From Kiritimatiellaceae bacterium (GTDB taxonomy: Bacteria > Verrucomicrobiota > Kiritimatiellia > Kiritimatiellales > Tichowtungiaceae), in NCBI GenBank assembly GCA_013141415.1, contig JABFQY010000003.1:519729-583728 (forward strand): a stretch of 64,000 nucleotides of DNA, given 5' to 3'. The notes beneath the pieces were generated by a model. It was not told where the DNA came from. It made no database searches and worked only from the letters and a program-made list of their open reading frames with translations. Position 1 is the first letter of the stretch; the number at the start of each line of letters is the position of its first letter. The position numbers and the translations under genes are program-made. Below, piece after piece: positions 1 through 64,000 of this stretch.

Positions 1-196
1 ATTTGTCCTTTAGATAGACTTTGCGGATTACGTCACGCTCAGAAAAAATTCCGACCAGTTTATTCCCGTCCATAACCAGCGCAGTTCCGGCCGACTTTTC
101 AGCCATTTTGGAAATCGCGTCGCGAATAGCGGTTTCGGGAGATACGGAAATCAGTTCTTTGCCCTTTTTCTCAAGCAGTTTAGCAACGTTAGCCAT
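1..196 (-). CDS. CBS domain protein (partial, C-terminus off the window)
   Basis: The reading frame runs leftward from an ATG at 196, preceded by a GAAAGGA ribosome site, and leaves the window at base 1. The visible 65 residues form the first half of a CBS pair: an N-terminal helix, a SVSPETAIRDAI segment, the strand TALVMDG, then KLVGIFSERDVIRK, the usual end of a CBS unit. CBS pairs bind adenosine nucleotides and regulate enzymes or channels; small stand-alone CBS proteins are common, but what this one regulates cannot be read here. It lies 81 bp downstream of dapA on the same strand and may be co-transcribed with it. Confidence 0.8.
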   Translation of the reverse strand, partial: MANVAKLLEKKGKELISVSPETAIRDAISKMAEKSAGTALVMDGNKLVGIFSERDVIRKVYLKDK

Positions 197-277
197 GTCA
201 TTATCCTTTCTGTTGAAAATCGCTGTCTTCAGTTTTTATTATACGGGGCGCGCCGCCTCCATACAAGGTTTAGTCGT

Positions 278-1144
278 TTATAGAACGCCCGCTGACACCA
301 TCGCCTTCTGCAAAGTTTCCTTATCTGTCGCGCTCATCTCGCAAAGCGGCAGGCGGTAAACCTCTTCGATTTTACCCATCATGGCCAGCGCGGCCTTGAC
401 CGGAATCGGATTGGTGTCAACGAACATGGCATCAAAAAGCTTCACGTACTGGTTATGGAGAAGTTGAGCGGCATCCCAGTTGCCTTCCAGAGCGGTGTGG
501 ATGAGCGAAGCCACCACACCCGGCACCACGTTTGAGGCCACGCTGATTACGCCGATCGCGCCGTCACGCATCATCGGTAGCGCCAGAGCGTCGTCGCCGG
601 AAAGCACTTCAAGGTCACAGACATCCAGTGTCTGGCGAACCCGTTCCACCTTGCCGCCCGCCTCTTTGACCGCCACCACGTTCGGATGAGTCGCCAGCCG
701 TGCTACGGTTTCGATGGCAATTTCGCGGCTCGTACGGCCCGGAACGTTATAAAGTACCACCGGCAAACCGATATCGGCGACCATTGAAAAATGGCGGAAA
801 AGCCCTTCCTGATTCGGCTTGTTGTAATACGGCGTTACCTGAAGCGTGGCATCCACGCCCAGCTCCTTGGCCAGCGTCGTCAGTTCGACCGCCTCGGCGG
901 TTGAATTGGCGCCCGTTCCGGCAATCACCAGCACACGGCCATGAACCGCTTTGACGGTTTCTTCGATCACCTTCATGTGCTCGTCGTTGTTGAGAGTCGG
1001 CGACTCGCCGGTCGTACCGACCGGCACAATTCCGTCAATTCCGTTTTCGATCTGAAATTCGATCAGCTCGCGATAGCGGACGAAGTCAACTGATCCGTCC
1101 GCGTTGAACGGAGTGACAATCGCTGTATGGGCTCCTTGTAGCAT
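278..1144 (-). CDS. dapA: 4-hydroxy-tetrahydrodipicolinate synthase
   Basis: This 288-residue TIM-barrel lyase condenses pyruvate with aspartate semialdehyde, the first committed step of the diaminopimelate/lysine branch, in the cytoplasm. Family hallmarks are GTTGESPTL near the N-terminus, YYNKPNQEGL, the tyrosine segment LYNVPGRTS, and the Schiff-base lysine in VAVKEAGG. The ATG at 1144 is chosen over an in-frame ATG at 1162 because AAGGAG sits just upstream of it and the protein then begins MLQGAHTAIVTPF, as in the family. It follows lysA by 29 bp, giving a lysA-dapA operon. Confidence 0.97.
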   Translation of the reverse strand: MLQGAHTAIVTPFNADGSVDFVRYRELIEFQIENGIDGIVPVGTTGESPTLNNDEHMKVIEETVKAVHGRVLVIAGTGANSTAEAVELTTLAKELGVDATLQVTPYYNKPNQEGLFRHFSMVADIGLPVVLYNVPGRTSREIAIETVARLATHPNVVAVKEAGGKVERVRQTLDVCDLEVLSGDDALALPMMRDGAIGVISVASNVVPGVVASLIHTALEGNWDAAQLLHNQYVKLFDAMFVDTNPIPVKAALAMMGKIEEVYRLPLCEMSATDKETLQKAMVSAGVL

Positions 1145-1173
1145 GATGTTCTCCTTAGGCACGAGACTATGCG

Positions 1174-2439
1174 CTATACCTTAAATTTATTCAAACCAGC
1201 AAAATCAAGCGTGGCAAAATAATCCTGAACCGTTTCGGCGCGACGGATCTGGACGACCTCGCCGTTTTCGCGCAACAACAGTTCGGCGGAGCGCAATTTG
1301 CCGTTGTAGTTAAAGCCCATCGCATGTCCGTGTGCACCGGCATCGTGAATCACCACGAGGTCGCCGATTTCAACCGGCGGCAGCGCACGGTTGATGGCGA
1401 ACTTATCGTTGTTTTCGCAAAGCGATCCGGTTACATCACAGACGAAGTCATGCGGCAGGTTTTCTTTCCCAGGCACGGTAATGTGGTGGTAAGCACCATA
1501 GAGTGCCGGACGCATCAAGTTCGCCATGCAGGCATCGAGACCGACGTACTGCTTATAGGTGTTCTTTTTGTGAAGCACGCGGCTGACCAGCCAGCCGAAG
1601 GGGCCGGTCACCATCCGCCCGCATTCCAGCCGCACGTCGAGCGGGCCGAGCCCGGCTTTTTCAATTTTCTCGGTATAAAGCTTGCGGATGCCTTCGCCAA
1701 CAAGCGCCAGATCGACCGGCTTTTGCTCCGGCTTGTACGGAATGCCGATTCCTCCGCCAATGTTGACGAATTCAAATTCAATTCCCAGTTCGGCGGAAAG
1801 TTCGCCAACCAGATCAAACAGCAGATGCGCTGTTTCGATGAAATAGGTCGCGTCGAGTTCGTTCGAAGCCACCATCGTGTGCAGGCCGAAACGTTTCACA
1901 CCTTTGTCGCGCAGAATCCGGTAGCCTTCAAAAAGCTGCGGGCGGGTGAAGCCGTACTTCGCCTCTTCAGGATGGCCGATAATCGCGTTGCCGCCTTTCA
2001 GCGGGCCGGGATTGTAGCGGAAGCAGACCAGTTCCGGCAGTCCGGCGCACTGTTCGATAAATTCAATATGCGTGATGTCGTCGAGATTGATAATCGCACC
2101 GAGCTGTACGGCCTTCACATATTCATCGGCGGGCGTGTCGTTGGAAGTGAAAATGACTTCTTCGCCGGAAAGACCGATCGATTCCGCCAGCATCAGCTCC
2201 GGAAGCGACGAGCAGTCCGCGCCGAACCCTTCGGTTTTCAGAACTTTCATCAGGTACGGATTGGGCGTGGCCTTGACGGCGAAATATTCCTTGAAGCCCG
2301 GGTTCCACGCAAACGCGGCTTTCAGGGCGCGGGCATTGGCGCGGATGGCCGCCTCATCATAAAGATGGAAAGGCGTCGGAAATTTTTTCGTCAGCGCTTC
2401 AAGCTGTTCACGGTTTAAAGGACATTTCTTTTGCGGCAT
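1174..2439 (-). CDS. lysA: Diaminopimelate decarboxylase
   Basis: This PLP-dependent fold-III decarboxylase converts meso-diaminopimelate to lysine. The 421-residue product has the PLP lysine in EYFAVKATPNP, the glycine-rich phosphate loop NIGGGIGIPY, ECGRMVTGPFG, and the C-terminal CDVTGSLCENND segment that supplies the active-site cysteine of the partner subunit. A GGAG motif precedes the ATG. It is the first gene of a short operon with dapA, so the first and last enzymes of the lysine branch are made together; the intermediate dap genes are not in this window. Confidence 0.95.
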   Translation of the reverse strand: MPQKKCPLNREQLEALTKKFPTPFHLYDEAAIRANARALKAAFAWNPGFKEYFAVKATPNPYLMKVLKTEGFGADCSSLPELMLAESIGLSGEEVIFTSNDTPADEYVKAVQLGAIINLDDITHIEFIEQCAGLPELVCFRYNPGPLKGGNAIIGHPEEAKYGFTRPQLFEGYRILRDKGVKRFGLHTMVASNELDATYFIETAHLLFDLVGELSAELGIEFEFVNIGGGIGIPYKPEQKPVDLALVGEGIRKLYTEKIEKAGLGPLDVRLECGRMVTGPFGWLVSRVLHKKNTYKQYVGLDACMANLMRPALYGAYHHITVPGKENLPHDFVCDVTGSLCENNDKFAINRALPPVEIGDLVVIHDAGAHGHAMGFNYNGKLRSAELLLRENGEVVQIRRAETVQDYFATLDFAGLNKFKV

Positions 2440-2479
2440 TATTCGCTCCGGTTTTCAGACGATAGGAACATGGAGCTGC

Positions 2480-2731
2480 TTATTTGGTTTTCACCGGCTT
2501 GGCGAGCTCTTCTTGACTTAGAAATCCATCCCCATTCGTGTCCGTGGCATTAAAAAAGGCTTCCGCCGCCTTCTGGTCAAACTCTTTCCCGGCTTTTTGG
2601 GCCAGCTTGGTGCGTGCAGCATAGCACTCTTCCCGGCTGACCAATCCGTCGTGATTTACATCTGCCGAGCCAAACGCCTGAAATACACAAAGCGTCATCA
2701 TAACCAGTGTTCCGCATAATATTTTCCGCAT
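2480..2731 (-). CDS. Small secreted EF-hand protein
   Basis: The 83-residue precursor has a signal peptide (MRKILCGTLVMMTLCVFQAF) and two canonical EF-hand loops: DVNHDGLVSREE right after the predicted cleavage site and DTNGDGFLSQEE near the C-terminus. Both carry the D-x-[DN]-x-D-G-x5-E ligand pattern, so calcium binding is likely. The start at 2731 is chosen for its strong AAGGAGG site; a longer frame begins upstream without one. A related gene lies divergently at 2988-3257. The partner and physiological role are unknown. Confidence 0.85.
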   Translation of the reverse strand: MRKILCGTLVMMTLCVFQAFGSADVNHDGLVSREECYAARTKLAQKAGKEFDQKAAEAFFNATDTNGDGFLSQEELAKPVKTK

Positions 2732-2987
2732 ACGCCCTCCTTGATCCTTTAAACATGCCTGCGACCGGATTTTTGTAATCTCTTCCCGATCGACTCTCAA
2801 TACAAATCCAGCAGGAACGCTTGGTTCTCTAAAGACAACTCATCCGCTCTGTAATCAATCGTACCGACGGCCTAAAAAACAGCTGTCCTAAAATTTGGTT
2901 GCGGGACAATACAGAGAAGCGTAAACAGGCGGGCAGTCTCTCATGTGGGAGGCATGTTTATCAGAGGTAAAAGACCGGGAGGTTGAT

Positions 2988-3257
2988 ATGAACCGTTTAT
3001 TTTTCGGCACGATAATGGTGACGGCGTTCGTTGCGATACAGGCATCGGCGCAGAACGCTCCTAAGTTTCACGCGGCAGATGCGGATAAAGACGGAATCGT
3101 CACAAAGCAGGAATTTCTGAACAAGCAGGCCGAATGGGCCAAGATCCAAAAGAGAGAGTGGAGCAACGCCGACGGCGAAAAGAAATTTTCAGAAAAAGAT
3201 ATTAACGGTGATGGGGTTATGTCTGGCGACGAACTCCTGCCTCCGCAGAAAAAATAG
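2988..3257 (+). CDS. Small secreted EF-hand protein
   Basis: The 89-residue precursor has a signal peptide ending near QASAQ and two EF-hand loops, DADKDGIVTKQE and DINGDGVMSGDE, each with a full set of calcium ligands. The ATG at 2988 follows GGGAGGTTGAT; an upstream in-frame ATG at 2943 would add a polar extension that spoils the signal peptide. It resembles the divergent gene at 2480-2731 in size and layout, so the two are probably paralogues. A strong intrinsic terminator follows at 3286-3312. Confidence 0.85.
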   Translation: MNRLFFGTIMVTAFVAIQASAQNAPKFHAADADKDGIVTKQEFLNKQAEWAKIQKREWSNADGEKKFSEKDINGDGVMSGDELLPPQKK

Positions 3258-3285
3258 AAATAATCAGAATTACTTTTCATAAAGA

Positions 3286-3312
3286 CCCGCCGGATTTCCC
3301 CGGCGGGTTTTT
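3286..3312 (+). terminator. Intrinsic terminator after the EF-hand gene
   Basis: A perfect 8-bp stem (CCCGCCGG / CCGGCGGG) with a 6-base loop is followed by a run of five T. It lies 29 bp after the stop of the EF-hand gene and ends that single-gene transcript. Confidence 0.9.
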
Positions 3313-3356
3313 GTTTGAAAGCGCGAAGCTGAATTGACTCCGAACAACCCGCCACT

Positions 3357-4823
3357 CTATTTCCGCGGACCGTCAATGCGGTTGATGATGGAGCGAATGA
3401 CGGTGAGGTAAAGTTCGTCTTTGAGGACAAGGTCTTCGACGCCGTAATCGATGCTGGGGTTATCGTTGACTTCGATCACAACAACCTTATCCCCGATCTG
3501 CTTGAGATCCACGCCGTAAAAACCGTCGCCAATCAGGTTGGCGGCTTTCAGCGCAGTCTGCACAACCGCAGGCGGCGCGTCTTCGACCCGCAAGGTTTCG
3601 CTGTCCCCGTCAAGATTTCCGGGTTCGCCGGCCCAGTTGCGAATCTGCCAATGACCGTCCGCCATATAATACTTGCAGACATAAAGCGGCTTGCGATCGA
3701 GGATGCCGACGCGCCAGTCGAAATCCGACGCCATAAATTCCTGTGCGATGATCAGGTCTGATTTTTCAAACAGCTCGTCCAGCTGAGTGCGGAACTGTGC
3801 TTCGTCTTCCGCCTTAACCACGCCCTGCGAGAAGGCGCTGTCAGGCTGTTTAAGTACACACGGGAAGGTGATCCCCAGACTCGCCGGCGAACTTTTCAAC
3901 GATTCTTTCTGAAGGATGACGGTGCGCGGTGCGGGCAGCTTGGCCTGCGCCAGCCGTTCCGCGAGGTACACCTTGTTGGCGCAGCGCATGATAGACCACG
4001 GATCATCAATGACAACCAGACCTTCGGCGTGGGCCTTGCGCGAAAAGCGGTACGTATGGTGATTCACCGAAGTGGTTTCTCGGATGAACAGTGCGTCGAA
4101 TTCGGGCAGACGGCTATAGTCTTCCCGCGTGATAAATTCGGTATAGACGTTGAGTTCGTCGGCGGCTTCCTCAAACTGCCGGAGAGCCCGAGCGCAGGAC
4201 GGCGCATTTTTTTCTCCCGGATTAACCAGAATGGCGAGGTCGTAGGCGTACTGCTGAATCCGTGTGTCATGGAAACGCTTGCGCGAAAAATAAGTGCGGG
4301 CGAATTCGGCGATGTGCGCCTGATCAACTTCCGGAATTAACCCGAGCGAAAGCGGCGTAATCTGCTGAATCAGCCACTTTTTCGTGAATTCAAAACTGAC
4401 TTTGAGCAGCGGTGCTTGAAATAGATTATAGAGAGAGCGCCCGATGTAGCGGTGTTCAGGCAGAACAGTCTGACCGAAATAAATGTAAAGGGTGATTTCT
4501 TTTTCCGCCACCTTGGCGAAGGTTTTCTGAATCAGCTCATCGATATCTTCCGCAATGGTGCGAATGATGGTCTGCGAACGGAAATCCTGCATGGTGGTCA
4601 CGCTGGGAATAGCGCGGTGATCGCGGGCAGCGGCCAGCAGAGAAACGTAATACCCGACGGACTGATACCGGTACGAACGGCAGAGATTGAACACCCGCGC
4701 GTTTTTCATTTCCGCATAACGGCTTTCGGTCAGATAGGCCTTAGCCGAAACCACTTCGACTTCCTCGATATCAAACGTCCAATGCGCTGGATTGTTTAGA
4801 ATAATCAGATTACGAACGGCCAC
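3357..4823 (-). CDS. RimK-family ATP-grasp ligase with N-terminal RLAN-like domain
   Basis: The 488-residue protein has a C-terminal ATP-grasp module (about residues 270-485) with the nucleotide-binding segment ITFPCVLKQPDSAFSQGV, the lid region, and the metal-binding end VVIEVNDNPSIDYGVED. The N-terminal ~200 residues match the RLAN domain found in a RimK-like subgroup. ATP-grasp enzymes join a carboxylate to an amine through an acyl phosphate; the substrate here is not known. Translation starts at GTG 4823 behind AAAGGAGGG. It overlaps the upstream GNAT gene by 14 bp, and the two families often occur together, suggesting a joint peptide ligation/acetylation function. Confidence 0.85.
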   Translation of the reverse strand: MAVRNLIILNNPAHWTFDIEEVEVVSAKAYLTESRYAEMKNARVFNLCRSYRYQSVGYYVSLLAAARDHRAIPSVTTMQDFRSQTIIRTIAEDIDELIQKTFAKVAEKEITLYIYFGQTVLPEHRYIGRSLYNLFQAPLLKVSFEFTKKWLIQQITPLSLGLIPEVDQAHIAEFARTYFSRKRFHDTRIQQYAYDLAILVNPGEKNAPSCARALRQFEEAADELNVYTEFITREDYSRLPEFDALFIRETTSVNHHTYRFSRKAHAEGLVVIDDPWSIMRCANKVYLAERLAQAKLPAPRTVILQKESLKSSPASLGITFPCVLKQPDSAFSQGVVKAEDEAQFRTQLDELFEKSDLIIAQEFMASDFDWRVGILDRKPLYVCKYYMADGHWQIRNWAGEPGNLDGDSETLRVEDAPPAVVQTALKAANLIGDGFYGVDLKQIGDKVVVIEVNDNPSIDYGVEDLVLKDELYLTVIRSIINRIDGPRK

Positions 4824-5295
4824 GAACGCGCCCTCCTTTGAGCGCAGATTTTAATTCCAGTCGCATGCGGACAGCGTGACGGCCCGATGCATGATAATCC
4901 TGAAGTATTTTTTTGATTTCAAAACCGAAACTCTCATACCATTTGATGAGGGCGGGTTTGCTGTGTTCCGCCTCGAGCGTCACAGCCGTACGGTCGGCGC
5001 GCCGAGCCAGACTCAACGCCATTTCCATCATCTGCCGACCCGTCCCGCTGCCGCGAAAAGCAGGCAGAACGGCGATGGAGAAAATTCGCAGGGAGCGCGG
5101 GTGATGGTAGAGCACCATGGCGCCAACGGTTTCGCGGCCGGCAACGGCAACCCAGACGCTTTGGATCGGACTTTTTAGACTATGCCGCAAGGCGCGTGGA
5201 CTGGCGCGCAAGTCGTCATGAAAACAGGTTTTTTCTATAACCTCAATCGCCGGAAGATCGTCCCGTGTCGCGGCCCGGATGTGGATGGTACTCAT
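4810..5295 (-). CDS. GNAT family N-acetyltransferase
   Basis: The 161-residue protein is a single GNAT domain: strand-helix start IRAATRDDLPAIEVIEKTCF, the central strands RIFSIAVLPAFRGSGTGRQM with the acetyl-CoA pyrophosphate loop (R-G-S-G-T-G), and the C-terminal WYESFGFE motif seen in RimI-like enzymes. It probably acetylates the amino group of a protein or small molecule using acetyl-CoA. Its stop lies inside the following RimK-like gene, so the pair is translationally coupled. Confidence 0.9.
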   Translation of the reverse strand: MSTIHIRAATRDDLPAIEVIEKTCFHDDLRASPRALRHSLKSPIQSVWVAVAGRETVGAMVLYHHPRSLRIFSIAVLPAFRGSGTGRQMMEMALSLARRADRTAVTLEAEHSKPALIKWYESFGFEIKKILQDYHASGRHAVRMRLELKSALKGGRVRGRS

Positions 5296-5473
5296 GCGCC
5301 TTTCTTGTAATTTGGAGTCCGCTTACTACCACCGTTTGAAACGGCACACCAGCAGGAATCATCAGGAAAATATTTTCCATGCTGTCGGGATTTCCGGTTG
5401 GGCATTCCCGCCCCGCCGGAATAGCCTTTCACGGAATCGAAAACGGTTAAGCAGGGCCAAAATCTCAGCTGAC

Positions 5474-5534
5474 GAAATAACCCGTCCCGCGGGAAAATTA
5501 CCCCGCAGGACGCACCTCAACGGCAGGTTATTTC
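5474..5534 (-). terminator. Long hairpin at the end of argG
   Basis: On the minus strand the argG stop codon lies in the arm GAAATAACC, which pairs with GGTTATTTC about 50 bases on. Inside is an 11-bp G/C-rich stem (CGTCC[T]GCGGG / CCCGCGGGACG, one G-U pair). A T-run is lacking immediately after, so it may act as an RNA-stabilising 3' end or factor-assisted terminator. The rest of 5296-5473 shows no gene. Confidence 0.5.
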
Positions 5535-6730
5535 TTCTGCATCGCGGCGCGAACACGCAGACGAAGAGCGTTCAGCTTGATAAAGCCGGTCGCGTCAGTC
5601 TGGTCGTAGCCGCCCGCTTCGTCAAAGCTGACAACCTTCGAGTCGTAGAGCGAATACGGCGAACGGCGTCCGCAGATATGCACGCCACCCTTGAAGAGCT
5701 TCACGCGCACATCGCCGGTGACCATTTTCTGACTTTCCAGAATCGCCGCCTGAAGCATTTCGCGCTCCGGTGCGAACCAAAAGCCGTTATAAACCAGCGT
5801 GGCATACTTCGGAATCAGCGAGTCGCGCAGATGCATCACTTCGCGATCCATGGTGATGGATTCCATGGCGCGATGCGCGTGGTGCAGAATCGTTCCGCCG
5901 GGAGTTTCGTAGATGCCGCGATCTTTCATGCCGGTGAAGCGGTTTTCGACGATGTCGATGCGTCCGATGGCGTGTTCGCAACCGATAGCGTTTAGTTTAC
6001 GGATCAGCGCGGCAGGCGAAAGTTTTTTGCCGTTAACAGCAACCGGGATGCCCTTTTCGAAACTGATTTCGACATACTCCGGCTTGTCAGCGGCCTGTGA
6101 CAGCGGCTTGGTCATGCACCACATATTTTCATCCGCCTCATTCCACGGATCTTCCAGAATGCCGCCTTCAAAACTGATGTGCAGCAGGTTGCGGTCGGTG
6201 CTGTATGGCTTCTTGGCGGAAACCTGACAAGGAATACCCTTCTCCTCCAGATAGTTGATCATGTCCGGGCGGCCCTTGAACTTAAAGACTTCCGGCATGC
6301 GCCACGGAGCGATGATTTTGATGTCGGGCTTCATCGAATAAGCGGTCAGCTCAAAGCGAACTTGATCGTTGCCCTTGCCGGTCGCGCCGTGACAGATGGC
6401 TTCCGCGCCCTCGGCGATGGCAATATCCATCATACGCTTGGCGATCAGCGGGCGGGCAATCGAAGTGCCCAGCAGATAAGTGCCTTCATAGATGGCGTTC
6501 GCCTGCATCATCGGAAAAACGAAATCCTTCGCGAACTCTTCGCAGACATCGTCCACGATACATTTAACCGCGCCGTGCTTGAGCGCTTTGGCTTCCAGCC
6601 CGTCGAGCTCTTCCTCCTGCCCGACGTTTGAGCAGTAGCAGATCACTTGCGCGTTAAACTGTTCCTGAAGCCAGGTCAGAAGCACCGTCGTGTCCAGACC
6701 GCCTGAATATGCCAATACAACTTTCATCAT
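5528..6730 (-). CDS. argG: Argininosuccinate synthase
   Basis: This 400-residue enzyme joins citrulline and aspartate using ATP, the penultimate step of arginine synthesis. The N-terminal PP-loop [15 protein letters not shown], the [14 protein letters not shown] segment and the [15 protein letters not shown] region are all characteristic, and the length is normal. Two in-frame ATGs (6730 and 6727) both follow AGGAGAAA. No other arg gene is nearby. A double-hairpin repeat separates it from the upstream DUF3127 gene. Confidence 0.97.
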
Positions 6731-6742
6731 TTTCTCCTGAAT

Positions 6743-6790
6743 GTAGGACAGCCATCTTGGCTGTCCAGACAGGCTGGAAGCCTGTCCTAC
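6743..6790. repeat. Double-hairpin repeat with GTAGGACAG ends
   Basis: This 48-bp unit has inverted ends (GTAGGACAG / CTGTCCTAC) and two inner hairpins, GGACAGCC...GGCTGTCC and GACAGGC...GCCTGTC. The word CAGGCTGGAAGCCTG recurs in the repeat at 46444-46493. It fills the gap between the DUF3127 gene and argG. Confidence 0.8.
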
Positions 6791-6796
6791 CTTTGT

Positions 6797-7153
6797 TTAA
6801 AACGGAATATCGTCATCAAATTCACCGGGAGCCTGAGCGTCGTCCGGAACCGGCGGACGGTCGTCATCAGCGGGAGCGCCGCCGTCTTCAGCCTTAATGC
6901 GCCACGCCTGCAGGTTATTAAAATAGCGTCCGTTATATTCTCGACCGCGGATATCAAATGTCACGGTCACCACCTGACCCTCTTTCAGCCCGTCGAGCAT
7001 CGTGACCTTATCCTGAACGCACTCCAGCGCAATGTCCTGCGGATATTTTCCGTCCTCGACCGTCACCACGAACTCGCGCTTGGTAAAGCCCTTTGTTCCG
7101 AAGGTCTGAGCCTCCTTAACAACCTTAATTTTCCCTGTTAAATCATACGCCAT
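6797..7153 (-). CDS. DUF3127 protein with SSB-like acidic C-terminal tip
   Basis: The first ~90 of 118 residues match the DUF3127 family, small beta-rich proteins probably of OB-fold type: MAYDLTGKIKVV, an EFVVTVEDGKYPQDIALE strand pair, and FDIRGREYNGRYFNNLQAW near the domain end. An acidic, proline-rich linker follows and the protein ends FDDDIPF, the same seven residues that end E. coli SSB. In SSB this tip recruits DNA repair and replication proteins. The ribosome site is AGGGAG. No biochemical role is established for the family to my knowledge; binding of ssDNA or of SSB partners is inference. Confidence 0.85.
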   Translation of the reverse strand: MAYDLTGKIKVVKEAQTFGTKGFTKREFVVTVEDGKYPQDIALECVQDKVTMLDGLKEGQVVTVTFDIRGREYNGRYFNNLQAWRIKAEDGGAPADDDRPPVPDDAQAPGEFDDDIPF

Positions 7154-7333
7154 AGTTTTCTCCCTGAATTAGTGGATCGCACTATTCAACAGACCGCAGA
7201 GAATTTCAACCCTTCTCCGCCTTTCATGTTCGCGGATATGTTGCCAACGCCAGTGTACCTCGGGAATTGACTTCACCTGAGCCCTGACCTAGAAGTGCTG
7301 TGGACTCGAAAACACTTCAATAGAAAGGGTTGT

Positions 7334-8362
7334 ATGTTAAAAAAGCTCATTGCTGTTATCGCCGGTTTCGCGGCACTCGCCGGAGCCGTTCCGGCCGAAA
7401 AGTCGGCTCTACCCATTCAGGGCGGCGAACGAATTCTATTCATCGGAAACAGTTTGACGGCAAAGTTGCCGGAAGATCTCAATGCATTTTTTAAGGCTAA
7501 CGGACTTCCGGCGTTTGAAGGGTATCGGTTGCAGATTTGGAACCAAACCTTTGAAACACACTGGACCATCTCAAGAGAAACGCATCCCGATCTCTTTCAA
7601 AACCCAATCCCGGCAACCGCCAACGGCTATGCAGTCAAAGGCGATTGCACCCTTTGGAAAAAAGGCCAGTACAACGATCCGAAGTATATTGATCGCGGCT
7701 ACATTCTGGCGGCGGAAGCCATTCGCAACGGAACGCCGGACGGCAAGCCGTGGGATATTGTGGTGCTCCAAAGTTACCGCTCTTTCCTTGAGACAAATAA
7801 AATGACCCCCGGCCCGAACGGCAAACCTGTCTTTGAAGGACCGTTCATGAAGTACGGAGCACTGTTGCTTGATGAGATCAAAAAAATCGGCGCGCAACCG
7901 CTATTTTACGAGCCTTGGGTAATAAACCCGGAAAAAGGTGGCGATCTAAATGACCCGAAAAGTTACTTCAACGCCAGTTCCGCCCGTGTCGTCACAAACC
8001 ACAAAATACTGAGCGATGCGTATGGCAAAGTGCCCGTCATCCCCGTCGGGCCGGCAATGTGCATTCTATCGAAAGAACGCCGCCCCGCCGAAGCCCCCGT
8101 CGGCTGGTTAATCACGGACAATGTTCACCCAAGCGCCTTCGGCGCAGCCCTGAGAATCTACACGATCGGCTCCGCGCTGAGCGGCAAACCGGCAACGGAG
8201 CTGCACTACGAATGCACCACCAAAAGCGAAAGTGATCGTTACGCCATCGGTGGGAAATCGATTATGAATAAAGGCCGCAAGGACACGATGGTTCTCACGG
8301 CGGAAATCGATAACCTGATCAAAGAGGTGGCCGCTGAACAGTTGAAACTGTCCGGATTTTAA
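7334..8362 (+). CDS. Secreted SGNH/GDSL-type hydrolase
   Basis: The 342-residue precursor starts with a signal peptide (MLKKLIAVIAGFAALAGAVPA) behind GAAAGGG. The mature part opens with block I, ILFIGNSLT, carrying the nucleophile serine, and ends with DNVHPSAFGAAL, the Asp-x-x-His block V that completes the triad; IVVLQSYRS is the central strand. Such enzymes hydrolyse carbohydrate or lipid esters outside the cytoplasm; the substrate is unknown. It is a single gene converging on hflX, with the two stop codons overlapping in one TTAA. Confidence 0.8.
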   Translation: MLKKLIAVIAGFAALAGAVPAEKSALPIQGGERILFIGNSLTAKLPEDLNAFFKANGLPAFEGYRLQIWNQTFETHWTISRETHPDLFQNPIPATANGYAVKGDCTLWKKGQYNDPKYIDRGYILAAEAIRNGTPDGKPWDIVVLQSYRSFLETNKMTPGPNGKPVFEGPFMKYGALLLDEIKKIGAQPLFYEPWVINPEKGGDLNDPKSYFNASSARVVTNHKILSDAYGKVPVIPVGPAMCILSKERRPAEAPVGWLITDNVHPSAFGAALRIYTIGSALSGKPATELHYECTTKSESDRYAIGGKSIMNKGRKDTMVLTAEIDNLIKEVAAEQLKLSGF

Positions 8363-9645
8363 CTCTTTCCGGCCAGATATGGTTCACAGCGCGGAATGAG
8401 CGGCGCGGGAACGCGGACAAACAGTTCGGCGAATTCGCCTTCGTACTTTTCCTCCAGCACGGTTGCCGACTGTTTCAACTGCGCCAGCAGGCGGCCTTCA
8501 CTCATCGGGATCGCCAGCTTCATCAGCTGGCTGTCGCCTTTAAGATTATCGGCCACCCCGTTCAGCAGATCTTCAACCCCTTCGCCGGTAATAGCTGAAA
8601 CGGCGGCGGAGCGGCGCAACGTATAAGCCAACTGCCGCGCAACATTCCGTCCGGCATCCTTATCAATCTTGTTCAGCACATAGAGCACTGGTTTATCTTC
8701 CGCGCCGATTTCTTTCAGCACCGTATTCACCGCCGCGATCTGCTGTTCGACCTGCGGATGAGAGCAATCAATTACATGCAGAATCAAATCGGCTTCGACC
8801 ACTTCTTCGAGCGTCGCCTTGAACGAATCGACCAGATGGTGCGGCAGTTTACGAATAAAACCCACCGTATCGGTCATCAGACATGGCTCGCGGTTCGGCA
8901 GTTCGACCTGCCGCGTCGTCGGGTCGAGCGTCGCGAAAAGCTGATCTTCCGCATAAATATCGGCGTCCGCCAGCCGGTTCAGCAATGTGGATTTTCCGGC
9001 GTTGGTGTAACCGACAATCGAAACCAGCGCCCAGCCGTGGCGCTGACGTCCGCGCCGCTGTTCGGCGCGGCGTGTGCGCACCAGTTCCAGCTCCTTCGTC
9101 AGTGTGCGGATTAAATTCTGAATACTGCGGCGGTCCATTTCGATCTGCGTTTCGCCCGGCCCTTTAAGACCGATACCGCCCGCCTGCCGTTCCAGATGCG
9201 TCCACATGCGGCGAAGACGGGGAAGCAGATAGCGGTGCTGCGCCAGCTGAACCTGTAAACATCCTTCTTTGGTTCGCGCCCGCTGAGCAAAAATATCGAG
9301 AATCAGCTGAGTCCGGTCGAGCACGCGCACCGCCAGCGTCTCTTCCAGATTACGGCCCTGTGCGGGAGAAAGATCTTCGTCGAAAACCACCAGATTAGCG
9401 CCGCTTTCCTTCACCATCTGCGCCAATTCATCCACCTTGCCTTTGCCGATAAAATGCGCGGCGTGAACCTTGGACTGTTTGCAGAGCATCTGGCCGAGCA
9501 CTTCTGCGCCCGCGCTCTCCGTCAGCTGCACCAGCTCGGCGAGCGTATCGAACGCATCCTGTTCGCTGTTCCGTCCGCGCACCTGCACGCCGACCAGCAC
9601 GGCTCGCTCCTGAGCATGAGGTATCGTTGTCTTCATCTCTTTCAT
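8359..9645 (-). CDS. hflX: GTPase HflX, ribosome-associated
   Basis: The 428-residue protein has the HflX N-terminal domain (ERAVLVGVQV, VVFDEDLSPAQGRNLE), a coiled central region ending in GGIGLKGPGETQIEMDRR, and a GTPase domain with G1 GYTNAGKST, G3 DTVGF and G4 NKID. HflX splits or rescues stalled ribosomes under stress. The ATG at 9645 follows AGGAG. It is last in a tight minus-strand series after the metallophosphoesterase, miaA and lspA; miaA-hflX proximity is common in bacteria. Confidence 0.96.
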   Translation of the reverse strand: MKEMKTTIPHAQERAVLVGVQVRGRNSEQDAFDTLAELVQLTESAGAEVLGQMLCKQSKVHAAHFIGKGKVDELAQMVKESGANLVVFDEDLSPAQGRNLEETLAVRVLDRTQLILDIFAQRARTKEGCLQVQLAQHRYLLPRLRRMWTHLERQAGGIGLKGPGETQIEMDRRSIQNLIRTLTKELELVRTRRAEQRRGRQRHGWALVSIVGYTNAGKSTLLNRLADADIYAEDQLFATLDPTTRQVELPNREPCLMTDTVGFIRKLPHHLVDSFKATLEEVVEADLILHVIDCSHPQVEQQIAAVNTVLKEIGAEDKPVLYVLNKIDKDAGRNVARQLAYTLRRSAAVSAITGEGVEDLLNGVADNLKGDSQLMKLAIPMSEGRLLAQLKQSATVLEEKYEGEFAELFVRVPAPLIPRCEPYLAGKS

Positions 9646-9669
9646 AAATGGACTCCTGCCGTCAGGAAA

Positions 9670-10446
9670 CTATGGCAAATAATACGTCCGGTAACCGAGC
9701 TTCCCGTCGTGGTATTCATAAACCCGGAAAGCCGCCTGCCGCCCCAGCCAGCTGGACAGCGGCGGCCCGGCATACAGCGGGATATTGCCGACCCAGTGCA
9801 ATTCGTCCCGATGAAAATGTCCGGCAATGACCGCCTTAACCGGATAGCGGTTAAGCAACTCAGTCCACCGCAGACCTTCTTTTGAATCCCCCCAGCCGCT
9901 GTGCGAACTGTTTCCGTAAAAATCATCCACCGATGGCGCATGATTAAAAATTACCGCAGGCTGTCCGGCGTGCGCCTGAAGCAGCTTATCCAGACTGCTC
10001 ACTGGATCGTATCCCTGAATTTTGATTCCGTTCGAAAGCGGTTCGGTGCAGACAAACACGAATTCGACGCCGCCGTATTCCGCCGACGAAATCAGCGGGC
10101 CGAACCGGTTGGTGAAAACCGCGACCGTTTCCTCCGGCGATTTTTTCAGCAGGTCATGGTTGCCCGGAACATAATGTACCGGCGCTTTCAGCCCGCTGAA
10201 AATGGTCAGCGCTTCGCTGACGACGTTGGAGTCCATGATGCAGTCGTGCATGATATCGCCGGTCACGGCAACGAACGCAATCTTCACCGGCAGAGCATTA
10301 ATTGTTTTAACCGCCGCGCGCGCCCTATCGGCATGTTCCTGTAAACCGAAATGCGTATCGGTTATCTGTACAAAAAAAACAGGTTCACCGGCGAAAACCG
10401 GAAGGTGTGTCAGCAGAATCGCAAAAAGAAAAAACGTCCGTTTCAT
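9670..10446 (-). CDS. Secreted calcineurin-like metallophosphoesterase
   Basis: The 258-residue precursor has a signal peptide (MKRTFFLFAILLTHLPVFAG) and the full binuclear metal motif series: D-x-H in QITDTHFG, GD in VTGDIMHD, GNHD in VPGNHDLL, the histidine in FNHAPS, and GHFHRD. It probably acts on phosphate mono- or diesters in the periplasm. The start at 10446 is 8 bp after the miaA stop; an upstream in-frame ATG would sit inside miaA and add a non-signal extension. It separates miaA from hflX in the operon. Confidence 0.87.
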   Translation of the reverse strand: MKRTFFLFAILLTHLPVFAGEPVFFVQITDTHFGLQEHADRARAAVKTINALPVKIAFVAVTGDIMHDCIMDSNVVSEALTIFSGLKAPVHYVPGNHDLLKKSPEETVAVFTNRFGPLISSAEYGGVEFVFVCTEPLSNGIKIQGYDPVSSLDKLLQAHAGQPAVIFNHAPSVDDFYGNSSHSGWGDSKEGLRWTELLNRYPVKAVIAGHFHRDELHWVGNIPLYAGPPLSSWLGRQAAFRVYEYHDGKLGYRTYYLP

Positions 10447-10454
10447 ACCGGAGC

Positions 10455-11357
10455 TTATACGCCCTTCACCGGAACGGCTCCACCCTTTTCCCACACGCCG
10501 GCAACCTTATCCGCCAGACTTTTTTCGTCCGGATAATCCGCCGTTTTGACCCACTCTACGTTGAGCTGATGGCGAAACCAGGTCATCTGGCGTTTCGAAA
10601 GCTGGCGGGTGCGGATGACGGTTTTTTCTTTGGCTTCGGCGACGGCCATTTCTCCGCGCAGGACGGCGAAGGCTTCGGCATAACCGATGGCGTGCTGCGC
10701 GGTCGAAGAAAGTTTGAGTTCCATTAATCCACGCGCTTCTTCGAGCAGTCCGCCCGCGTACATTTTTCCGACCCGTTCCGCGATTCGCCGATGAAGATCG
10801 TCGCGTTCAACGTGCAGTCCAATAACCGTCGGCATTTCGCTCTTCCAGCTTTCGGAAGTTTTCTTTCCTTCCAAAAGCCGGATGAGGCGGCGCGGATTTT
10901 CTTTATCGGCGAGTGCTTCGTAAGCTTCCGGTGCGGCGGTGCGCGCCTCGGCCTGCAATTCGGCGAGCGTCATTTTTTCCGTCCGTTCGCGCAGCGCCAC
11001 GTCGGCGGTTGGCAGATCGTCGAGTCCTTGCAGAAGACATTTCACATAAAGCCCGGTGCCGCCCGCAACAATCGGCGGAGTTTCCGATGACTGGAAAGCC
11101 GGACGAACCGCATTGAGCCAGTCGCCGACACTGAAGGGTTCGGTCGGGTCAGCTAGGTCGATACCGAACGTTTTAACCCGCGCCCGCTCTTCCGGCGACG
11201 GCTTGGCCGTGCCGATATCCATGCCGCAATAGATATTCATCGAGTCGGCGGAAACGATGGCCGTGCCGGTTCGCTCAGCCAGAATCTGGGCGACGGCGCT
11301 TTTGCCCGATGCCGTCGGACCGACGAGCACGAACGCGCTGGGTTTATTCAGAGTCAT
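10455..11357 (-). CDS. miaA: tRNA dimethylallyltransferase
   Basis: This enzyme transfers dimethylallyl to A37 of tRNAs reading codons that begin with U. The P-loop is VGPTASGKSAVA; DSMNIYCGMDIGTAKPS, PIVAGGTGLYVKCLL and the C-terminal RTRQLSKRQMTWFRHQ are family signatures. Length (300 residues) is normal. Its ATG overlaps the end of lspA by 14 bp, so translation is coupled. Confidence 0.96.
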   Translation of the reverse strand: MTLNKPSAFVLVGPTASGKSAVAQILAERTGTAIVSADSMNIYCGMDIGTAKPSPEERARVKTFGIDLADPTEPFSVGDWLNAVRPAFQSSETPPIVAGGTGLYVKCLLQGLDDLPTADVALRERTEKMTLAELQAEARTAAPEAYEALADKENPRRLIRLLEGKKTSESWKSEMPTVIGLHVERDDLHRRIAERVGKMYAGGLLEEARGLMELKLSSTAQHAIGYAEAFAVLRGEMAVAEAKEKTVIRTRQLSKRQMTWFRHQLNVEWVKTADYPDEKSLADKVAGVWEKGGAVPVKGV

Positions 11358-11826
11358 TGGAGTCGTTTTTCAGCGGATGGCGGGTGTGCCAGAGCGATGA
11401 AAGCATATACAGACCCACGGCGATGCAGATGGCGGAATCGGCGACGTTGAAAGACGGCCAGTGGTACGGGCCGATATAAAAGTCGAGAAAGTCGGTGACA
11501 TAGCCGACACGAATACGGTCGATCAGGTTGCCGCAGATTCCGCCGACCATCAGGCCGAGCGCAATGCGGTGGTCGAGCGTCGGATTGAGCACCTTGCGGT
11601 GATAGACCGCCAGCAGAACAAGCACCACGATGGAAAGGAGAATGAGTATCGGCATCTGCCCGCCGAGTATGCCCCACGCCGCGCCTTCGTTGCGGACATA
11701 AACCAGATTGAAAAATCCGGGAATGACGGACTGCGGGTCGCCGCCATAAATGAAGTCAGCGCGTACCCACAGCTTGGTCCATTGATCGAACAGAACAACG
11801 ATCAGGCCCAGAATGAGTACCAGCAT
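11344..11826 (-). CDS. lspA: Lipoprotein signal peptidase (signal peptidase II)
   Basis: The 160-residue membrane aspartyl protease cleaves prolipoprotein signal peptides in the inner membrane; several lipoproteins in this window would be its substrates. It has four hydrophobic segments, the NEGAAWG motif, and the two catalytic aspartates in GNLIDRI and FNVADSAI. It starts 9 bp after the DksA-like gene. The DksA-like/lspA order is also known from chlamydiae, in keeping with a PVC origin. Confidence 0.96.
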   Translation of the reverse strand: MLVLILGLIVVLFDQWTKLWVRADFIYGGDPQSVIPGFFNLVYVRNEGAAWGILGGQMPILILLSIVVLVLLAVYHRKVLNPTLDHRIALGLMVGGICGNLIDRIRVGYVTDFLDFYIGPYHWPSFNVADSAICIAVGLYMLSSLWHTRHPLKNDSNDSE

Positions 11827-11835
11827 GGAGTTCTC

Positions 11836-12468
11836 CTAGCTGCGCATGGTACCGCCGAAGGGGCGGTAATGAGCGCGGCCTTTTTCGAGTTCGGACTGGG
11901 CGCGAACGGTGTAGCGGACATACGGAAGCGCCTGAAGGCGTTCGATATTGATCGGCTGACCGGTCAGTTCACAAATTCCAAAAGTGCCTTTTTCAATCCG
12001 GCGAAGCGCCGCGTCGATTTCGAAAATCACTTCCTGCTCGCTGCCCATCATGTTGAGCTCCATTTCACGGTCAAACGTGTCGGTTCCTTGGTCGGACAGC
12101 GACGGATCGCGCTGGTTGGCTTCGAGATTATCGCGGGACAGCGTGCTGTATTCGCCGGAAACGCGTTCGCGGAGCGTCAGCAGAACATCCTTGAATTCAC
12201 GGGCTTCCTTGGCGGTCAGCTTCTTAGCGGCAGGCCCGGCAAGCACTGGAGCAGCCGGTTTATGCACGGGAATCGGAATGATTTTTTTGACGGCCTTCTT
12301 CGCGGCGGGCTTTGCCTTGGCGGGGGCCTTCTTAACCACAACCTTTTTGGCCGCTTCTTTTTTAGCCGGGGTCTTCTTGGCAATTGTTTTTTTGACCGCC
12401 GGTTTAGCCGGTGTCTTTTTCACGACTTTTTTAGCCGTTTTCTTATTCAAAACTTTTTTAACAGCCAT
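11836..12468 (-). CDS. TraR/DksA-like protein with lysine/alanine-rich N-terminal tail
   Basis: The 210-residue protein is in two parts. Residues 1 to ~85 are a basic low-complexity tail of KK-x-PAKK-like repeats, resembling histone-H1-type bacterial tails. Residues ~95-210 match DksA/TraR: a helical pair (LRERVSGEYSTL...SEQEVIFEIDAALRRIEKGTFGICE) then the zinc-finger position. Only the first cysteine of the usual four-Cys finger remains (FGICELTG, then IERLQALPYVRY), so zinc binding is doubtful. DksA proteins modulate RNA polymerase through its secondary channel; the tail suggests nucleic acid binding. ATG 12468 is preferred to an upstream TTG. Confidence 0.85.
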   Translation of the reverse strand: MAVKKVLNKKTAKKVVKKTPAKPAVKKTIAKKTPAKKEAAKKVVVKKAPAKAKPAAKKAVKKIIPIPVHKPAAPVLAGPAAKKLTAKEAREFKDVLLTLRERVSGEYSTLSRDNLEANQRDPSLSDQGTDTFDREMELNMMGSEQEVIFEIDAALRRIEKGTFGICELTGQPINIERLQALPYVRYTVRAQSELEKGRAHYRPFGGTMRS

Positions 12469-12571
12469 TCGCAAAGCCCTTCCCGTTATCCAAAATCAAT
12501 GTCCCGCATCAAAAATGAGGGGTGCTTTTAGCACGGCACCAGCAGGGTGTCAATCGACATCCCGCCGGATT

Positions 12572-13339
12572 TCAGGAAACCGTCAATCCATCCCACGGGA
12601 CCTCAATGCCGGCGGGCAAAACAGCCTGAAGTTCGTCGTGATCGGAATTGTGCGTTAGGTGCGTCAGGAACGACCGCTTCGCGCCGATCCGCTGTAAATG
12701 CTCCACGCACTCCTCAATCGAAAAGTGCGTGGCGTGCTTTCCGGGACGCAGGCCATCCAAAATCATCACATCCAGACGTTCCAACATCCGGAAGCTTTGA
12801 TCAGGAATGCCGGAACAGTCAGGAATATACGCCAGCCGTTTGCCGTCCGCTTCGACCTGGAATCCGTAAACCGCTTCCTCGCCGTGCATCACCGGAATCG
12901 GCGTCACCGTCGCGCCGCCGACATCAACCGTCGCGGCCATTTCCGTAAAGACCACGCGCGGCACACCGCCGAACGAGTGGCTTGTTCTATCGACATAATC
13001 AAACTTCACACGCATCGAGACGATAGTTTCCGGCGAACCGTAAACGTGAATGTGCGCCTTCTGCATGTCGCTGAAGCGACGGATGTCGTCGAAACCGAAA
13101 ATATGGTCGGCGTGCGGATGGGTGATAAAAACCGCATCGACCCGCTCGACACCGAACGTCAGCACCTGATCGCGCATATCCGGCGGCGTATCAAACAGCA
13201 GATGCTTTCCGCCCGCCTGAACGTATAGACTGCACCGGCGGCGCTTGTTCTTCGGATTATCCGACCGGCAGACCGCGCAACCGCATCCAATCATCGGAAC
13301 GCCGTGCGAAGTTCCCGTACCAAGGAAGGTGATTTTCAT
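12572..13339 (-). CDS. MBL-fold metallohydrolase, PhnP-like
   Basis: The 255-residue metallo-beta-lactamase-fold protein has FLGTGTSHGVP at the N-terminus, the metal motif HPHADH, a later histidine in VMHGEE, PDCSG, and a C-terminal LTHLTHNSDHDEL. The early cysteine cluster GCGCAVCRSDNP with KNKRRRCS matches the structural zinc site of PhnP-type cyclic phosphodiesterases. A phosphodiesterase role is likely; the C-P lyase pathway is not seen here, so the substrate is open. Confidence 0.85.
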   Translation of the reverse strand: MKITFLGTGTSHGVPMIGCGCAVCRSDNPKNKRRRCSLYVQAGGKHLLFDTPPDMRDQVLTFGVERVDAVFITHPHADHIFGFDDIRRFSDMQKAHIHVYGSPETIVSMRVKFDYVDRTSHSFGGVPRVVFTEMAATVDVGGATVTPIPVMHGEEAVYGFQVEADGKRLAYIPDCSGIPDQSFRMLERLDVMILDGLRPGKHATHFSIEECVEHLQRIGAKRSFLTHLTHNSDHDELQAVLPAGIEVPWDGLTVS

Positions 13340-13405
13340 GACAGTCGTTTAACTTCCAAGGCCCTCGATTGCACGTCAAATCGCGGCCCTCGTCAAAAAT
13401 CGATC

Positions 13406-14005
13406 TTAATCATCCCACCCTTTACCTGTTTCACCAACCGGATAGTCCTTCCACAGCTCCAGCGCCCGTTCGCGTCCTTCTTTTTCGATGAATTCCGCCG
13501 CGCTTGAAAACGGCCACTCCTCCCACCGGCGGACATAGCCGTGCTTAACGGGATTGTGATGAATGTAGTTCATCACCGCCAGACGATGGGCATCCGAACG
13601 GATCCGCCGGTCGGAGCACCGGTGCCAGCATTTTCGTCCGGCCCGGTTTTCTTCCCGGTTCCACTCAAATGACATTCTCCCGTGTAATTTCCCGATGTCT
13701 GAAATCAGTGATGCAAGGTCTTTTGTGCAGACCAGCGCGTGCCAGTGGTTCGGCAGAACACACCATGCCGCCAGCCGGTTTTCGTTTTCGATTAAAACCG
13801 TACGCAACCGGAATTCGAAGTCCGCCATCCGCCCGGGAGTATGGCCGAGAATCGGAGCATGCTCATAACACGCACCGGCAAGGTGATAATGATGAATGCC
13901 AGGCTCTGTATAATGCGGCGGGCTGTGCCACGGTACGCGGCTTTGACGGCGAAGGCGCAAAACCTCCTCGCGTTTCTCCGGTGTCATCTCGCGCCATTCA
14001 TACAT
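13406..14005 (-). mobile_element. REP-associated tyrosine transposase (RAYT), family 1
   Basis: The 199-residue Y1-type transposase has the HUH metal motif in LPNHWHALV and the catalytic tyrosine region MNYIHHNPVKHGYV, with a following WPFSSA tail; these are RAYT hallmarks. RAYTs are single-copy domesticated relatives of IS200/IS605 transposases thought to mobilise short palindromic REP sequences. Four copies of a 20-bp palindrome lie directly upstream at 14023-14225, consistent with cognate REPs. The frame is intact, with GAGGG upstream of the ATG. Confidence 0.9.
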
Positions 14006-14022
14006 TTCATCGCCCTCAAAGA

Positions 14023-14225
14023 CCGGCTGAAGCCGGAACTACTTGCCTGACCGTGCGCTCACTGCATCATAAATTCTTTGTCAGATCAATCCGCCTGAAG
14101 GCGGAACTACATACCTGTCCATAGCCATTCAGCTCACAAGGCATTTAGTCCCGTCAGTGTAAAAGTCATGTAGTTCCGGCTTTAGCCGGTCGGTGTAAAG
14201 GGTACGTAGTTCCGGCTTTAGCCGG
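14023..14225. repeat. REP cluster: four copies of a CCGGCTnnAGCCGG-GAACTAC palindrome
   Basis: Two copies at 14023-14042 and 14091-14110 read CCGGCTGAAGCCGGAACTAC (the second with CCGCC/GGCGG stems). Two inverted copies, GTAGTTCCGGCTTTAGCCGG, are at 14170-14189 and 14206-14225. The last abuts the infA stop. The head-to-head pairing resembles BIME arrays beside RAYT genes. A degenerate relative is at 46578-46662. Confidence 0.88.
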
Positions 14226-14226
14226 T

Positions 14227-14451
14227 TCAGGCGTGGCGGTAGGTGATGCGGCCCTTGGTCAGGTCGTAGGCGGAGATTTCAACGGTCACTTTGTCGCCGA
14301 TGGAAATGCGGATGAAATTTTTGCGGATCTTGCCGGAGACGTGCGCCAGCACCGTGTGTCCGTTATCGAACTTCACGCGATACATCGTGCCGGGAAGCAC
14401 CTCGATCACCGTCCCGTCCAATGAAACCAAACTGCCTTCATCTTTCGCCAT
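14227..14451 (-). CDS. infA: Translation initiation factor IF-1
   Basis: The 74-residue S1/OB-fold protein matches IF-1 over its whole length: [33 protein letters not shown], then [24 protein letters not shown]. It occupies the ribosomal A site during initiation. The start at 14451 has CAGGAG nearby; a longer frame to 14577 adds 42 unrelated residues and is rejected. Confidence 0.97.
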
Positions 14452-14603
14452 ACAGTCTCCTGACCGATTTGAAGCGCTGTATATTCTTTCCCCGATATTG
14501 AAAACAAGCCGAAAATCAGCCGTTTTAAACAACGGCTTCAGTACGGCGCAATCTGCCAAGGCCGGTGCTGACAACACCGCCCGACCAGCCTATGATAGCG
14601 ATC

Positions 14604-17174
14604 ATGAAGATTGTTCAGCATGCCGAGCAGAGCGAGTCACGGACGGGCCTGAGGGCCGAGGATATCCATAAATGGATTGACGGTTTTTTTGACGCAGAGA
14701 GTTATAACGACTTTCAGAAAGCCGGACACAAGCCATCCTATGATCCTTATAACCACCGCAAATACCGCCACTGCGCGGAAGCTCTTGAGGAGGCGTACAA
14801 GGAATTTGAAGGCCGTTATACCCGTGAGCAGATCAAGGCTGTTTTTGAAAGCCACCTGAAAGACGATTACGACGGGTACATACCCAATCAGGAAGATTTT
14901 GAAAACGGCACGTTCACTGAAAAGTATCATGAGCATGGAACCCGGGAAGCCATTCTGAGTGAGGCGGAGCTGGCAGAATACTTTAAAGGCACAGCCGATC
15001 CAAAAAAACAGACCCCACAGCTGTCGCCCGGCTTCTACTGGCGGATTGTCTGGCCGACCGTTTTCGCCGCCATTCTGTTCGCCGCCTCGTCATTCGCTCT
15101 GATCGTTCCGCTCTTCCGCCAGAACATGATGGAGCAGAAAAAAGGAATGATCCGCGAACTGACACAGACGGCCTCCAGCGCAATTGCCTTTTATGTGAAT
15201 CAGGAGAAAAGCGGACAGATCACGCGCGCGGCGGCGCAGGCTGAAGCCGCTGCGGAGGTCGCGCAGCTGCGCTACGGGGATGACCGCAAAGATTATTTCT
15301 GGATCACCGACATGCATCCGACCATGGTGATGCATCCCTACCGCCCCGATCTGAACGGAAAAGATCTGACCGACTACACCGACCGGGAAGACAAGAGCAG
15401 AAAAAAACTGTTTGCGGAGTTTGTCCGGCTCGTGAAAAACAACGGCGAGGGCTATCTGGAATACCGCTGGCAATGGAAAGATGATCCGACACGCACCGCG
15501 CCGAAACTCTCCTACGTGCTTCAAATCCCCGAGTGGAACTGGATCATCGGAACCGGAATTTACATTCACGACGTTGAGGCCGAAATGGCGCGCCTTTCCA
15601 GAAAACTGCTGATTGCTGACGGCATCATCACACTGGTTCTCTTTGCCATTCTCGGCAATCTGGTTTTCCAGAGTCGCCGGATCGAACACGACCGCACACA
15701 CGCTGAAAGCGGCCTGCGCGAGGCCAAAGACCGCTACCGGGCACTGGTCGAAGCCTCCGGCGAAGGCTCCATTCTTGAAGTCGACGGAAAAACCGTTTAC
15801 TCCAACCACGCCATCCACCGCATGACCGGATACAGTGAAAAGGAACTGGCGGCTATGGATATCTGCTCTCTGCTGGCTCCGGGCGCAGAGGTCAACTTCT
15901 TTGCCGCCGATCACTTGCGAAAACTCTTCGCCGGATCCGCCTCTTCCGCCGGCTTTGCCGCCGTGCTGCAAACCAAAGACAGCCGTCTGCTGGATGTCTG
16001 GATTTCCACATCACGGCTGTTCTTTTCACAAAAACACGGCCACGTCATTTTGTTTTCAACCCTGGCGCGCGGTCCGGAAGAAACCCTGCGCGGATTTCAC
16101 CATACCGCTCCGTCCGCCCCCGCCGGACAACCACTGAACACCCTGCCGGATGAAATTGAACAGGCCCGGACCGCCGGCGAAGTGGTTCATATTTTAAAAA
16201 AACTTCCCGCGCAAATCCGCCTGCTAACGGATCGGGGAACCCGTACCGAAATTCTGCGGCAGATGATCGGTGAATCCTTCGATGCCGCCATCCGCCGCTT
16301 CATCCAGTTTTCACTGGATGCCTCCCCCTCGCCCGTTCCGTTCGCCTTTCTTTCGCTCGGAAGCAATGCACGCCACGACATGACTCTGTTTTCCGACCAA
16401 GACAATGCGCTGGTCTTCGCCGATGTTCCGGAGGATCGTTTGATTGAAACTCGGTGTCAGTTTCTCCTCATCGGCGATGAAGTCTGCGGGCGGCTGAGGC
16501 AGGCGGGATGCCCCTACTGCCACGGCGGCCTGATGGCGGCCAACCCGAAATGGTGTCTCTCCCTGTCGGAGTGGAAAGATCATTTCCGCACATGGATCGT
16601 GCAGGCCACCCCGCAGTCCATTCGCGATGTGAATGTCTTTTTTGACCTCCGCTGCGCCTTCGGCAGCGACGAACTCGTGCAGGAACTTAAAGAGTATGTC
16701 CAGGCACTGACGCAGAAGAACCCCGAATTTTTCATGCACTACGCCAACAACTGCCTGCAATACAAAGCGCCGCTGACCCTGTTCGGCCATCTGAAAACCC
16801 GGAAACAGGACGGCAAAAAAACAATCAACATCAAAGAAAGTCTCAAACCGATTGAAACCTTCGCCCGCATCTATGCGCTCAAACACAATCTTCCAGAGAT
16901 TGGAACACTCGAACGGATCCGGCGGTTGCAGGAGCTGGAAATTCTGCAGCCGCAAACCGGACTCGAGATGAGCTATGTCTTTGATTATCTCTGGCACATG
17001 CGCTTCTACACCCCGCTCATCGCCATGGAAGGAACCTCATCCGCGAATGACCAGGTGGACATCGAAGCCATGACAGAAATCGAACGGCAAAACCTGCAAA
17101 ACGTGCTGGCAAAAATCTCCACCTTCCAGACCAAACTCAGCTACGACTTCCTCGGTACCGCCGCCGGGCAGTAG
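14604..17174 (+). CDS. Membrane sensor: Cache-PAS-DUF294 putative nucleotidyltransferase
   Basis: The 856-residue protein has an uncharacterised charged N-terminal region (1-140), a membrane segment (~148-172), a periplasmic Cache-type sensor (~180-325, including DYFWITDMHPTMVMHPYRPD), a second membrane segment (~338-358) and a PAS domain (~375-490). Its C-terminal half resembles DUF294/GlnD-type nucleotidyltransferases, with LGSNARHDMTLFSDQDNALVF providing the G-S...D-x-D pattern; DUF294_C follows. No kinase, cyclase or methyl-accepting domain is present. It probably senses an external small molecule and adjusts a nucleotidyl-transfer reaction. The start is uncertain: ATGs at 14592 and 14604 both lack a clear ribosome site. 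Confidence 0.8.
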   Translation: MKIVQHAEQSESRTGLRAEDIHKWIDGFFDAESYNDFQKAGHKPSYDPYNHRKYRHCAEALEEAYKEFEGRYTREQIKAVFESHLKDDYDGYIPNQEDFENGTFTEKYHEHGTREAILSEAELAEYFKGTADPKKQTPQLSPGFYWRIVWPTVFAAILFAASSFALIVPLFRQNMMEQKKGMIRELTQTASSAIAFYVNQEKSGQITRAAAQAEAAAEVAQLRYGDDRKDYFWITDMHPTMVMHPYRPDLNGKDLTDYTDREDKSRKKLFAEFVRLVKNNGEGYLEYRWQWKDDPTRTAPKLSYVLQIPEWNWIIGTGIYIHDVEAEMARLSRKLLIADGIITLVLFAILGNLVFQSRRIEHDRTHAESGLREAKDRYRALVEASGEGSILEVDGKTVYSNHAIHRMTGYSEKELAAMDICSLLAPGAEVNFFAADHLRKLFAGSASSAGFAAVLQTKDSRLLDVWISTSRLFFSQKHGHVILFSTLARGPEETLRGFHHTAPSAPAGQPLNTLPDEIEQARTAGEVVHILKKLPAQIRLLTDRGTRTEILRQMIGESFDAAIRRFIQFSLDASPSPVPFAFLSLGSNARHDMTLFSDQDNALVFADVPEDRLIETRCQFLLIGDEVCGRLRQAGCPYCHGGLMAANPKWCLSLSEWKDHFRTWIVQATPQSIRDVNVFFDLRCAFGSDELVQELKEYVQALTQKNPEFFMHYANNCLQYKAPLTLFGHLKTRKQDGKKTINIKESLKPIETFARIYALKHNLPEIGTLERIRRLQELEILQPQTGLEMSYVFDYLWHMRFYTPLIAMEGTSSANDQVDIEAMTEIERQNLQNVLAKISTFQTKLSYDFLGTAAGQ

Positions 17175-17182
17175 GAGAGTGC

Positions 17183-17256
17183 CGGGGGGTGGGAGGTGGG
17201 TATGGGAGTATGTGAGTGTGGGTGTGTGGGAGTATCGGAGTGTTGGAGTATGGGAA
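17183..17256. repeat. G-rich tandem tract with quadruplex potential
   Basis: Just after the sensor gene stop, the plus strand has four G-runs (GGGGGGTGGGAGGTGGGTAT then GGG), followed by imperfect repeats of GGAGTRT spaced by G/T. The first part satisfies a G3+N1-7 quadruplex pattern. No gene is seen between 17175 and 17375. Confidence 0.75.
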
Positions 17257-17375
17257 AATTTACGGGTTGTCGACATTCACCCGCCGCGCTACATTCCAAG
17301 CGTTGTGAATCAACCCCGTTAAAAAACTGAAGTAAGGCTAATAACACTGTTCGAATAAAAACAATTGGATTACTT

Positions 17376-17681
17376 ATGTGGTTCCTAATTTTAGCTCTAG
17401 TAATACTCCCAATAATCTGGATGATGATCACTAGACTCCTAGAAAGCAGGAATATTGATCCAACCGACCCCCTTCGAATATTAACGGTTATTATTGTTGG
17501 ATTTACTGGATTGTTTTTCGAAAGCGAACTCGGTCTTTTCGAAAAGATTTTTGGCCTGATTTTTTCTGCTTTGATAGGGGGCTTCTTTCTGGCTGTTATG
17601 GAAGAAACTCTTATCGTTCCGTGGTGGGAAAGTCTTCTGGAATGGATGAAAAGTAAATTTGGGGGCATGGACAAAGGTTGA
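17376..17681 (+). CDS. Small membrane protein, unknown
   Basis: The 101-residue product has an N-terminal membrane segment (WFLILALVILPIIWMMI), a second at ~37-55 (LTVIIVGFTGLFF) and a third at ~60-80, ending in a tryptophan-rich amphipathic tail. I do not recognise the family. Base composition is clearly richer in A/T than the surroundings, as for the next gene, suggesting shared foreign origin. A weak GGA lies upstream of the ATG. Confidence 0.55.
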   Translation: MWFLILALVILPIIWMMITRLLESRNIDPTDPLRILTVIIVGFTGLFFESELGLFEKIFGLIFSALIGGFFLAVMEETLIVPWWESLLEWMKSKFGGMDKG

Positions 17682-17764
17682 ACAAAAAAAGGGTTCGAAC
17701 CACCGCTCTCCCTCTATCGCTGGCTCCGTCCGTTCAGAGTTACGAGAAACGTTCGGTATAAATA

Positions 17765-18466
17765 ATGGATATACCACCTCAAATAACTGAAAAGTTTAGA
17801 AAGAACGAAAGCGAAGCCTTCTCAATCCTCGAGGAGGCGAATGAAATTGTCTCCGCCTTTGATGCATCTTCCGTTCAGTTCAGGGTTAGCTCAACAGCTC
17901 CTCTCCCGTTACTAACGATTAATGAACAGGCGCAATCAATGGCGTTTATTGTCAGATACGACCACTTACCCGTTCTAAACAGTTTTGTTGCGGGGAGACA
18001 CCCAGATGGACGCAGATATTTTTTAAATGAGATCGATCAAGTGCGCGCAGCACTAAATGAATACCGAACAATATTTTTCAACAATCGGGACGGTATTCAT
18101 TACGGAGCAATCACCAACCTTTACCAAAGCGCCTTCAACCGGAAGAGCCCTCACCCATCAATGAAGTATGAGGCCATATCGTCTGAAGGAACTGATGTAT
18201 CTGACGACTATCTCAACCACTTGAAAACAAGAAAGAAGGCAATCCAGCACGCAATAGGAAGATCAGATTTCGATTACATTTTTAATGGAGTCCTTCAACA
18301 TTCCGATGGTCAATACTCCAAAAGAATGGTGAAAGAATATACTGATGGATCATTACAATATACCCTATTGAAAAACCTCTTAATTGCCCAAGGCTTGAAA
18401 GATTTACTGCGTGAACACTACAAGGTAATCAATGTGATGAATTTCCCAAAAATGGGAGCACTATAA
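17765..18466 (+). CDS. Hypothetical protein, A/T-rich
   Basis: The 233-residue, mostly soluble product has no signal peptide or membrane segment and no motif I recognise. It carries a helical N-terminus, a central KTRKKAIQHAIGRSDFDYIF stretch and a helical C-terminus. It follows the small membrane protein by 83 bp on the same strand and shares its low G/C content. The pair may be a mobile two-gene unit; a defence or toxin role is possible but nothing in the sequence shows it. Confidence 0.6.
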   Translation: MDIPPQITEKFRKNESEAFSILEEANEIVSAFDASSVQFRVSSTAPLPLLTINEQAQSMAFIVRYDHLPVLNSFVAGRHPDGRRYFLNEIDQVRAALNEYRTIFFNNRDGIHYGAITNLYQSAFNRKSPHPSMKYEAISSEGTDVSDDYLNHLKTRKKAIQHAIGRSDFDYIFNGVLQHSDGQYSKRMVKEYTDGSLQYTLLKNLLIAQGLKDLLREHYKVINVMNFPKMGAL

Positions 18467-18486
18467 AAAACACCGAACCAGAGCGT

Positions 18487-20115
18487 TCAGCCTAATTCCA
18501 TTTTTTCAACCACCGCTTCGGAAATACGCAGGCCGTCGATGCCGGAGCTGACGATGCCGCCGGCGTAGCCCGCCCCTTCGCCGCAGGGATAGAGTCCGCG
18601 AATCGCCGACTGTCCGTCTTCGCCGCGAACAATCCGTACCGGACTGGAGCTACGCGTTTCAGATGCGTAAAGCAGTGCTTCGTCCAAAACCACGCCGTGC
18701 ATACTGCGAAGCATTTTCGGCACGGCACTGCGTAAGGTGTGTTCGACAAATTCCGGCAGCAGTCCGCGCAGTTGCGCCGGACGGGCCATCGTGCAGGATC
18801 GTTCCGCCGGAAGATCGGACGGTGCCGCGCCTTCCAAAAAATCCACCAACCGCTGGGCAGGCAGAGAATAATCCGATCCGCCCGCCGCGAACGCCGCAGC
18901 TTCCAGTTTTTTCTGAAATTCGATTCCAGCTAAAACATTGTAGCCGAGGTCCGTGACCTCGGATTTTTTACCGCCCTCACGGCGGGCGGCTACAATTGGG
19001 AAATCTTCTGTCATCACGGGAACGAGAAAAGCGGCATTTCCCATCGGCTTGTCGCGTCTGGACAGACTCATGCCATTGGTGGTCATCAGACCGGCCGACG
19101 AAGCGCAGGCAATAACCAGTCCGCCGGGACACATGCAAAAGGAATAGCAGGCGCGGGCATTTTCCTCTTCGCGGCGCGTCAGCCGGAAACTTGCTTTTCC
19201 AAGCGTTGGAAAACTGCCGCCCCACTGTGCCGTATCAATCCGGTGCTGGGGAATTTCGAGCCGCACGCCGACAGCGAACGGCTTGGCTTCGAGCGGTACG
19301 CCCTGCTCTGCCAGCATTTCGTAGATGTCGCGGGCGCTATGGCCGGTCGCCAGCACACAGCAGTCAGTACGGAACTGTTCGCCGGAAATCACCGCGCCGC
19401 GCACCGCGCCGTTTTCAATTTCGAGCCGGTCGAGCCGCGCGCCGAAGCGCACTTCGCCACCGAGTTCGATAATCCGGTTGCGCAGCGCCGGAACCAGTTC
19501 TTCGAGTACGTCGCTGCCGATGTGCGGTTCGGCGTCGATCAGAATATCGGGCGACGCGCCGCAACTCACCAGCGCTTCGAGAAAGCGGCGGACGCGCGGA
19601 CGGTCTTTGCTGCGCGATGTCAGCTTGCCATCGGAAAAAAGTCCCGCGCCGCCTTCGCCGTAGAGCACATTGCTTTCAACATCCAGCGTTCCGTTTTTCC
19701 AGAAGGCTTCGACCCGTTTGGCGCGCGGCGCGGCGGCTTCGCCGCGTTCAATCAGAAGCGGCTTGAGCCCGGCTTCCGCCAGACCGAGCGCGGCCATCAG
19801 TCCGGCGGGACCGGCGCCGACCACGAGAATTGGCGATTGAAGATTGATGATTGATGATTGGGGAGTGGAGATCAGGGTTCGGAGTTCAGAAACTTCCTCA
19901 ACATCGCGCAGACCGGCGGGGAGTTTGCCGGAAAATTCGACTTCGACGGCGACGGTCATACGGGGCGAACGTCCGCGGGCATCAATCGATCGGCGGATGG
20001 TTTTCAGTCCGCTCAGCGCCGACGGATTACATTTCAGCGCCTTGGCGGCGGCCTTCAAAAGCTGGTCGGGCGTGTATCCCGGCGGCAAATCGAGCTGGTT
20101 AATACGGAGTTTCAT
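18487..20115 (-). CDS. FAD-dependent oxidoreductase with in-frame repeat insertions
   Basis: The 542-residue flavoprotein has a N-terminal ~85-residue domain, then the dinucleotide-binding motif ILVVGAGPAGLMAALGLAEAG, LLYASETRSSSPVRI and a C-terminal GEGAGYAGGIVSSGIDGLR, typical of the large NAD(P)/FAD-dependent dehydrogenase family of unknown substrate. Two stretches look inserted: QSSIINLQSP just before the FAD motif, from an ATCATCAATC-type tract, and IVAARREGGKKSEVTDLGYN before LAGIEFQKKLE, from a double-hairpin repeat (18938-18995). The frame stays open through both. The start at 20115 gives the family N-terminus but has a weak ribosome site. Confidence 0.85.
   Translation of the reverse strand: MKLRINQLDLPPGYTPDQLLKAAAKALKCNPSALSGLKTIRRSIDARGRSPRMTVAVEVEFSGKLPAGLRDVEEVSELRTLISTPQSSIINLQSPILVVGAGPAGLMAALGLAEAGLKPLLIERGEAAAPRAKRVEAFWKNGTLDVESNVLYGEGGAGLFSDGKLTSRSKDRPRVRRFLEALVSCGASPDILIDAEPHIGSDVLEELVPALRNRIIELGGEVRFGARLDRLEIENGAVRGAVISGEQFRTDCCVLATGHSARDIYEMLAEQGVPLEAKPFAVGVRLEIPQHRIDTAQWGGSFPTLGKASFRLTRREEENARACYSFCMCPGGLVIACASSAGLMTTNGMSLSRRDKPMGNAAFLVPVMTEDFPIVAARREGGKKSEVTDLGYNVLAGIEFQKKLEAAAFAAGGSDYSLPAQRLVDFLEGAAPSDLPAERSCTMARPAQLRGLLPEFVEHTLRSAVPKMLRSMHGVVLDEALLYASETRSSSPVRIVRGEDGQSAIRGLYPCGEGAGYAGGIVSSGIDGLRISEAVVEKMELG
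18938..18995. repeat. REP-like double hairpin inside a coding sequence
   Basis: The 58-bp unit has 9-bp inverted ends (TTGTAGCCG / CGGCTACAA) and two inner hairpins: CCGAGGT...ACCTCGG and CCGCCC...GGGCGG. The same ends bound the RAYT unit at 59920-60444. It is translated in frame as part of the FAD oxidoreductase. Confidence 0.88.
19825..19862. repeat. Tandem ATCATCAATC-type tract inside a coding sequence
   Basis: On the minus strand the sequence repeats CAATCATCAATC-like words (CAATCATCAATCATCAATCT, then TCAATCGCC). It encodes QSSIINLQSP between the N-terminal domain and the FAD motif of the oxidoreductase. Confidence 0.6.
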
Positions 20116-20186
20116 AGGATTTTTCTTTAATTCAAAACGGAAAGGTATATGACGGACGCTTTCTTTTGCGACCAAAAAGGAGTTCC

Positions 20187-21839
20187 ATGCATACGCGTTT
20201 GATTCCGCAGATTCTCACCTGCTACCGCTCGGGCTATTCGCTGAAGCGCTTCGCCAACGACCTCATCGCCGGACTCATCACCGGTATCGTCGCCCTGCCA
20301 CTCGCTATCGCTTTCGGTATCGCTTCCGGCGTGACGCCGGAACAGGGACTTTATACCGCCATCATTGCCGGCTTCATCATTTCCTTTTTCAGCGGCAGTC
20401 AGGTGCAGATCGGCGGGCCGACCGGCGCGTTCATCGTGATTGTTTACGGCATCGTCCAGCACTACGGCGTCGCCGGACTCACCGTCGCCACGCTGATGGC
20501 GGGCGTCATGCTCGTCCTGATGGGCGTCTGCCGCCTCGGCTCCGTTCTTAAATATCTGCCCTATCCGCTGATTATCGGCTTCACCACCGGGATCGCAGTC
20601 CTTATCGCCGTCACACAGATTCCCGCTTTCCTCGGCATGAAGCTGGAAAAATTTCCCGGCGAATTCATCGGTAAGCTGGAAGCCATCGGCACGCACCTGC
20701 ACCTGATTGATCCACTTTCGTCCGCGCTCGGACTGCTGGCGCTGCTGATCATGATTATCTGGCCGCGCATCACCCGCCGTGTTCCCGGCTCGCTGGTCGC
20801 GATTCTCGTCACCACTCTGCTGGTTACCTTACTGAAACTGCCGGTTGAAACCATCGGCAGCCGCTTCGGCGGTGTACCAAATCATCTGCCCGCGTTTGCT
20901 TTTCCCGCCGTCAGTCTTGAACTGATGCGCGGACTTTTTCAGCCCGCGCTGACCATTGCGCTGCTGGCAGCGATTGAGTCGCTGCTTTCCGCCGTGGTTG
21001 CCGACGGCATGACCGGCCAGCGTCACCGCTCCAATATGGAACTGGTCGCGCAGGGCATCGCCAATATCGCCTCGCCGCTGTTCGGCGGCATTCCGGCGAC
21101 CGGCGCAATTGCCCGCACGGCCACGAACATTAAAAACGGCGGCACGACTCCGCTGGCCGGAATTGTTCACGCCATTACGCTGCTTTTGATCCTCCTTTTC
21201 TTCGGCCATTACGCCGCGCTGATTCCGATGTGCGCACTGGCCGCCGTCCTGCTGATTGTCGCCTACAACATGAGCGAATGGCATTTCTTCGTGAAACTCT
21301 TCTACAGTCCGCGCAGCGACATCCTCGTTCTTCTTACCGTTTTCTTTCTGACTGTCTTTGCCGACCTGACCGTCGCCATACAGACCGGCGTCGTGCTTTC
21401 CGCATTGCTCTTTATGCGCCGCATGGAAGCGGTGACGAATGTCGGTGTGATCGATCTGGATGACACAGAGCGCGCTAAAGACGATCCGAATGCGCTGACG
21501 CGGTTCAACGTGCCGAAAGGCGTCGAGGTGTTTGAAATTAACGGCCCGTTCTTCTTCGGTGCCGCCAGCAAGTTTCAGGATGAGATCAGTAAAATCCGCA
21601 TGCCGAAAGTTTTCATTCTGCGAATGCGGAATGTTCCGGCCATCGATGCCACCGGCCTGCGGGCACTGGAAGGCGTTGTCACCGCCGCGCACCGCGACGG
21701 CACCGTCCTGCTGCTTTCCGGTATTCACAAACAGCCTGCCGCCGCCATGAAAAAAGCCGGTCTGATTGAAAAGATCGGCCACGCCAATATCCATAAAGAC
21801 ATCGCCCATGCGCTGGATCATGCCAGACGGATTATCTAG
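20187..21839 (+). CDS. SulP-family anion transporter with STAS domain
   Basis: The 550-residue inner-membrane protein has the SulP signature near the N-terminus (DLIAGLITGIVALPLAIAFGIASG), 10-12 hydrophobic segments up to ~residue 410, and a C-terminal STAS domain (~430-540: VEVFEINGPFFFGAASKF, VPAIDATGLRALEGV). It may carry sulfate, bicarbonate or dicarboxylate; the closest cue is the ActP operon downstream, so bicarbonate or dicarboxylate uptake is plausible. The ATG at 20187 has AAAAGGAG upstream. Confidence 0.93.
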   Translation: MHTRLIPQILTCYRSGYSLKRFANDLIAGLITGIVALPLAIAFGIASGVTPEQGLYTAIIAGFIISFFSGSQVQIGGPTGAFIVIVYGIVQHYGVAGLTVATLMAGVMLVLMGVCRLGSVLKYLPYPLIIGFTTGIAVLIAVTQIPAFLGMKLEKFPGEFIGKLEAIGTHLHLIDPLSSALGLLALLIMIIWPRITRRVPGSLVAILVTTLLVTLLKLPVETIGSRFGGVPNHLPAFAFPAVSLELMRGLFQPALTIALLAAIESLLSAVVADGMTGQRHRSNMELVAQGIANIASPLFGGIPATGAIARTATNIKNGGTTPLAGIVHAITLLLILLFFGHYAALIPMCALAAVLLIVAYNMSEWHFFVKLFYSPRSDILVLLTVFFLTVFADLTVAIQTGVVLSALLFMRRMEAVTNVGVIDLDDTERAKDDPNALTRFNVPKGVEVFEINGPFFFGAASKFQDEISKIRMPKVFILRMRNVPAIDATGLRALEGVVTAAHRDGTVLLLSGIHKQPAAAMKKAGLIEKIGHANIHKDIAHALDHARRII

Positions 21840-21906
21840 GATCAGAAATGGCCAGCCAGCGGGATAAGTCAAAATAGCCGATTAAATCGCTTTCCTTGAT
21901 GAGTAT

Positions 21907-21936
21907 TTGACAGTAAAAACTTCGGCTTTGTTTTAT
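21907..21936 (+). promoter_or_regulatory. Candidate sigma-70 promoter for the actP operon
   Basis: A perfect -35 box TTGACA (21907-21912) is followed after 18 bases by TTTTAT (21931-21936), four of six matches to the -10 consensus. It lies 23 bases before the start codon of the DUF485 gene, leaving a very short leader that contains AAAGGAG. Confidence 0.45.
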
Positions 21937-21958
21937 CAGCTCAACAAAGGAGATCATT

Positions 21959-22240
21959 ATGTTGCACGAACCGGCGGTTCAGACTGAAAAGGACAATGCG
22001 TCCGACTGGAAAGCGAAGTTAGGCATTAAGCTGTTCTGGCTTTATTGCGCAATCTATGCGGGTTTCGTCACGCTGGCGGTTTTCGCCACCGAAACGCTAA
22101 AAACACCGGTACTGGCCGGAGTGAATCTGGCCATCATCTACGGCATGGCGCTGATCGTTTTTGCGCTCATCCTCGGGCTGATCTACAACCACGTCTGTAC
22201 GAAAAAAGAAGATGAGATGAATAAAGGAGAGTCGAAATAA
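21959..22240 (+). CDS. DUF485 inner-membrane protein
   Basis: The 93-residue protein has two membrane helices (LFWLYCAIYAGFVTLAVF and NLAIIYGMALIVFALILGLIY) and a charged C-terminus. DUF485 proteins are nearly always encoded just before an acetate/cation symporter and probably assist it. The stop codon overlaps the actP start (TAATG), so translation is coupled. AAAGGAG precedes the ATG. Confidence 0.93.
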   Translation: MLHEPAVQTEKDNASDWKAKLGIKLFWLYCAIYAGFVTLAVFATETLKTPVLAGVNLAIIYGMALIVFALILGLIYNHVCTKKEDEMNKGESK

Positions 22241-24123
22241 TGAATTACACAGCCAGCCCCATTGCCGTGGCAATTTTCCTGATGTTCGTCGGTTTTGTGC
22301 TCGGACTCTCCTTCTATTATGCGCGCAAAGCCAAATCGGCCTCCGGCTACTTCGCCGCAGGCGGAACCATTCACTGGTTTGTTAACGGGGTCGCTTTCGC
22401 CGGCGACTATCTCTCCGCCGCTTCCTTCCTCGGAATTTGCGGCATGATTGCCACCATGGGCTATGACGGATTCCTCTATTCCATCGGCTACCTCGCCGGC
22501 TGGATTGTAGCGCTGTTTGTAGTCGCTGAACCGATGAAACGCCTCGGCAAATATACCTTTACCGACGCGCTGGACTCCAAATTCAACTCGAAGGGAATTC
22601 AGCTGATGGCGGCCATCAGCACACTGGCCGTTTCGGTATTCTATCTCATTCCGCAGATGGTTGGTGCCGGAGCACTGGTTACACCGTTACTCGGTCTTCC
22701 GCAGTGGGTTGGCGTGATTATGGTCGGCGCGATTGTGATCACCATCGTGGCCACCGCAGGCATGACGTCCACCACCTACGTCCAGTTCCTTAAGGGCGGA
22801 CTGCTGATTATCTTCTCCACCGTGCTTGTCATTGCGGTGCTCAATAAAGGTCTTTCAACCGAGCCGGGCAGCAAAACCTTCTTCCCGAAGCAACTCAATG
22901 CCGCAACGATAATGACGACAGGTGCTGACGGATATTCCTTTGTCGCAAAAACGGACGACAAAAAATCAGGCAAGAGTTTTGCAAAACTGGCAAAAGACGG
23001 CATCGAAAGCTGGTGGCTGATCAAAGGAGCCTCACTGGAAGAGGTTCAGTCCCAAACCGTGACACCGTCCGGAACGCTCTATAACGGTGCACCCAAAGAA
23101 GCGAATCTGTTCAAGTCGGTTGGGCATGTAACCAAGTTGCTTGACGAAAACGGCAGCGAGATCGACAAAACCGGCAAGATCGGCCCGTTTAAATATCTGG
23201 CCGCTCTCTCCCGGGCCGAGGTGGTGCGCTATCCGAAAGGCGCACAAGTCAAGCTGACAGACGGCGACGCACACGTGACACTTTTCTGCCCAGTGGTCAC
23301 CAAGGGTGCCGACCTGCTGGTTCCCGGTCAGAAATTCAAGACCAAGACCCCGGTTGAAAAGATGAACTTCATCTCGCTGATGCTGGCACTCTTTCTGGGT
23401 ACCGCCGCTCTGCCGCATATTCTGATCCGTTACTACACCGTTCCGTCACAGCGCGATGCCCGCAAATCGACCATCGTGGCCATTGGCGGAATCGGATTCT
23501 TCTACGTCCTGACGCTGTTTATGGGTCTCGGGGCCATGACGCTCGGCGTAATTGATATGACGGATGACAATATGTCCGCCCCGCTGCTGGCCAGCTCATT
23601 CAGTCTGGTGCTCTTCTCCATCATCTCCGCGATCGCCTTTGCGACGGTTCTCGGAACTGTTTCCGGCCTGATTGTCGCGGCTTCCGGTGCGGTGGCGCAC
23701 GATCTGATGGATAAGTTTATGAACGTCAAAATGACGGATCATCAGAAAGTGAAAGCCGGAAAAATCGCCGCGATTGTGGTTGGCATCATTGCAATCGGCC
23801 TCGGAATTTCCTTCCAGGGTATGAACGTGACCTTCCTGGTCGGCTGGGCCTTCGCGGTGGCCGCCTCAGCTAATCTGCCGGCTATCATCATGCTTCTGTT
23901 CTGGAAAAAGACGACCTCGAAGGGGATTGCCTGGTCGATTGGTGTCGGCATGATCTCCGCGCTGGCAATTATCCTCACCTCGCCGGACATGTATGTGCAG
24001 TACAAGCTCAATCCGGCAACTGCGCTGCACAGCCTCAACCAGCCGGGCATCATCTCAATCCCGCTCAGCTTCATCACGCTGGTGGTTGTATCGTTGTTGA
24101 CTCAGAAAAAAAATAAGAACTGA
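22240..24123 (+). CDS. actP: Cation/acetate symporter, ActP-like
   Basis: This 627-residue sodium:solute symporter has the family opening FLMFVGFVLGLSFYYARKAKSASGYFAAGG and AGDYLSAASFLGICGMIA, with about 13 membrane segments. Compared with the ~550-residue E. coli ActP, an extra soluble region of about 130 residues lies between ~215 and 370 (FFPKQLNAATIM... to LVPGQKFKTK). It likely takes up acetate or another short carboxylate with a cation. It is between DUF485 and an OprD-like porin in one operon. Confidence 0.9.
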   Translation: MNYTASPIAVAIFLMFVGFVLGLSFYYARKAKSASGYFAAGGTIHWFVNGVAFAGDYLSAASFLGICGMIATMGYDGFLYSIGYLAGWIVALFVVAEPMKRLGKYTFTDALDSKFNSKGIQLMAAISTLAVSVFYLIPQMVGAGALVTPLLGLPQWVGVIMVGAIVITIVATAGMTSTTYVQFLKGGLLIIFSTVLVIAVLNKGLSTEPGSKTFFPKQLNAATIMTTGADGYSFVAKTDDKKSGKSFAKLAKDGIESWWLIKGASLEEVQSQTVTPSGTLYNGAPKEANLFKSVGHVTKLLDENGSEIDKTGKIGPFKYLAALSRAEVVRYPKGAQVKLTDGDAHVTLFCPVVTKGADLLVPGQKFKTKTPVEKMNFISLMLALFLGTAALPHILIRYYTVPSQRDARKSTIVAIGGIGFFYVLTLFMGLGAMTLGVIDMTDDNMSAPLLASSFSLVLFSIISAIAFATVLGTVSGLIVAASGAVAHDLMDKFMNVKMTDHQKVKAGKIAAIVVGIIAIGLGISFQGMNVTFLVGWAFAVAASANLPAIIMLLFWKKTTSKGIAWSIGVGMISALAIILTSPDMYVQYKLNPATALHSLNQPGIISIPLSFITLVVVSLLTQKKNKN

Positions 24124-24134
24124 AAGGAGTTCCT

Positions 24135-25355
24135 ATGATCAAAAAAATACTATTCATCCTCAGCGTCATCACTCTTAGCTGCGCCGCATCGGACAGCCTA
24201 CTCAAGCCGATCAACGACCTCGGTTACGGAACCTGGACAGCTCGCGCTCAGACTCTCAGCATGTACCGGGATTTTGAGAGCCCCGCCTCCGGCCCGGAGA
24301 ACGCCTACTCAACAACCGCCGGTCTGCGCCTCGGATACACCTCTCCGGAGCTGGCCGGGTTCAGTTCCGGGTTTGTTTGGGATTATGCGGAACCGCTGAA
24401 TGCCAGTGACGACAGCAACAACGGTAAAACCCTTCTGAGCAATGGACGCATTAATGTGCTGACTGAAGCCTGGTTGAAATACAACTTGGGCGCAATTGGG
24501 CTGACCAACACGTTTGTCAAAGCTGGACGGCAAGTCGTCAACGGCGAGGTATTCCGCGCCGACGAATTCCGCCAGAAACCCCGCTCGCTGGAAGCGGCTC
24601 TTCTGACGACGAAAGATATTCCCAACACCGTGCTGACGGTCGGACATGCGAATCGTCTCAGCAACTGGCAGGACGATGGAGACAAATGGCGCTTTAAAAA
24701 CATCGAAGATACCCTCGGAACGACGGCCTACGGAACACACGGTGTCTCATGGATCGAAGGCGTTTACAAAGGCATCACCAATCTTGAAGTAGCCGTCTAT
24801 GACGCCTATGCCTACGACATTGCCAACATCGCCGGCAGCCGTGTCAAATACACCCTAACGGACACCACCGCCATCAACGGCTATTACCGCCATGAAGAAA
24901 ACGTCGGCAAAGGCGTGGATCACAAATCCGACATGTTCGGAACTTCGATTGAGCAGAAGATCGGCGGAGTCACTCTGGAACCCGGCGTTCTCAGTATCCG
25001 CGGCGACAACCTGCTCTTTCAGGAAACCACCACTGGCATCAACCACCCGCTGGGTTCATCCATGATGATCTACTCCGGAATCTTTAACGGCGGCGCAGAT
25101 AACTATTACCTCAAAGCAAGCACGAAGATCGGCAAGACATCGCTTTATGCACTCTACAACTATACCTGCCAAGACAACCTCAGCACCACGGGGATGAAAG
25201 ACGGGCAGGAGCTCGACCTCGTCGTGAAACAGCCGATCACCGATCGCCTCACCGTCGCACTCAAAGTCGGCGCGGGCTATCGCGACAGCAAGAGCGGCAC
25301 TACGGGTGATACCGTTGCCACCGACGCTCGGCTTTTCGTCACCTACGACTTCTAA
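24135..25355 (+). CDS. Outer-membrane porin, OprD-like
   Basis: The 406-residue precursor has a signal peptide (MIKKILFILSVITLSCAA), alternating beta-strand pattern throughout and a C-terminal phenylalanine (LFVTYDF), as expected of an outer-membrane barrel. The GRINVLTEAWLKYNLG and KAGRQVVNGEVFRADEFR segments resemble OprD-family porins. It starts 11 bp after actP with AAAGGAG, so it probably supplies the outer-membrane route for the same carboxylate. Confidence 0.8.
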   Translation: MIKKILFILSVITLSCAASDSLLKPINDLGYGTWTARAQTLSMYRDFESPASGPENAYSTTAGLRLGYTSPELAGFSSGFVWDYAEPLNASDDSNNGKTLLSNGRINVLTEAWLKYNLGAIGLTNTFVKAGRQVVNGEVFRADEFRQKPRSLEAALLTTKDIPNTVLTVGHANRLSNWQDDGDKWRFKNIEDTLGTTAYGTHGVSWIEGVYKGITNLEVAVYDAYAYDIANIAGSRVKYTLTDTTAINGYYRHEENVGKGVDHKSDMFGTSIEQKIGGVTLEPGVLSIRGDNLLFQETTTGINHPLGSSMMIYSGIFNGGADNYYLKASTKIGKTSLYALYNYTCQDNLSTTGMKDGQELDLVVKQPITDRLTVALKVGAGYRDSKSGTTGDTVATDARLFVTYDF

Positions 25356-25375
25356 ATTCGACGGTTGATTAAGAA

Positions 25376-25405
25376 AAGCGCTCCGGAAATCCGGAGCGCT
25401 TTTTT
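25376..25405 (+). terminator. Intrinsic terminator of the actP operon
   Basis: A perfect 11-bp stem (AAGCGCTCCGG / CCGGAGCGCTT) with a 4-base loop is followed by T residues. It lies 20 bp after the porin stop; a minus-strand gene converges from the other side. Confidence 0.93.
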
Positions 25406-25425
25406 CATGCCGAAGGAATGCTTCA

Positions 25426-26178
25426 TTATTCCATCGACCAGAGCCGGATTGGTATCCAGGCCAGTTGCATATAGGCCCGATCATTCTTTTGGCCGAATGC
25501 CACGAGGCCGCAAAGAAAGTAATAGGACGTCAGCCGGTCGTATTTGACCCGGCTGAGCGAAGTCGAGGGCCAGACAAAGCAGTCGCCCATTTGATCCTGC
25601 TTAACGCCGTCCAGCGTCGTTGTGACCCGGCAAAGCGAATCCGGAGCCATCACATTCGGACATCCGGGCATCTGCTGTTCCTTGGTGACCGGCATTAGAC
25701 TGGATTCGTATGCCACCAGCGGAATGATACCGGCCCGCATAAACCTCTGGTAAGCGAGACAGTCGCCGCGCGGATAGTCATAAACTTCCGAATCACCGGC
25801 GACAAAGAGACCGGCTAAAAACGGCAGGATGGTTGTACCCCAGCAATCGGTCTTGATACATAAACTGCGCCCGCCGCGCTTCGCGTCGGGCAGCCAGAAC
25901 GACCGTTCGCGATACGGCCCGGCCGGAACGCTCCAGACAAACTCCCTATGAAGCTTGGCTTTGTATCCAACATAGGCTCCTCGCTCAAAGGTCAACGCCA
26001 CATCGCTGGATTCAGCTTCGATCCGAATTTGATCCATTTGCTGAGGCGTCGAAACGGGGAGATAGTCCGCCCACTCTCTTCGGGTCGCGGGGCCGTTTCC
26101 TTCCAGCGAAGCAAAATTACAACAGCCGCCAAGCAGCAGCAAAAGGAACGATATTACAGACAGAAAAACAGGCTTCAT
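25426..26178 (-). CDS. Predicted lipoprotein, unknown
   Basis: The 250-residue precursor has a lipoprotein signal (MKPVFLSVISFLLLLLGGC), with cysteine at the lipobox. The mature part has no recognised domain: a WSVPAGPYRERSFWLP region, then a hydrophobic TTILPFLAGLFVAGDSEVYDY patch and a tryptophan-rich C-terminus. The ATG at 26178 is chosen for the signal peptide; no clear ribosome site is seen. It converges on the actP operon. Confidence 0.65.
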   Translation of the reverse strand: MKPVFLSVISFLLLLLGGCCNFASLEGNGPATRREWADYLPVSTPQQMDQIRIEAESSDVALTFERGAYVGYKAKLHREFVWSVPAGPYRERSFWLPDAKRGGRSLCIKTDCWGTTILPFLAGLFVAGDSEVYDYPRGDCLAYQRFMRAGIIPLVAYESSLMPVTKEQQMPGCPNVMAPDSLCRVTTTLDGVKQDQMGDCFVWPSTSLSRVKYDRLTSYYFLCGLVAFGQKNDRAYMQLAWIPIRLWSME

Positions 26179-26264
26179 TGTGCGGGCTTGTGTAAGCAAT
26201 CTCAGCCGGGAAGTCAACTGTTCGCAGGTTGTCTTTCCGGATTGTGTCCGGTAAACTCCGGAAC

Positions 26265-27212
26265 ATGAAAAAGGTTCTGTTCTCCGGCCTCCTGCTCGTC
26301 TCTGCTATGGCATTCGGCATCGAGAAGGGAGCGTCCCGTACCGCAGTTCTCGCCGAACTGGGCGAACCGAACGGTTCGATGCGGCGCGATGGAAAGGAAA
26401 TTCTTCTGTTCAAGACCGGCACAGTAACCCTTCAAAACGACATCGTGACCGGAATCAATCTCTCGCAGGAATATGCGCGCAAAACCGAGGAGCGCGCATT
26501 GAAGGCCAAAGAAATCCGCGCGGCGGAACGAGTGGAACTGGAAAAACAAAAACAGCTTTATCCGGAAGACCACGTCATCCAAACCGGATGCGCATACAGC
26601 AAAACCGAAAACTGGGAAGCCCTTCCCGAATCCATCCGCCCTGCACACGGGAAATATGCGTATGATGTTTACCTTCCGCCGGGCTATCACGGATCGGATC
26701 GGCACTACACCTGTCTTTTTCTGGAAGCGCCCGCACTCTGGGACAGCGTAAAGGAACGTGTCCGCAAAGAAAAATGGATCGTTGTCATCCTGCCCGATGT
26801 CGCGCAGGAGCAGATGGGAAAGACGATCAACGGAAACTTTCTCGCCGCGTTCGATGATGTAACCGCACGCTTCCGGATCGCCAAAGACCGCATCTTCACT
26901 GCCGGGAAAATTCCGGCAGCCCTTTTCACTACCATGCGGCCCGTCGCCGGAATTATTCTTCAGGATCCCGACTTCAGGGGCATTGAAAGGGCCGGATTTA
27001 ACCCTGACTTCCTCCGTAAAAATCCGGATCTGCGCGCCTATGTTCTGCTTGGCAACAGTGATCGCGACAACGTGTCCTATCAGGCTCAATTTATTGTCAG
27101 TCAGATTCCGAAATACCACATCGAAGTCTATCTGGATGAAAACCCGGTTCTTCCGCCAGCCCTTGCTGACGGAGCAATCGATTGGATAAAAAAAGAATAC
27201 AACCTGCCCTGA
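26265..27212 (+). CDS. Secreted protein with OmlA-like start and esterase-like domain
   Basis: The 315-residue precursor has a signal peptide (MKKVLFSGLLLVSAMAFG). Residues ~20-65 (KGASRTAVLAELGEPNGS...NDIVTGI) resemble the SmpA/OmlA fold; a charged helix follows; residues ~115-315 read like an alpha/beta-hydrolase (YDVYLPPGYHGSD, a variant GxSxG position at FTAGKIPAA, and a C-terminal IDWIKKEY). The nucleophile serine is not evident, so activity is doubtful. It is followed after 17 bp by a lipoprotein gene. Confidence 0.6.
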   Translation: MKKVLFSGLLLVSAMAFGIEKGASRTAVLAELGEPNGSMRRDGKEILLFKTGTVTLQNDIVTGINLSQEYARKTEERALKAKEIRAAERVELEKQKQLYPEDHVIQTGCAYSKTENWEALPESIRPAHGKYAYDVYLPPGYHGSDRHYTCLFLEAPALWDSVKERVRKEKWIVVILPDVAQEQMGKTINGNFLAAFDDVTARFRIAKDRIFTAGKIPAALFTTMRPVAGIILQDPDFRGIERAGFNPDFLRKNPDLRAYVLLGNSDRDNVSYQAQFIVSQIPKYHIEVYLDENPVLPPALADGAIDWIKKEYNLP

Positions 27213-27229
27213 ACCGCCAAGGAGAAAAA

Positions 27230-27697
27230 ATGAAAAAGCTAATACTGCCTGCGATTCTGCTGTTTCTCGCCGGATGCGACTACGACATTCCGCTGAGTCA
27301 GACTCCTTCCGCGCCCGCCAACCCGGCCTTGGCTGGAAAATGGAGCGGGCAACCCGCCAACGAAAAACCGGTTCGAATAGAAATTAAAACATCCGGAACG
27401 GATTACAGCGTCATCTACACCGAGGGCGGCGACGAGCTGACCTTCAAAGGATTCGAAATCAAAGCCGCCGGACTGAACCTGATCCAGCTGGAATTGAAAG
27501 ATGCCGAAAAACAAAAATACCTCTTTGCGAAATACGAACTGACTCCGGACGGTCTGTCCGTTTACCGACTCAATCCGGAAGTCGTCTCCGCCAAATGCCA
27601 AACCGCCGAAGAGCTATTAAACGATCTGGCGGTTCACCGGAACAACCCGTTTCTGTTTTCTGAACCGCTGAAATTCACCCGATCAGTTCAGCAGTGA
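27230..27697 (+). CDS. Predicted lipoprotein
   Basis: The 155-residue precursor opens with MKKLILPAILLFLAGC, a clear lipobox, behind CCAAGGAG. The mature part is a small beta-rich domain (ALAGKWSG, PVRIEIKTSGTDYSVIYTEGGDELTF) of lipocalin-like pattern. Function unknown. Its 3' end overlaps the convergent BaiN-like gene by 15 bp; it is probably co-transcribed with 26265-27212. Confidence 0.7.
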   Translation: MKKLILPAILLFLAGCDYDIPLSQTPSAPANPALAGKWSGQPANEKPVRIEIKTSGTDYSVIYTEGGDELTFKGFEIKAAGLNLIQLELKDAEKQKYLFAKYELTPDGLSVYRLNPEVVSAKCQTAEELLNDLAVHRNNPFLFSEPLKFTRSVQQ

Positions 27698-28870
27698 TTG
27701 CGCGGCCAGATAGCCGGTCGTCCAGGCCGCTTGCAGATTGAAACCGCCGGTCAGCGCGTCGATGTCCATCACTTCACCGGCGAAATAAAGGTCGGGAACC
27801 AAACGACTTTGCATCGTTTTAAAATCGATTTCCTTCAGCCGGATGCCGCCGCAGGTGACAAACTCCTCGCGGTGCCGGTTTTTTCCGGTAATCGGCAGAA
27901 CAAAACCGCTGACCTGCGCGGCGATATGCCGCAACGCCTTGACCGGACATGCGCCCCACTCGCGTGCTTCATCCACACCGGCACGAGCGACCAGCAGTTT
28001 CCAGAGTCTGGCTGAAAGGCCGACCGGCGACCACGTTCCGACCTGCTTGCGCGGCGAGGCGGCGCGGAATTTTTCCAGCGTCTGAAAAACCTGTTCCTCG
28101 CTCTGCGCCGGAAGCCAGTTGATTTTCATTTCAAAACGGTAATTTGTTTCCGCCAGCGTCCGCGCACCGAACGACGAAAGTCTCAAAACCGCCGGGCCGC
28201 TGACGCCGCCGTGCGTAATCAGCAGTGCGCCGTCGGCTTTCAGTCCCGGCGCGCTGACGCGGACATCTTCCACGACGATTCCGGCCAGCGCGGTGAACTC
28301 TTTGTCCGACGTGTTAAACGTAAAAAGCGACGGCACACACGGTTCAATCGTATGGCCGAGCCCTTCAATAAATTCGCCGCCGCCGGTCGCCACCAGCAGT
28401 TTCCTGCAACTAAGCTGTTCGCCGTCCGCCAGCTTGACGTTGAATCCGCCGTCAAATCTCCGGACTTTGAAAACTTCCGCGTTCGTCCGGACATTCACGC
28501 CGGTTGCCAGCAACGCGTTGATGACATCTTCAGACGTATCGGAGCGCGGAAAAAGACAACCGTCGTCGAGCGTTACCAGCGGTACGCCGTGCGATTCAAA
28601 CCACTCGACCGTCTCCGCCGGGCCGAAGCGGTGAAACGGACCGATCAGTTCCGCGCCGCCGCGCGGATAGTTTTTCACGAACTCGCGGATATCGGAACAT
28701 TGGTGCGTCAGATTACAGCGCCCGCCGCCGGAAACGCGTACCTTCGCCAGCGGCTTCGCGCCCTTCTCCAGCACGAGAACGTTCAGCTCCGGCGCGGCTT
28801 CGGCGCAGACCGCGGCGGCGAAAATTCCCGCCGCTCCGCCGCCAATTATGATGACATCAGAAGAAATCAT
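27683..28870 (-). CDS. BaiN/HI0933-family flavoprotein
   Basis: The 395-residue protein has a N-terminal FAD motif (DVIIIGGGAAGIFAAAVCAE), the family block EKGAKPLAKVRVSGGGRCNLTHQ, and the C-terminal YFAGEVMDIDALTGGFNLQAAWTTG. Members are NAD(P)/FAD-dependent oxidoreductases of poorly known substrate; BaiN acts on bile-acid intermediates. A 55-residue membrane protein gene ends 5 bp upstream on the same strand. Confidence 0.9.
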   Translation of the reverse strand: MISSDVIIIGGGAAGIFAAAVCAEAAPELNVLVLEKGAKPLAKVRVSGGGRCNLTHQCSDIREFVKNYPRGGAELIGPFHRFGPAETVEWFESHGVPLVTLDDGCLFPRSDTSEDVINALLATGVNVRTNAEVFKVRRFDGGFNVKLADGEQLSCRKLLVATGGGEFIEGLGHTIEPCVPSLFTFNTSDKEFTALAGIVVEDVRVSAPGLKADGALLITHGGVSGPAVLRLSSFGARTLAETNYRFEMKINWLPAQSEEQVFQTLEKFRAASPRKQVGTWSPVGLSARLWKLLVARAGVDEAREWGACPVKALRHIAAQVSGFVLPITGKNRHREEFVTCGGIRLKEIDFKTMQSRLVPDLYFAGEVMDIDALTGGFNLQAAWTTGYLAAQSLLN

Positions 28871-28875
28871 TTGGC

Positions 28876-29043
28876 TTAACGTCCATGGAACAGCCGGTCG
28901 GTGTAGTCTTTAAGCGTGTGTCCGTTACGCCGGACATCGCGCTCCGCCGCCGGAATAAAAATGAACTGAATCGCCACCCAGACGGCAATCACCAGCAGGA
29001 TCAGCGTCAGACACCCCAGCGGCAGTTTATAAAATTTTGCCAT
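28876..29043 (-). CDS. Small single-pass membrane protein
   Basis: The 55-codon frame encodes MAKFYKLPLG followed by one hydrophobic segment (CLTLILLVIAVWVAIQFIFI) and a basic tail ending LFHGR. It ends 5 bp before the BaiN-like start, so coupling is plausible. The ribosome site is weak. It is short and unrecognised, but a membrane helix with a polar tail is unlikely by chance. Confidence 0.5.
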   Translation of the reverse strand: MAKFYKLPLGCLTLILLVIAVWVAIQFIFIPAAERDVRRNGHTLKDYTDRLFHGR

Positions 29044-29214
29044 GGCCGGAGACTACACCACCGAACAAAACACGGAAAGGTTCCAGTTGCCGGAAGATTT
29101 CAGCAACCGGAACTATTTTCTTTTTCCTTTCTTTTGATACTGGTTTCTGAGATTGAGAGAGTGCGATTTTTTATCCATCGCGTGGTAAACAAAAGAAACG
29201 GAACAGAAAACAGT

Positions 29215-30141
29215 ATGAGCATTCCAAAAGTATTGATTATCGGAGCAGGACAAGTCGGGTTCAGCATCGCCAAACATTTGCTTTCATGTAATGCGGCGCA
29301 TGTCGCGCTTTACGACGTACGGCCCGGCGTGGCAGAAGGTATGGCCCTCGACCTCTCCCACTGTCTGTTTAACGTCGTGCAGTGTTCCTGCGACGGAACC
29401 GATCAGGTTGATCAAGCCTTTGAAGGAGCCGACATGGTCGTTTTCTCCGCAGGCGCTCCCCGTCAGAAAGACCAGAAGCGCATCGACCTGCTGATCCAAA
29501 ACGCCAAAATCGTTTTAGACATCGCGGAAATCGCGAACCGGAAAGTTCCGGCGGCTCCTTTCCTGATTATCACCAATCCGGTTGACGTACTTTCCACCAT
29601 CGTGAAAAGAACCTTCCCGAAAATGCATGTCATCGGAATGGGCTGCGGACTGGACACCATGCGATTCCGGTATTACATCGCCTCGTGCCTGAAACTGCCT
29701 ACCGGAACGGTCGACGCCTTCATTGCCGGATCTCACGACGACACCATGATGCCGCTATGGGAAACCGCCCGCGTAGGAGCCGTTCCGCTGACCAATCTGA
29801 TTTCGGAAACTGACCGGGAAAAAATTCTCGAACTGACCCGTTCATCCGGCGACCGGATTGTGAAGTCGTTGGGCCGGGGCAGTTCGGCCGCCGCCGGCGT
29901 ACTGGGCGCACAGATGGTTCATTCGTACTTTTCGGAAGACGGAACGGCCTACAGCGCAGACTGCTTTATGACCGACTGCTTCGGCGTCAAAGACTGCATG
30001 ATTTCCCTGCCCTGCGTGCTGTTTAAAGATGGCGTTCATCCGATCAAAACACCGTTCACCGAAGCACAGCGGATTCATTTCGAACAGACCGCCCGCCGCA
30101 TCGATGAAAACGCCAAAATGGTTCTCGACGGAATTAAATAG
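29215..30141 (+). CDS. mdh: Malate/lactate dehydrogenase family, likely malate dehydrogenase
   Basis: The 308-residue NAD-dependent enzyme has the Rossmann motif VLIIGAGQVGFSIA, the substrate-loop arginines near GAPRQKDQKR, LIITNPVDV, and the catalytic histidine in AGSHDD. The loop arginine in APRQK favours malate over lactate. Residues are slightly diverged from textbook MDH (GLDTMRFR). A longer frame from 28885 is rejected because it overlaps the opposite genes and adds no family sequence. Repeats follow downstream. Confidence 0.85.
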   Translation: MSIPKVLIIGAGQVGFSIAKHLLSCNAAHVALYDVRPGVAEGMALDLSHCLFNVVQCSCDGTDQVDQAFEGADMVVFSAGAPRQKDQKRIDLLIQNAKIVLDIAEIANRKVPAAPFLIITNPVDVLSTIVKRTFPKMHVIGMGCGLDTMRFRYYIASCLKLPTGTVDAFIAGSHDDTMMPLWETARVGAVPLTNLISETDREKILELTRSSGDRIVKSLGRGSSAAAGVLGAQMVHSYFSEDGTAYSADCFMTDCFGVKDCMISLPCVLFKDGVHPIKTPFTEAQRIHFEQTARRIDENAKMVLDGIK

Positions 30142-30200
30142 ACGAAGCGTTTGAACGCCGTGGATATCTCGGCCTTCGGAGTTTAGAGCCTCGCGCAAAG

Positions 30201-30300
30201 CCGCCAAGGCGCAGAGAGTTTCTAATATGGAAGCGTAGACGCGACGCCCTCGTCGCGTTTTACTATGAATGAATGCGACGAGGGCGTCGCATCTACGTTT
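30201..30300. repeat. About 100-bp direct repeat, copy 1 (CGTAGACGCG palindrome)
   Basis: It begins CCGCCAAGGCGCAGAGAG and contains a palindrome at 30234-30297 with ends CGTAGACGCGACG / CGTCGCATCTACG and two hairpins around CGACGCCCTCGTCG. An almost identical copy is at 31224-31323 and a shorter relative at 31048-31112. The 316-bp gap between mdh and the next gene holds only repeats. Confidence 0.88.
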
Positions 30301-30305
30301 TATAA

Positions 30306-30357
30306 TGTGGAAGCGGCATCCCTGCCGCTGGCCAGAGGCAAGGATGCCTCTTCCACA
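30306..30357. repeat. Double hairpin with TGTGGAAG / CTTCCACA ends, copy 1
   Basis: The 52-bp unit has 8-bp inverted ends and two inner hairpins (GCGGCATCCCTGCCGC and AGAGGCAAGGATGCCTCT). A related unit lies at 31331-31379. Confidence 0.82.
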
Positions 30358-30457
30358 CTAAAACTCCTCATCGGAAAATCGCGGCTGTACAGCGCCTTCG
30401 GTTCCGCTAAAGTCGGAGCAGACCGGAAAGCATGAACCTAAACGAAAGGGGCGAACG

Positions 30458-31006
30458 ATGAAACAGGTTGTATTCTATGCATTGGCGGCGGGACTGGTTC
30501 TGAGCGCAGGCTGTTCCAAAAAAGAGGAAAAACCATCTGCCCCGGCGGTAAGCGCCGCAAAACCTGCCATGCCGACAACCGTGGCACAGATAACCGGCAA
30601 AGTCGCCGCAGTCACGGCACAGGCTCAGGCCGCCACCAAAGAAGTCGCCCAGAAAGTTGAAGCTGTCAAAAGCGCGCTAACGGTTAAGCCCGATCAGGTC
30701 ATGGCCGAGCTCAACCAGCCGATCGCGGACATCAAGGCCAAAGCCGCCGCCCTAGGACAGCCCGAACTGTTGGCCTACGCCAACACCTACAAAACAGTTC
30801 TACTTGAGAAAAAAGATCAGCTCGCCGGACTGACCAGCCAGCTGAAGGCTCTGCCGATGGCCGACATGCTCGGCGAAAAAGGTATTGCCCTCAAAAATCA
30901 GCTGAGCCAGTACACCGCCCAGCTCGCCGGACTCAAAGAACGCTACAGCGTCTACCTCGACATGCTCAAAAAACTCGGCGTCAATCTCTCGGCATTTGGA
31001 ATTTAA
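30458..31006 (+). CDS. Predicted lipoprotein, helical
   Basis: The 182-residue precursor has a lipobox (LAAGLVLSAGC) after a short signal. The mature protein is alanine/lysine/glutamine-rich with heptad-like helices (VAAVTAQAQAATKEVAQKVEAV, QLAGLTSQLKALP), suggesting coiled coil. Family not recognised; a periplasmic structural or chaperone role is only a guess. GAAAGGGG precedes the ATG. Repeat tracts flank it on both sides. Confidence 0.75.
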   Translation: MKQVVFYALAAGLVLSAGCSKKEEKPSAPAVSAAKPAMPTTVAQITGKVAAVTAQAQAATKEVAQKVEAVKSALTVKPDQVMAELNQPIADIKAKAAALGQPELLAYANTYKTVLLEKKDQLAGLTSQLKALPMADMLGEKGIALKNQLSQYTAQLAGLKERYSVYLDMLKKLGVNLSAFGI

Positions 31007-31047
31007 CTTTCCTCGCCAAGGCGCAGAGAGCTTCCAATGACTGTAAA

Positions 31048-31112
31048 CGTAGACGCGGTGTCCTCACCGCGTTTCTTAGCATGGATAACGCGGTGAGGAC
31101 ACCGCGTCTACA
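31048..31112. repeat. CGTAGACGCGG palindrome, related copy
   Basis: Ends CGTAGACGCGG and CCGCGTCTACA bracket two hairpins built on GCGGTGTCCTCACCGC and its inverse. It is preceded by the same GCCAAGGCGCAGAGAG word as the copies at 30201 and 31224. Confidence 0.82.
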
Positions 31113-31223
31113 TTTTGGAAAAATTAACCTCGAATGGACGCGAATCACCGCGAATGGAGCCGCGCGCAGCGCTCTGGAGTGCGGCGGCTCGACGCCGCTT
31201 TCAAAACATCGAAGATTTTTGAC

Positions 31224-31323
31224 CGCCAAGGCGCAGAGCGTTTCTGAACTATGGAAGCGTAGACGCGACGCCCTCGTCGCGTTTTACTATGAATGAATGC
31301 GACGAGGGCGTCGCATCTACGTT
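31224..31323. repeat. About 100-bp direct repeat, copy 2
   Basis: Nearly identical to 30201-30300, including the internal TTTTACTATGAATGAATG spacer between its two hairpins. The region 31007-31380 holds only such repeats. Confidence 0.88.
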
Positions 31324-31330
31324 CCCCACG

Positions 31331-31379
31331 TGTGGAAGCGGCTTCCAGCCGCTGGCCAGAGCAATGATCCCTCTTCCAT
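31331..31379. repeat. Double hairpin with TGTGGAAG end, copy 2
   Basis: Shares TGTGGAAGCGGC and GCCGCTGGCCAGAG with the copy at 30306-30357; its right half is shorter and degenerate. Confidence 0.7.
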
Positions 31380-31385
31380 CTTGAA

Positions 31386-31652
31386 ACCCGTCAAGCAGGA
31401 TATGAAAACGAATGTCGGGTTGTGATTCCGAAACCTGCAAACCATAGTGATATTCAACTGGACGACACCCAAACGCCGCCACATACCTACATCGAGCTGA
31501 AAATCGACCATCTGCCCATCATCAAAGAGGTGGTGATCGGTCCGAAAGCTGAACGGAAGGAAGAATGGGCCGCTGCCTTCAAAGTCCGCCTCAGTCAGGT
31601 GAATAAAGAGAAAGACATTCCCGTCAAAATATCAACCCTTCCGTTTAAATAG
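31386..31652 (+). pseudogene. C-terminal remnant of a DUF2971-like gene
   Basis: Reading through from the repeat edge, the frame encodes RQAGYENECRVVIP, the Y-E-x-E-x-R pattern of DUF2971 proteins, then LPIIKEVVIGPKA, a typical later strand, and ends at a TAA at 31652. There is an ATG at 31422, but it lies inside the conserved block, so the fragment lacks its N-terminal part; repeats occupy the expected place. DUF2971 proteins often occur with defence or mobile genes. Confidence 0.5.
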
Positions 31653-31734
31653 CCGAGTCGCTTCCAATGTCTGGAAAACTTGGCGACTTCTTGACTCGGC
31701 GAAGCCCGCAGAGCGAAGACGGTTGCGCGAGACT

Positions 31735-33087
31735 CTAAATCCCAAAAAAAGCGCTACCAAGAGCACGGAGAGCTTTTTCACGGTCGGTATCTTTGACGGC
31801 GAACATCATGCTGATTTCCGACGCGCCCTGATTGATCATTTCGAGATTCACACCGGCGGAGAACATCGCCTGCGTCGCTTTGGCGGCCATGCCGGGCGTA
31901 TAATGCATCCCCTCGCCTACGACCATGATCAGCGCCAGTCCGTGTTCGACCAGCACCGCATCGGGTTTCAATTCGGCTTTAATCCGGGCGACAACCTTTT
32001 CTTCTTTTGCCGCCGGCAGATTGGCCGAAGCCAGAATGACGGACATGTTATCAATCCCTGACGGCGTGTGTTCAAAGGAAATGCCTTCGTCTTCCAGAAT
32101 TTCAAGCAGGCGGCGGCCGAAACCGATTTCGCGGTTCATCATATATTTATCGATGTAAACGGCGCAAAAGCCGGGAGCGCTGGAAATACCGACCACCGTC
32201 TGTTCGCCGGGCGCGCGCTTCGGCACAACCATGGTGCCGGGAGCCGCCGGATTATTGGTGTTCTTAATGCAGATCGGAATATTGGCGCGCACAGCGGGCA
32301 CAATCGCCTCGTCGTGGAAAACGCCGAAACCGGCGTAGGAAAGTTCGCGCATTTCGCGGTAGGTCATACAGTCAATGGCGGGCGGATTTTCAATGATGCG
32401 CGGATCCATCGAGCAGACGGAATCCACATCGGTGAAGTTTTCATAGACGTCAGCCTTAACCGCCGCGGCAAGAATCGCACCGGTAATGTCGGAACCGCCG
32501 CGCGGAAACGTCGCGACGTCGCCACCTTTGGTGACGCCGAAGAAGCCGGGAAAAATCACGATTTCTTTGATGTTTTTCAGCGCGGCCAGCTTCGGATAGG
32601 ACTCGTCGAGCACCTGAGCGTTACCGAAATCGTCGCTCAGGAGCATGCCCGCTTCGCCGGGATTGACGTATTTCGCCGGGAATCCGGCCTTGGTGAAGGC
32701 TTCAGCAATGACACGGGCGGCGCAGTCTTCGCCAGCGGCTTTCATGGCGTCCATAAACTGTGCGTCGTTTTTGCCGCGGCCTTTAATACGTCCGCGCAAA
32801 TCGGCTTCGATGGTTTTGGTCACGGCTTCCGGCAGTTTCAGGTCGCGCTGAATTTCGGCGTAGCGATTCACCACAGCCATCAGGTCGGCCTCAAAATCTT
32901 TTCCGGCAATGACGGTGTTCGCCAGCGCGATCAGCAGGTCGGTGACCTTGGTGTCGGCTTTATTCCGTTTGCCCGGCGCGGAAACCACCACGATGCGGCG
33001 GTCGGTGTCGGCCGTGACAATTTTTACAATCTTCGAAATCTGCTCTGCATTGGCGACGGATGTCCCGCCGAATTTAACTACTTTCAT
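31735..33087 (-). CDS. lysC: Aspartate kinase
   Basis: The 450-residue enzyme phosphorylates aspartate, the first step to lysine, threonine and methionine. It has the KFGGTSVAN start, FPRGGSDITGA and FTDVDSVCSMDPR of the kinase domain, and two C-terminal ACT domains (~300-450) that usually mediate feedback inhibition by lysine or threonine. It is downstream of hom on the same strand (85-bp gap with an inverted repeat). Confidence 0.95.
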   Translation of the reverse strand: MKVVKFGGTSVANAEQISKIVKIVTADTDRRIVVVSAPGKRNKADTKVTDLLIALANTVIAGKDFEADLMAVVNRYAEIQRDLKLPEAVTKTIEADLRGRIKGRGKNDAQFMDAMKAAGEDCAARVIAEAFTKAGFPAKYVNPGEAGMLLSDDFGNAQVLDESYPKLAALKNIKEIVIFPGFFGVTKGGDVATFPRGGSDITGAILAAAVKADVYENFTDVDSVCSMDPRIIENPPAIDCMTYREMRELSYAGFGVFHDEAIVPAVRANIPICIKNTNNPAAPGTMVVPKRAPGEQTVVGISSAPGFCAVYIDKYMMNREIGFGRRLLEILEDEGISFEHTPSGIDNMSVILASANLPAAKEEKVVARIKAELKPDAVLVEHGLALIMVVGEGMHYTPGMAAKATQAMFSAGVNLEMINQGASEISMMFAVKDTDREKALRALGSAFFGI

Positions 33088-33103
33088 TGTTCAATCCCCG
33101 TTA

Positions 33104-33165
33104 ACCACGGAATACACCGAATACACTGAACGGATCCTTTCCGTGTTTTCTGTGTGTTCTGTGGT
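33104..33165. repeat. Inverted ACCACGGAATACAC repeat between hom and lysC
   Basis: The arms ACCACGGAATACACCGAA and TTTTCTGTGTGTTCTGTGGT are imperfect inverses around GAACGGATCCTTTCCGTG. It sits in the 85-bp gap, so hom-lysC transcripts would carry a hairpin there. Confidence 0.6.
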
Positions 33166-33172
33166 GAATTTT

Positions 33173-34456
33173 TTATTCAAAATCTTCAATCGCCATGCGG
33201 ACAGGTTTGCCATCCACCACATTCAGCCGCTCGATTTCCTCCATCGCCGCGACAAAGTTCTTTTCCAGCGCCTTGTGAGTCAGAAACACCACCGGCACCT
33301 GTTCGCCCGCGTTCTGCTCTTTCTGCATAACCGCGCCGATACTGATTTTGTTTTTGCCGAGCACATGCGCGACCTGAGCAATCACGTCCGGCTGATCTTT
33401 CAGCGAAAGGCGCAAATAGCAGCGGATGGAAATATTCGCCGCGTCGCGCACCGGCAGAGCCTTGTTCTTCAGCAGCCAATCACTGCATCCGCCCTTGCCT
33501 GCCGCCGCTTCCATGATGTCGCCGATCACCGCGCTGGCGGTCGGCAGACGGCCTGCGCCGCGTCCGTAATAAAGCGTACTGCCAACGACATCGCCTTCGA
33601 CGAAGACCGCATTGTATGCATCGTGCACCGCCGCCAGCAGATGTTTCTTCGGCACCAGCGACGGCTCGACGCGCATTTCGATCTCGCCGTTTACCTCGCG
33701 GATGACGGCCAGCAGTTTAATGCGATAGCCCAGTTCGTCGGCATATTCGATTTCGCGATGCGACAGTCCGCGGATGCCTTCAATCGTGAAAGCGTCCATC
33801 GAAACCGGCGCGCCGTAAGCCAGCGAAGCCAGCACCACCGCTTTGTGAGCGGTGTCGATGCCGTCGATATCCAGATCCGGCGGCGTTTCAGCGTAACCGA
33901 GCTTCTGGGCGTCGGCCAGCACGGCGTCGAAATCGAGCCCTTCGCGTTCCATGCGCGTCAGGATGTAATTGCAGGTTCCGTTCAGAATGCCGTACATGCT
34001 CTTGATCTTGTTTCCGACCAAGCCGTCGCGCAAGGCGCGCAGAACCGGAATGCCTCCGCCGACGCTGGCTTCAAAATAGAGCCCCGCCCCGCTTTGGACG
34101 GAGGCCTCGAACAGTTCGTGGCCGGCTTCCGCCAGTAAGGCCTTATTGGCCGTGACCACCGGTTTACCGTTTTTCAGCGCGCGCAGTACGAAATCCTTGG
34201 CCAGCTTGACGCCGCCGATCAACTCGACAATCACGTCGATTTCCGGGTCGTTAATGACAGAAAGCGCATCGGTCGTCAGAAGCGATGAATCCACTTTGAC
34301 GCCGCGATCGGTTTTAATATCGAGGTCGGCGATTTTCCCAATGACTGGAAAAAGTCCGGTGCGCTGCGCCATCAGTTCGCCGTTTTTGAGGACAGCCTCA
34401 ACCACGCCTGCACCGACCGTGCCGAATCCCAGAATGCCTATCTTTACTTCCTTCAT
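33173..34456 (-). CDS. hom: Homoserine dehydrogenase
   Basis: The 427-residue NAD(P)-dependent enzyme reduces aspartate semialdehyde to homoserine. It shows the N-terminal GILGFGTVGAGV motif, VTANKALLAEAGHEL, the active-site GILNGTCNYILTRM, and a C-terminal ACT domain (~345-425) for likely threonine control. It leads the hom-lysC pair, which together supply the homoserine branch. Confidence 0.96.
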   Translation of the reverse strand: MKEVKIGILGFGTVGAGVVEAVLKNGELMAQRTGLFPVIGKIADLDIKTDRGVKVDSSLLTTDALSVINDPEIDVIVELIGGVKLAKDFVLRALKNGKPVVTANKALLAEAGHELFEASVQSGAGLYFEASVGGGIPVLRALRDGLVGNKIKSMYGILNGTCNYILTRMEREGLDFDAVLADAQKLGYAETPPDLDIDGIDTAHKAVVLASLAYGAPVSMDAFTIEGIRGLSHREIEYADELGYRIKLLAVIREVNGEIEMRVEPSLVPKKHLLAAVHDAYNAVFVEGDVVGSTLYYGRGAGRLPTASAVIGDIMEAAAGKGGCSDWLLKNKALPVRDAANISIRCYLRLSLKDQPDVIAQVAHVLGKNKISIGAVMQKEQNAGEQVPVVFLTHKALEKNFVAAMEEIERLNVVDGKPVRMAIEDFE

Positions 34457-34472
34457 AAATCGCCCTTCGGGC

Positions 34473-34560
34473 AGGCCCGAGACTTTAGACTTGAGGCTTT
34501 AGGCAAATACAGATTTCCAAACCCCTAAGGTCTAAGGCCCAAAGCCTAACGCCTTTTAGT
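34473..34560. repeat. CTTTAGACTT/AAGGTCTAAGGC low-complexity repeat
   Basis: Between hom and malic enzyme the sequence contains loosely inverted runs (GACTTTAGACTTGAGGCTTT and CTAAGGTCTAAGGCCCAAAG). No gene is seen in 34457-34689. Confidence 0.4.
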
Positions 34561-34689
34561 GAGCGCCGACTTTACCCCAAAGCCGTTCAAGCTCAAGGCG
34601 AAAGCCTTGGTTTCCAATTTTTGGAACAGTTGAAACTTGCGCGGCAGAACCGGATCGGTACGATGGTCGGCTTATTTAAGGAGTTACCA

Positions 34690-36105
34690 ATGAAAATTAA
34701 TCCGTCTCCCAGCTACAGTATCGACTTAACCGTTGAATCGAAACTCGACCGTCAGGCGCTCGAAAAAATCATTATTGCCGCCGAAGGCGTGCCCGCCCTG
34801 TCCGAAGGCGTCGCCAGTCCGTTCCGCTTTGTCGTCAACTGCCGCAGCAGCGACCACCAGCAGGAAATTTTTAAAGCTCTAGAAAAAACCGCCGGAACCC
34901 GCGTGGTCTCCGCCGACGAAGTGACATTCCGTTCTCACCTCGGCGGAAAAATTGAAGTGACGAGCAAGCTCGATCTCACCGCCAAAGGCGCGCTGGCCAT
35001 CGCTTACACGCCGGGCGTCGGACGAGTCTGTATGGCAATCAATGAAGATGTCGCCCGCGCCGATGCACTGACCGTCAAAAAGAATATGGTGGCGGTCGTT
35101 TCCGACGGCACGGCGGTTCTCGGACTCGGCGACATCGGCCCTGAAGCCGGTATGCCGGTGATGGAAGGCAAAGCAATGCTGTTCAAAGAATTCGGCGGTG
35201 TGGACGCGTTCCCGATCTGTCTGGCAACCAAAGATACCGAAGAAATTATCCGCACAGTCAAACTGCTGGCGCCGACGTTCGGCGGCATCAATCTCGAAGA
35301 TATTTCCGCGCCGCGCTGTTTTGAAATTGAAGAGCGGCTGAAAGCGGAAATGGATATTCCGATTTTTCATGACGACCAGCACGGCACCGCCGTGGTTTCG
35401 CTGGCGGCGCTTTATAACGCGCTGAAAATCACCGGCAAGAAAATGGAAAATCTGAAAGTGATCGTCAACGGCGTCGGTGCCGCGGGCGTGGCCTGCTCAA
35501 AAATTCTGCTGGCGGCAGGCGTAAAAAATCTGGTCGGCTTTGACCGCACCGGCGCGATCTACCGCGGACGAAGAGACGGCATGAATCCGGTTAAGGAATG
35601 GTTTGCTCAAAATACCAACCCCGATAACGAACAGGGAACGCTGAGCGAGTCACTGAAAGGCGCCGACCTGTTCCTTGGCGTTTCCGCGCCGGGCTGCATT
35701 ACCGCCGACGATGTGAAGAACATGGCGAAAGATCCGATTATTTTTGCGATGGCCAATCCGATTCCGGAAATTATGCCGGAAGTCGCTAAGCCGTGGGCGC
35801 GTATTATGGCGACCGGACGCTCGGACTACCCGAACCAGATCAACAATGTTCTTTGCTTCCCCGGAATTTTCAAAGGCGCACTGCGCTGCCGCGCCAGCGC
35901 AATCAGCGAAGGAATGAAACTGGCGGCGGCCCGCGCAATTGCCGATCTGGTTTCCGCCGACGAGCTTTGCGAGGAGTTCATCATTCCGTCGGTCTTTGAC
36001 CGGCGCGTAGCAGACGTGGTTGCCGATGAAGTGGAGCGGGTAGCGCGCGCCGAAGGACTGGCCCGCGAAGTCATCGACGGCAAAACGCTCTACAAGCTCC
36101 GCTGA
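34690..36105 (+). CDS. NAD(P)-dependent malic enzyme with N-terminal ACT-like domain
   Basis: The 471-residue protein oxidatively decarboxylates malate to pyruvate. The malic domain has AIAYTPGVGRVCMAI, KAMLFKEFGGVDAFPICL, NLEDISAPRCFEIEERL, and IFHDDQHGTAVV; the NAD domain has VNGVGAAGVACSKILL. The first ~80 residues look like an ACT-type regulatory domain. AAGGAG precedes the ATG; a longer frame from 34621 lacks one. The 3' end overlaps the convergent nucleotidyltransferase gene by 16 bp. Confidence 0.93.
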   Translation: MKINPSPSYSIDLTVESKLDRQALEKIIIAAEGVPALSEGVASPFRFVVNCRSSDHQQEIFKALEKTAGTRVVSADEVTFRSHLGGKIEVTSKLDLTAKGALAIAYTPGVGRVCMAINEDVARADALTVKKNMVAVVSDGTAVLGLGDIGPEAGMPVMEGKAMLFKEFGGVDAFPICLATKDTEEIIRTVKLLAPTFGGINLEDISAPRCFEIEERLKAEMDIPIFHDDQHGTAVVSLAALYNALKITGKKMENLKVIVNGVGAAGVACSKILLAAGVKNLVGFDRTGAIYRGRRDGMNPVKEWFAQNTNPDNEQGTLSESLKGADLFLGVSAPGCITADDVKNMAKDPIIFAMANPIPEIMPEVAKPWARIMATGRSDYPNQINNVLCFPGIFKGALRCRASAISEGMKLAAARAIADLVSADELCEEFIIPSVFDRRVADVVADEVERVARAEGLAREVIDGKTLYKLR

Positions 36106-37526
36106 CCTGTTGCGGAGGGGCAAAGCGTTTCGACTTCAATGAGCCGGTGCAGAAGCGCATGGCGCAAAATGCACAGGTCGGCGGCCAGCGAACGGGTATG
36201 GGCGTAATAGAGCGCATCCATCTGTTTATCAATTTCGATGAAGGCGTCGGAATAGCTGAAAACCGCCGGGAAATAACGGTAGGAATCTTTGATTTCGCTG
36301 CCGTTGACTGCTTTAGGAACCTGCCCGCACAGCCAGAGCTTTCCTTTCAGCACACTTAGCAGCTGAGGAAAACGATCGAGTGATATTCCGTAGAAGATCA
36401 TCAGCAAAAAGCTCGGAACCGGGTTGCTGGCAACAAAGTATGAGACGCTGATTTTATTTCCGCCGATTCCCCAACAGGCGCGATTCACAAACCGTCCAAG
36501 ACCGGAAAGGCGGATGAGGCTGTAGAGGAAAATGAACGGTATGAACTGCATGACGGCAAGCAGGAGAGCGAACTCCCAGCCGAAAACAGCACGCAGAAAG
36601 TCGCGCATGTAGTTCTGAGGCCGGGTCTGCGCGACAAGCCACGGGTCTTCAATTTCAAGGCAGGTTCCGTCTTCCGGATCAATGATACGGTTCCCGGAAA
36701 CGATCTTGCCTTTGATCTCCAAATTGCGGCCGACGTATGTATCGGAAAGAATAATGCTGTCGGAAATTTCGCATTGCCGATCGATGAGAACATGGTCGGA
36801 AATGACAGTACCGGAACCGATGGAGGAGATGGCTCCGATACGGCAGTCGTTACCGATGGCCAGTGGCGGCGTGAACGTAACGGAAGGCGGCGTGATCACG
36901 TTGTAGCCAATTGAAGCACCGTCGACCGAGGAGTATCCGCTGGAAAGATATCGGCCCATTTCGTTCCGGACGATATCCATATTGAGCTGGTAGTAGTGAG
37001 AGATGTCGCGGATGAAGGTGAAGTCCAGACCTGCTGATTCAGGCACATCCGCCGCCATCGTGCCGCAATCTTTCTGTTGAATGAAGCTATCGATCCGTGC
37101 CTGAGACCGACTGACAAAAAAGGCCGATCTTTCGTTACACCGAATGCAGCAGCCTTTCAGAAGCTCCTGCAGTTTTTCCTGTGTAAATCCTGCAAGGCGA
37201 CGAGGGAAAATCGCTTCGCCAGCGTACAACAGACCATCGCTCCAGCGGTCTGGATCGCGCAAGAGGTAAGCCCGGGGATCGTCGTCAGGACGGATGAAGC
37301 TGTAGTTGATGTTGAGGCCCCATTTTTCACCGTTGCCGCAGAACATTTCAATATATTCGGCGTCTTTCCCGAGAATGATCTGTACGTCAGTGATACCGAG
37401 ATCAACACACAGCTCAAGCCAGTAACTCAACAGCGGACGGCTGCCGACAGGAAGCAATGCCCAGGGACGTTCCCCAAGCATTTCCGCCCACGTCTTTTTG
37501 CCACCGGTATAGAGTACGGCTCTCAT
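36090..37526 (-). CDS. NDP-sugar nucleotidyltransferase-like/beta-helix protein with sugar-transferase-like tail
   Basis: Residues 1-~215 resemble a nucleotidyltransferase (RAVLYTGGKKTW, LLPVGSRPLLSYWLELC), ~215-290 a left-handed beta-helix (IGNDCRIGAISSIGSGTVIS), then a hydrophobic segment (~325-345). The C-terminal ~100 residues include RFPQLLSVLKGKLWLCGQVP, which parallels the MPQFFNVLSGDLSLVGPRP motif of the sugar transferase in the same operon but lacks PRP. It may activate or transfer a sugar for exopolysaccharide, or be an inactive partner. It is last in the five-gene operon. Confidence 0.7.
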   Translation of the reverse strand: MRAVLYTGGKKTWAEMLGERPWALLPVGSRPLLSYWLELCVDLGITDVQIILGKDAEYIEMFCGNGEKWGLNINYSFIRPDDDPRAYLLRDPDRWSDGLLYAGEAIFPRRLAGFTQEKLQELLKGCCIRCNERSAFFVSRSQARIDSFIQQKDCGTMAADVPESAGLDFTFIRDISHYYQLNMDIVRNEMGRYLSSGYSSVDGASIGYNVITPPSVTFTPPLAIGNDCRIGAISSIGSGTVISDHVLIDRQCEISDSIILSDTYVGRNLEIKGKIVSGNRIIDPEDGTCLEIEDPWLVAQTRPQNYMRDFLRAVFGWEFALLLAVMQFIPFIFLYSLIRLSGLGRFVNRACWGIGGNKISVSYFVASNPVPSFLLMIFYGISLDRFPQLLSVLKGKLWLCGQVPKAVNGSEIKDSYRYFPAVFSYSDAFIEIDKQMDALYYAHTRSLAADLCILRHALLHRLIEVETLCPSATGQRSL

Positions 37527-37550
37527 AACTGCATTTGCACGCCGGATAGA

Positions 37551-37895
37551 TTATTGTCTGGCAGCTTTAGTGGCTTCTTCGACGGTATCGAAAATTTCAA
37601 ACACCTTGTAGGCGCGGGTAATTTCAAACACCATGCGAGGCTTTTTCTGGAGGCAGGCAAGTTTCATGTCGCCGCCGCGTTCGGTAATGCGTTTGAGCGC
37701 CGCAATAAGCGAACCCAACCCTGCGCTATCCATGAAGTCAACGGCGGACAGGTCGAAGACGAAGTTTTTAATATCGGCTTCGCCGGACTGCCATGCGGCC
37801 AGCTGTTCGCGGAACGCTTCGACCGTTGCGGCGGTCAGCGGGCCGGATAGTGTGATGATTCCGATTCCCTGTTCTTTTGTGCATGCTACGCTCAT
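37551..37895 (-). CDS. STAS-domain anti-sigma-factor antagonist
   Basis: The 114-residue protein is a single STAS domain with the phosphorylation motif DFMDSAGLGSL (Ser57), like SpoIIAA/RsbV. Such proteins bind a HATPase kinase when unphosphorylated and are released by phosphorylation; a PP2C phosphatase reverses this. Both partner domains are encoded two genes upstream in one fused protein. AGGAG precedes the ATG; a longer upstream frame is rejected. Confidence 0.92.
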   Translation of the reverse strand: MSVACTKEQGIGIITLSGPLTAATVEAFREQLAAWQSGEADIKNFVFDLSAVDFMDSAGLGSLIAALKRITERGGDMKLACLQKKPRMVFEITRAYKVFEIFDTVEEATKAARQ

Positions 37896-37918
37896 GAGTA
37901 ACTCTCCTATTCTCTTAC

Positions 37919-38653
37919 CTAATACGCCCCCCGCCCGAAAAGGACGGCGGGAACGGTTTTTAACATAATGCGGATGTCCTGCCAAATACCCCGGCTGTGG
38001 ATATATTCCATATCCAGACGCACCTGCTGGTCGAAAGGAATATCGGAGCGCCCGCCAACCTGCCAGAGACAGGTAAGGCCGGGTTTAACATGCAGCCGTT
38101 TACGTTCTTCGAGCGTGTACTGCGCCACTTCAGACGGAAGCGGCGGACGCGGCCCGACCAATGACAGGTCGCCGGAAAGCACATTAAAAAACTGCGGCAT
38201 TTCGTCGATGCTGAAGCGGCGCAGAACCCGTCCGATCCGCGTGATGCGCGGATCTTTTTTCATTTTAAAAATCACGCCGCCCGTTGATTCGTTCTGCGCC
38301 ATCAGCTGTTCCTTGATCCGGTCGGCACCGCGGCGCATGGAGCGGAATTTATAGAAATTAAAAATGCGGCCGTTGATGCCGACACGCGGCTGGACATAAA
38401 GCACCGGCCAGCCGTCCTCGATCACGATCAGCACCGAAACAACGATGAAAAGCGGTATGAGCAGAACGATGGCCATCAGACTGCAAACGACATCCATCAG
38501 GCGTTTAATGATAAGCAAACTGTTCAGCGCCCATTCCCAAACCAGCAAACGGCTGCGCTGGCGCCAGCGAAGGCGCTTAATGTCCGCCTTGGACACCGGG
38601 AGATCGAGCGTTTTAAAAAGCTCTTTTCTAGCCTGATATATGGATTCACTCAT
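37919..38653 (-). CDS. Undecaprenyl-phosphate sugar phosphotransferase
   Basis: The 244-residue bacterial sugar transferase has one membrane segment (~50-75), then the catalytic domain with YKFRSMRRGAD, DEMPQFFNVLSGDLSLVGPRPP and HVKPGLTCLWQVGGRSD. It probably loads the first sugar onto undecaprenyl phosphate for exopolysaccharide or O-antigen synthesis at the inner membrane. Its ATG overlaps the upstream gene's stop (TGATG). Being in one operon with phosphorelay and partner-switching genes suggests regulated polysaccharide initiation. Confidence 0.92.
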   Translation of the reverse strand: MSESIYQARKELFKTLDLPVSKADIKRLRWRQRSRLLVWEWALNSLLIIKRLMDVVCSLMAIVLLIPLFIVVSVLIVIEDGWPVLYVQPRVGINGRIFNFYKFRSMRRGADRIKEQLMAQNESTGGVIFKMKKDPRITRIGRVLRRFSIDEMPQFFNVLSGDLSLVGPRPPLPSEVAQYTLEERKRLHVKPGLTCLWQVGGRSDIPFDQQVRLDMEYIHSRGIWQDIRIMLKTVPAVLFGRGAY

Positions 38654-40272
38654 CAGTCGGCCTGCCTTCTGAAGACGTAACTTACGATATTCCGCGCGTC
38701 ACGTCTATAGCGCTCAACGCAATCTGCGGCGACATTGGTAATCAGCAGCCCGCGCCCGCCTTCGGCATAGTCATCCAGCCCCGGCTCGGTCGCATTCGCC
38801 CCGGACAAATCCCATTCACGGCCACCGTCCACACAAACCAGCCGGCAGCCATGCTCGTTGAGAATCAGCTGCACCCAGATGGTGTCCTGTGCGCTCAGCC
38901 CACTATGTTCCACCACATTCATGCAGTGTTCAATCGCCACCAGCCGGACGCGCGCCGCCAGATCTTCATCGGCCTTTTCCAGCAGCCGCTTCTCCATCTC
39001 CTCCGTGCAATCTGAAACTGCCTGCATGTCAACCGCAATGGTTTTATCCATCAGAACGCCGGACGGTTCCGCCATCCGGATGGTGATGGCCGTGCAGTCG
39101 TCGTGGCCGATCGCATAGTTCTCCGCCTCGATGAGGTTGAGCAGTGCCGCAGGACAGTCAATGGCGTATGGATTTGCGGAAACGCGCGCAAAGAGCGTCT
39201 TCAATGTTTCTTCGCCGCATTCTTCGCCGGTTTCGCGATGAAGCGCTTCCGTCAGTCCGTCGGTATAAAACAGAATGTGCATACCGGGACAGGATTCAAG
39301 AATCGTCTGATCTTCCTCGGCGAAAGGCCGGTCAGGCCCGATCGGCATGCCGACGGGAATCCCGCCGCCGCCGGCAGGAAATGCAACCGGTTTACCGCCG
39401 CAAATAACCACGGGATCAGGATGTCCGCAGTTCATACAAACCCAGCGACCGGCGTCCGGTTCATAAAGCGCCATCAGCAGCGTGGCATAATAGGCGGGAT
39501 TGTTGAGCGTCGCGCGCAGTCGCGAATGAAGTTCGTTACAGATAAACGCCGGGCCGCGCTCGTAGAACGTCCGGATCAGCTCCGTGGAAGTGGCCTTCAG
39601 CATCGAAGAAATCATCGCCGGAGCAACGCCGTGCCCCGAGACATCGGCCACATAAACGCAGCAGCCTCCGTCCGGCAGAGCAATCACATCAAAGGCATCG
39701 CCGCCGACATCCATGGAAGAACGGTAGTTAATGCGGACTTCAAACGGCTTGGAAAAAAGCGGCTCGGTGGAAAACATCGACTGCTGAATTTTACCGGCAA
39801 GCTCCAGCTCGTGCGATACGCGCCGTTTCCAGTGGGCCAGCGCATCATTGCTGCGTTTAAGCGCCAGCGCATTGCCGACGCGCAATACCAGTTCGCGGGC
39901 ATCAAACGGCTTGCGGATATAGTCCATGGCTCCAAGGTCGAAGCCCTTTTTAAGGTCTTCGATCTGTCCCTTGGCCGTCACCATAATCACCGGCACATCG
40001 CGGGTCGCGGCCAGCGATTTTACCGCGCCGCAAAACTCAAAACCGTCCATGCCGGGCATAACGACGTCGGCAAGAATTAGGTCGGGCCGTTCGCGACGTA
40101 CCATTTCCAGCGCCGACGGACCATCGACCGCTTCGGAAACTTCGCAACCGTAGGAGGAAAGAAGCTTTTTCAGATAAAGCCGGTTGGGACGTTCATCATC
40201 CACAACCAGCACTTTCCCGCTCAGATCAGGTCGAACGCCTGCCGGAACCGGCTCTGCCATGACCGGGCTCAT
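38653..40272 (-). CDS. Response regulator-PP2C phosphatase-HATPase anti-sigma kinase fusion
   Basis: The 539-residue protein has a receiver (~20-140; phosphoacceptor Asp69 in ILADVVMPG), a linker helix, a PP2C/SpoIIE phosphatase (~175-395; DVGGDAFDVI, VADVSGHGVAPAM, GHDDCTAITIR) and a RsbW-like HATPase (~405-535; VAIEHCMNVVEHSG with the N-box, EGGRGLLI). It could both phosphorylate and dephosphorylate a STAS partner under control of the receiver. Its start overlaps the Hpt gene's stop (ATGA). The STAS partner is two genes downstream. Confidence 0.92.
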   Translation of the reverse strand: MSPVMAEPVPAGVRPDLSGKVLVVDDERPNRLYLKKLLSSYGCEVSEAVDGPSALEMVRRERPDLILADVVMPGMDGFEFCGAVKSLAATRDVPVIMVTAKGQIEDLKKGFDLGAMDYIRKPFDARELVLRVGNALALKRSNDALAHWKRRVSHELELAGKIQQSMFSTEPLFSKPFEVRINYRSSMDVGGDAFDVIALPDGGCCVYVADVSGHGVAPAMISSMLKATSTELIRTFYERGPAFICNELHSRLRATLNNPAYYATLLMALYEPDAGRWVCMNCGHPDPVVICGGKPVAFPAGGGGIPVGMPIGPDRPFAEEDQTILESCPGMHILFYTDGLTEALHRETGEECGEETLKTLFARVSANPYAIDCPAALLNLIEAENYAIGHDDCTAITIRMAEPSGVLMDKTIAVDMQAVSDCTEEMEKRLLEKADEDLAARVRLVAIEHCMNVVEHSGLSAQDTIWVQLILNEHGCRLVCVDGGREWDLSGANATEPGLDDYAEGGRGLLITNVAADCVERYRRDARNIVSYVFRRQAD

Positions 40273-40628
40273 TGGTTCCGGGTGATAAATTCGTGCGACC
40301 AACTAATCAGTGCGTTGCAGAGATCCGCACAGCGCGGCATCTGTCCGCTGCGAAGCGTCAGCTCGACTTCCTGCGCCAGCACGGAAATTTCCGGCAGTCC
40401 CATCGTGCCGCCCATGCCCTTGATAGAGTGCGCCGCCACGCGAACCAGCTCATTGTTTTTACTGTCGAGACCCGTCTGAAGCTCGCCGGTCATCCGTTCA
40501 AGTTCTTCGCAGAAGGCGGCGATCAGTTCGTCGTCCATCTCGAAGGTTTCGACTTCGAACTGGCTGATCCGTCCATCCAGATCGGGAACCAGCTTACGAA
40601 CTGTTTCAATTGCGCGCATAAGTGCCAT
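40269..40628 (-). CDS. Histidine phosphotransfer (Hpt) protein
   Basis: The 119-residue four-helix protein has the phosphorylatable histidine in AAHSIKGMGGTMG (His67). It would pass phosphate between a hybrid kinase elsewhere and the receiver of the next gene. The ATG at 40628 follows GGAAGGGG. It is the first gene of the operon and diverges from 40773. Confidence 0.9.
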   Translation of the reverse strand: MALMRAIETVRKLVPDLDGRISQFEVETFEMDDELIAAFCEELERMTGELQTGLDSKNNELVRVAAHSIKGMGGTMGLPEISVLAQEVELTLRSGQMPRCADLCNALISWSHEFITRNQ

Positions 40629-40772
40629 GATCAACCCCTTCCGTTCCGTTCATAGAATACGGGCGATGATAACCATTTTTAAACAACTGGCGCAAGCCTT
40701 TCACCTGCCGTTGAAATCAACAGCAAGGTGTTGAAGAAAAAGCGCGGTTAAGACAGGATAGGATTCCTGATT

Positions 40773-42920
40773 ATGCAGAACGTTTTCATAAACTACCCCG
40801 AAGTTCCCTGGAAACACGGCTGGCGGTTTTTCTCCGGCCCGGAAGACCGGTCGCCCTTCGTCACCCGATCCCTTTCCGGCGCGCTTACCGTGCCGGATGC
40901 CGACTGGACTCTTCAGCTGATTGAGCCGGAAGCTCCCTGCACCACCCGCCTTTTCTCCAACGGATTCTCTATCGGCGCGCGGAAACATCCGGAACGGAAC
41001 CGGATCGATGCCCTCGTAACGGCCCCCGGCCTGCTCTGCGGGACAGCCTCCGGCATGCCGGCACCGAAACTCTCCTCAACAGCGGAAATCAAAAAAGACA
41101 ACGGCTTCGAGTGGCTGCAGAGCGGTCACACCATCATTCTCCTTCTGCATCAGGAAACCCGTTTCGCACTCGTCTGCGGCGAACTTTCGCTCGAACATGC
41201 TCTGCTTAAAGCCGAGGAAGCGCTCGACAAAAACTTCGAAGCGCTCATGCAAAGCGAAACCGACGAGCGTAAAAAAGTCAGCCGGCTTTTCAGCGTCAAT
41301 CCGCGCCATAACCCGCCCGTCGCTCTCGCGGCAGAAACTCTGGCCGCCCGTTTACGCGAACGCACCGGGGCCATTCACGGCCTCTGGAGTCTGGCGGAAG
41401 GCTTTTCTGCAGAAACTTTTTCACTCAACGAACTCTACCCGCTGGTTCGCGCCTGGAATATTATTGATCCGCCGGTCGCACTCGAACTGGTGCAGACTAC
41501 GCTGGCTCTCCAGCAAAACAGCGGCGGCTTTCCATCCTGGGTCGAAGCGGGCGGACTTTCCTCATCCGTCGCACCGTGGCCGTTTATCGCGCAGTCGTTT
41601 GAGCTGGTGTGGCGGAATGAACGAAATCCGGCACTGCTCAAACGACATCTGCCCGCCCTGCGCAAATATGCACAGTGGGTCGTACGCCGGTTCGATCCAT
41701 ACCGCGACCGGATTCCCGCCTGGCAAAGCGAGCAGGAAGTTTTTATCCCGGAAAGTTTCGAACGCGCTAAAGCAACTCCGGAACTCACCGTCATGCTGAT
41801 CGCCGAACTCGAAGCGGTTCTGCGCCTGTGCGGAGAAAGCGAATATGCCGAGTCAGCGGTGGAATCGCTTACCGAAGAGCGCGACCAGTTCGTCCGAACA
41901 CTCAACACGGTTTTCTGGAACCCCGGAACGCAGGCCTTTTCCAATGTCTGGAAAGCCGGACACTATCTGAACGAACCGTCCTTCGGATCGTTTATGCCGC
42001 TCTTCTGGCGCGGACTGGATAAAGAAAAGCAAACCGCCCTGCTGGAAAACTTTGAAGAAACCCACGGCTTCCCTGACCATCACGATCCGGCTTCATGGAA
42101 ACTGGAAGAAATCGACGACACAACGAACCGGCCCGCCATCCACCAGTTTATGGCGTTCGAAGCCATTCTTCAGTCCACCGACAGCACTCGCGGTCTGCTC
42201 ATGCTTTTCGTGCGCCGTGTCCGCGAAGGATTTGCCGCGTGGTTTGAACGAGAAAGCATCGAAGCCGCCCGCGGTGAAACCGGCGGCGCGCCGGCCTATG
42301 CGCTCGGCCCGGTCACGGCGGCGCTCATCCTCACCGCACAAGTCGAGTTCGAGCGGGAAGCGTCCAAAGCCCCCTCGGCGGCGCAACTGATTCTGCAATG
42401 GGGCCACCGGCAGCGGGTCAGCAAAACGGATCTGCGAATCGTTTCGGTTTTTCTGCTGGCCATCCTGATTGTGCATTTAACCTACACTCTGCCGCAGCAT
42501 CGCGATTCAAAAACCCGCGTCGCGGAAGCCGCGCTGAATTACCAGCAGGGCCGTTACACCGATGCCATGCGCATCTGCCGCCGCTACCCTCAGGCGTCCG
42601 TCTCGCGATTTATTCAGGCCAATCTGCTGATGCTCGCCGAGCGGCCGGATCAGGCTGAAGGACTTTATCGTCAGGCTCTCACCCAGGAAACCGAAAGTCC
42701 GTCGGCGCTTTTCGGACTGGCGCTGGCCCTGCAAATGAACGGCGACTTTAAGCAGGCGGAAAAGCGCTATGCCGACTTCATCGACATCCACGAAAAACGC
42801 CATCCGGAAGCGGCAAAGCTGGCCGATGAATTCATACAGGCTGCCCGCGAAAAATTCAGCAATCCGCCGCGCTGGAAGCGGGCGTATGAACTGCCGATGA
42901 TGAACGACCTTGGATTATGA
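40773..42920 (+). CDS. Six-hairpin glycosidase-like protein with membrane segment and TPR tail
   Basis: The 715-residue protein has a N-terminal beta-rich region (1-~160), an (alpha/alpha)6-type domain like trehalase/GH63 (~180-520; NSGGFPSWVEAGG, YRDRIPAWQSEQE, LNTVFWNPGTQAFSNVW), a membrane segment (~550-570) and TPR-like repeats to the end. It may trim or bind the polysaccharide whose synthesis genes diverge next to it. It is first in a run with an HMA-like lipoprotein and pepA. Confidence 0.7.
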   Translation: MQNVFINYPEVPWKHGWRFFSGPEDRSPFVTRSLSGALTVPDADWTLQLIEPEAPCTTRLFSNGFSIGARKHPERNRIDALVTAPGLLCGTASGMPAPKLSSTAEIKKDNGFEWLQSGHTIILLLHQETRFALVCGELSLEHALLKAEEALDKNFEALMQSETDERKKVSRLFSVNPRHNPPVALAAETLAARLRERTGAIHGLWSLAEGFSAETFSLNELYPLVRAWNIIDPPVALELVQTTLALQQNSGGFPSWVEAGGLSSSVAPWPFIAQSFELVWRNERNPALLKRHLPALRKYAQWVVRRFDPYRDRIPAWQSEQEVFIPESFERAKATPELTVMLIAELEAVLRLCGESEYAESAVESLTEERDQFVRTLNTVFWNPGTQAFSNVWKAGHYLNEPSFGSFMPLFWRGLDKEKQTALLENFEETHGFPDHHDPASWKLEEIDDTTNRPAIHQFMAFEAILQSTDSTRGLLMLFVRRVREGFAAWFERESIEAARGETGGAPAYALGPVTAALILTAQVEFEREASKAPSAAQLILQWGHRQRVSKTDLRIVSVFLLAILIVHLTYTLPQHRDSKTRVAEAALNYQQGRYTDAMRICRRYPQASVSRFIQANLLMLAERPDQAEGLYRQALTQETESPSALFGLALALQMNGDFKQAEKRYADFIDIHEKRHPEAAKLADEFIQAAREKFSNPPRWKRAYELPMMNDLGL

Positions 42921-42958
42921 AGTTTACCCGCACCCCGTTTCCGCTATATTTCGAACCT

Positions 42959-43288
42959 ATGAAAACACGGATCAAAAAATTACTCCCCTTCGCCGCCCTG
43001 CTCCTGCTGGCCGGATGCTTCCGCAATGACCTCCGCACGGAGACGTTTAAAATCAAGCAGCTCCGCACTCAGGAAGGAGTGCAAATCATCGCCAAAGCCC
43101 TGCAACCGGTCTCCGGCATTAAAGAAATCCGGCCCGATCTGGAAAAACATGAACTCACCGTCGTGTTCAACGGACTGGAGGGCTACATCAAAAACATTGA
43201 GTACGCTATTGTCAAAGCTGGCTTCGATCTGCCGAACTGGCCCGCCAACCCCGCCGATAAAGCCAAACTGCCGGAGGTACTGCGCTGA
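42959..43288 (+). CDS. HMA-fold-like lipoprotein lacking the metal cysteines
   Basis: The 109-residue precursor has a lipoprotein signal (MKTRIKKLLPFAALLLLAGC). The mature part follows the beta-alpha-beta order of HMA domains (FKIKQLRTQEGVQIIAKALQ, SGIKEIRPDLEKHELTVVF, IEYAIVKAGFD), but no CxxC is present, so it should not bind copper in the usual way. An alternative start at 42917 overlaps the previous stop as ATGA; the lipobox favours 42959. Confidence 0.65.
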   Translation: MKTRIKKLLPFAALLLLAGCFRNDLRTETFKIKQLRTQEGVQIIAKALQPVSGIKEIRPDLEKHELTVVFNGLEGYIKNIEYAIVKAGFDLPNWPANPADKAKLPEVLR

Positions 43289-44757
43289 TGAAAACAACCC
43301 TGACTCTCCGCCCGCTTGAAACCCAGGCGAAAGAGGCCTGGATCGTTTTCGTTCAAAACAAAAAGCCGCTTCTCAGCGGCAACGCAGAACTGGCAAAGCT
43401 GATTTCCGCTCAGATAAAAAAAACCGGCTTCAGCGGTGACTACGCTCAAACACTCGTTTTCCAAAACGGAACCGGCGACGTCGTCCTCGCCGGACTCGGC
43501 GACAGTAAACACTTCCGTATGGAATATCTCGAACGTGCGGCGTCCGCCGCCGTTCGCGCCGGAAAAAGCGCCGGACTAAAAAATTTCGCCGTCAGCACCG
43601 CCGCCGGACTCGGTAAAGTGTCTGACACCGCCTTCGTCCGTGCCGTCGCCCGCGGCGCGGCGTGGGGAACCTACCGCTTCGACACGTTCAAAACCGGCGG
43701 CAAAAAAACCAAAGGTGAAATGTCGCTCACCTTCGCCGGACCGTGCGATAACTCTGCCGCCTGCCGAAAAGCGCAGGCCGAAGCCGAACTCGAAAGCAAG
43801 GCGTTGCTCGAAACCGCCGACCTCGCCAACCTGCCCGGCAATGAAGCCACGCCGCAGAAGATTTCCAACTGGGCGCAGAAAATGGCCAAGGAAAACAAAC
43901 TCGCCTTTTCCGTCCTCAGCAAAGCCGAGCTGAAAAAGAAAGGCTGCAACGCCATCCTCGCCGTCGCGGCAGGCAGTGCGCTGGACGCCCGGATCATCAC
44001 GCTCAAATACAAAGGGACCAACCCCAAAGCCCAACCGGTTGTCATCATCGGCAAAACCATCACCTTCGACTCCGGCGGAATTTCGCTCAAGCCCGGCAAA
44101 GGGATGGAATGGATGCGCTACGACAAATCCGGCGGCATGGCCGTACTGGCCGCCATGCAGATGGTCGCCCTGCTCAAACCGGAAACGCCGGTCATCGGCA
44201 TGCTGGCCGTGGCAGAAAATATGCCCGGCGGCCGCGCCACCCGCCCCGGCGATATCGTCAAATCCCACGCCGGAAAAACGATTGAAATTTTAAACACCGA
44301 CGCCGAAGGCCGGCTCGTCCTCGCCGACGCCCTTTCGCTGGCCCAGCAACACAAACCCGCCGCCATCGTTGACCTCGCCACGCTCACCGGCGCGGTCATT
44401 ACCGCGCTCGGACATACCGCCGCCGCCGTCGTTGGCAACAACCATAAACTGAACGGCTTGCTGATCAAAACCGCCGACGCCGCTGGCGAACGGTTATGGG
44501 AACTGCCGCTCTGGCCGGAAAACATGGATGATATGAAAGGCACCTTCGCCGATTTGCAGAACATGAGCAAATCCGGCACCGCCGGAACCATCAACGGCGC
44601 GGCCTTCCTTGCCAACTTTGTTCCCGAAACCGTTCCGTGGGCGCACCTCGATATCGCCGGAACCGCCTGGGAAGAATCTTCCAAACCCTGGATGGATCCC
44701 GGCGTCACTCTCTTCGGCGCACGCACACTGGTTGAGTGGATCAAGGAATTGAAATAA
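43288..44757 (+). CDS. pepA: Leucyl aminopeptidase (M17)
   Basis: The 489-residue two-metal aminopeptidase removes N-terminal residues from peptides. Family motifs are VIIGKTITFDSGGISLKPGKGMEWM in part (metal Asp), GGRATRPGDIV, and NTDAEGRLVLADAL, the M17 signature. Its ATG overlaps the upstream lipoprotein's stop (TGATG). Length is normal. Confidence 0.96.
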   Translation: MKTTLTLRPLETQAKEAWIVFVQNKKPLLSGNAELAKLISAQIKKTGFSGDYAQTLVFQNGTGDVVLAGLGDSKHFRMEYLERAASAAVRAGKSAGLKNFAVSTAAGLGKVSDTAFVRAVARGAAWGTYRFDTFKTGGKKTKGEMSLTFAGPCDNSAACRKAQAEAELESKALLETADLANLPGNEATPQKISNWAQKMAKENKLAFSVLSKAELKKKGCNAILAVAAGSALDARIITLKYKGTNPKAQPVVIIGKTITFDSGGISLKPGKGMEWMRYDKSGGMAVLAAMQMVALLKPETPVIGMLAVAENMPGGRATRPGDIVKSHAGKTIEILNTDAEGRLVLADALSLAQQHKPAAIVDLATLTGAVITALGHTAAAVVGNNHKLNGLLIKTADAAGERLWELPLWPENMDDMKGTFADLQNMSKSGTAGTINGAAFLANFVPETVPWAHLDIAGTAWEESSKPWMDPGVTLFGARTLVEWIKELK

Positions 44758-45290
44758 TGAATATAACCGCTACTGTACTTGTATCCCTTTGTACCTTGTT
44801 ACCTTTGATAAGCAATGCAGGGTTAATCCTCTCGCCGGGAGATTCCTTTGATTTTGAATTCAATTCTATATCGTCAGTTGAGTCAGCTCCATTATTCTAT
44901 CCCAGCGCCTCATATTCACTTAAGGAAGAATCTCCAAACACATTGCTATTTACAGTATTTGATGGAGATATAAATGGCTCTGAGATCTTCTCCTTGCCAA
45001 TGTCAGGAGGACTCGGGGGCGGTGTTGTAGGCTTAGAGTTTCCTTCCGGTTCCTATTGGTGGCCAACTCTTAAAGGCGCATTAAGGGTGGAAGTTCTTAC
45101 GGGAACAATCGAGCTAGATTCATTTACTGTAACCACAAAGATAGGTAGTCAATATTACGAACAAACTTATGCGGTTCCTGAGCCTAGCTCCATTGCCTTG
45201 TTTCTGCTTGGAACCGGAGCTCTTCTTTTGAGAAGAAATAACTTCAATAAGCGAATTCAGCCTACAGGGCACTCCGCGCCCAAATGCTAA
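44757..45290 (+). CDS. PEP-CTERM exported protein, A/T-rich
   Basis: The 177-residue precursor has a signal peptide (~1-22), a beta-rich body and a PEP-CTERM sorting signal: VPEPSSIALFLLGTGALLL then RR. Such proteins are processed by an exosortase and often surface-linked with exopolysaccharide. After the basic cluster it runs on for about 15 residues (NKRIQPTGHSAPKC), encoded by an imperfect hairpin. G/C is much lower than in pepA and the SDR on either side. Start overlaps the pepA stop (TAATG). Confidence 0.75.
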   Translation: MNITATVLVSLCTLLPLISNAGLILSPGDSFDFEFNSISSVESAPLFYPSASYSLKEESPNTLLFTVFDGDINGSEIFSLPMSGGLGGGVVGLEFPSGSYWWPTLKGALRVEVLTGTIELDSFTVTTKIGSQYYEQTYAVPEPSSIALFLLGTGALLLRRNNFNKRIQPTGHSAPKC

Positions 45291-45302
45291 TTCGAAGCGT
45301 TA
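45246..45302 (+). other. Imperfect hairpin at the PEP-CTERM gene end, attC-like candidate
   Basis: Arms CGAATTCAGC and GCTAATTCG pair with one extra-helical C, an unpaired spacer follows, then GGGC/GCCC around ACTCCGC. GCGTTAAA lies at the 3' edge. This layout recalls integron attC sites but the outer R-box pairing is poor. Confidence 0.25.
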
Positions 45303-45309
45303 AAAAAAT

Positions 45310-46014
45310 ATGAACCTGAACGGTAAAAGAGCATTGGTAACCGGCGGTGCGGTGCGGATTGGCCGCGCGATTACCGAGGCATTGCTGGCCGAAGGCGCAG
45401 AAGTGATTGTCCATTTCCGGAACTCCGAAAAGGAAGCCAATACCTTCTGGCCGAATATCATTCAGGCCGACCTCGGTGATCCGGCACAGTGTGAAACGCT
45501 GCTGGAGCGTGCTTCCCAGCAGTTCGGGCCGATCGATATTCTGGTCAATAACGCCGCCGTTTTCCATCAGACAAAACTGGCCGACGCCACCTACGACGCC
45601 GTGATGAAAGAGCTTCAGCCCAACCTGCTCGCGCCGCTGGCGCTGATCCGCGGGTTTGCGCGGCAGACGAAGACCGGAAAGATTATCAACCTGCTCGACC
45701 GGCGCATCACCTCGCACGACACCACCTGCATTCCGTATATGCTCAGCAAAAAAGGGCTCGAAGAGCTGACGAAACTGGCGGCGCTCGACCTCGCTCCCGG
45801 CATCACCGTCAACGCCGTCGCGCCCGGCGCGATCCTTCCGCCTCCGAAAGACAGCGATAATCCGGCGTGGGAAGTTGCCGGAACCATTCCGCTCGGCAAA
45901 CGCCCGACGCCCGCCGATGTCGCCAGCGCCGTTCTTTATCTGCTAAAAAGCGACCACATCACCGGACAGACGATTTTCGTCGATGGCGGGCAGAATTTAT
46001 TGGGAATGGAATAG
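45310..46014 (+). CDS. SDR-family pteridine reductase-like oxidoreductase
   Basis: The 234-residue short-chain dehydrogenase has TGGAVRIGRAI (cofactor), NNAAVF, and Y-x-x-x-K in PYMLSKKGLEE. The pairing with folB downstream and the similarity to FolM/PTR1-type reductases suggest reduction of a pterin in folate metabolism. The usual catalytic serine position reads LLDRRITSHD, so its identity as a standard SDR is a little unsure. Confidence 0.8.
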   Translation: MNLNGKRALVTGGAVRIGRAITEALLAEGAEVIVHFRNSEKEANTFWPNIIQADLGDPAQCETLLERASQQFGPIDILVNNAAVFHQTKLADATYDAVMKELQPNLLAPLALIRGFARQTKTGKIINLLDRRITSHDTTCIPYMLSKKGLEELTKLAALDLAPGITVNAVAPGAILPPPKDSDNPAWEVAGTIPLGKRPTPADVASAVLYLLKSDHITGQTIFVDGGQNLLGME

Positions 46015-46023
46015 CAGTTTCAA

Positions 46024-46068
46024 GGCCGCCGGGACGGCGGCGATACGTACCGCCGGCGTCCCGCCGGC
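46024..46068. repeat. Double hairpin with a GATACGTAC centre
   Basis: Two hairpins (CCGCCGGGACGGCGG and GCCGGCGTCCCGCCGGC) flank CGATACGTAC. The inverse of this centre, GTACGTATC, is the centre of the repeat at 46444-46493, linking the two units. It fills the SDR-folB gap. Confidence 0.8.
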
Positions 46069-46083
46069 CCTGGGAATTTTAAT

Positions 46084-46434
46084 ATGGATAAAATTTATAT
46101 CAGAGACTTGGCGCTGAGATGCATCATCGGCTTGTATCCCGAAGAGCGGAAGAATAAGCAGGATGTGATCATCAACATCGTGCTGGAGACCGACCTGCGC
46201 GCCGCCGGAAAGAGCGATTCGCTGAACGACACGGTGGATTACAAAGCCATTAAGCTGGCGATTCTGGATTTTGTAGAAAACAGCAGCTTCAACCTGATTG
46301 AGTCACTGGTGGAAGGAATCACGGCCATCTGCCTGAAAGATAATCGCGTTCAGAGTGCCACGGTCACGATTGATAAACCCGGCGCACTGCGCTTCTGCCG
46401 CAGTGTCGCGGTTGAAGTCACCCGTTCGCGGTGA
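46084..46434 (+). CDS. folB: Dihydroneopterin aldolase
   Basis: The 116-residue enzyme cleaves dihydroneopterin to hydroxymethyl-dihydropterin in folate synthesis. Family motifs are IYIRDLALRCIIGLYPEER, VDYKAIKLAIL, and LIESLVEGIT with the catalytic glutamate, and the TIDKPGALRF end. It follows the SDR by 69 bp. Confidence 0.95.
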   Translation: MDKIYIRDLALRCIIGLYPEERKNKQDVIINIVLETDLRAAGKSDSLNDTVDYKAIKLAILDFVENSSFNLIESLVEGITAICLKDNRVQSATVTIDKPGALRFCRSVAVEVTRSR

Positions 46435-46443
46435 CACTAAAAC

Positions 46444-46493
46444 AAGGCAGGCTGGAAGCCTGCGGTACGTATCGCAGGATTCCAGCCTGCCTT
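46444..46493. repeat. Double hairpin with AAGGCAGGC ends
   Basis: The ends AAGGCAGGCTGGAA and TTCCAGCCTGCCTT are inverse, with inner hairpins around GTACGTATC. CAGGCTGGAAGCCTG matches the 6743-6790 repeat. Confidence 0.85.
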
Positions 46494-46577
46494 GATAAAA
46501 GACGAGTCTGTCGGCTACAGTTTTTTGTAATCCGCTCCAGCTGGAGCATGTAACGATTTAAGCGCCGCAAAAGGTAA

Positions 46578-46662
46578 AGCCGGAACTTAGGGCGTATTCG
46601 TCCGTAGATCCGGCTTCTGAGTGTTAATAGCCGGATCCACGGCTTCGCCTGAGTTCCGGCTA
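46578..46662. repeat. Degenerate AGCCGGAACT / AGTTCCGGCT repeat pair
   Basis: The end words are the same as in the RAYT-associated cluster at 14023-14225, inverted about a 60-bp centre with further GGATCCGGC-like palindromes. It is probably a decayed REP pair; 46494-46692 has no gene. Confidence 0.6.
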
Positions 46663-46692
46663 TACTGACATCTCAATCGCGAAAAGTTATAA

Positions 46693-47946
46693 TCACCGCC
46701 CGACAGCCGCATCGATGCGGCGCGACAGATCTTTCATCACCGGTTTCATTTCCGAATCGGCGGCGAGATTTTTCATTTCGCTCGGATCGGCTTCCACGTC
46801 AAACAGCCACTCAACCCCGTTCGGGAACCGGCTGTATTTCCACTTTCCACGGCGAATCGAACGGATCAGTGGCTTGGGGTATTGAATGATGGCCTCTTCC
46901 CGCTCATGTAAACCGGTTCCTTCCAGCACGGCGCGCAGAGAGAATCCATCTTCGGTCGCCTGCGGTTTTCCGGCGTAGTCGAGCAGTGTGGCGGGAAGAT
47001 CGGCTGTGCTGACCAATGCATTCGTTTCCACCCGTCCGGTTTTTTGATTCGGCAGTTTGACAGCCAGCGGAATACGGTGAAGTTCTTCGAACGGAACCGG
47101 GCCTTTAAAAATCAGGCGGTGCGCCGCGTCCATATCGCCGTGGTCGGTGGTGATCATCACCAGTGCGTCATCGAAAATCTGTTTTTGTTTTAGCTTATCT
47201 AGCAGTTCGCCGAGGTTCCGGTCAAACCGTGTTAAACAGTCCCGGTAAACGGCGCGATAGCGTTTTGCTTCGGCTTCACTGTTGCGCACGGTTTCGGAGT
47301 AGATTTTCTGATTGCCCATCGGATAGGTGTCCCACGGCGGCCCGTCCGGTAGTTCCCGTTCCGCCCACGAAGCTGGCAAAGGCGTGTTTTCCGGCACAAC
47401 CGGTTCGTTCATAAAATCCTTCGAGTACGGAGAATTCGGCATGGCCCAATAGACGCCATGCGGCTCGTCGAGAGAGATGAAAAGAGCAACCGGTTTATCA
47501 ATCTCATCGGCTCTGGAAATAAACTCCAGAGCGTAGTCGCAAACTTCCCGGTCACTGAGCGGCCGGTTTGGCGGTTTGTATTCGTTATAAACGCCCTGCT
47601 TTTCGTCCCAGCCAGCAATGGCCGCCGGATCTTCGCCGAGGTGCCACTTCCCGAAATAAGCGGTGTAATAACCCTGTCTTTGCAAACGCTGAGCGATCGT
47701 TTCCTCACGCAGAGGAATCCCGTTGTCCACCACACCATGCTTCCACGGACTCCGTCCGGTCATCAGCGTGGCCCTCGCCGGAGAGCAGAGCGGTGTCGCG
47801 CAATACACCTTGTCAAAACGGGTCGCGGTGGCTGCAAAACCGTCCAGATTGGGCGTTTTGAAAAACGGATCTTTCGCGCCCATCGCCCGGTGATGCTGCT
47901 GGTCGGAAAAAATAAAAATAAGGTTCGGCTGTTTTTTGCGGTTCAT
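46693..47946 (-). CDS. Sulfatase, formylglycine-dependent
   Basis: The 417-residue arylsulfatase-family hydrolase has the metal-binding PNLIFIFSDQQ and the CSPARATLMTGR motif, whose cysteine is converted to formylglycine; TTDHGDMD gives further metal ligands. No signal peptide is obvious, so it may act in the cytoplasm on small oligosaccharides, or use another route. GAGGAG precedes the ATG, 11 bp after the rhamnosidase-like gene, suggesting joint processing of a sulfated rhamnose-containing glycan. Confidence 0.93.
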   Translation of the reverse strand: MNRKKQPNLIFIFSDQQHHRAMGAKDPFFKTPNLDGFAATATRFDKVYCATPLCSPARATLMTGRSPWKHGVVDNGIPLREETIAQRLQRQGYYTAYFGKWHLGEDPAAIAGWDEKQGVYNEYKPPNRPLSDREVCDYALEFISRADEIDKPVALFISLDEPHGVYWAMPNSPYSKDFMNEPVVPENTPLPASWAERELPDGPPWDTYPMGNQKIYSETVRNSEAEAKRYRAVYRDCLTRFDRNLGELLDKLKQKQIFDDALVMITTDHGDMDAAHRLIFKGPVPFEELHRIPLAVKLPNQKTGRVETNALVSTADLPATLLDYAGKPQATEDGFSLRAVLEGTGLHEREEAIIQYPKPLIRSIRRGKWKYSRFPNGVEWLFDVEADPSEMKNLAADSEMKPVMKDLSRRIDAAVGR

Positions 47947-47957
47947 TCTGTTTCTCC

Positions 47958-49736
47958 TCAGTTGGTATGTCTGGAAATCACGACAGGTGCTGAAGCTTCC
48001 GTCCGTTCAATCGTCAGCTCGCCCTGCGGCGTTGGAAGCGTCAGTTTAAAAGCCCGGCGGAAAACCGCCTGTTCGTGCAAATGAACTTCGCCATAACCGG
48101 GAGCCGTTATTTCCGCGCCGACAAGATGCCGCAGAATGAAGCGCGTCATGCCGCAGCTGAATCCGTGACAAAGGCCTTTCGGCCAGGCGTTGATGCCCCA
48201 GACTTCGGGATTATTTTTCTTCAGCGGCTCAAAACTTTCCCAGATGCAGGGCGTTTGCAGTTCGTCCAGCATCGCTCCGAAATAGTCCTTCACTCCGGCT
48301 GCCGCGCCTTCCGGATCGCCGCACAATGCGCGGGCCGACGGAACATAGGCCTGATAATAGCCGGTGATAATCGGCGGAAGAGTTTCTGAAGCGAGCGTCG
48401 CCTTCAGCTCCGCTTCCTCACCCGGATTCATCAGGCTGGCGAACACCGCGCGGGCATTACTGTGCAGTGACGGACCGCTCGGTCCGAAGTTGAGTTTTTC
48501 GACATAGGTTTTCTGGTAGTGCATTCCGAAATCCAGCGGCATGCGCCACGGTGTTTCGGGTGTTTCCGCCAGTCCCAGCGTGTGATGGAATCCGCCCTTC
48601 GTGCGAAACAATTTCCTTAACAGCGAACGTAAACGGACGGCGCGGGCCAGATAGTCTGTGCTGCGCGGTTCGTCTCCCAGCTGGCGGGCGATCCACGCGG
48701 CATCCTGCAAACACTCCAGCCAGAAAAACTGTTCGATGCTCAGTTCCTCCATGCGCCCGCCGAGCGGCATGGGCGACCAATCGACAAAGCCCATCTTGAA
48801 AAAATATTCCACGTCGTCGCGGCGCTCGACCCGCCCGTCTTCGCCGCACTGAGTTGAAATAATCCAATCCATCTGCGGCCAGAACCGGTCGCGGATCGAA
48901 GAGACAACCGTGTCCGAAAGGCCGTAGCACTGCAAATGCTCGCGAACCATTTTGATCGATTCGAAGGAGAAAACCGGAATGTTGTTTGCCCATTGCTTCA
49001 ACGGAAATTTTGCCAGCAGACGCTCCGTCGGGCGCGGATCAAAATAGCCGAAGTCGAAACTGCCTTTCACCATGCGGCCGTCGCCCCACCAGAGATGGCG
49101 GTCGCGTTTCGGGCCGTCCCAGAATTCATCCGGACGGGTATTCAGCCGCGCCGTGTAGAGCGTGGATTCCCAGAGTCTCTGCCAGAAAGGGTCTTCGCAC
49201 TGAAACCGGCTCCGCCGCTCTTTTCCGTAGAATTGCGCTTCCACAGCGATTTTTAAAAGCTCCACCTTGCCGACAACACCGGCCAAGCGGATGCGCGCAA
49301 ACCGGAAAGCGCCCTCTTCGATCTGGAATGAGAACAGTCCGGCGGATGAAGGATAAAAATTCTGCTTACGAGGACGCTGTCCTTTGCACTGACTGGCAGG
49401 CCCCCAGTCGCGGGCTTCCAGTTCGCTCTCGCCGGTACTGCAGGCGATTCCGCCGCCGGAAGGCAGTTTCAGTTCCACGGTCAGGTGGCCGACCAGTTCG
49501 GTGCCGAAATCAATCAGTACATCCAGTTCGTCACCGGCCCGGACTTCGCAGCGGAACGGGCCGGGATCTTTTCGTAAGTCCAGATTCTCCAGCGCAATTT
49601 CCGGTTCAAGGCGGCCCGGAGAAAGCAGGCGCATGGCGTGCGGATAGACGGTGAGAAACGTCCACTCTCCGTCATACCGCCCAGCAGTTGTATTGGTTGG
49701 ATCCGGGCTTAGACTTTCATCCAAAAACAACTTCAT
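47958..49736 (-). CDS. Alpha-L-rhamnosidase-like six-hairpin glycosidase
   Basis: The 592-residue protein has a beta-sandwich N-terminus (DVLIDFGTELVGHLTVEL, as in GH78) and an (alpha/alpha)6 domain (~190-520) with FWDGPKRDRHLWWGDGRM, matching the conserved D-x-x-x-R-D...GD region of rhamnosidases, and a C-terminal beta domain with ERTEASAPVVI. It likely hydrolyses terminal rhamnose. No signal peptide is visible. GGGAG precedes the ATG; the sulfatase follows in the same operon. Confidence 0.82.
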   Translation of the reverse strand: MKLFLDESLSPDPTNTTAGRYDGEWTFLTVYPHAMRLLSPGRLEPEIALENLDLRKDPGPFRCEVRAGDELDVLIDFGTELVGHLTVELKLPSGGGIACSTGESELEARDWGPASQCKGQRPRKQNFYPSSAGLFSFQIEEGAFRFARIRLAGVVGKVELLKIAVEAQFYGKERRSRFQCEDPFWQRLWESTLYTARLNTRPDEFWDGPKRDRHLWWGDGRMVKGSFDFGYFDPRPTERLLAKFPLKQWANNIPVFSFESIKMVREHLQCYGLSDTVVSSIRDRFWPQMDWIISTQCGEDGRVERRDDVEYFFKMGFVDWSPMPLGGRMEELSIEQFFWLECLQDAAWIARQLGDEPRSTDYLARAVRLRSLLRKLFRTKGGFHHTLGLAETPETPWRMPLDFGMHYQKTYVEKLNFGPSGPSLHSNARAVFASLMNPGEEAELKATLASETLPPIITGYYQAYVPSARALCGDPEGAAAGVKDYFGAMLDELQTPCIWESFEPLKKNNPEVWGINAWPKGLCHGFSCGMTRFILRHLVGAEITAPGYGEVHLHEQAVFRRAFKLTLPTPQGELTIERTEASAPVVISRHTN

Positions 49737-49817
49737 CGTTTCTCCCTGTGTGATTGTACGCCAGCCGCCATTAAAGGTTTAATTCTTCCCTGAGTCAAAG
49801 CGGAGACCAATCCGTTT

Positions 49818-50627
49818 TTAATGATTTTGTCCGTCGGCCCCGGAAAAAGGCAGGTTTCGGCAAATCCAACGTGATGGATTGTACAAGACCTTCAGGATCC
49901 ATTCGCGAACCGGTTGAAATAAAACCAGCGGAAAAAAGAAAAGGTAGAAGGAAAGACTGCCGACCAGAATGTCGGACAGCCAGTGGCCGCCGCCCGCCAG
50001 ACGCGGCAAGGCAAAAACAATTATACCGAAGGCGGCGCACCACCCGTACCATGAGCGCAGTCGCCAGATAAGAAAGGAGCCGATAAACATCAGCACGGTC
50101 GCGTGGTCACCGGGGAAACTGTTGCTGGAGCCGACCTTTACACTCCAGGTGATATGCTCCTTCAAATCCGTAAGCAGAATCGCCTGCGCCTTCAGTCCGG
50201 CGGTTTCCGTCGGCGACAGGCGATGAAAATGAATAAGCGCCTCGGATGCCAGCGTAACGAGCAGAAGCGCGGCGATCATGTAGAGTCCGAACTGAATCAG
50301 TTCGGCGCGGTTTTCATTCCGCGGATTGCGGACATAATAAATGACAAACAGAAGTCCCATCCATGCGGCAGCGACAAGATCAAACGCACGATGGTTGGCA
50401 ATGCCCCAGACCGTCTGCATCACCGGATTGTCTTTCATTGTGCCGTTCATCGCCAGAAAGACATTCGAGTCGATCGCCTTCCAGAAAGAATCCTGCTGTG
50501 TATAACGGAGGGCCGGGCGACCCTTCACATCGTTATAGCCTTCCTGACACCGGAACCAGCTGCCAAACAAGACTGCCGCCAGCACCATGCACAACAGGAT
50601 TAACACCAGAGAACTGCGCTTTTTCAA
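49818..50627 (-). CDS. PAP2-family membrane phosphatase (TTG start)
   Basis: The 269-residue inner-membrane protein has six hydrophobic segments and PAP2 motifs: SNSFPGDHATVLMF (the SGH-like motif as PGDH) and LPRLAGGGHWLSDILVG (S-R-x5-H-x3-D form). It probably dephosphorylates a lipid such as undecaprenyl diphosphate or phosphatidate. TTG at 50627 is chosen because GAGGAG lies just upstream and the protein then starts MKKRSSLVLILLC; the first ATG (50690) has no ribosome site and adds 21 residues. Confidence 0.82.
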   Translation of the reverse strand: MKKRSSLVLILLCMVLAAVLFGSWFRCQEGYNDVKGRPALRYTQQDSFWKAIDSNVFLAMNGTMKDNPVMQTVWGIANHRAFDLVAAAWMGLLFVIYYVRNPRNENRAELIQFGLYMIAALLLVTLASEALIHFHRLSPTETAGLKAQAILLTDLKEHITWSVKVGSSNSFPGDHATVLMFIGSFLIWRLRSWYGWCAAFGIIVFALPRLAGGGHWLSDILVGSLSFYLFFFPLVLFQPVREWILKVLYNPSRWICRNLPFSGADGQNH

Positions 50628-50710
50628 ATTAAACTCCTCACAAAAATCGAATAACGCGGGAAAATATGCCGTAGGCATTTTGGAATGCAATCCGGTTTTG
50701 TTATCAAAAA

Positions 50711-51886
50711 CTACTCCGCGCGACAGAGCAGGCCTTTGAGATAGGCCCCTTCCGGGAAATTCAGGGCGATCGGATGATCCGGTGACTGATTCAGTACCGC
50801 CAGAATTTGCCCGTTCCGTCCGGCATCGAGCGCGGAGTCGGCGACAATCTTCTGAAACAGAGGCATCTCCATCAGGCCGGAACAGGAAAAAGTGAAAAGC
50901 AGTCCGCCGGGCCGCAGCAGTTTGAAGGCCAGCAGGTTGATGTCTTTATAACCGCGCGCGCCCTTTTCGAGCTGATTGCGCGATTCAATGAACTTCGGCG
51001 GATCGAGAATGATCAGGTCAAAGTCGCGCCGCGAGTCGCGGAAGCGGCGCAGCTCTTTGAACACATCGCCTTCGATGTATTCCGAAGCCGCCGGATCGAG
51101 TCCATTGAGCGTGGCGTTTTGTTTGGCAATCTCAAGCGCCGGGCCGGAGCTGTCCATTTGCAGAACGTGCTTCGCGCCGCCAAGCAGTGCGGCGACACCG
51201 AAGCCGCCGGTGTAGGAAAAGCAGTTGAGTACGTCGCGCCCTTCGGCCCACTGGCGTACGGCCAAGCGGCTGTCACGCTGATCGAGGTAGTAACCGGTCT
51301 TGTGTCCGCCTTTAATGTCCACCAGCAGACGCATGCCGCTTTCTTCGATTTCAACGTGCTCCGGCGGCTCCGCGCCGCTCAGCACGCCGCAACGCGACGG
51401 AAGACCTTCTTTTTCGCGCACCGAAACATCGGATCGCTCGTAGATGGAAAGTCCGGGAAAAAGTTCCTGCAACAGTTCTACGATGGTGTCTTTCCAAAAT
51501 TCGGAACCAGCGGAAAGAAACTGGCAGACCAGCCAGTCGGCATAGCGGTCGATAATCAGACCGGGCAGTCCATCGGACTCCGCCGCGACCAGCCGGAGTG
51601 CGTTGGAATTAATTTTCCCGCGAGCAGCAATGGCATTTTTCAGCTTCGTCCGGAAGAAGTCGGCATCAATAACGGTCGCCGGATTAAAGCTCCAGACGCG
51701 CAGGGAAATCTGCGACTGCGGCGACCACGCGGCTTGCGCCAGCGGTTTACGGTCAAACGAACAGACCGTGACGGTTTCGCCGACACCCGGCGCGACTTCG
51801 ACGCGCTCGATCGCTCCGGAAAAAATCCACGGATGCCGCTGAAGCAGATTCTTTTCGCGACCTTTTTTTAGAATGACAGAATTCAT
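50711..51886 (-). CDS. rlmI: 23S rRNA (cytosine) methyltransferase RlmI-like
   Basis: The 391-residue protein has an N-terminal PUA-like domain (VILKKGREKNLLQRHPWIFSGAIERV), a central linker, and a Rossmann methyltransferase domain (VLNCFSYTGGFGVAALLGGAK, DLIILDPPKF, FTFSCSG). DPPKF is the catalytic motif of the RlmI family, which makes m5C in 23S rRNA. The start (51886 or 51904) is not settled by a ribosome site. Confidence 0.88.
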   Translation of the reverse strand: MNSVILKKGREKNLLQRHPWIFSGAIERVEVAPGVGETVTVCSFDRKPLAQAAWSPQSQISLRVWSFNPATVIDADFFRTKLKNAIAARGKINSNALRLVAAESDGLPGLIIDRYADWLVCQFLSAGSEFWKDTIVELLQELFPGLSIYERSDVSVREKEGLPSRCGVLSGAEPPEHVEIEESGMRLLVDIKGGHKTGYYLDQRDSRLAVRQWAEGRDVLNCFSYTGGFGVAALLGGAKHVLQMDSSGPALEIAKQNATLNGLDPAASEYIEGDVFKELRRFRDSRRDFDLIILDPPKFIESRNQLEKGARGYKDINLLAFKLLRPGGLLFTFSCSGLMEMPLFQKIVADSALDAGRNGQILAVLNQSPDHPIALNFPEGAYLKGLLCRAE

Positions 51887-52002
51887 GCCCGCGTTCTTAA
51901 ACATAGAGTGAGATCAAGTCGACTTTAAATCGCTGGTGAACGTTACGCATCACTCTGAGCGGGCGGAGTCCGCGATAGAGTGAATGCGGTGATCCGAAAC
52001 AA

Positions 52003-52170
52003 CTGTAGGTGCAGGCGGGTGACTTCGCCTAACGTTTGTACGGTGGTTCCGAGCATTGGGAAAAACGCGGGTAGCGTTGCCGTTCTGAAGAGCGCCGGGT
52101 GAGGTCACCCGGCCTACATAACACTGAAAGAAATCCACTCCCCTGTAGGCCGCGTGACCCCACGCGGCGG
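52003..52170. repeat. TGTAGG-type double-hairpin repeats
   Basis: Hairpins CGCCGGGTGAGGTCACCCGG then CCTACA (52093-52118) and TGTAGGCCGCGTGACCCCAC (from 52144) face each other; a weaker related word (TGTAGGTGCAGGCGGGTGAC) is at 52003. They fill the 51905-52194 gap between rlmI and tyrS; no gene is seen. Confidence 0.75.
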
Positions 52171-52194
52171 GAGGTTTTTGGATAGGTTCTGGTT

Positions 52195-53394
52195 TCAGCA
52201 CACGATGCGGGCGAACTTGCGCTTGCCGACTTTAAGAATCATTCCGTCGGCAGGCGTGATGACCGCTTTGACGTCGGAAATCTGTTCGTCGTTGATGCGC
52301 ACCCCGCCTTGCTGAACCAAACGGCGGGCTTCGCTGGTGGAGGTCGCGAATCCGGCTTTGACGACCAGATCAATGATACCGGTGTCGCCATCCAGTTTTA
52401 GATCGGGCATATCGTCCGGCAGTTCGTTCTGAGAAAAGATGCGGGCGAATTCGTCGGAGGCTTTCTGGCCTTCGCCAGTGCCGACAAAGCGGTCGACGAC
52501 ACAGCGGCCGAGTTCGTCTTTAACGGCGCGCGGATGCAATTCGCCGGAGGCGACTTTGGCCTGCATAGTTTTGATTTCCGCCGGATTCCGGCAAAGGATG
52601 TGCAGGAAATATTTCCACATCAGCTCGTCGCTGACGCTCATCAGTTTGCCGAACATATCTTTGGCGCATTCATTGACGCCGACATAGTTGCCGAGGCTCT
52701 TGCTCATTTTCTGCACGCCGTCGAGTCCTTCGATCAGCGGAAGTGTCATGACGACCTGCGGTTCCTGTCCGTAAACCTTTTGCAGTTCGCGGCCCAGCAG
52801 CAGATTGAAAAGCTGGTCGGTTCCGCCAAGTTCCACGTCGGCTTTGACCATGACGGAGTCGTAGGCCTGCACCAGCGGATAGAGAAATTCGACGAGAGAG
52901 ATTGGGCGGTTGTCAGCGTAGCGTTTAGAAAAGTCGTCGCGCGCCAGCAACTGGGCCACGGTGACGTGCGCGGAGAGACGGATGACGTCTTCAAACTTCA
53001 TGCCGCCGAGCCATTCGGAATTGAAGCGTACTTCGGTTTTTTCCGGATCGAGTACTTTAAAAATCTGCCGCTTATAACTTTCGGCGTTGGCGGCAACCTG
53101 CTCGCGGGAAAGCGCCGGACGGGTCGCTGACTTGCCGGACGGGTCGCCGATCATGCCGGTGAAATCGCCGATAATGAAAACCACCGTATGCCCCGCGTCC
53201 TGAAATTCGCGCAGCTTGTTCAGGCCGACGACGTGGCCGAGATGAATATCCGGCGCGGACGGGTCGGCGCCGTATTTGATGCGCAGACCGCGCTTTTCTT
53301 TTTTGGCGGCTTCGAGTTTGCGCTTCAGTTCCCCGGCGGAAATCAAATCCACATGGCGGGCTGTGAGGACGTTGAGCTGTTCATCAATAGTCAT
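52195..53394 (-). CDS. tyrS: Tyrosyl-tRNA synthetase
   Basis: The 399-residue class I synthetase charges tRNA-Tyr. It has KYGADPSAPDIHLGH (HIGH motif), the KMSKSLGNYVG loop and a C-terminal S4 RNA-binding domain (~335-399; TSTSEARRLVQQGGVRIN). It belongs to the TyrRS form with a HLGH signature and S4 tail. The start at 53394 gives the family N-terminus; no clear ribosome site is present. Confidence 0.95.
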   Translation of the reverse strand: MTIDEQLNVLTARHVDLISAGELKRKLEAAKKEKRGLRIKYGADPSAPDIHLGHVVGLNKLREFQDAGHTVVFIIGDFTGMIGDPSGKSATRPALSREQVAANAESYKRQIFKVLDPEKTEVRFNSEWLGGMKFEDVIRLSAHVTVAQLLARDDFSKRYADNRPISLVEFLYPLVQAYDSVMVKADVELGGTDQLFNLLLGRELQKVYGQEPQVVMTLPLIEGLDGVQKMSKSLGNYVGVNECAKDMFGKLMSVSDELMWKYFLHILCRNPAEIKTMQAKVASGELHPRAVKDELGRCVVDRFVGTGEGQKASDEFARIFSQNELPDDMPDLKLDGDTGIIDLVVKAGFATSTSEARRLVQQGGVRINDEQISDVKAVITPADGMILKVGKRKFARIVC

Positions 53395-53493
53395 AGTGGG
53401 ATGGAGAATATGGAACCGCATTCCGCGGAACAAGGAATATCGAAGCTGGGGATAAAAAACCTTTCACAGGCTCCATCCCGCATACTTTGTCTT

Positions 53494-53540
53494 TCGCTCC
53501 GGTAGCTCAGCTGGACAGAGCAACGGCTTCATAAACCGCA
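53494..53540 (+). other. Copy of the 5' half of tRNA-Arg(CCT), possible attachment-type duplication
   Basis: These 47 bases match the start of the tRNA at 58596 with three mismatches (53527, 53531, 53539), covering acceptor arm, D arm and anticodon arm. There is no T arm, so it is not a tRNA gene. The offset to the real tRNA is exactly 5,100 bp. The bases just to its right belong to a truncated SSS symporter gene on the other strand. Confidence 0.85.
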
Positions 53541-53742
53541 CCGGCAACCCCGGTAAAGACCGTCGCGCTGACCGCGCTCATCCATACACTTACACCGAGA
53601 AGCCACCAGGTTGTCCGCTCGCCGCCGCGGAAATAGTCGCTGGTGTTATTTGTTAAACGCCTTAAAAACCCGCCCGAGGTTCGAGAGAACCAGCATGAAG
53701 ACGAAGATGATGATGTACTCTGTTATGTTGCTTTTGACATTG
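53507..53742 (-). pseudogene. N-terminal remnant of an SSS-family symporter
   Basis: On the minus strand one frame reads ITEYIIIFVFMLVLSNLG then VFKAFNK, and after one extra base near 53648 another reads NTSDYFRGGERTTWWLLGVS then VWMSAVSATVFTGVAGAVYEA, the N-terminal signature of sodium:solute symporters. Removing the extra base would join them. The similarity stops in the tRNA-derived sequence, so the gene is both frameshifted and cut off. Confidence 0.75.
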
Positions 53743-53791
53743 CATACATCCTTACATTTTTCAGGTTCTGGAAACCGCGCTGCCTGAAAAG

Positions 53792-55462
53792 CTATTTCTT
53801 ATCGGCCAGACTTTCTTCAAGTCCACCGGGCCTGTTGCGCTTCAACCAAATGTCCGCGAAACGCGCCTTGAGCTCCATGCTCACCGCTTGCAGCGGGCCA
53901 AGGGAGGCGTTATCCCTGATTCGACGTGCACGTTCAAGCGCGTAGCGGGCCATGTCGTGCGCCAGCAGCAGTTCCTCGCGGCAGCGCATGCCCTCGCCCG
54001 TTTGCGGGGTAGCCTTCTCAATGTGTGCCCGCGCCAAATCGAGACATTGCCGCCCGGCCTCCAGCTTCTGGTCCGTCAGTAACGGAAGATAGGACGCGAG
54101 TTCCTCTGGCGGCAGGTGCGAACCGAGAAACAGGAAACTGCGGTTCGGAATGGGGATGTCCATGGCTTCATCCAATTCCCCAAGCGCGACAGAGGCCTTG
54201 CCCAGATTTCCCGAGGAGTCTTTGAAGAGCAAAAGGTCGAGGCTGTCCGCCAGCGCCGGCTCATCGGCGCGGGGATTCCATGAGGCATTCGCGGCGAGCA
54301 GCAGACCCGGCAAGGCGGTCGCCCACGTCTGGGGATGACCGTTATCGCCCCAATGCGTATGCAGAAATCCTCTGGCTCCGTGGCGCACAGCGGCCTGAGC
54401 GGCGGCGCGGATGTTGGCACGCGCCGTGTGCAAACGCCCGGTAAAACTGTTCCAGGTGGAATCTCCCGGTGCAATATAGAACGGCTTGCCTGTTGCCGCG
54501 ATCAGCGCGCATTGTTCGTCGAACGGGTGATCGGCCTCATACCCCCAGATGACCGGGCGGGCGTTGTCCGGGGCGAGCGGGGCCAGCTCCGGCGAATGCA
54601 GCAGGCCATCCGCCCAGTAAAGCGCCTCACGCCCATGCGCGGTGGCGAGCGCCACGAGTTTCGACAAATGATTGAGATAGAGACGGCCCTTTCCCATGGT
54701 TTCAGCCAGAGGCTGGCTCCAGCCTGTCCCCAGTTCCCAGGGCTCGTCGCCGCCGATGTTGAACTTGCGGCTCGTGAAGTTGGGCAGCAGCTCGTCAAAT
54801 AATCCGCCGACAAAATCCAGCGATGCCTGGTCGGGCCTGAGCGTCGTGCCCCAGGGGCGGCGCTTGCCGTCAACCGGGTGCACAAAGCCGTCCGGGCACT
54901 CGGCAAGATGCCGGTAGTCGTTGTGGCGCAGCCATCGCTCCATGTGGCCGAAGCTGTTCTGGTTGGGAACGAGTTCGATGTGGAGTTCGCGGCAATGGGC
55001 GTCCAATGCGCGGAGTTCCTCAGCCGTCATCGGGGAAGCACCCTTCCAAACCGTTTCATGGCCCGCGTAGGCGAATGTATGCTCCATGTAGAGCTGGAAC
55101 TGGTTCAGCTTCAGGGATGCCATGAGGCTGGCGATGTCCATCAGAGACTCAAGCGTCGGAACTTTGCAGCGGCTGATATCCAGCATGAATCCGCGCTCAG
55201 GCAAGGCCGGCGCGTCCTCAATTTCCAGACAGGGCATCCGTTCGCCGCACTGGCCGGCAATCTGTGCGAGTGTCTGGCGCGCGTAGAATATGCCCGCCGG
55301 CCCGCCATGCGCGATGTGCACGCCATCGGGTGAAATGGATAAACGGTACGCCTCGGCGCCCAGCGTCGCATCAACCGCGACAGAGGGTGTCTGCTCCGGA
55401 TGGATGCAAACACCATCTTTAAGCCGGACAGAATTAGGCTCGGGTATCAGAATCATTTTCAT
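53792..55462 (-). CDS. GH20-like beta-N-acetylhexosaminidase
   Basis: The 556-residue protein has a GH20b-like N-terminal domain (AYRLSISPDGVHIAHGGPAG then IFYARQTL) and a TIM barrel (~95-400). The catalytic Asp-Glu pair is in KFNIGGDEPWELG, and RGFMLDISRCKVPTLESL matches the barrel start. It probably releases GlcNAc or GalNAc from oligosaccharides. There is no signal peptide, so it acts in the cytoplasm on imported sugars. It overlaps the symporter gene by 29 bp. The start (ATG 55462 or 55456) is uncertain. Confidence 0.82.
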   Translation of the reverse strand: MKMILIPEPNSVRLKDGVCIHPEQTPSVAVDATLGAEAYRLSISPDGVHIAHGGPAGIFYARQTLAQIAGQCGERMPCLEIEDAPALPERGFMLDISRCKVPTLESLMDIASLMASLKLNQFQLYMEHTFAYAGHETVWKGASPMTAEELRALDAHCRELHIELVPNQNSFGHMERWLRHNDYRHLAECPDGFVHPVDGKRRPWGTTLRPDQASLDFVGGLFDELLPNFTSRKFNIGGDEPWELGTGWSQPLAETMGKGRLYLNHLSKLVALATAHGREALYWADGLLHSPELAPLAPDNARPVIWGYEADHPFDEQCALIAATGKPFYIAPGDSTWNSFTGRLHTARANIRAAAQAAVRHGARGFLHTHWGDNGHPQTWATALPGLLLAANASWNPRADEPALADSLDLLLFKDSSGNLGKASVALGELDEAMDIPIPNRSFLFLGSHLPPEELASYLPLLTDQKLEAGRQCLDLARAHIEKATPQTGEGMRCREELLLAHDMARYALERARRIRDNASLGPLQAVSMELKARFADIWLKRNRPGGLEESLADKK

Positions 55463-56909
55463 TCCGTTTAAAAGCGTTGCCAACGGCATAGGTGACCGCT
55501 GCGCCGATCGCTATCACCCATGTCCACGCGATGGAAATCCGCCCCGTTTTAATGGCGGCAAGGCTTATAGACGCCACCAACAGCCCCAACCCGATCGCCA
55601 GCATGTTTCCGGCATCATTGCCGCGCCTGCCTCGCAGACCCAGCAGGAATACTCCGAGCAAGACGCCGTACGTGACGCTGGTAACCTGAAATGCGAGCCA
55701 CAGGAACGACTCACTATCGCGAAACAGCCATGCGATCAGCGCAAGGATGATGGCAAAAATGTAAATAAGCCAGCGGGAGATCGCCAGATGGTTGAGTTTC
55801 TCTCGCTTCCTGCCCGTCCATGGTTCGATCAGATCCCGTAAGACCGAGGAACTCAGGGCGGCCGTCGTGGAGTCAATGCTGGACATCGCCGCGGCCAGCA
55901 CGCCGGCGAGCAGCAGCCCGCGCAATCCCGCCGGGGCGATTGCTGTGATAAACCGCGGAAATGCCTCATCATTGCTTGAGAGATTCGTGAGCTCGGCGCC
56001 CAGCGGCGTGCAGCTTATTCCGTAGAGACCAACCCCCACCAGCAGGAAAAGCGCCGCAATCGGGATGGCGATGAACCCGCTGAGGGCAACACTGCGCCGT
56101 GCGCTGGCTGCGTTTTTGGCGCTGAGCAGGCGTTGCGTGAGATCCTGATCCGTTCCCAGCGCAGCCGTTGTGCTGATAAAACCGAACCAGATAGCCATCA
56201 TCAGCGTTTTCGAGTCGTTGAACCACGCGCCGATTCCTTCTCCGTCGGGTACGAGCCGGAATACTTCAAAACGCCCGCCCTCCATACCCGCTGATACAAA
56301 AGAGTGCCATCCCAGCACCTGCACGATGTAGCAAAGCACGGCGATCCCAGCCCCCGTAAACACGAGCGCCTGCACACAATCTGTCCAGATCACCGCCTTG
56401 ATGCCGCCGTAACCTGTGTAAATAACGGTGAAAAGGGTGAACGCGATGATGACCCAATGCAGAGGCATCCCGAAAATAATACTGAGTCCCTTTGCCGCGA
56501 TAAGCAGCCTGACACCGGACGCCATCAACCGGGTGACAAGGAACAGCAGGGAGCCCGCGTACTGGCTGCGCGGCCCGAAGCTCTTGCCGAGAAACTCGTA
56601 GATGCTCATGCAGCCCGCATTGTAAAAGGCACCGATGAACACGGCGGCGACGAAAAACCGCGCCAGGATGGACCCTATGCCGAACTGCAGATAAGTCATG
56701 TTTTCGCCAAAGCCAATGCCCGGCACCGCGAGAAAGGTGGCCGCGCTGACTTCGGTGGCGATGAGCGATGCAAGCACCGCAAGCCATGGAACCTTTCGCC
56801 CCCCGACAAGAAAATCCGCCTCATTCTCCTCGCGGCCGCCGGCATAGAAGCCTACGCAAAGAACCGTAATCAAATATGCAGCCGCAATCAGCCAGTCAAC
56901 AAAAGCCAT
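55434..56909 (-). CDS. Sodium:solute symporter, SSS family
   Basis: The 491-residue inner-membrane protein has about 13 hydrophobic segments and SSS signatures: FYAGGREENEADFLVGGRKV, VPWLAVLASLIATEVSAATF and the AMSSIDSTTAALSSSVLRDL motif. Given its neighbours, the likely cargo is an amino sugar or small oligosaccharide. It lies 4 bp after the SIS-domain gene and overlaps the GH20 gene, so all three are one operon. Confidence 0.93.
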   Translation of the reverse strand: MAFVDWLIAAAYLITVLCVGFYAGGREENEADFLVGGRKVPWLAVLASLIATEVSAATFLAVPGIGFGENMTYLQFGIGSILARFFVAAVFIGAFYNAGCMSIYEFLGKSFGPRSQYAGSLLFLVTRLMASGVRLLIAAKGLSIIFGMPLHWVIIAFTLFTVIYTGYGGIKAVIWTDCVQALVFTGAGIAVLCYIVQVLGWHSFVSAGMEGGRFEVFRLVPDGEGIGAWFNDSKTLMMAIWFGFISTTAALGTDQDLTQRLLSAKNAASARRSVALSGFIAIPIAALFLLVGVGLYGISCTPLGAELTNLSSNDEAFPRFITAIAPAGLRGLLLAGVLAAAMSSIDSTTAALSSSVLRDLIEPWTGRKREKLNHLAISRWLIYIFAIILALIAWLFRDSESFLWLAFQVTSVTYGVLLGVFLLGLRGRRGNDAGNMLAIGLGLLVASISLAAIKTGRISIAWTWVIAIGAAVTYAVGNAFKRNENDSDTRA

Positions 56910-56913
56910 TATT

Positions 56914-58449
56914 TCATCCCTCCTGCCGGATTCTCTCCAGCGTTTTCAATACAATCGGTTCGGTAGGCTGCAACGACGCCTGTGCCTCAAACAGCGCGTG
57001 CGCCACCATAGAGTAATCCGGTCTGCGTCCGCAACGCCTGCAGTGGAGTTCGCGCACATAGCGGATCGCCCGGTCGATCAGCTTGTTATTGCTCGGCTTT
57101 ACCCAGGTCATGAGGTTTCCCTCGTAGCGGCCAAGACGGCCCATCATCAGCGTGGAATGCGCATTGAGCAGCACCTTCAGGCAGAGGTTGCGCTGAATCA
57201 CATCGGCAGGCATCGGTACCGCGACCGCAATGTCATCAAGGGCGAAACGGACACTGCTGCTGCCGTCCTCAATCGAAAACAGATGCGCGGCAGAGCCCCA
57301 TCGCGCCTCGCGGTGCGCACGGGCATGGTTGGAAATGTCATACCCAAGCAGCCAGTCCCTGCCGGTTATGCTGCGCGTTTCCTGCCATTCGAGCGTGCGC
57401 GGCCCTCGCCCAAGGAGGGCATCCCAGGCACCGGCGCTGTCCCGTGACTCGGCAAGCGTCAGGTAGCAAAGCGATTTGGGCAGACTGGTGTCCTGCAGGT
57501 TCTCAAATGCGGCGAGGCTGAATGTCGGGGCGCGCTCGGTGGTGTCGGTCAACACTGTCAGTCCATACTCGCGGGTAGAGTAAAGCACATGGCCCCCGTT
57601 CTGGTAAATGGCACTCTCGGCCTCCGTCAGCGGCGCCAACTCTGCATAATTCAATCGCTCTATCGCTGCCATCAGGCGCTCCAGTTCCTCCCCGATCATG
57701 CCAGGACGGTCACGATGCCGGATAGCAATCAACAGGGCCGCCAACTGGACGGTGGTGGCCTGCATGCGTGTGCTGCCCGCGAGAGCCATCGGCCCCACAG
57801 TCAGATTCAGCTTTCGAATGCGCGGGTCATCCAGCGTTTCACGCGAGCGGGTGGCGACACGCCTGAGCACGTCGTCGGGATTACAGTAACAGAACCACGG
57901 CGCGCGGATCGAAAGCGGAATCGAAGCCTGGACCGCACCGATGACAAACGGCGTCTCCCCGCCTTCCGTCACACCCACGAGCATGTCGCCATCCCGGTAG
58001 CCCAGTTCCGTTAATTGTCGCGCTCCATATTCGGGGTGATCCTCAAAGCCCTCAATCGAACGGATCAGCGCAACATCACCGCCCGCCATGAATCCGATTA
58101 CGGATTCCCGCAGTTCCGGGGGCAGCACGCCGCTCCGGCAAAGCATTTCGACGGTAAGGGCAAGCCGTCCCGTAGCGCCGCATCCCGCAATAAACAGCCG
58201 TCCTCCGGAGGCAAAGGTGTCCGCAATGCACTGAGCAAGCTCCGCAATCCTCTCCGCCTCACCACACAAGCACGACAGCGCTAAGAGGTCTACCTCCCGC
58301 AATCGGTTAAACGCGGCGCGCAAATCCTCCTGTGAAAGGCGGGAGAGATCCGCCGTCAGGGGATGAGACTGCTCGGTGGGCAGGTCTCCTAGACTAAATT
58401 CGCCGGCCACCTTCAGGAACTTTTCCGCTTGGTCAATAGCATTCAGCAT
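56914..58449 (-). CDS. MurQ/GKRP-like double-SIS protein
   Basis: The 511-residue protein resembles N-acetylmuramate 6-phosphate etherase and glucokinase regulatory protein: LPTEQSHPLTADLSRLS, then GGRLFIAGCGATGRLALTVEMLCR of the sugar-phosphate site and GVTEGGETPFVIGAVQ in the first SIS domain, VGPMALAGSTRMQATTVQL, and a second SIS-like half with a helical tail. At 511 residues it is longer than MurQ (~300) and nearer GKRP. It may cleave or sense a MurNAc/GlcNAc phosphate. Confidence 0.82.
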   Translation of the reverse strand: MLNAIDQAEKFLKVAGEFSLGDLPTEQSHPLTADLSRLSQEDLRAAFNRLREVDLLALSCLCGEAERIAELAQCIADTFASGGRLFIAGCGATGRLALTVEMLCRSGVLPPELRESVIGFMAGGDVALIRSIEGFEDHPEYGARQLTELGYRDGDMLVGVTEGGETPFVIGAVQASIPLSIRAPWFCYCNPDDVLRRVATRSRETLDDPRIRKLNLTVGPMALAGSTRMQATTVQLAALLIAIRHRDRPGMIGEELERLMAAIERLNYAELAPLTEAESAIYQNGGHVLYSTREYGLTVLTDTTERAPTFSLAAFENLQDTSLPKSLCYLTLAESRDSAGAWDALLGRGPRTLEWQETRSITGRDWLLGYDISNHARAHREARWGSAAHLFSIEDGSSSVRFALDDIAVAVPMPADVIQRNLCLKVLLNAHSTLMMGRLGRYEGNLMTWVKPSNNKLIDRAIRYVRELHCRRCGRRPDYSMVAHALFEAQASLQPTEPIVLKTLERIRQEG

Positions 58450-58595
58450 AGACTCTCGAATACCACAGCTCTCTCATTCTTGTCGAGCATCCCCCTGATC
58501 AGTCCTCCGGTACCGGAGGCCGGCAACTCTTTTCCAATGGTTGGAAAAAATCCGCTTTCATCTTTCATCGTTCATCCTTCATAGTTCGCCCCGTC

Positions 58596-58672
58596 GCTCC
58601 GGTAGCTCAGCTGGACAGAGCAACGGTTTCCTAAACCGTAGGTCGCGGGTTCGAATCCCGCCCGGGGTACCA
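58596..58672 (+). tRNA. tRNA-Arg (anticodon CCT)
   Basis: The 77-base cloverleaf has a 7-bp acceptor stem (GCTCCGG / CCGGGGT, with G-U pairs), D arm GCTCAGCTGGACAGAGC, anticodon stem ACGGT/ACCGT around loop TTCCTAA (CCT at 58630-58632), T arm GCGGGTTCGAATCCCGC and encoded CCA. It reads AGG codons. Its 5' half is duplicated at 53494 and its 3' end at 58819. Confidence 0.96.
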
Positions 58673-58837
58673 GCGGGATGAGAACCATCGGGTTCGCGCC
58701 GAGGCCAAAGGCCGAGACAGGCTTCACAAACGTGAAGCAATGAAGCGAAGCGGAATGGCAACCGAGCCGCAGGTGAGCTGGGCTTCACATTCGTGAAGCA
58801 ACGACCAAAGGGAGTGGCAATCCCGCCCGGGGTACCA
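58654..58837. repeat. Direct repeat of the tRNA 3' end bracketing a 146-bp insert
   Basis: The 19-bp tRNA end AATCCCGCCCGGGGTACCA occurs at 58654-58672 and again at 58819-58837. Between them are two similar hairpins, GCTTCACAAACGTGAAGC (58721-58738) and GCTTCACATTCGTGAAGC (58782-58799). This looks like a small element inserted at the tRNA end, or two tandem integration scars. Confidence 0.85.
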
Positions 58838-58986
58838 TTCGACTCGTTCGATTCACTCTCTCGCTCATGGCAGGCCATCCCTTCGAACGAGACGAATACC
58901 CTGAGCGAACGAAGAGAGTCGAAGGGGCTGGCGTGCCAGTTCATCGCTTATTGCTAAAGCAACGGCGGACAGCTAGATTCTCCGGC

Positions 58987-59925
58987 ATGGGAAAACTGGA
59001 AAATACCTTTTCGTGGTCGTTCAGCGCAGCGGCGGATTTCGACGAATGCCGGCGGCGGCGCTATTGGAGCAAGTACGGCATGTGGGGCGGCTGGGAAAAG
59101 AACGCCTCTCCGGAAACAAAAAAGGCCTACCAGCTCAATAAGATGGATAACCGCTGGGGTTTGATGGGTCAGGCAGCAGAAAATTCAGTCATGCGCATTC
59201 TGCGCCAGCATCAGGCTGGCAATCCGATTACTGCCGACGAAGCATTCGAAACCGTCGCCCGTCCTTTCCTGCGCCAGAAGTGGACGGAATCCAAACGCGG
59301 CGAATGGAAGACTGATCCGAAAAAGTTCTGCTGTCTGCGCGAACATTATTACGGCGTGATGGGCGATGAAAAAGCGGTCGCCGAGCAGATGAGCGGTCAG
59401 ATCAAAAACTGCATTATCAATTTTGTCGGCAAGGTTCTTCCGAGAATTGGAACCGTCGCCCGCGAACAGGAACTGCCGGTTAAAACGCCGGATATGGGCG
59501 GCGACCCGGAGAGCATCGAGTTCAACGGTGTGAAGATGTATGTGATTCCGGATTACGCTTATCGCGTCGGAGGACAGTTTCATATTCACGACTGGAAAGC
59601 CGGCAAGGTAAAAGAATCGCACCGCGAGCAGCTGGGGCTTTACGCGCTCTGGGCTCGTGAAAAATTCCGTGCCAAACCCGAAGATACGTTCCTCTACGTC
59701 GAATATCTAAACGAAGGTCTGGTCGCCCCGTTCCAGTTGACCGCCGAAGATTTCAAACTGCTCGAAGCGCGTATCGAAGATTCCGTGGCGGAAATGACGG
59801 AATATCTGGTTGATTTTGATCGATCCAGAAACGCACCGCTCCCGAAGGAGGAGTGGGAACTGGCGGCCGATCCGGCCTCATGCAAAAACTGCAACTTTTA
59901 CGAGCTCTGCAAAGCCGAATTGTAG
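58987..59925 (+). CDS. PD-(D/E)XK nuclease, Cas4/RecB type with predicted Fe-S cluster
   Basis: The 312-residue protein has an early cysteine in DFDECRRRRYW, a nuclease core with IPDYAYRVGGQFHIHDWKAG (D...D-W-K) and REQLGLYALWAREKF as the following Q-x-x-x-Y helix, then a C-terminal CKNCNFYELC. The four cysteines fit the Fe-S arrangement of Cas4/AddB-type nucleases. No cas genes or CRISPR are present. Its stop codon TAG lies inside the left hairpin of the RAYT unit, so its extreme C-terminus may have been changed by that insertion. Confidence 0.85.
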   Translation: MGKLENTFSWSFSAAADFDECRRRRYWSKYGMWGGWEKNASPETKKAYQLNKMDNRWGLMGQAAENSVMRILRQHQAGNPITADEAFETVARPFLRQKWTESKRGEWKTDPKKFCCLREHYYGVMGDEKAVAEQMSGQIKNCIINFVGKVLPRIGTVAREQELPVKTPDMGGDPESIEFNGVKMYVIPDYAYRVGGQFHIHDWKAGKVKESHREQLGLYALWAREKFRAKPEDTFLYVEYLNEGLVAPFQLTAEDFKLLEARIEDSVAEMTEYLVDFDRSRNAPLPKEEWELAADPASCKNCNFYELCKAEL

Positions 59926-60444
59926 CCGCGATCCGTGATCGCGGATGTGTATGAAATGGACACGCATAAACACATGAAACGTCTGACCGGGATTTGGGAA
60001 AGCCACCCGCGTTATTTTGTTACGGCCTGTGTTCACGTGCGCCGGAAAATTCTAACTATTCCGGCTGTACACGAGATTTTGCGGAAGCACTGGGATAAAT
60101 CTCTGGATCTGTACGGATGGGCAATCGGCTCGTATGTGATCATGCCTGACCACGTTCATTTCTTCTGCACGGATGCGTCTGGCACGACCACACTTTCGCA
60201 AATGATTGGTGCATGGAAGCAGTGGAGCGCAAAGGAGTTGACCGCACTTTTAGGGATTAGCGCCCCTGTTTGGCAAAAAGAATTTTTCGACCACTTACTT
60301 CGATCAAACGAATCCTATTCGGAAAAGTGGAATTATGTCCGGCAGAATCCGGTGCGTGCGGGGCTGGTGCTCGATGCCGATCAATGGCCTTACAAAGGAC
60401 ATGTTCATTATCTATAAAACCGAGGTCAAGGCCCTCGGCTACAA
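59920..60444. mobile_element. RAYT unit with inverted TTGTAGCCG / CGGCTACAA ends
   Basis: A 525-bp segment is bounded by hairpins. On the left is TTGTAGCCGCGATCCGTGAT then CGCGG, and on the right CCGAGGTCAAGGCCCTCGG then CTACAA, giving 9-bp inverted ends. It encloses one RAYT gene. The same ends bound the repeat inside the FAD oxidoreductase at 18938-18995. Confidence 0.88.
59956..60417 (+). CDS. REP-associated tyrosine transposase (RAYT), family 2
   Basis: The 153-residue Y1 transposase has HUH in MPDHVHFF and the tyrosine motif WNYVRQNPVRAGLV. It differs in length and sequence from the RAYT at 13406-14005, so it is a separate family. Left and right hairpins lie directly outside the frame. 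The ATG at 59956 is one of several possible starts (59935 GTG, 59974 ATG); no strong ribosome site is present. Confidence 0.88.
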   Translation: MDTHKHMKRLTGIWESHPRYFVTACVHVRRKILTIPAVHEILRKHWDKSLDLYGWAIGSYVIMPDHVHFFCTDASGTTTLSQMIGAWKQWSAKELTALLGISAPVWQKEFFDHLLRSNESYSEKWNYVRQNPVRAGLVLDADQWPYKGHVHYL

Positions 60445-60482
60445 ATGGAACGACGGCAGATGATCGCGGATGAACAATATTT

Positions 60483-61307
60483 CTATTTTTTCTCTGTTGG
60501 AAGAAGTCTGATTCGTGTCGGCTTGTTAACCACCGGCAGATCCATCCCTTCAACCCAGTAAACTTTGCCGGTGATCTGAAGTCGCATACCGGTAAACGTT
60601 TTCATTTGAGCCTCATTCCCGCGAACATAACAGACGGTGATGTCCGTAAAGTGATCATCCACCAGCTGATAAAGCGTACCGTCGAACGGCCGCAATACGC
60701 CGTAATAGGTTCCCTCGACGCCCTGCAGCTTGGAGGAATCTTCGACGAGCTTCTTCTTCGATGCCGCTGAGATGGATGTCATGACTTCCTGAACGGTCGG
60801 CTCCGCAACAGCCTGAACGACCGTCTGAGTTTTCTGCGTCGATGACGGCACCGCGACAGGCTCAGTTATCACAGCTCCGGGTGCATCAACATATTTGCGG
60901 CTGACCCAAACCGTCGTGTTGGAAGTTGGCGCAATCTTCAACCACTGAGCGATTTCTCCGCGAACATTCAAAACCGTTCCGCTGCTCGCTGTGCCGACTA
61001 CGCTGTGGCTTAAACTCGGGCCGGAACGGATATTAAGCAGTTCCGTCCGCACCGTTTTATCGCTGACAAACTCGCCGCTCACCCAAAGGTCTATCGTCTC
61101 GGGCGGCAGAATACCGACCCATTCCGGATTGCTGTTATCTTTCAGAACCAGTTCGTCGCCCAGCATGGTGCGACCGAGTAGAACGGCGTTGGTGTCCGGC
61201 ACGGCGCGCAGACTGACGCGATCGCCGACTACCTTTACTTTGACAGCAGCCTCTTCCGCATACGCAACGGCGGTCAGCGCAATGAGTGCAAACAGAATTT
61301 TTTTCAT
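60483..61307 (-). CDS. Secreted SH3b-domain protein
   Basis: The 274-residue precursor has a signal peptide (MKKILFALIALTAVAYA), two bacterial SH3 domains (~20-85: VSLRAVPDTNAVLLG; ~88-145: LNIRSGPSLSHSVVGTASSG) and a C-terminal beta-rich region (~185-274). SH3b domains usually bind cell-wall peptides or polysaccharide. It lies 11 bp after tatD and may be in the trp transcript. Confidence 0.82.
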   Translation of the reverse strand: MKKILFALIALTAVAYAEEAAVKVKVVGDRVSLRAVPDTNAVLLGRTMLGDELVLKDNSNPEWVGILPPETIDLWVSGEFVSDKTVRTELLNIRSGPSLSHSVVGTASSGTVLNVRGEIAQWLKIAPTSNTTVWVSRKYVDAPGAVITEPVAVPSSTQKTQTVVQAVAEPTVQEVMTSISAASKKKLVEDSSKLQGVEGTYYGVLRPFDGTLYQLVDDHFTDITVCYVRGNEAQMKTFTGMRLQITGKVYWVEGMDLPVVNKPTRIRLLPTEKK

Positions 61308-61318
61308 AACGTCTTTTC

Positions 61319-62101
61319 CTATTCCAGTCCGAACAAATGGATCGCATTCTGTGCGGTCGTTTTCGCCAGCGACTCTACTTCACAGCCGCGCAGTTCGGCA
61401 AGCCGTTTGGCAGTATCAACCACGAAAGCCGGCTCGCAACATTCGCCGCGATGCGGTATCGGCGCCAGATATGGTGCATCCGTTTCGATCAATAAACGAT
61501 CATCAGGAATAAACTTCGCCACTTCGCGCAGCGGATCGGCATTGGCGAAAGTGACGATGCCGCTGAAGCTGATATAAAAACCGAGATCGAGCAGCGCCTT
61601 CGCCATCTTCCGGTCACGGGTAAAGCAGTGAACCACGCCGCGCCGCGCCGGATCACCTTTCCAGTGCCGGGAAAAATCGGTGAGCATCGCCAACGTGTCA
61701 TCGTCGGCGTCGCGCGTGTGAACAATCACCGGCTTACGAAAATGGATGGCGGTTTCAAGACATTGGAAAAACAGCCGTTTCTGCTCTTTGGCTTTTTCCG
61801 GTTCGTAAAAATAGTCGAGCCCGGTTTCGCCGATAGCAACCGTTGAATCTTTTGCCGCCAGTTCACGCAGTGCTGTAATGTCGTAAATCGGTCCGGACGC
61901 CATATGCCGGTCGTAACCGGCGGCGGCGTAGATTCTTTTCGGGAAAGCTCCAGCCAGCATTTGTGCCAGTGCGTTGGCTTCCGGCGAGCCGCCGACGGCA
62001 ATCATCTTCCAGACGCCGGAAACTTCCGCGCGCTCCAGCACGCGCTCCAGCGTGCCGTCCTTCACAAAGTCGTCAAAATGGACGTGCGTATCGAAATACA
62101 T
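61319..62101 (-). CDS. tatD: TatD-family metal-dependent hydrolase
   Basis: The 260-residue TIM-barrel protein has the metal set of the family: H-x-H in THVHFDD, the glutamate in AIGETGLDYFYEPE, histidines in VIVHTRDADDD and VVHCFTR, and the aspartate in IETDAPYLAP. TatD proteins are DNases or deacylases in DNA repair and proofreading. It starts 3 bp after trpG. Confidence 0.92.
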   Translation of the reverse strand: MYFDTHVHFDDFVKDGTLERVLERAEVSGVWKMIAVGGSPEANALAQMLAGAFPKRIYAAAGYDRHMASGPIYDITALRELAAKDSTVAIGETGLDYFYEPEKAKEQKRLFFQCLETAIHFRKPVIVHTRDADDDTLAMLTDFSRHWKGDPARRGVVHCFTRDRKMAKALLDLGFYISFSGIVTFANADPLREVAKFIPDDRLLIETDAPYLAPIPHRGECCEPAFVVDTAKRLAELRGCEVESLAKTTAQNAIHLFGLE

Positions 62102-62104
62102 GAC

Positions 62105-62668
62105 TTACATATCCAGAAAGTTCTGGAGGAGCTCTTTGCCGTGCTCGGTGAGAATGGATTCTGGATGAAACTGGACGCCGTGCACCGGAAGTGTTGTGTG
62201 CATCAGTCCCATAATTTCGCCTTCAGCCGTTTCGGCGGTGATCTTCAGGCAGGACGGCAGGCTTTCTCGTTCGACAATCAGCGAATGATAGCGCGTGGCA
62301 TTGAACGGACTCGGCAGGCCTTTAAAAACGCTTTCGCCGTGATGCAGAATCGGCGAGGTTTTGCCATGCATCAGCCGCGCGGCGCGAACGACGTTGCCGC
62401 CAAACACGTCGCCGATCGCCTGATGACCCAGGCAGACGCCGAGCAGCGGAACGCGCGGGCCGAATTCGCGGATGATGTCGCACGAAATTCCGGCTTCACG
62501 CGGCGAGCACGGGCCTGGACTGACTAAAACTTTTTCCGGTTTGAGCGCGACGGCTTCGGCGACGGTGATTTTGTCGTTACGGAAAATTTTCATCTCCGCG
62601 CCCAGCTCACCAAGATACTGTACAAGGTTGTAGGTGAACGAATCGTAGTTATCGATCACGAGAATCAT
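62105..62668 (-). CDS. trpG: Anthranilate synthase component II (glutamine amidotransferase)
   Basis: The 187-residue class I amidotransferase releases ammonia from glutamine for TrpE. It has [19 protein letters not shown], the nucleophile cysteine in [12 protein letters not shown], and the His-Glu of [11 protein letters not shown]. It may also serve p-aminobenzoate synthesis. Its start overlaps the trpE stop (ATGA). Confidence 0.95.
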
Positions 62669-64000
62669 TTTGCCACCCCTTCCCGCGCGGCGGCGTAGTG
62701 TTTGGCCAGCGCGAGGGCTTTCATCATGCCGCGGGCTTTGTTGCGGGTTTCCTGATATTCCATTTCCGGAACCGAGTCGGCGACAATGCCGGCGCCAGCC
62801 TGAACGTAGGCTTTATTCTTGTCGAGCACGACGGTACGGATGGTGATGCAGGAATCCAGATTGCCGTCGAAACTGAAGTAGCCGACGGCTCCGGCGTACG
62901 GGCCGCGCTTCGACTTTTCGAGTTCGGCGATGATTTCCATCGCTCGGATTTTCGGCGCGCCGCTGACGGTTCCGGCAGGAAATGTGGCGCGCATAACATC
63001 ATAGGCGTCGTGCTCCGGCGAAAGCGTTCCGGTCACGTCGGAAACAATATGCATGACGTGACTATAGCGCTCTATAACCATCTGCTCCGGCACTTTGATA
63101 CTGGAAAATTCGCAGACGCGGCCAATGTCGTTACGTCCGAGGTCAACCAGCATAACGTGCTCGGCCAGTTCCTTCGGGTCGGCGAGCAGTTCTTTTTCCA
63201 GAGCCAGATCGTCCGCTTCGGTTTTGCCGCGCGGCCGAGTTCCGGCGATCGGACGGACTTCAATCCGGCGGTCTTCACAGCGTACGTGAACTTCGGGCGA
63301 CGAACCGACCAGTGCACTTTCAGCGAGATCGAGACAAAACATGTAGGGTGACGGATTGACGGCGCGCAACGCACGGTAAACATCCAGCGAATCTGCCGTA
63401 TTCTCCACTTCGAAACGCTGTGAAAGCACGGTCTGGATAATGTCACCGGAACGGATGTATTCCTGCGCCTTGCGCACCATGCCGCGAAACTCGTCCGGAG
63501 TGGTGTTGGACTGCGGCTCGATCGGCGCGACATCTAGATGTGCTTCGATCAGCACACGGCCAACCGGCTGCAGCAGCGCTTCACAAAGTTCATCAATTTC
63601 CGCCAGCGCTTCGTCATAGGCTTTATCGGGGTTGCCATCGACATAGGCATTGGCAACCACTTTCATGGTGTGGTTGACCCGATCAAAAATAATGATGGCG
63701 TTGGTGATCATCATCACCATGTCGGGATTGCCGATGACGTCTTTTTTGATCACCGGCACACGCGGCTCGAAAACGGAAATCATGTCGTAACCGATAAAGC
63801 CGACGGCCCCGCCGGTAAAACGCGGAAGCGCCGGATCGTGTACCGGCTGATAGCGGCTCATATAGGCCTTGAGCGCGTTGAGCGGGTCGGCGTCAGCGAC
63901 TTTCGTCGTTGCGCCGTCTTCGGTGATTTCGGTGACAGAGCCGCGTGCGCGGAGGATGGCGCGCGGATTTCCGCCGATGAAAGAGTAGCGCCCGATATGC
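62665..64000 (-). CDS. trpE: Anthranilate synthase component I (partial, N-terminus off the window)
   Basis: The visible ~445 residues form the chorismate-binding domain: [11 protein letters not shown] near the cut edge, [59 protein letters not shown] and [20 protein letters not shown]. The enzyme makes anthranilate from chorismate, the first step to tryptophan. The gene runs past base 64000; an internal ATG at 63861 is not the start because conserved sequence continues upstream. Confidence 0.95.

Follow-up and report, generated by a model that had tools for sequence, protein, structure and literature searches.

In-frame insertion of a REPIN in a variable loop of an FAD-dependent oxidoreductase of a Kiritimatiellaceae bacterium, with repeat-encoded peptides in further genes

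Results

The host gene and the element within it

The window (by which we mean the whole 64,000-nucleotide stretch of DNA analysed) contains, on its reverse strand at 18487..20175, an open reading frame of 562 codons for an FAD-dependent oxidoreductase, whose start codon is probably M21 (20115), the position at which homologues begin. The frame encodes FAD-binding domains and a full C-terminal PF21688 domain (E 1e-53), and the best solved relative of its product is VP0956 (PDB 3nlc, E 2.5e-111). A preliminary description of this DNA had placed a 58-bp double hairpin inside the gene, and we found it at 18938-18995 (no strand assigned), where it lies entirely within the frame as codons 394-413, reads TTGTAGCCGAGGTCCGTGACCTCGG-ATTTTTTA-CCGCCCTCACGGCGGGCGGCTACAA and encodes the 20 residues IVAARREGGKKSEVTDLGYN (predicted tryptic peptide across the insert: e.g. 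SEVTDLGYNVLAGIEFQK). Its first arm (18940..18962, forward strand, GTAGCCGAGGTCCGTGACCTCGG) consists of GTAG followed by a perfect 8-bp stem with a 3-nt loop, and its second (18971..18993, reverse strand, GTAGCCGCCCGCCGTGAGGGCGG, with an identical copy at G000:C1:96927) of GTAG and an 8-bp stem with one mismatch. The arms stand in inverted orientation and face each other (18940 on the plus, 18971 on the minus strand), most REP clusters of the genome likewise being plus/minus pairs, and the element folds as two hairpins within one long stem (DNA fold z -3.83; 0/200 shuffles as good). It is a non-autonomous doublet of GTAG-type REPs, that is, a REPIN.

An AlphaFold model of the oxidoreductase (44 homologues) reached a mean pLDDT of 91.8 and a pTM of 0.90, and was matched by Foldseek to 3nlc with a TM score of 0.90. 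The insert (model residues 374-393) has a pLDDT of about 49-62 and contains the sole segments below 50, while 3nlc is gapped along this stretch in the sequence alignment. The surface loop envisaged in the preliminary description has its counterpart here in a low-confidence loop within a confident model, from which the insert would presumably be exposed and disordered. Furthermore, comparison with the sister species gave a dN/dS of approximately 1.0 within the insert (a value that rests on few sites, i.e. 7.5 nonsynonymous and 2.5 synonymous changes) as against 0.096 elsewhere in the gene; by this measure the peptide drifts in a near-neutral manner, while the enzyme around it is conserved.

Empty sites and the sister species

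A tblastn search of the oxidoreductase protein against about 100 relatives recovered homologues with the pattern NAAFLVPVxxxDFP-loop-LAGIEFQ, in which the loop amounts to a few residues in most closely related genomes. Among the homologues compared at the site, the REP peptide was confined to the species of this window and to its sister species (G013, equivalent to L039; 90 % identity), which agrees with the suggestion of the preliminary description that these residues would be missing from homologous enzymes. Between fixed anchors the window species has 147 nt of DNA, and genus members free of any insert have 96-102 nt, i.e. a net gain of 45-51 nt; since an insert of 58 bp that adds a net 45 nt calls for a target loss of about 15 nt, some native loop sequence (~5 residues) was probably lost at insertion. 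The earlier figure of about 20 gained residues therefore stands for what the REP encodes (20 residues), but not for the net gain, which relative to the closest homologues lacking the interruption (147 versus 102 nt between anchors) is 15, with ~5 native loop residues replaced. As had also been stated, the gene stays open throughout its 562 codons, and the frame is open in the sister species too.

The sister genome was assembled independently and carries the insertion at the same site. Between the two copies, stems and heads differ at 1/40 positions, and spacer, loop and edge positions at 9/20 (p = 9e-5), a contrast for which gene conversion, re-insertion and selection on the hairpin are all possible causes, none of them singled out by the data. 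The sisters also differ at both ends of the insert, each having a matched pair of its own (TTGTAG/CTACAA versus CTGTAG/CTACAG). The same loop is occupied in two further genomes: in G008 (L040) an extra 141 nt is bounded by terminal inverted repeats, and parts of this insert have matches at 34 further places there; in G026 (L019, from another family of the same order) an extra 30 nt includes GGGCAGGCTTCCCAGCCTGCCC, a palindrome that its genome matches 9 times (both strands counted; control 0). The inserts of the window species, G008 and G026 are mutually unrelated in sequence, and all of them keep the frame.

The REP family and its RAYT

Hairpins preceded by a GTAG head (GTAG + 8-bp) occur 15 times in the window, as compared to 0-1 times for each of seven control tetramers. 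In the genome (2.22 Mb), the Family-I pattern, to which the REPIN belongs, accounts for 45 units versus 3 for the reversed pattern, and further GTAG families are present (of the GGGCGGG-, GGCCnG-, ACGCGACG- and GGACAGGC-types). The window also encodes a RAYT (REP-associated tyrosine transposase; 59935..60417, forward strand) with HVH and NYVRQNPV motifs, which matches profile NF047646 with 104 bits (cut-off 80) and is flanked by a left REP (59922..59944, forward strand, GTAGCCGCGATCCGTGATCGCGG) and a right REP (60420..60442, reverse strand, GTAGCCGAGGGCCTTGACCTCGG). One of these is a CCGCGATC arm and the other a CCGAGG-type arm, i.e. the same arm types as in the doublet at 18938-18995. The kinship of ends claimed earlier with a RAYT unit 41 kb away was borne out: the unit starts at 59920, 40.9 kb distant, and has TTGTAG...CTACAA ends. 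RAYT-like genes were found in 14/14 genus genomes, and those of two related species (L229, L230) are flanked by a GTAG REP type of their own, different from the one described here.

The window holds other repeat arrangements as well. At 52094-52168 a REP pair is reversed, its GTAG heads pointing inward, unlike the window's other doublets. Three ACGCGACG/ACGCGGTG-type REPINs (30235-30296, 31049-31111 and 31259-31320) lie within 1.1 kb and have alike left flanks (aaggcgcagag...), which suggests a duplicated unit, and three TTTTAGCCG-like matches at 12360-12442, spaced by about 30-40 bp, possibly form a small tandem repeat.

In-frame REPs in other genes

REPs of the genome were located within ORFs carrying Pfam domains for alanyl-tRNA synthetase (AlaRS, 5 units), TilS (4), U32 peptidase (4) and HsdS (3), as well as in a mevalonate-kinase-like GHMP kinase (2), TatD (2), a CinA/cytidylyltransferase ORF (2) and a family-A DNA polymerase (1); this tally derives from stretches fetched for containing REPs and so gives no intragenic fraction. 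Within the window, 1/7 REP pairs is intragenic. Empty-site comparisons cover the FAD enzyme, AlaRS and TilS.

AlaRS is normally an essential enzyme, and no copy was found in the genome besides the gene with the REPs (alaS; L149:3104-5836, reverse strand as given for L149; G000:C1:319603-322332). The five translated units of this gene fall in two loops (residues 395-411 and 502-528), which in G013 are filled with repeat-encoded peptides of that family and in G007, G008 and G012 with a different repeat-encoded peptide, GAGAPACGKMADEGVC-like in sequence; the loops are short in G009, G010 and G006, and the first of them contains a long unrelated sequence in G001 and G003. The gene for TilS (tRNA lysidine synthetase; L154:489-1808, forward strand) harbors two translated REPINs. 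Its first site is empty in G001, G003, G006, G007 and G008, one REPIN is common to the window species and G013 and almost identical in the two, spacer included, while G010 has a REPIN that belongs to the same family and differs in its spacer, and G009 a larger, unrelated insert. Across the genus, the alaS and tilS loops have been struck more than once.

An iterated palindrome at the landing sites

At the FAD site, the uninterrupted homologues in L041, L012, L014 and L043 carry a TTTTCCAAnnnTTGGAAAA-like palindrome, of which the window keeps the left half, TTTCCCAA (18996..19005, reverse strand), before the REP; in TilS the uninterrupted site is TTTCCAAnnnTTGGAAAAC-like, with the REPIN beginning immediately after it. 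Matches to the TTTTCCAAnnnTTGGAAAA palindrome number 90 per strand in this genome (control 0-2), and 24-391 per strand and genome across 14 genus members (control 0-1). REP clusters touch it within about 5 bp in 5/52 cases, against 0.06 expected under a uniform null that ignores coding/intergenic structure. Generic hairpins beside REP ends showed no enrichment (5/79 versus 4.8 % at random, the random set including the REPs themselves), and only the specific TTTTCCAA palindrome was over-represented at REP ends.

The TTTTTCCAANNNTTGGAAAA palindrome occurs genome-wide (in the window at 19195-19213 and 58530-58548, among other places) and numbers tens to hundreds of copies in each of the 14 genus genomes (controls 0-1), about half of its sampled copies lying in ORFs, where they often read FFQxLEK and also FPxLGK or FSNxWK; it resembles highly iterated palindromes such as HIP1. 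The copy at 19195-19213 stands in the oxidoreductase gene itself and is native, homologues keeping P-x-LG-x-ASF. A second insertion at this TTTTCCAA palindrome (19195) was ruled out, the protein motif being conserved down to the Vibrio protein 3nlc.

On these grounds we put forward, tentatively and as a possibility somewhat short of an even chance, that the REPINs of this genus prefer sites at or beside a pre-existing TTTTCCAAnnnTTGGAAAA palindrome (often within native coding sequence), and that loops near it (FAD oxidoreductase, TilS, U32 peptidase) may act as hot spots in which repeat-encoded peptides come and go, in some cases in enzymes that are normally essential. The choice of targets by REPINs is a lead and not a result.

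Discussion

Origin of the insert

Taken together, these observations make it very probable that a GTAG REPIN entered a variable loop of the FAD-dependent oxidoreductase without breaking the frame, and gave rise to a peptide that would be tolerated. The mobiliser was probably a RAYT (a HuH/Y1 single-strand transposase) such as the one at 59935-60417, and the 20-residue repeat-encoded peptide (net +15) would be accommodated by the enzyme as a disordered loop. Judging by the open frame and its conservation, the peptide is likely translated in the cell; the enzyme has presumably retained its activity, and the insertion would be ancestral to both sister species.

That the palindrome might be native coding sequence which happens to form hairpins is a thought lent some substance by the other, native palindrome of the same gene (19195-19213), as it documents that in-situ palindromes occur in this lineage; homologues without the 20 residues nevertheless refute it (the preliminary description had itself looked to such homologues to decide the matter), and the sequence fits a GTAG REP family of about 45 dispersed units; we regard a native origin as extremely improbable. 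A decaying pseudogene or an assembly error would be conceivable for genomes that are contig-level assemblies (several of them MAGs), yet it is highly improbable where all 562 codons are open, purifying selection acts on the remainder of the gene (omega 0.096) and the sister species, whose genome was assembled independently, has this insertion in the same place.

The two copies in the sister species bear on two further accounts. Were the hairpin kept for a role at the level of nucleic acid (an mRNA hairpin or the binding of a protein to the REP) with the peptide as a by-product, conserved stems beside drifting spacer, loops and edges would be in line with it; re-insertion, or gene conversion among members of the REP family, would however explain the stem conservation equally well, the window copy has a broken pair in arm 2, and the same loop holds unrelated repeats in other species, all of which leaves such a role unlikely. 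A separate gain of the copy by the sister species, with the loop as a hot spot instead of the site of one old insertion, has in its favor the differing spacer and edges, the ends that differ as a matching pair, and the repeated hits in other loops (alaS, and tilS, where the spacer in G010 is a different one). The two copies nonetheless agree in arm order, orientation, frame and boundaries, and the tilS insertion that is almost identical, spacer included, in the same two species indicates that shared insertions exist; we therefore consider independent gain doubtful, though less so than a role for the hairpin.

Significance and relation to known systems

The insertion of a RAYT-mobilised REPIN that we favor would offer a clean, alignable example of mobile DNA making protein sequence, with empty sites, a sister copy and a likely mobiliser brought together around a single window. 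Moreover, the repeated hits in the alaS and tilS loops turn two questions into testable ones: whether the peptides ride along neutrally, and whether hairpins are the targets that RAYT elements select.

A literature search on palindromes of Kiritimatiellota returned nothing relevant. The phenomenon as such is already known, and our case is a well-supported new example of it. Translated intragenic GTAG REPs are known from the work of Di Nocera et al. (2013) on many bacteria, Verrucomicrobia among them, with the highest number of intragenic cases in Opitutus terrae (Verrucomicrobia); more than half of these REPs were dimers or groups giving 20-30 amino acids, they were RAYT-associated, their targets included DNA repair and tRNA-synthetase genes, and one shared insertion site was reported, in recB of two Xanthomonas species (PMC3733652). 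With respect to that work, the present case adds a new lineage and new genes, together with empty-site homologues, omega values and a loop model, and differs in that loops are reused by repeat families unrelated to one another; the newer parts are this reuse of loops and the REPINs adjoining the highly iterated native palindrome TTTTCCAAnnnTTGGAAAA.

The likeness to rickettsial palindromic elements drawn in the preliminary description is apt, even if the intragenic translated GTAG REPs (PMC3733652) are the closer precedent. According to the summary in PMC10969869, the Rickettsia elements (Ogata 2000, 2002), which are the classic example, are ~150 bp long, in contrast to the 58-bp element of this study, and lie in frame in unrelated genes, where they are translated and thought to be structurally tolerated. 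What is common to both is an in-frame, translated palindromic repeat, i.e. a likeness of workings, with no claim of membership or of sequence kinship; RPE-4 and RPE-6 were grouped with CGTC and not with GTAG repeats (PMC3733652). How RAYT recognises GTAG and a perfect palindrome has been examined in vitro for other species (PMC8266576). With REPINs and REPtrons (PMC8266576, PMC8049555), the elements described here share REPs made of GTAG and a perfect palindrome, the inverted pairing of REPs in doublets, and a RAYT with the same REPs on either side, whereas those systems are mainly extragenic and several of the present elements are intragenic.
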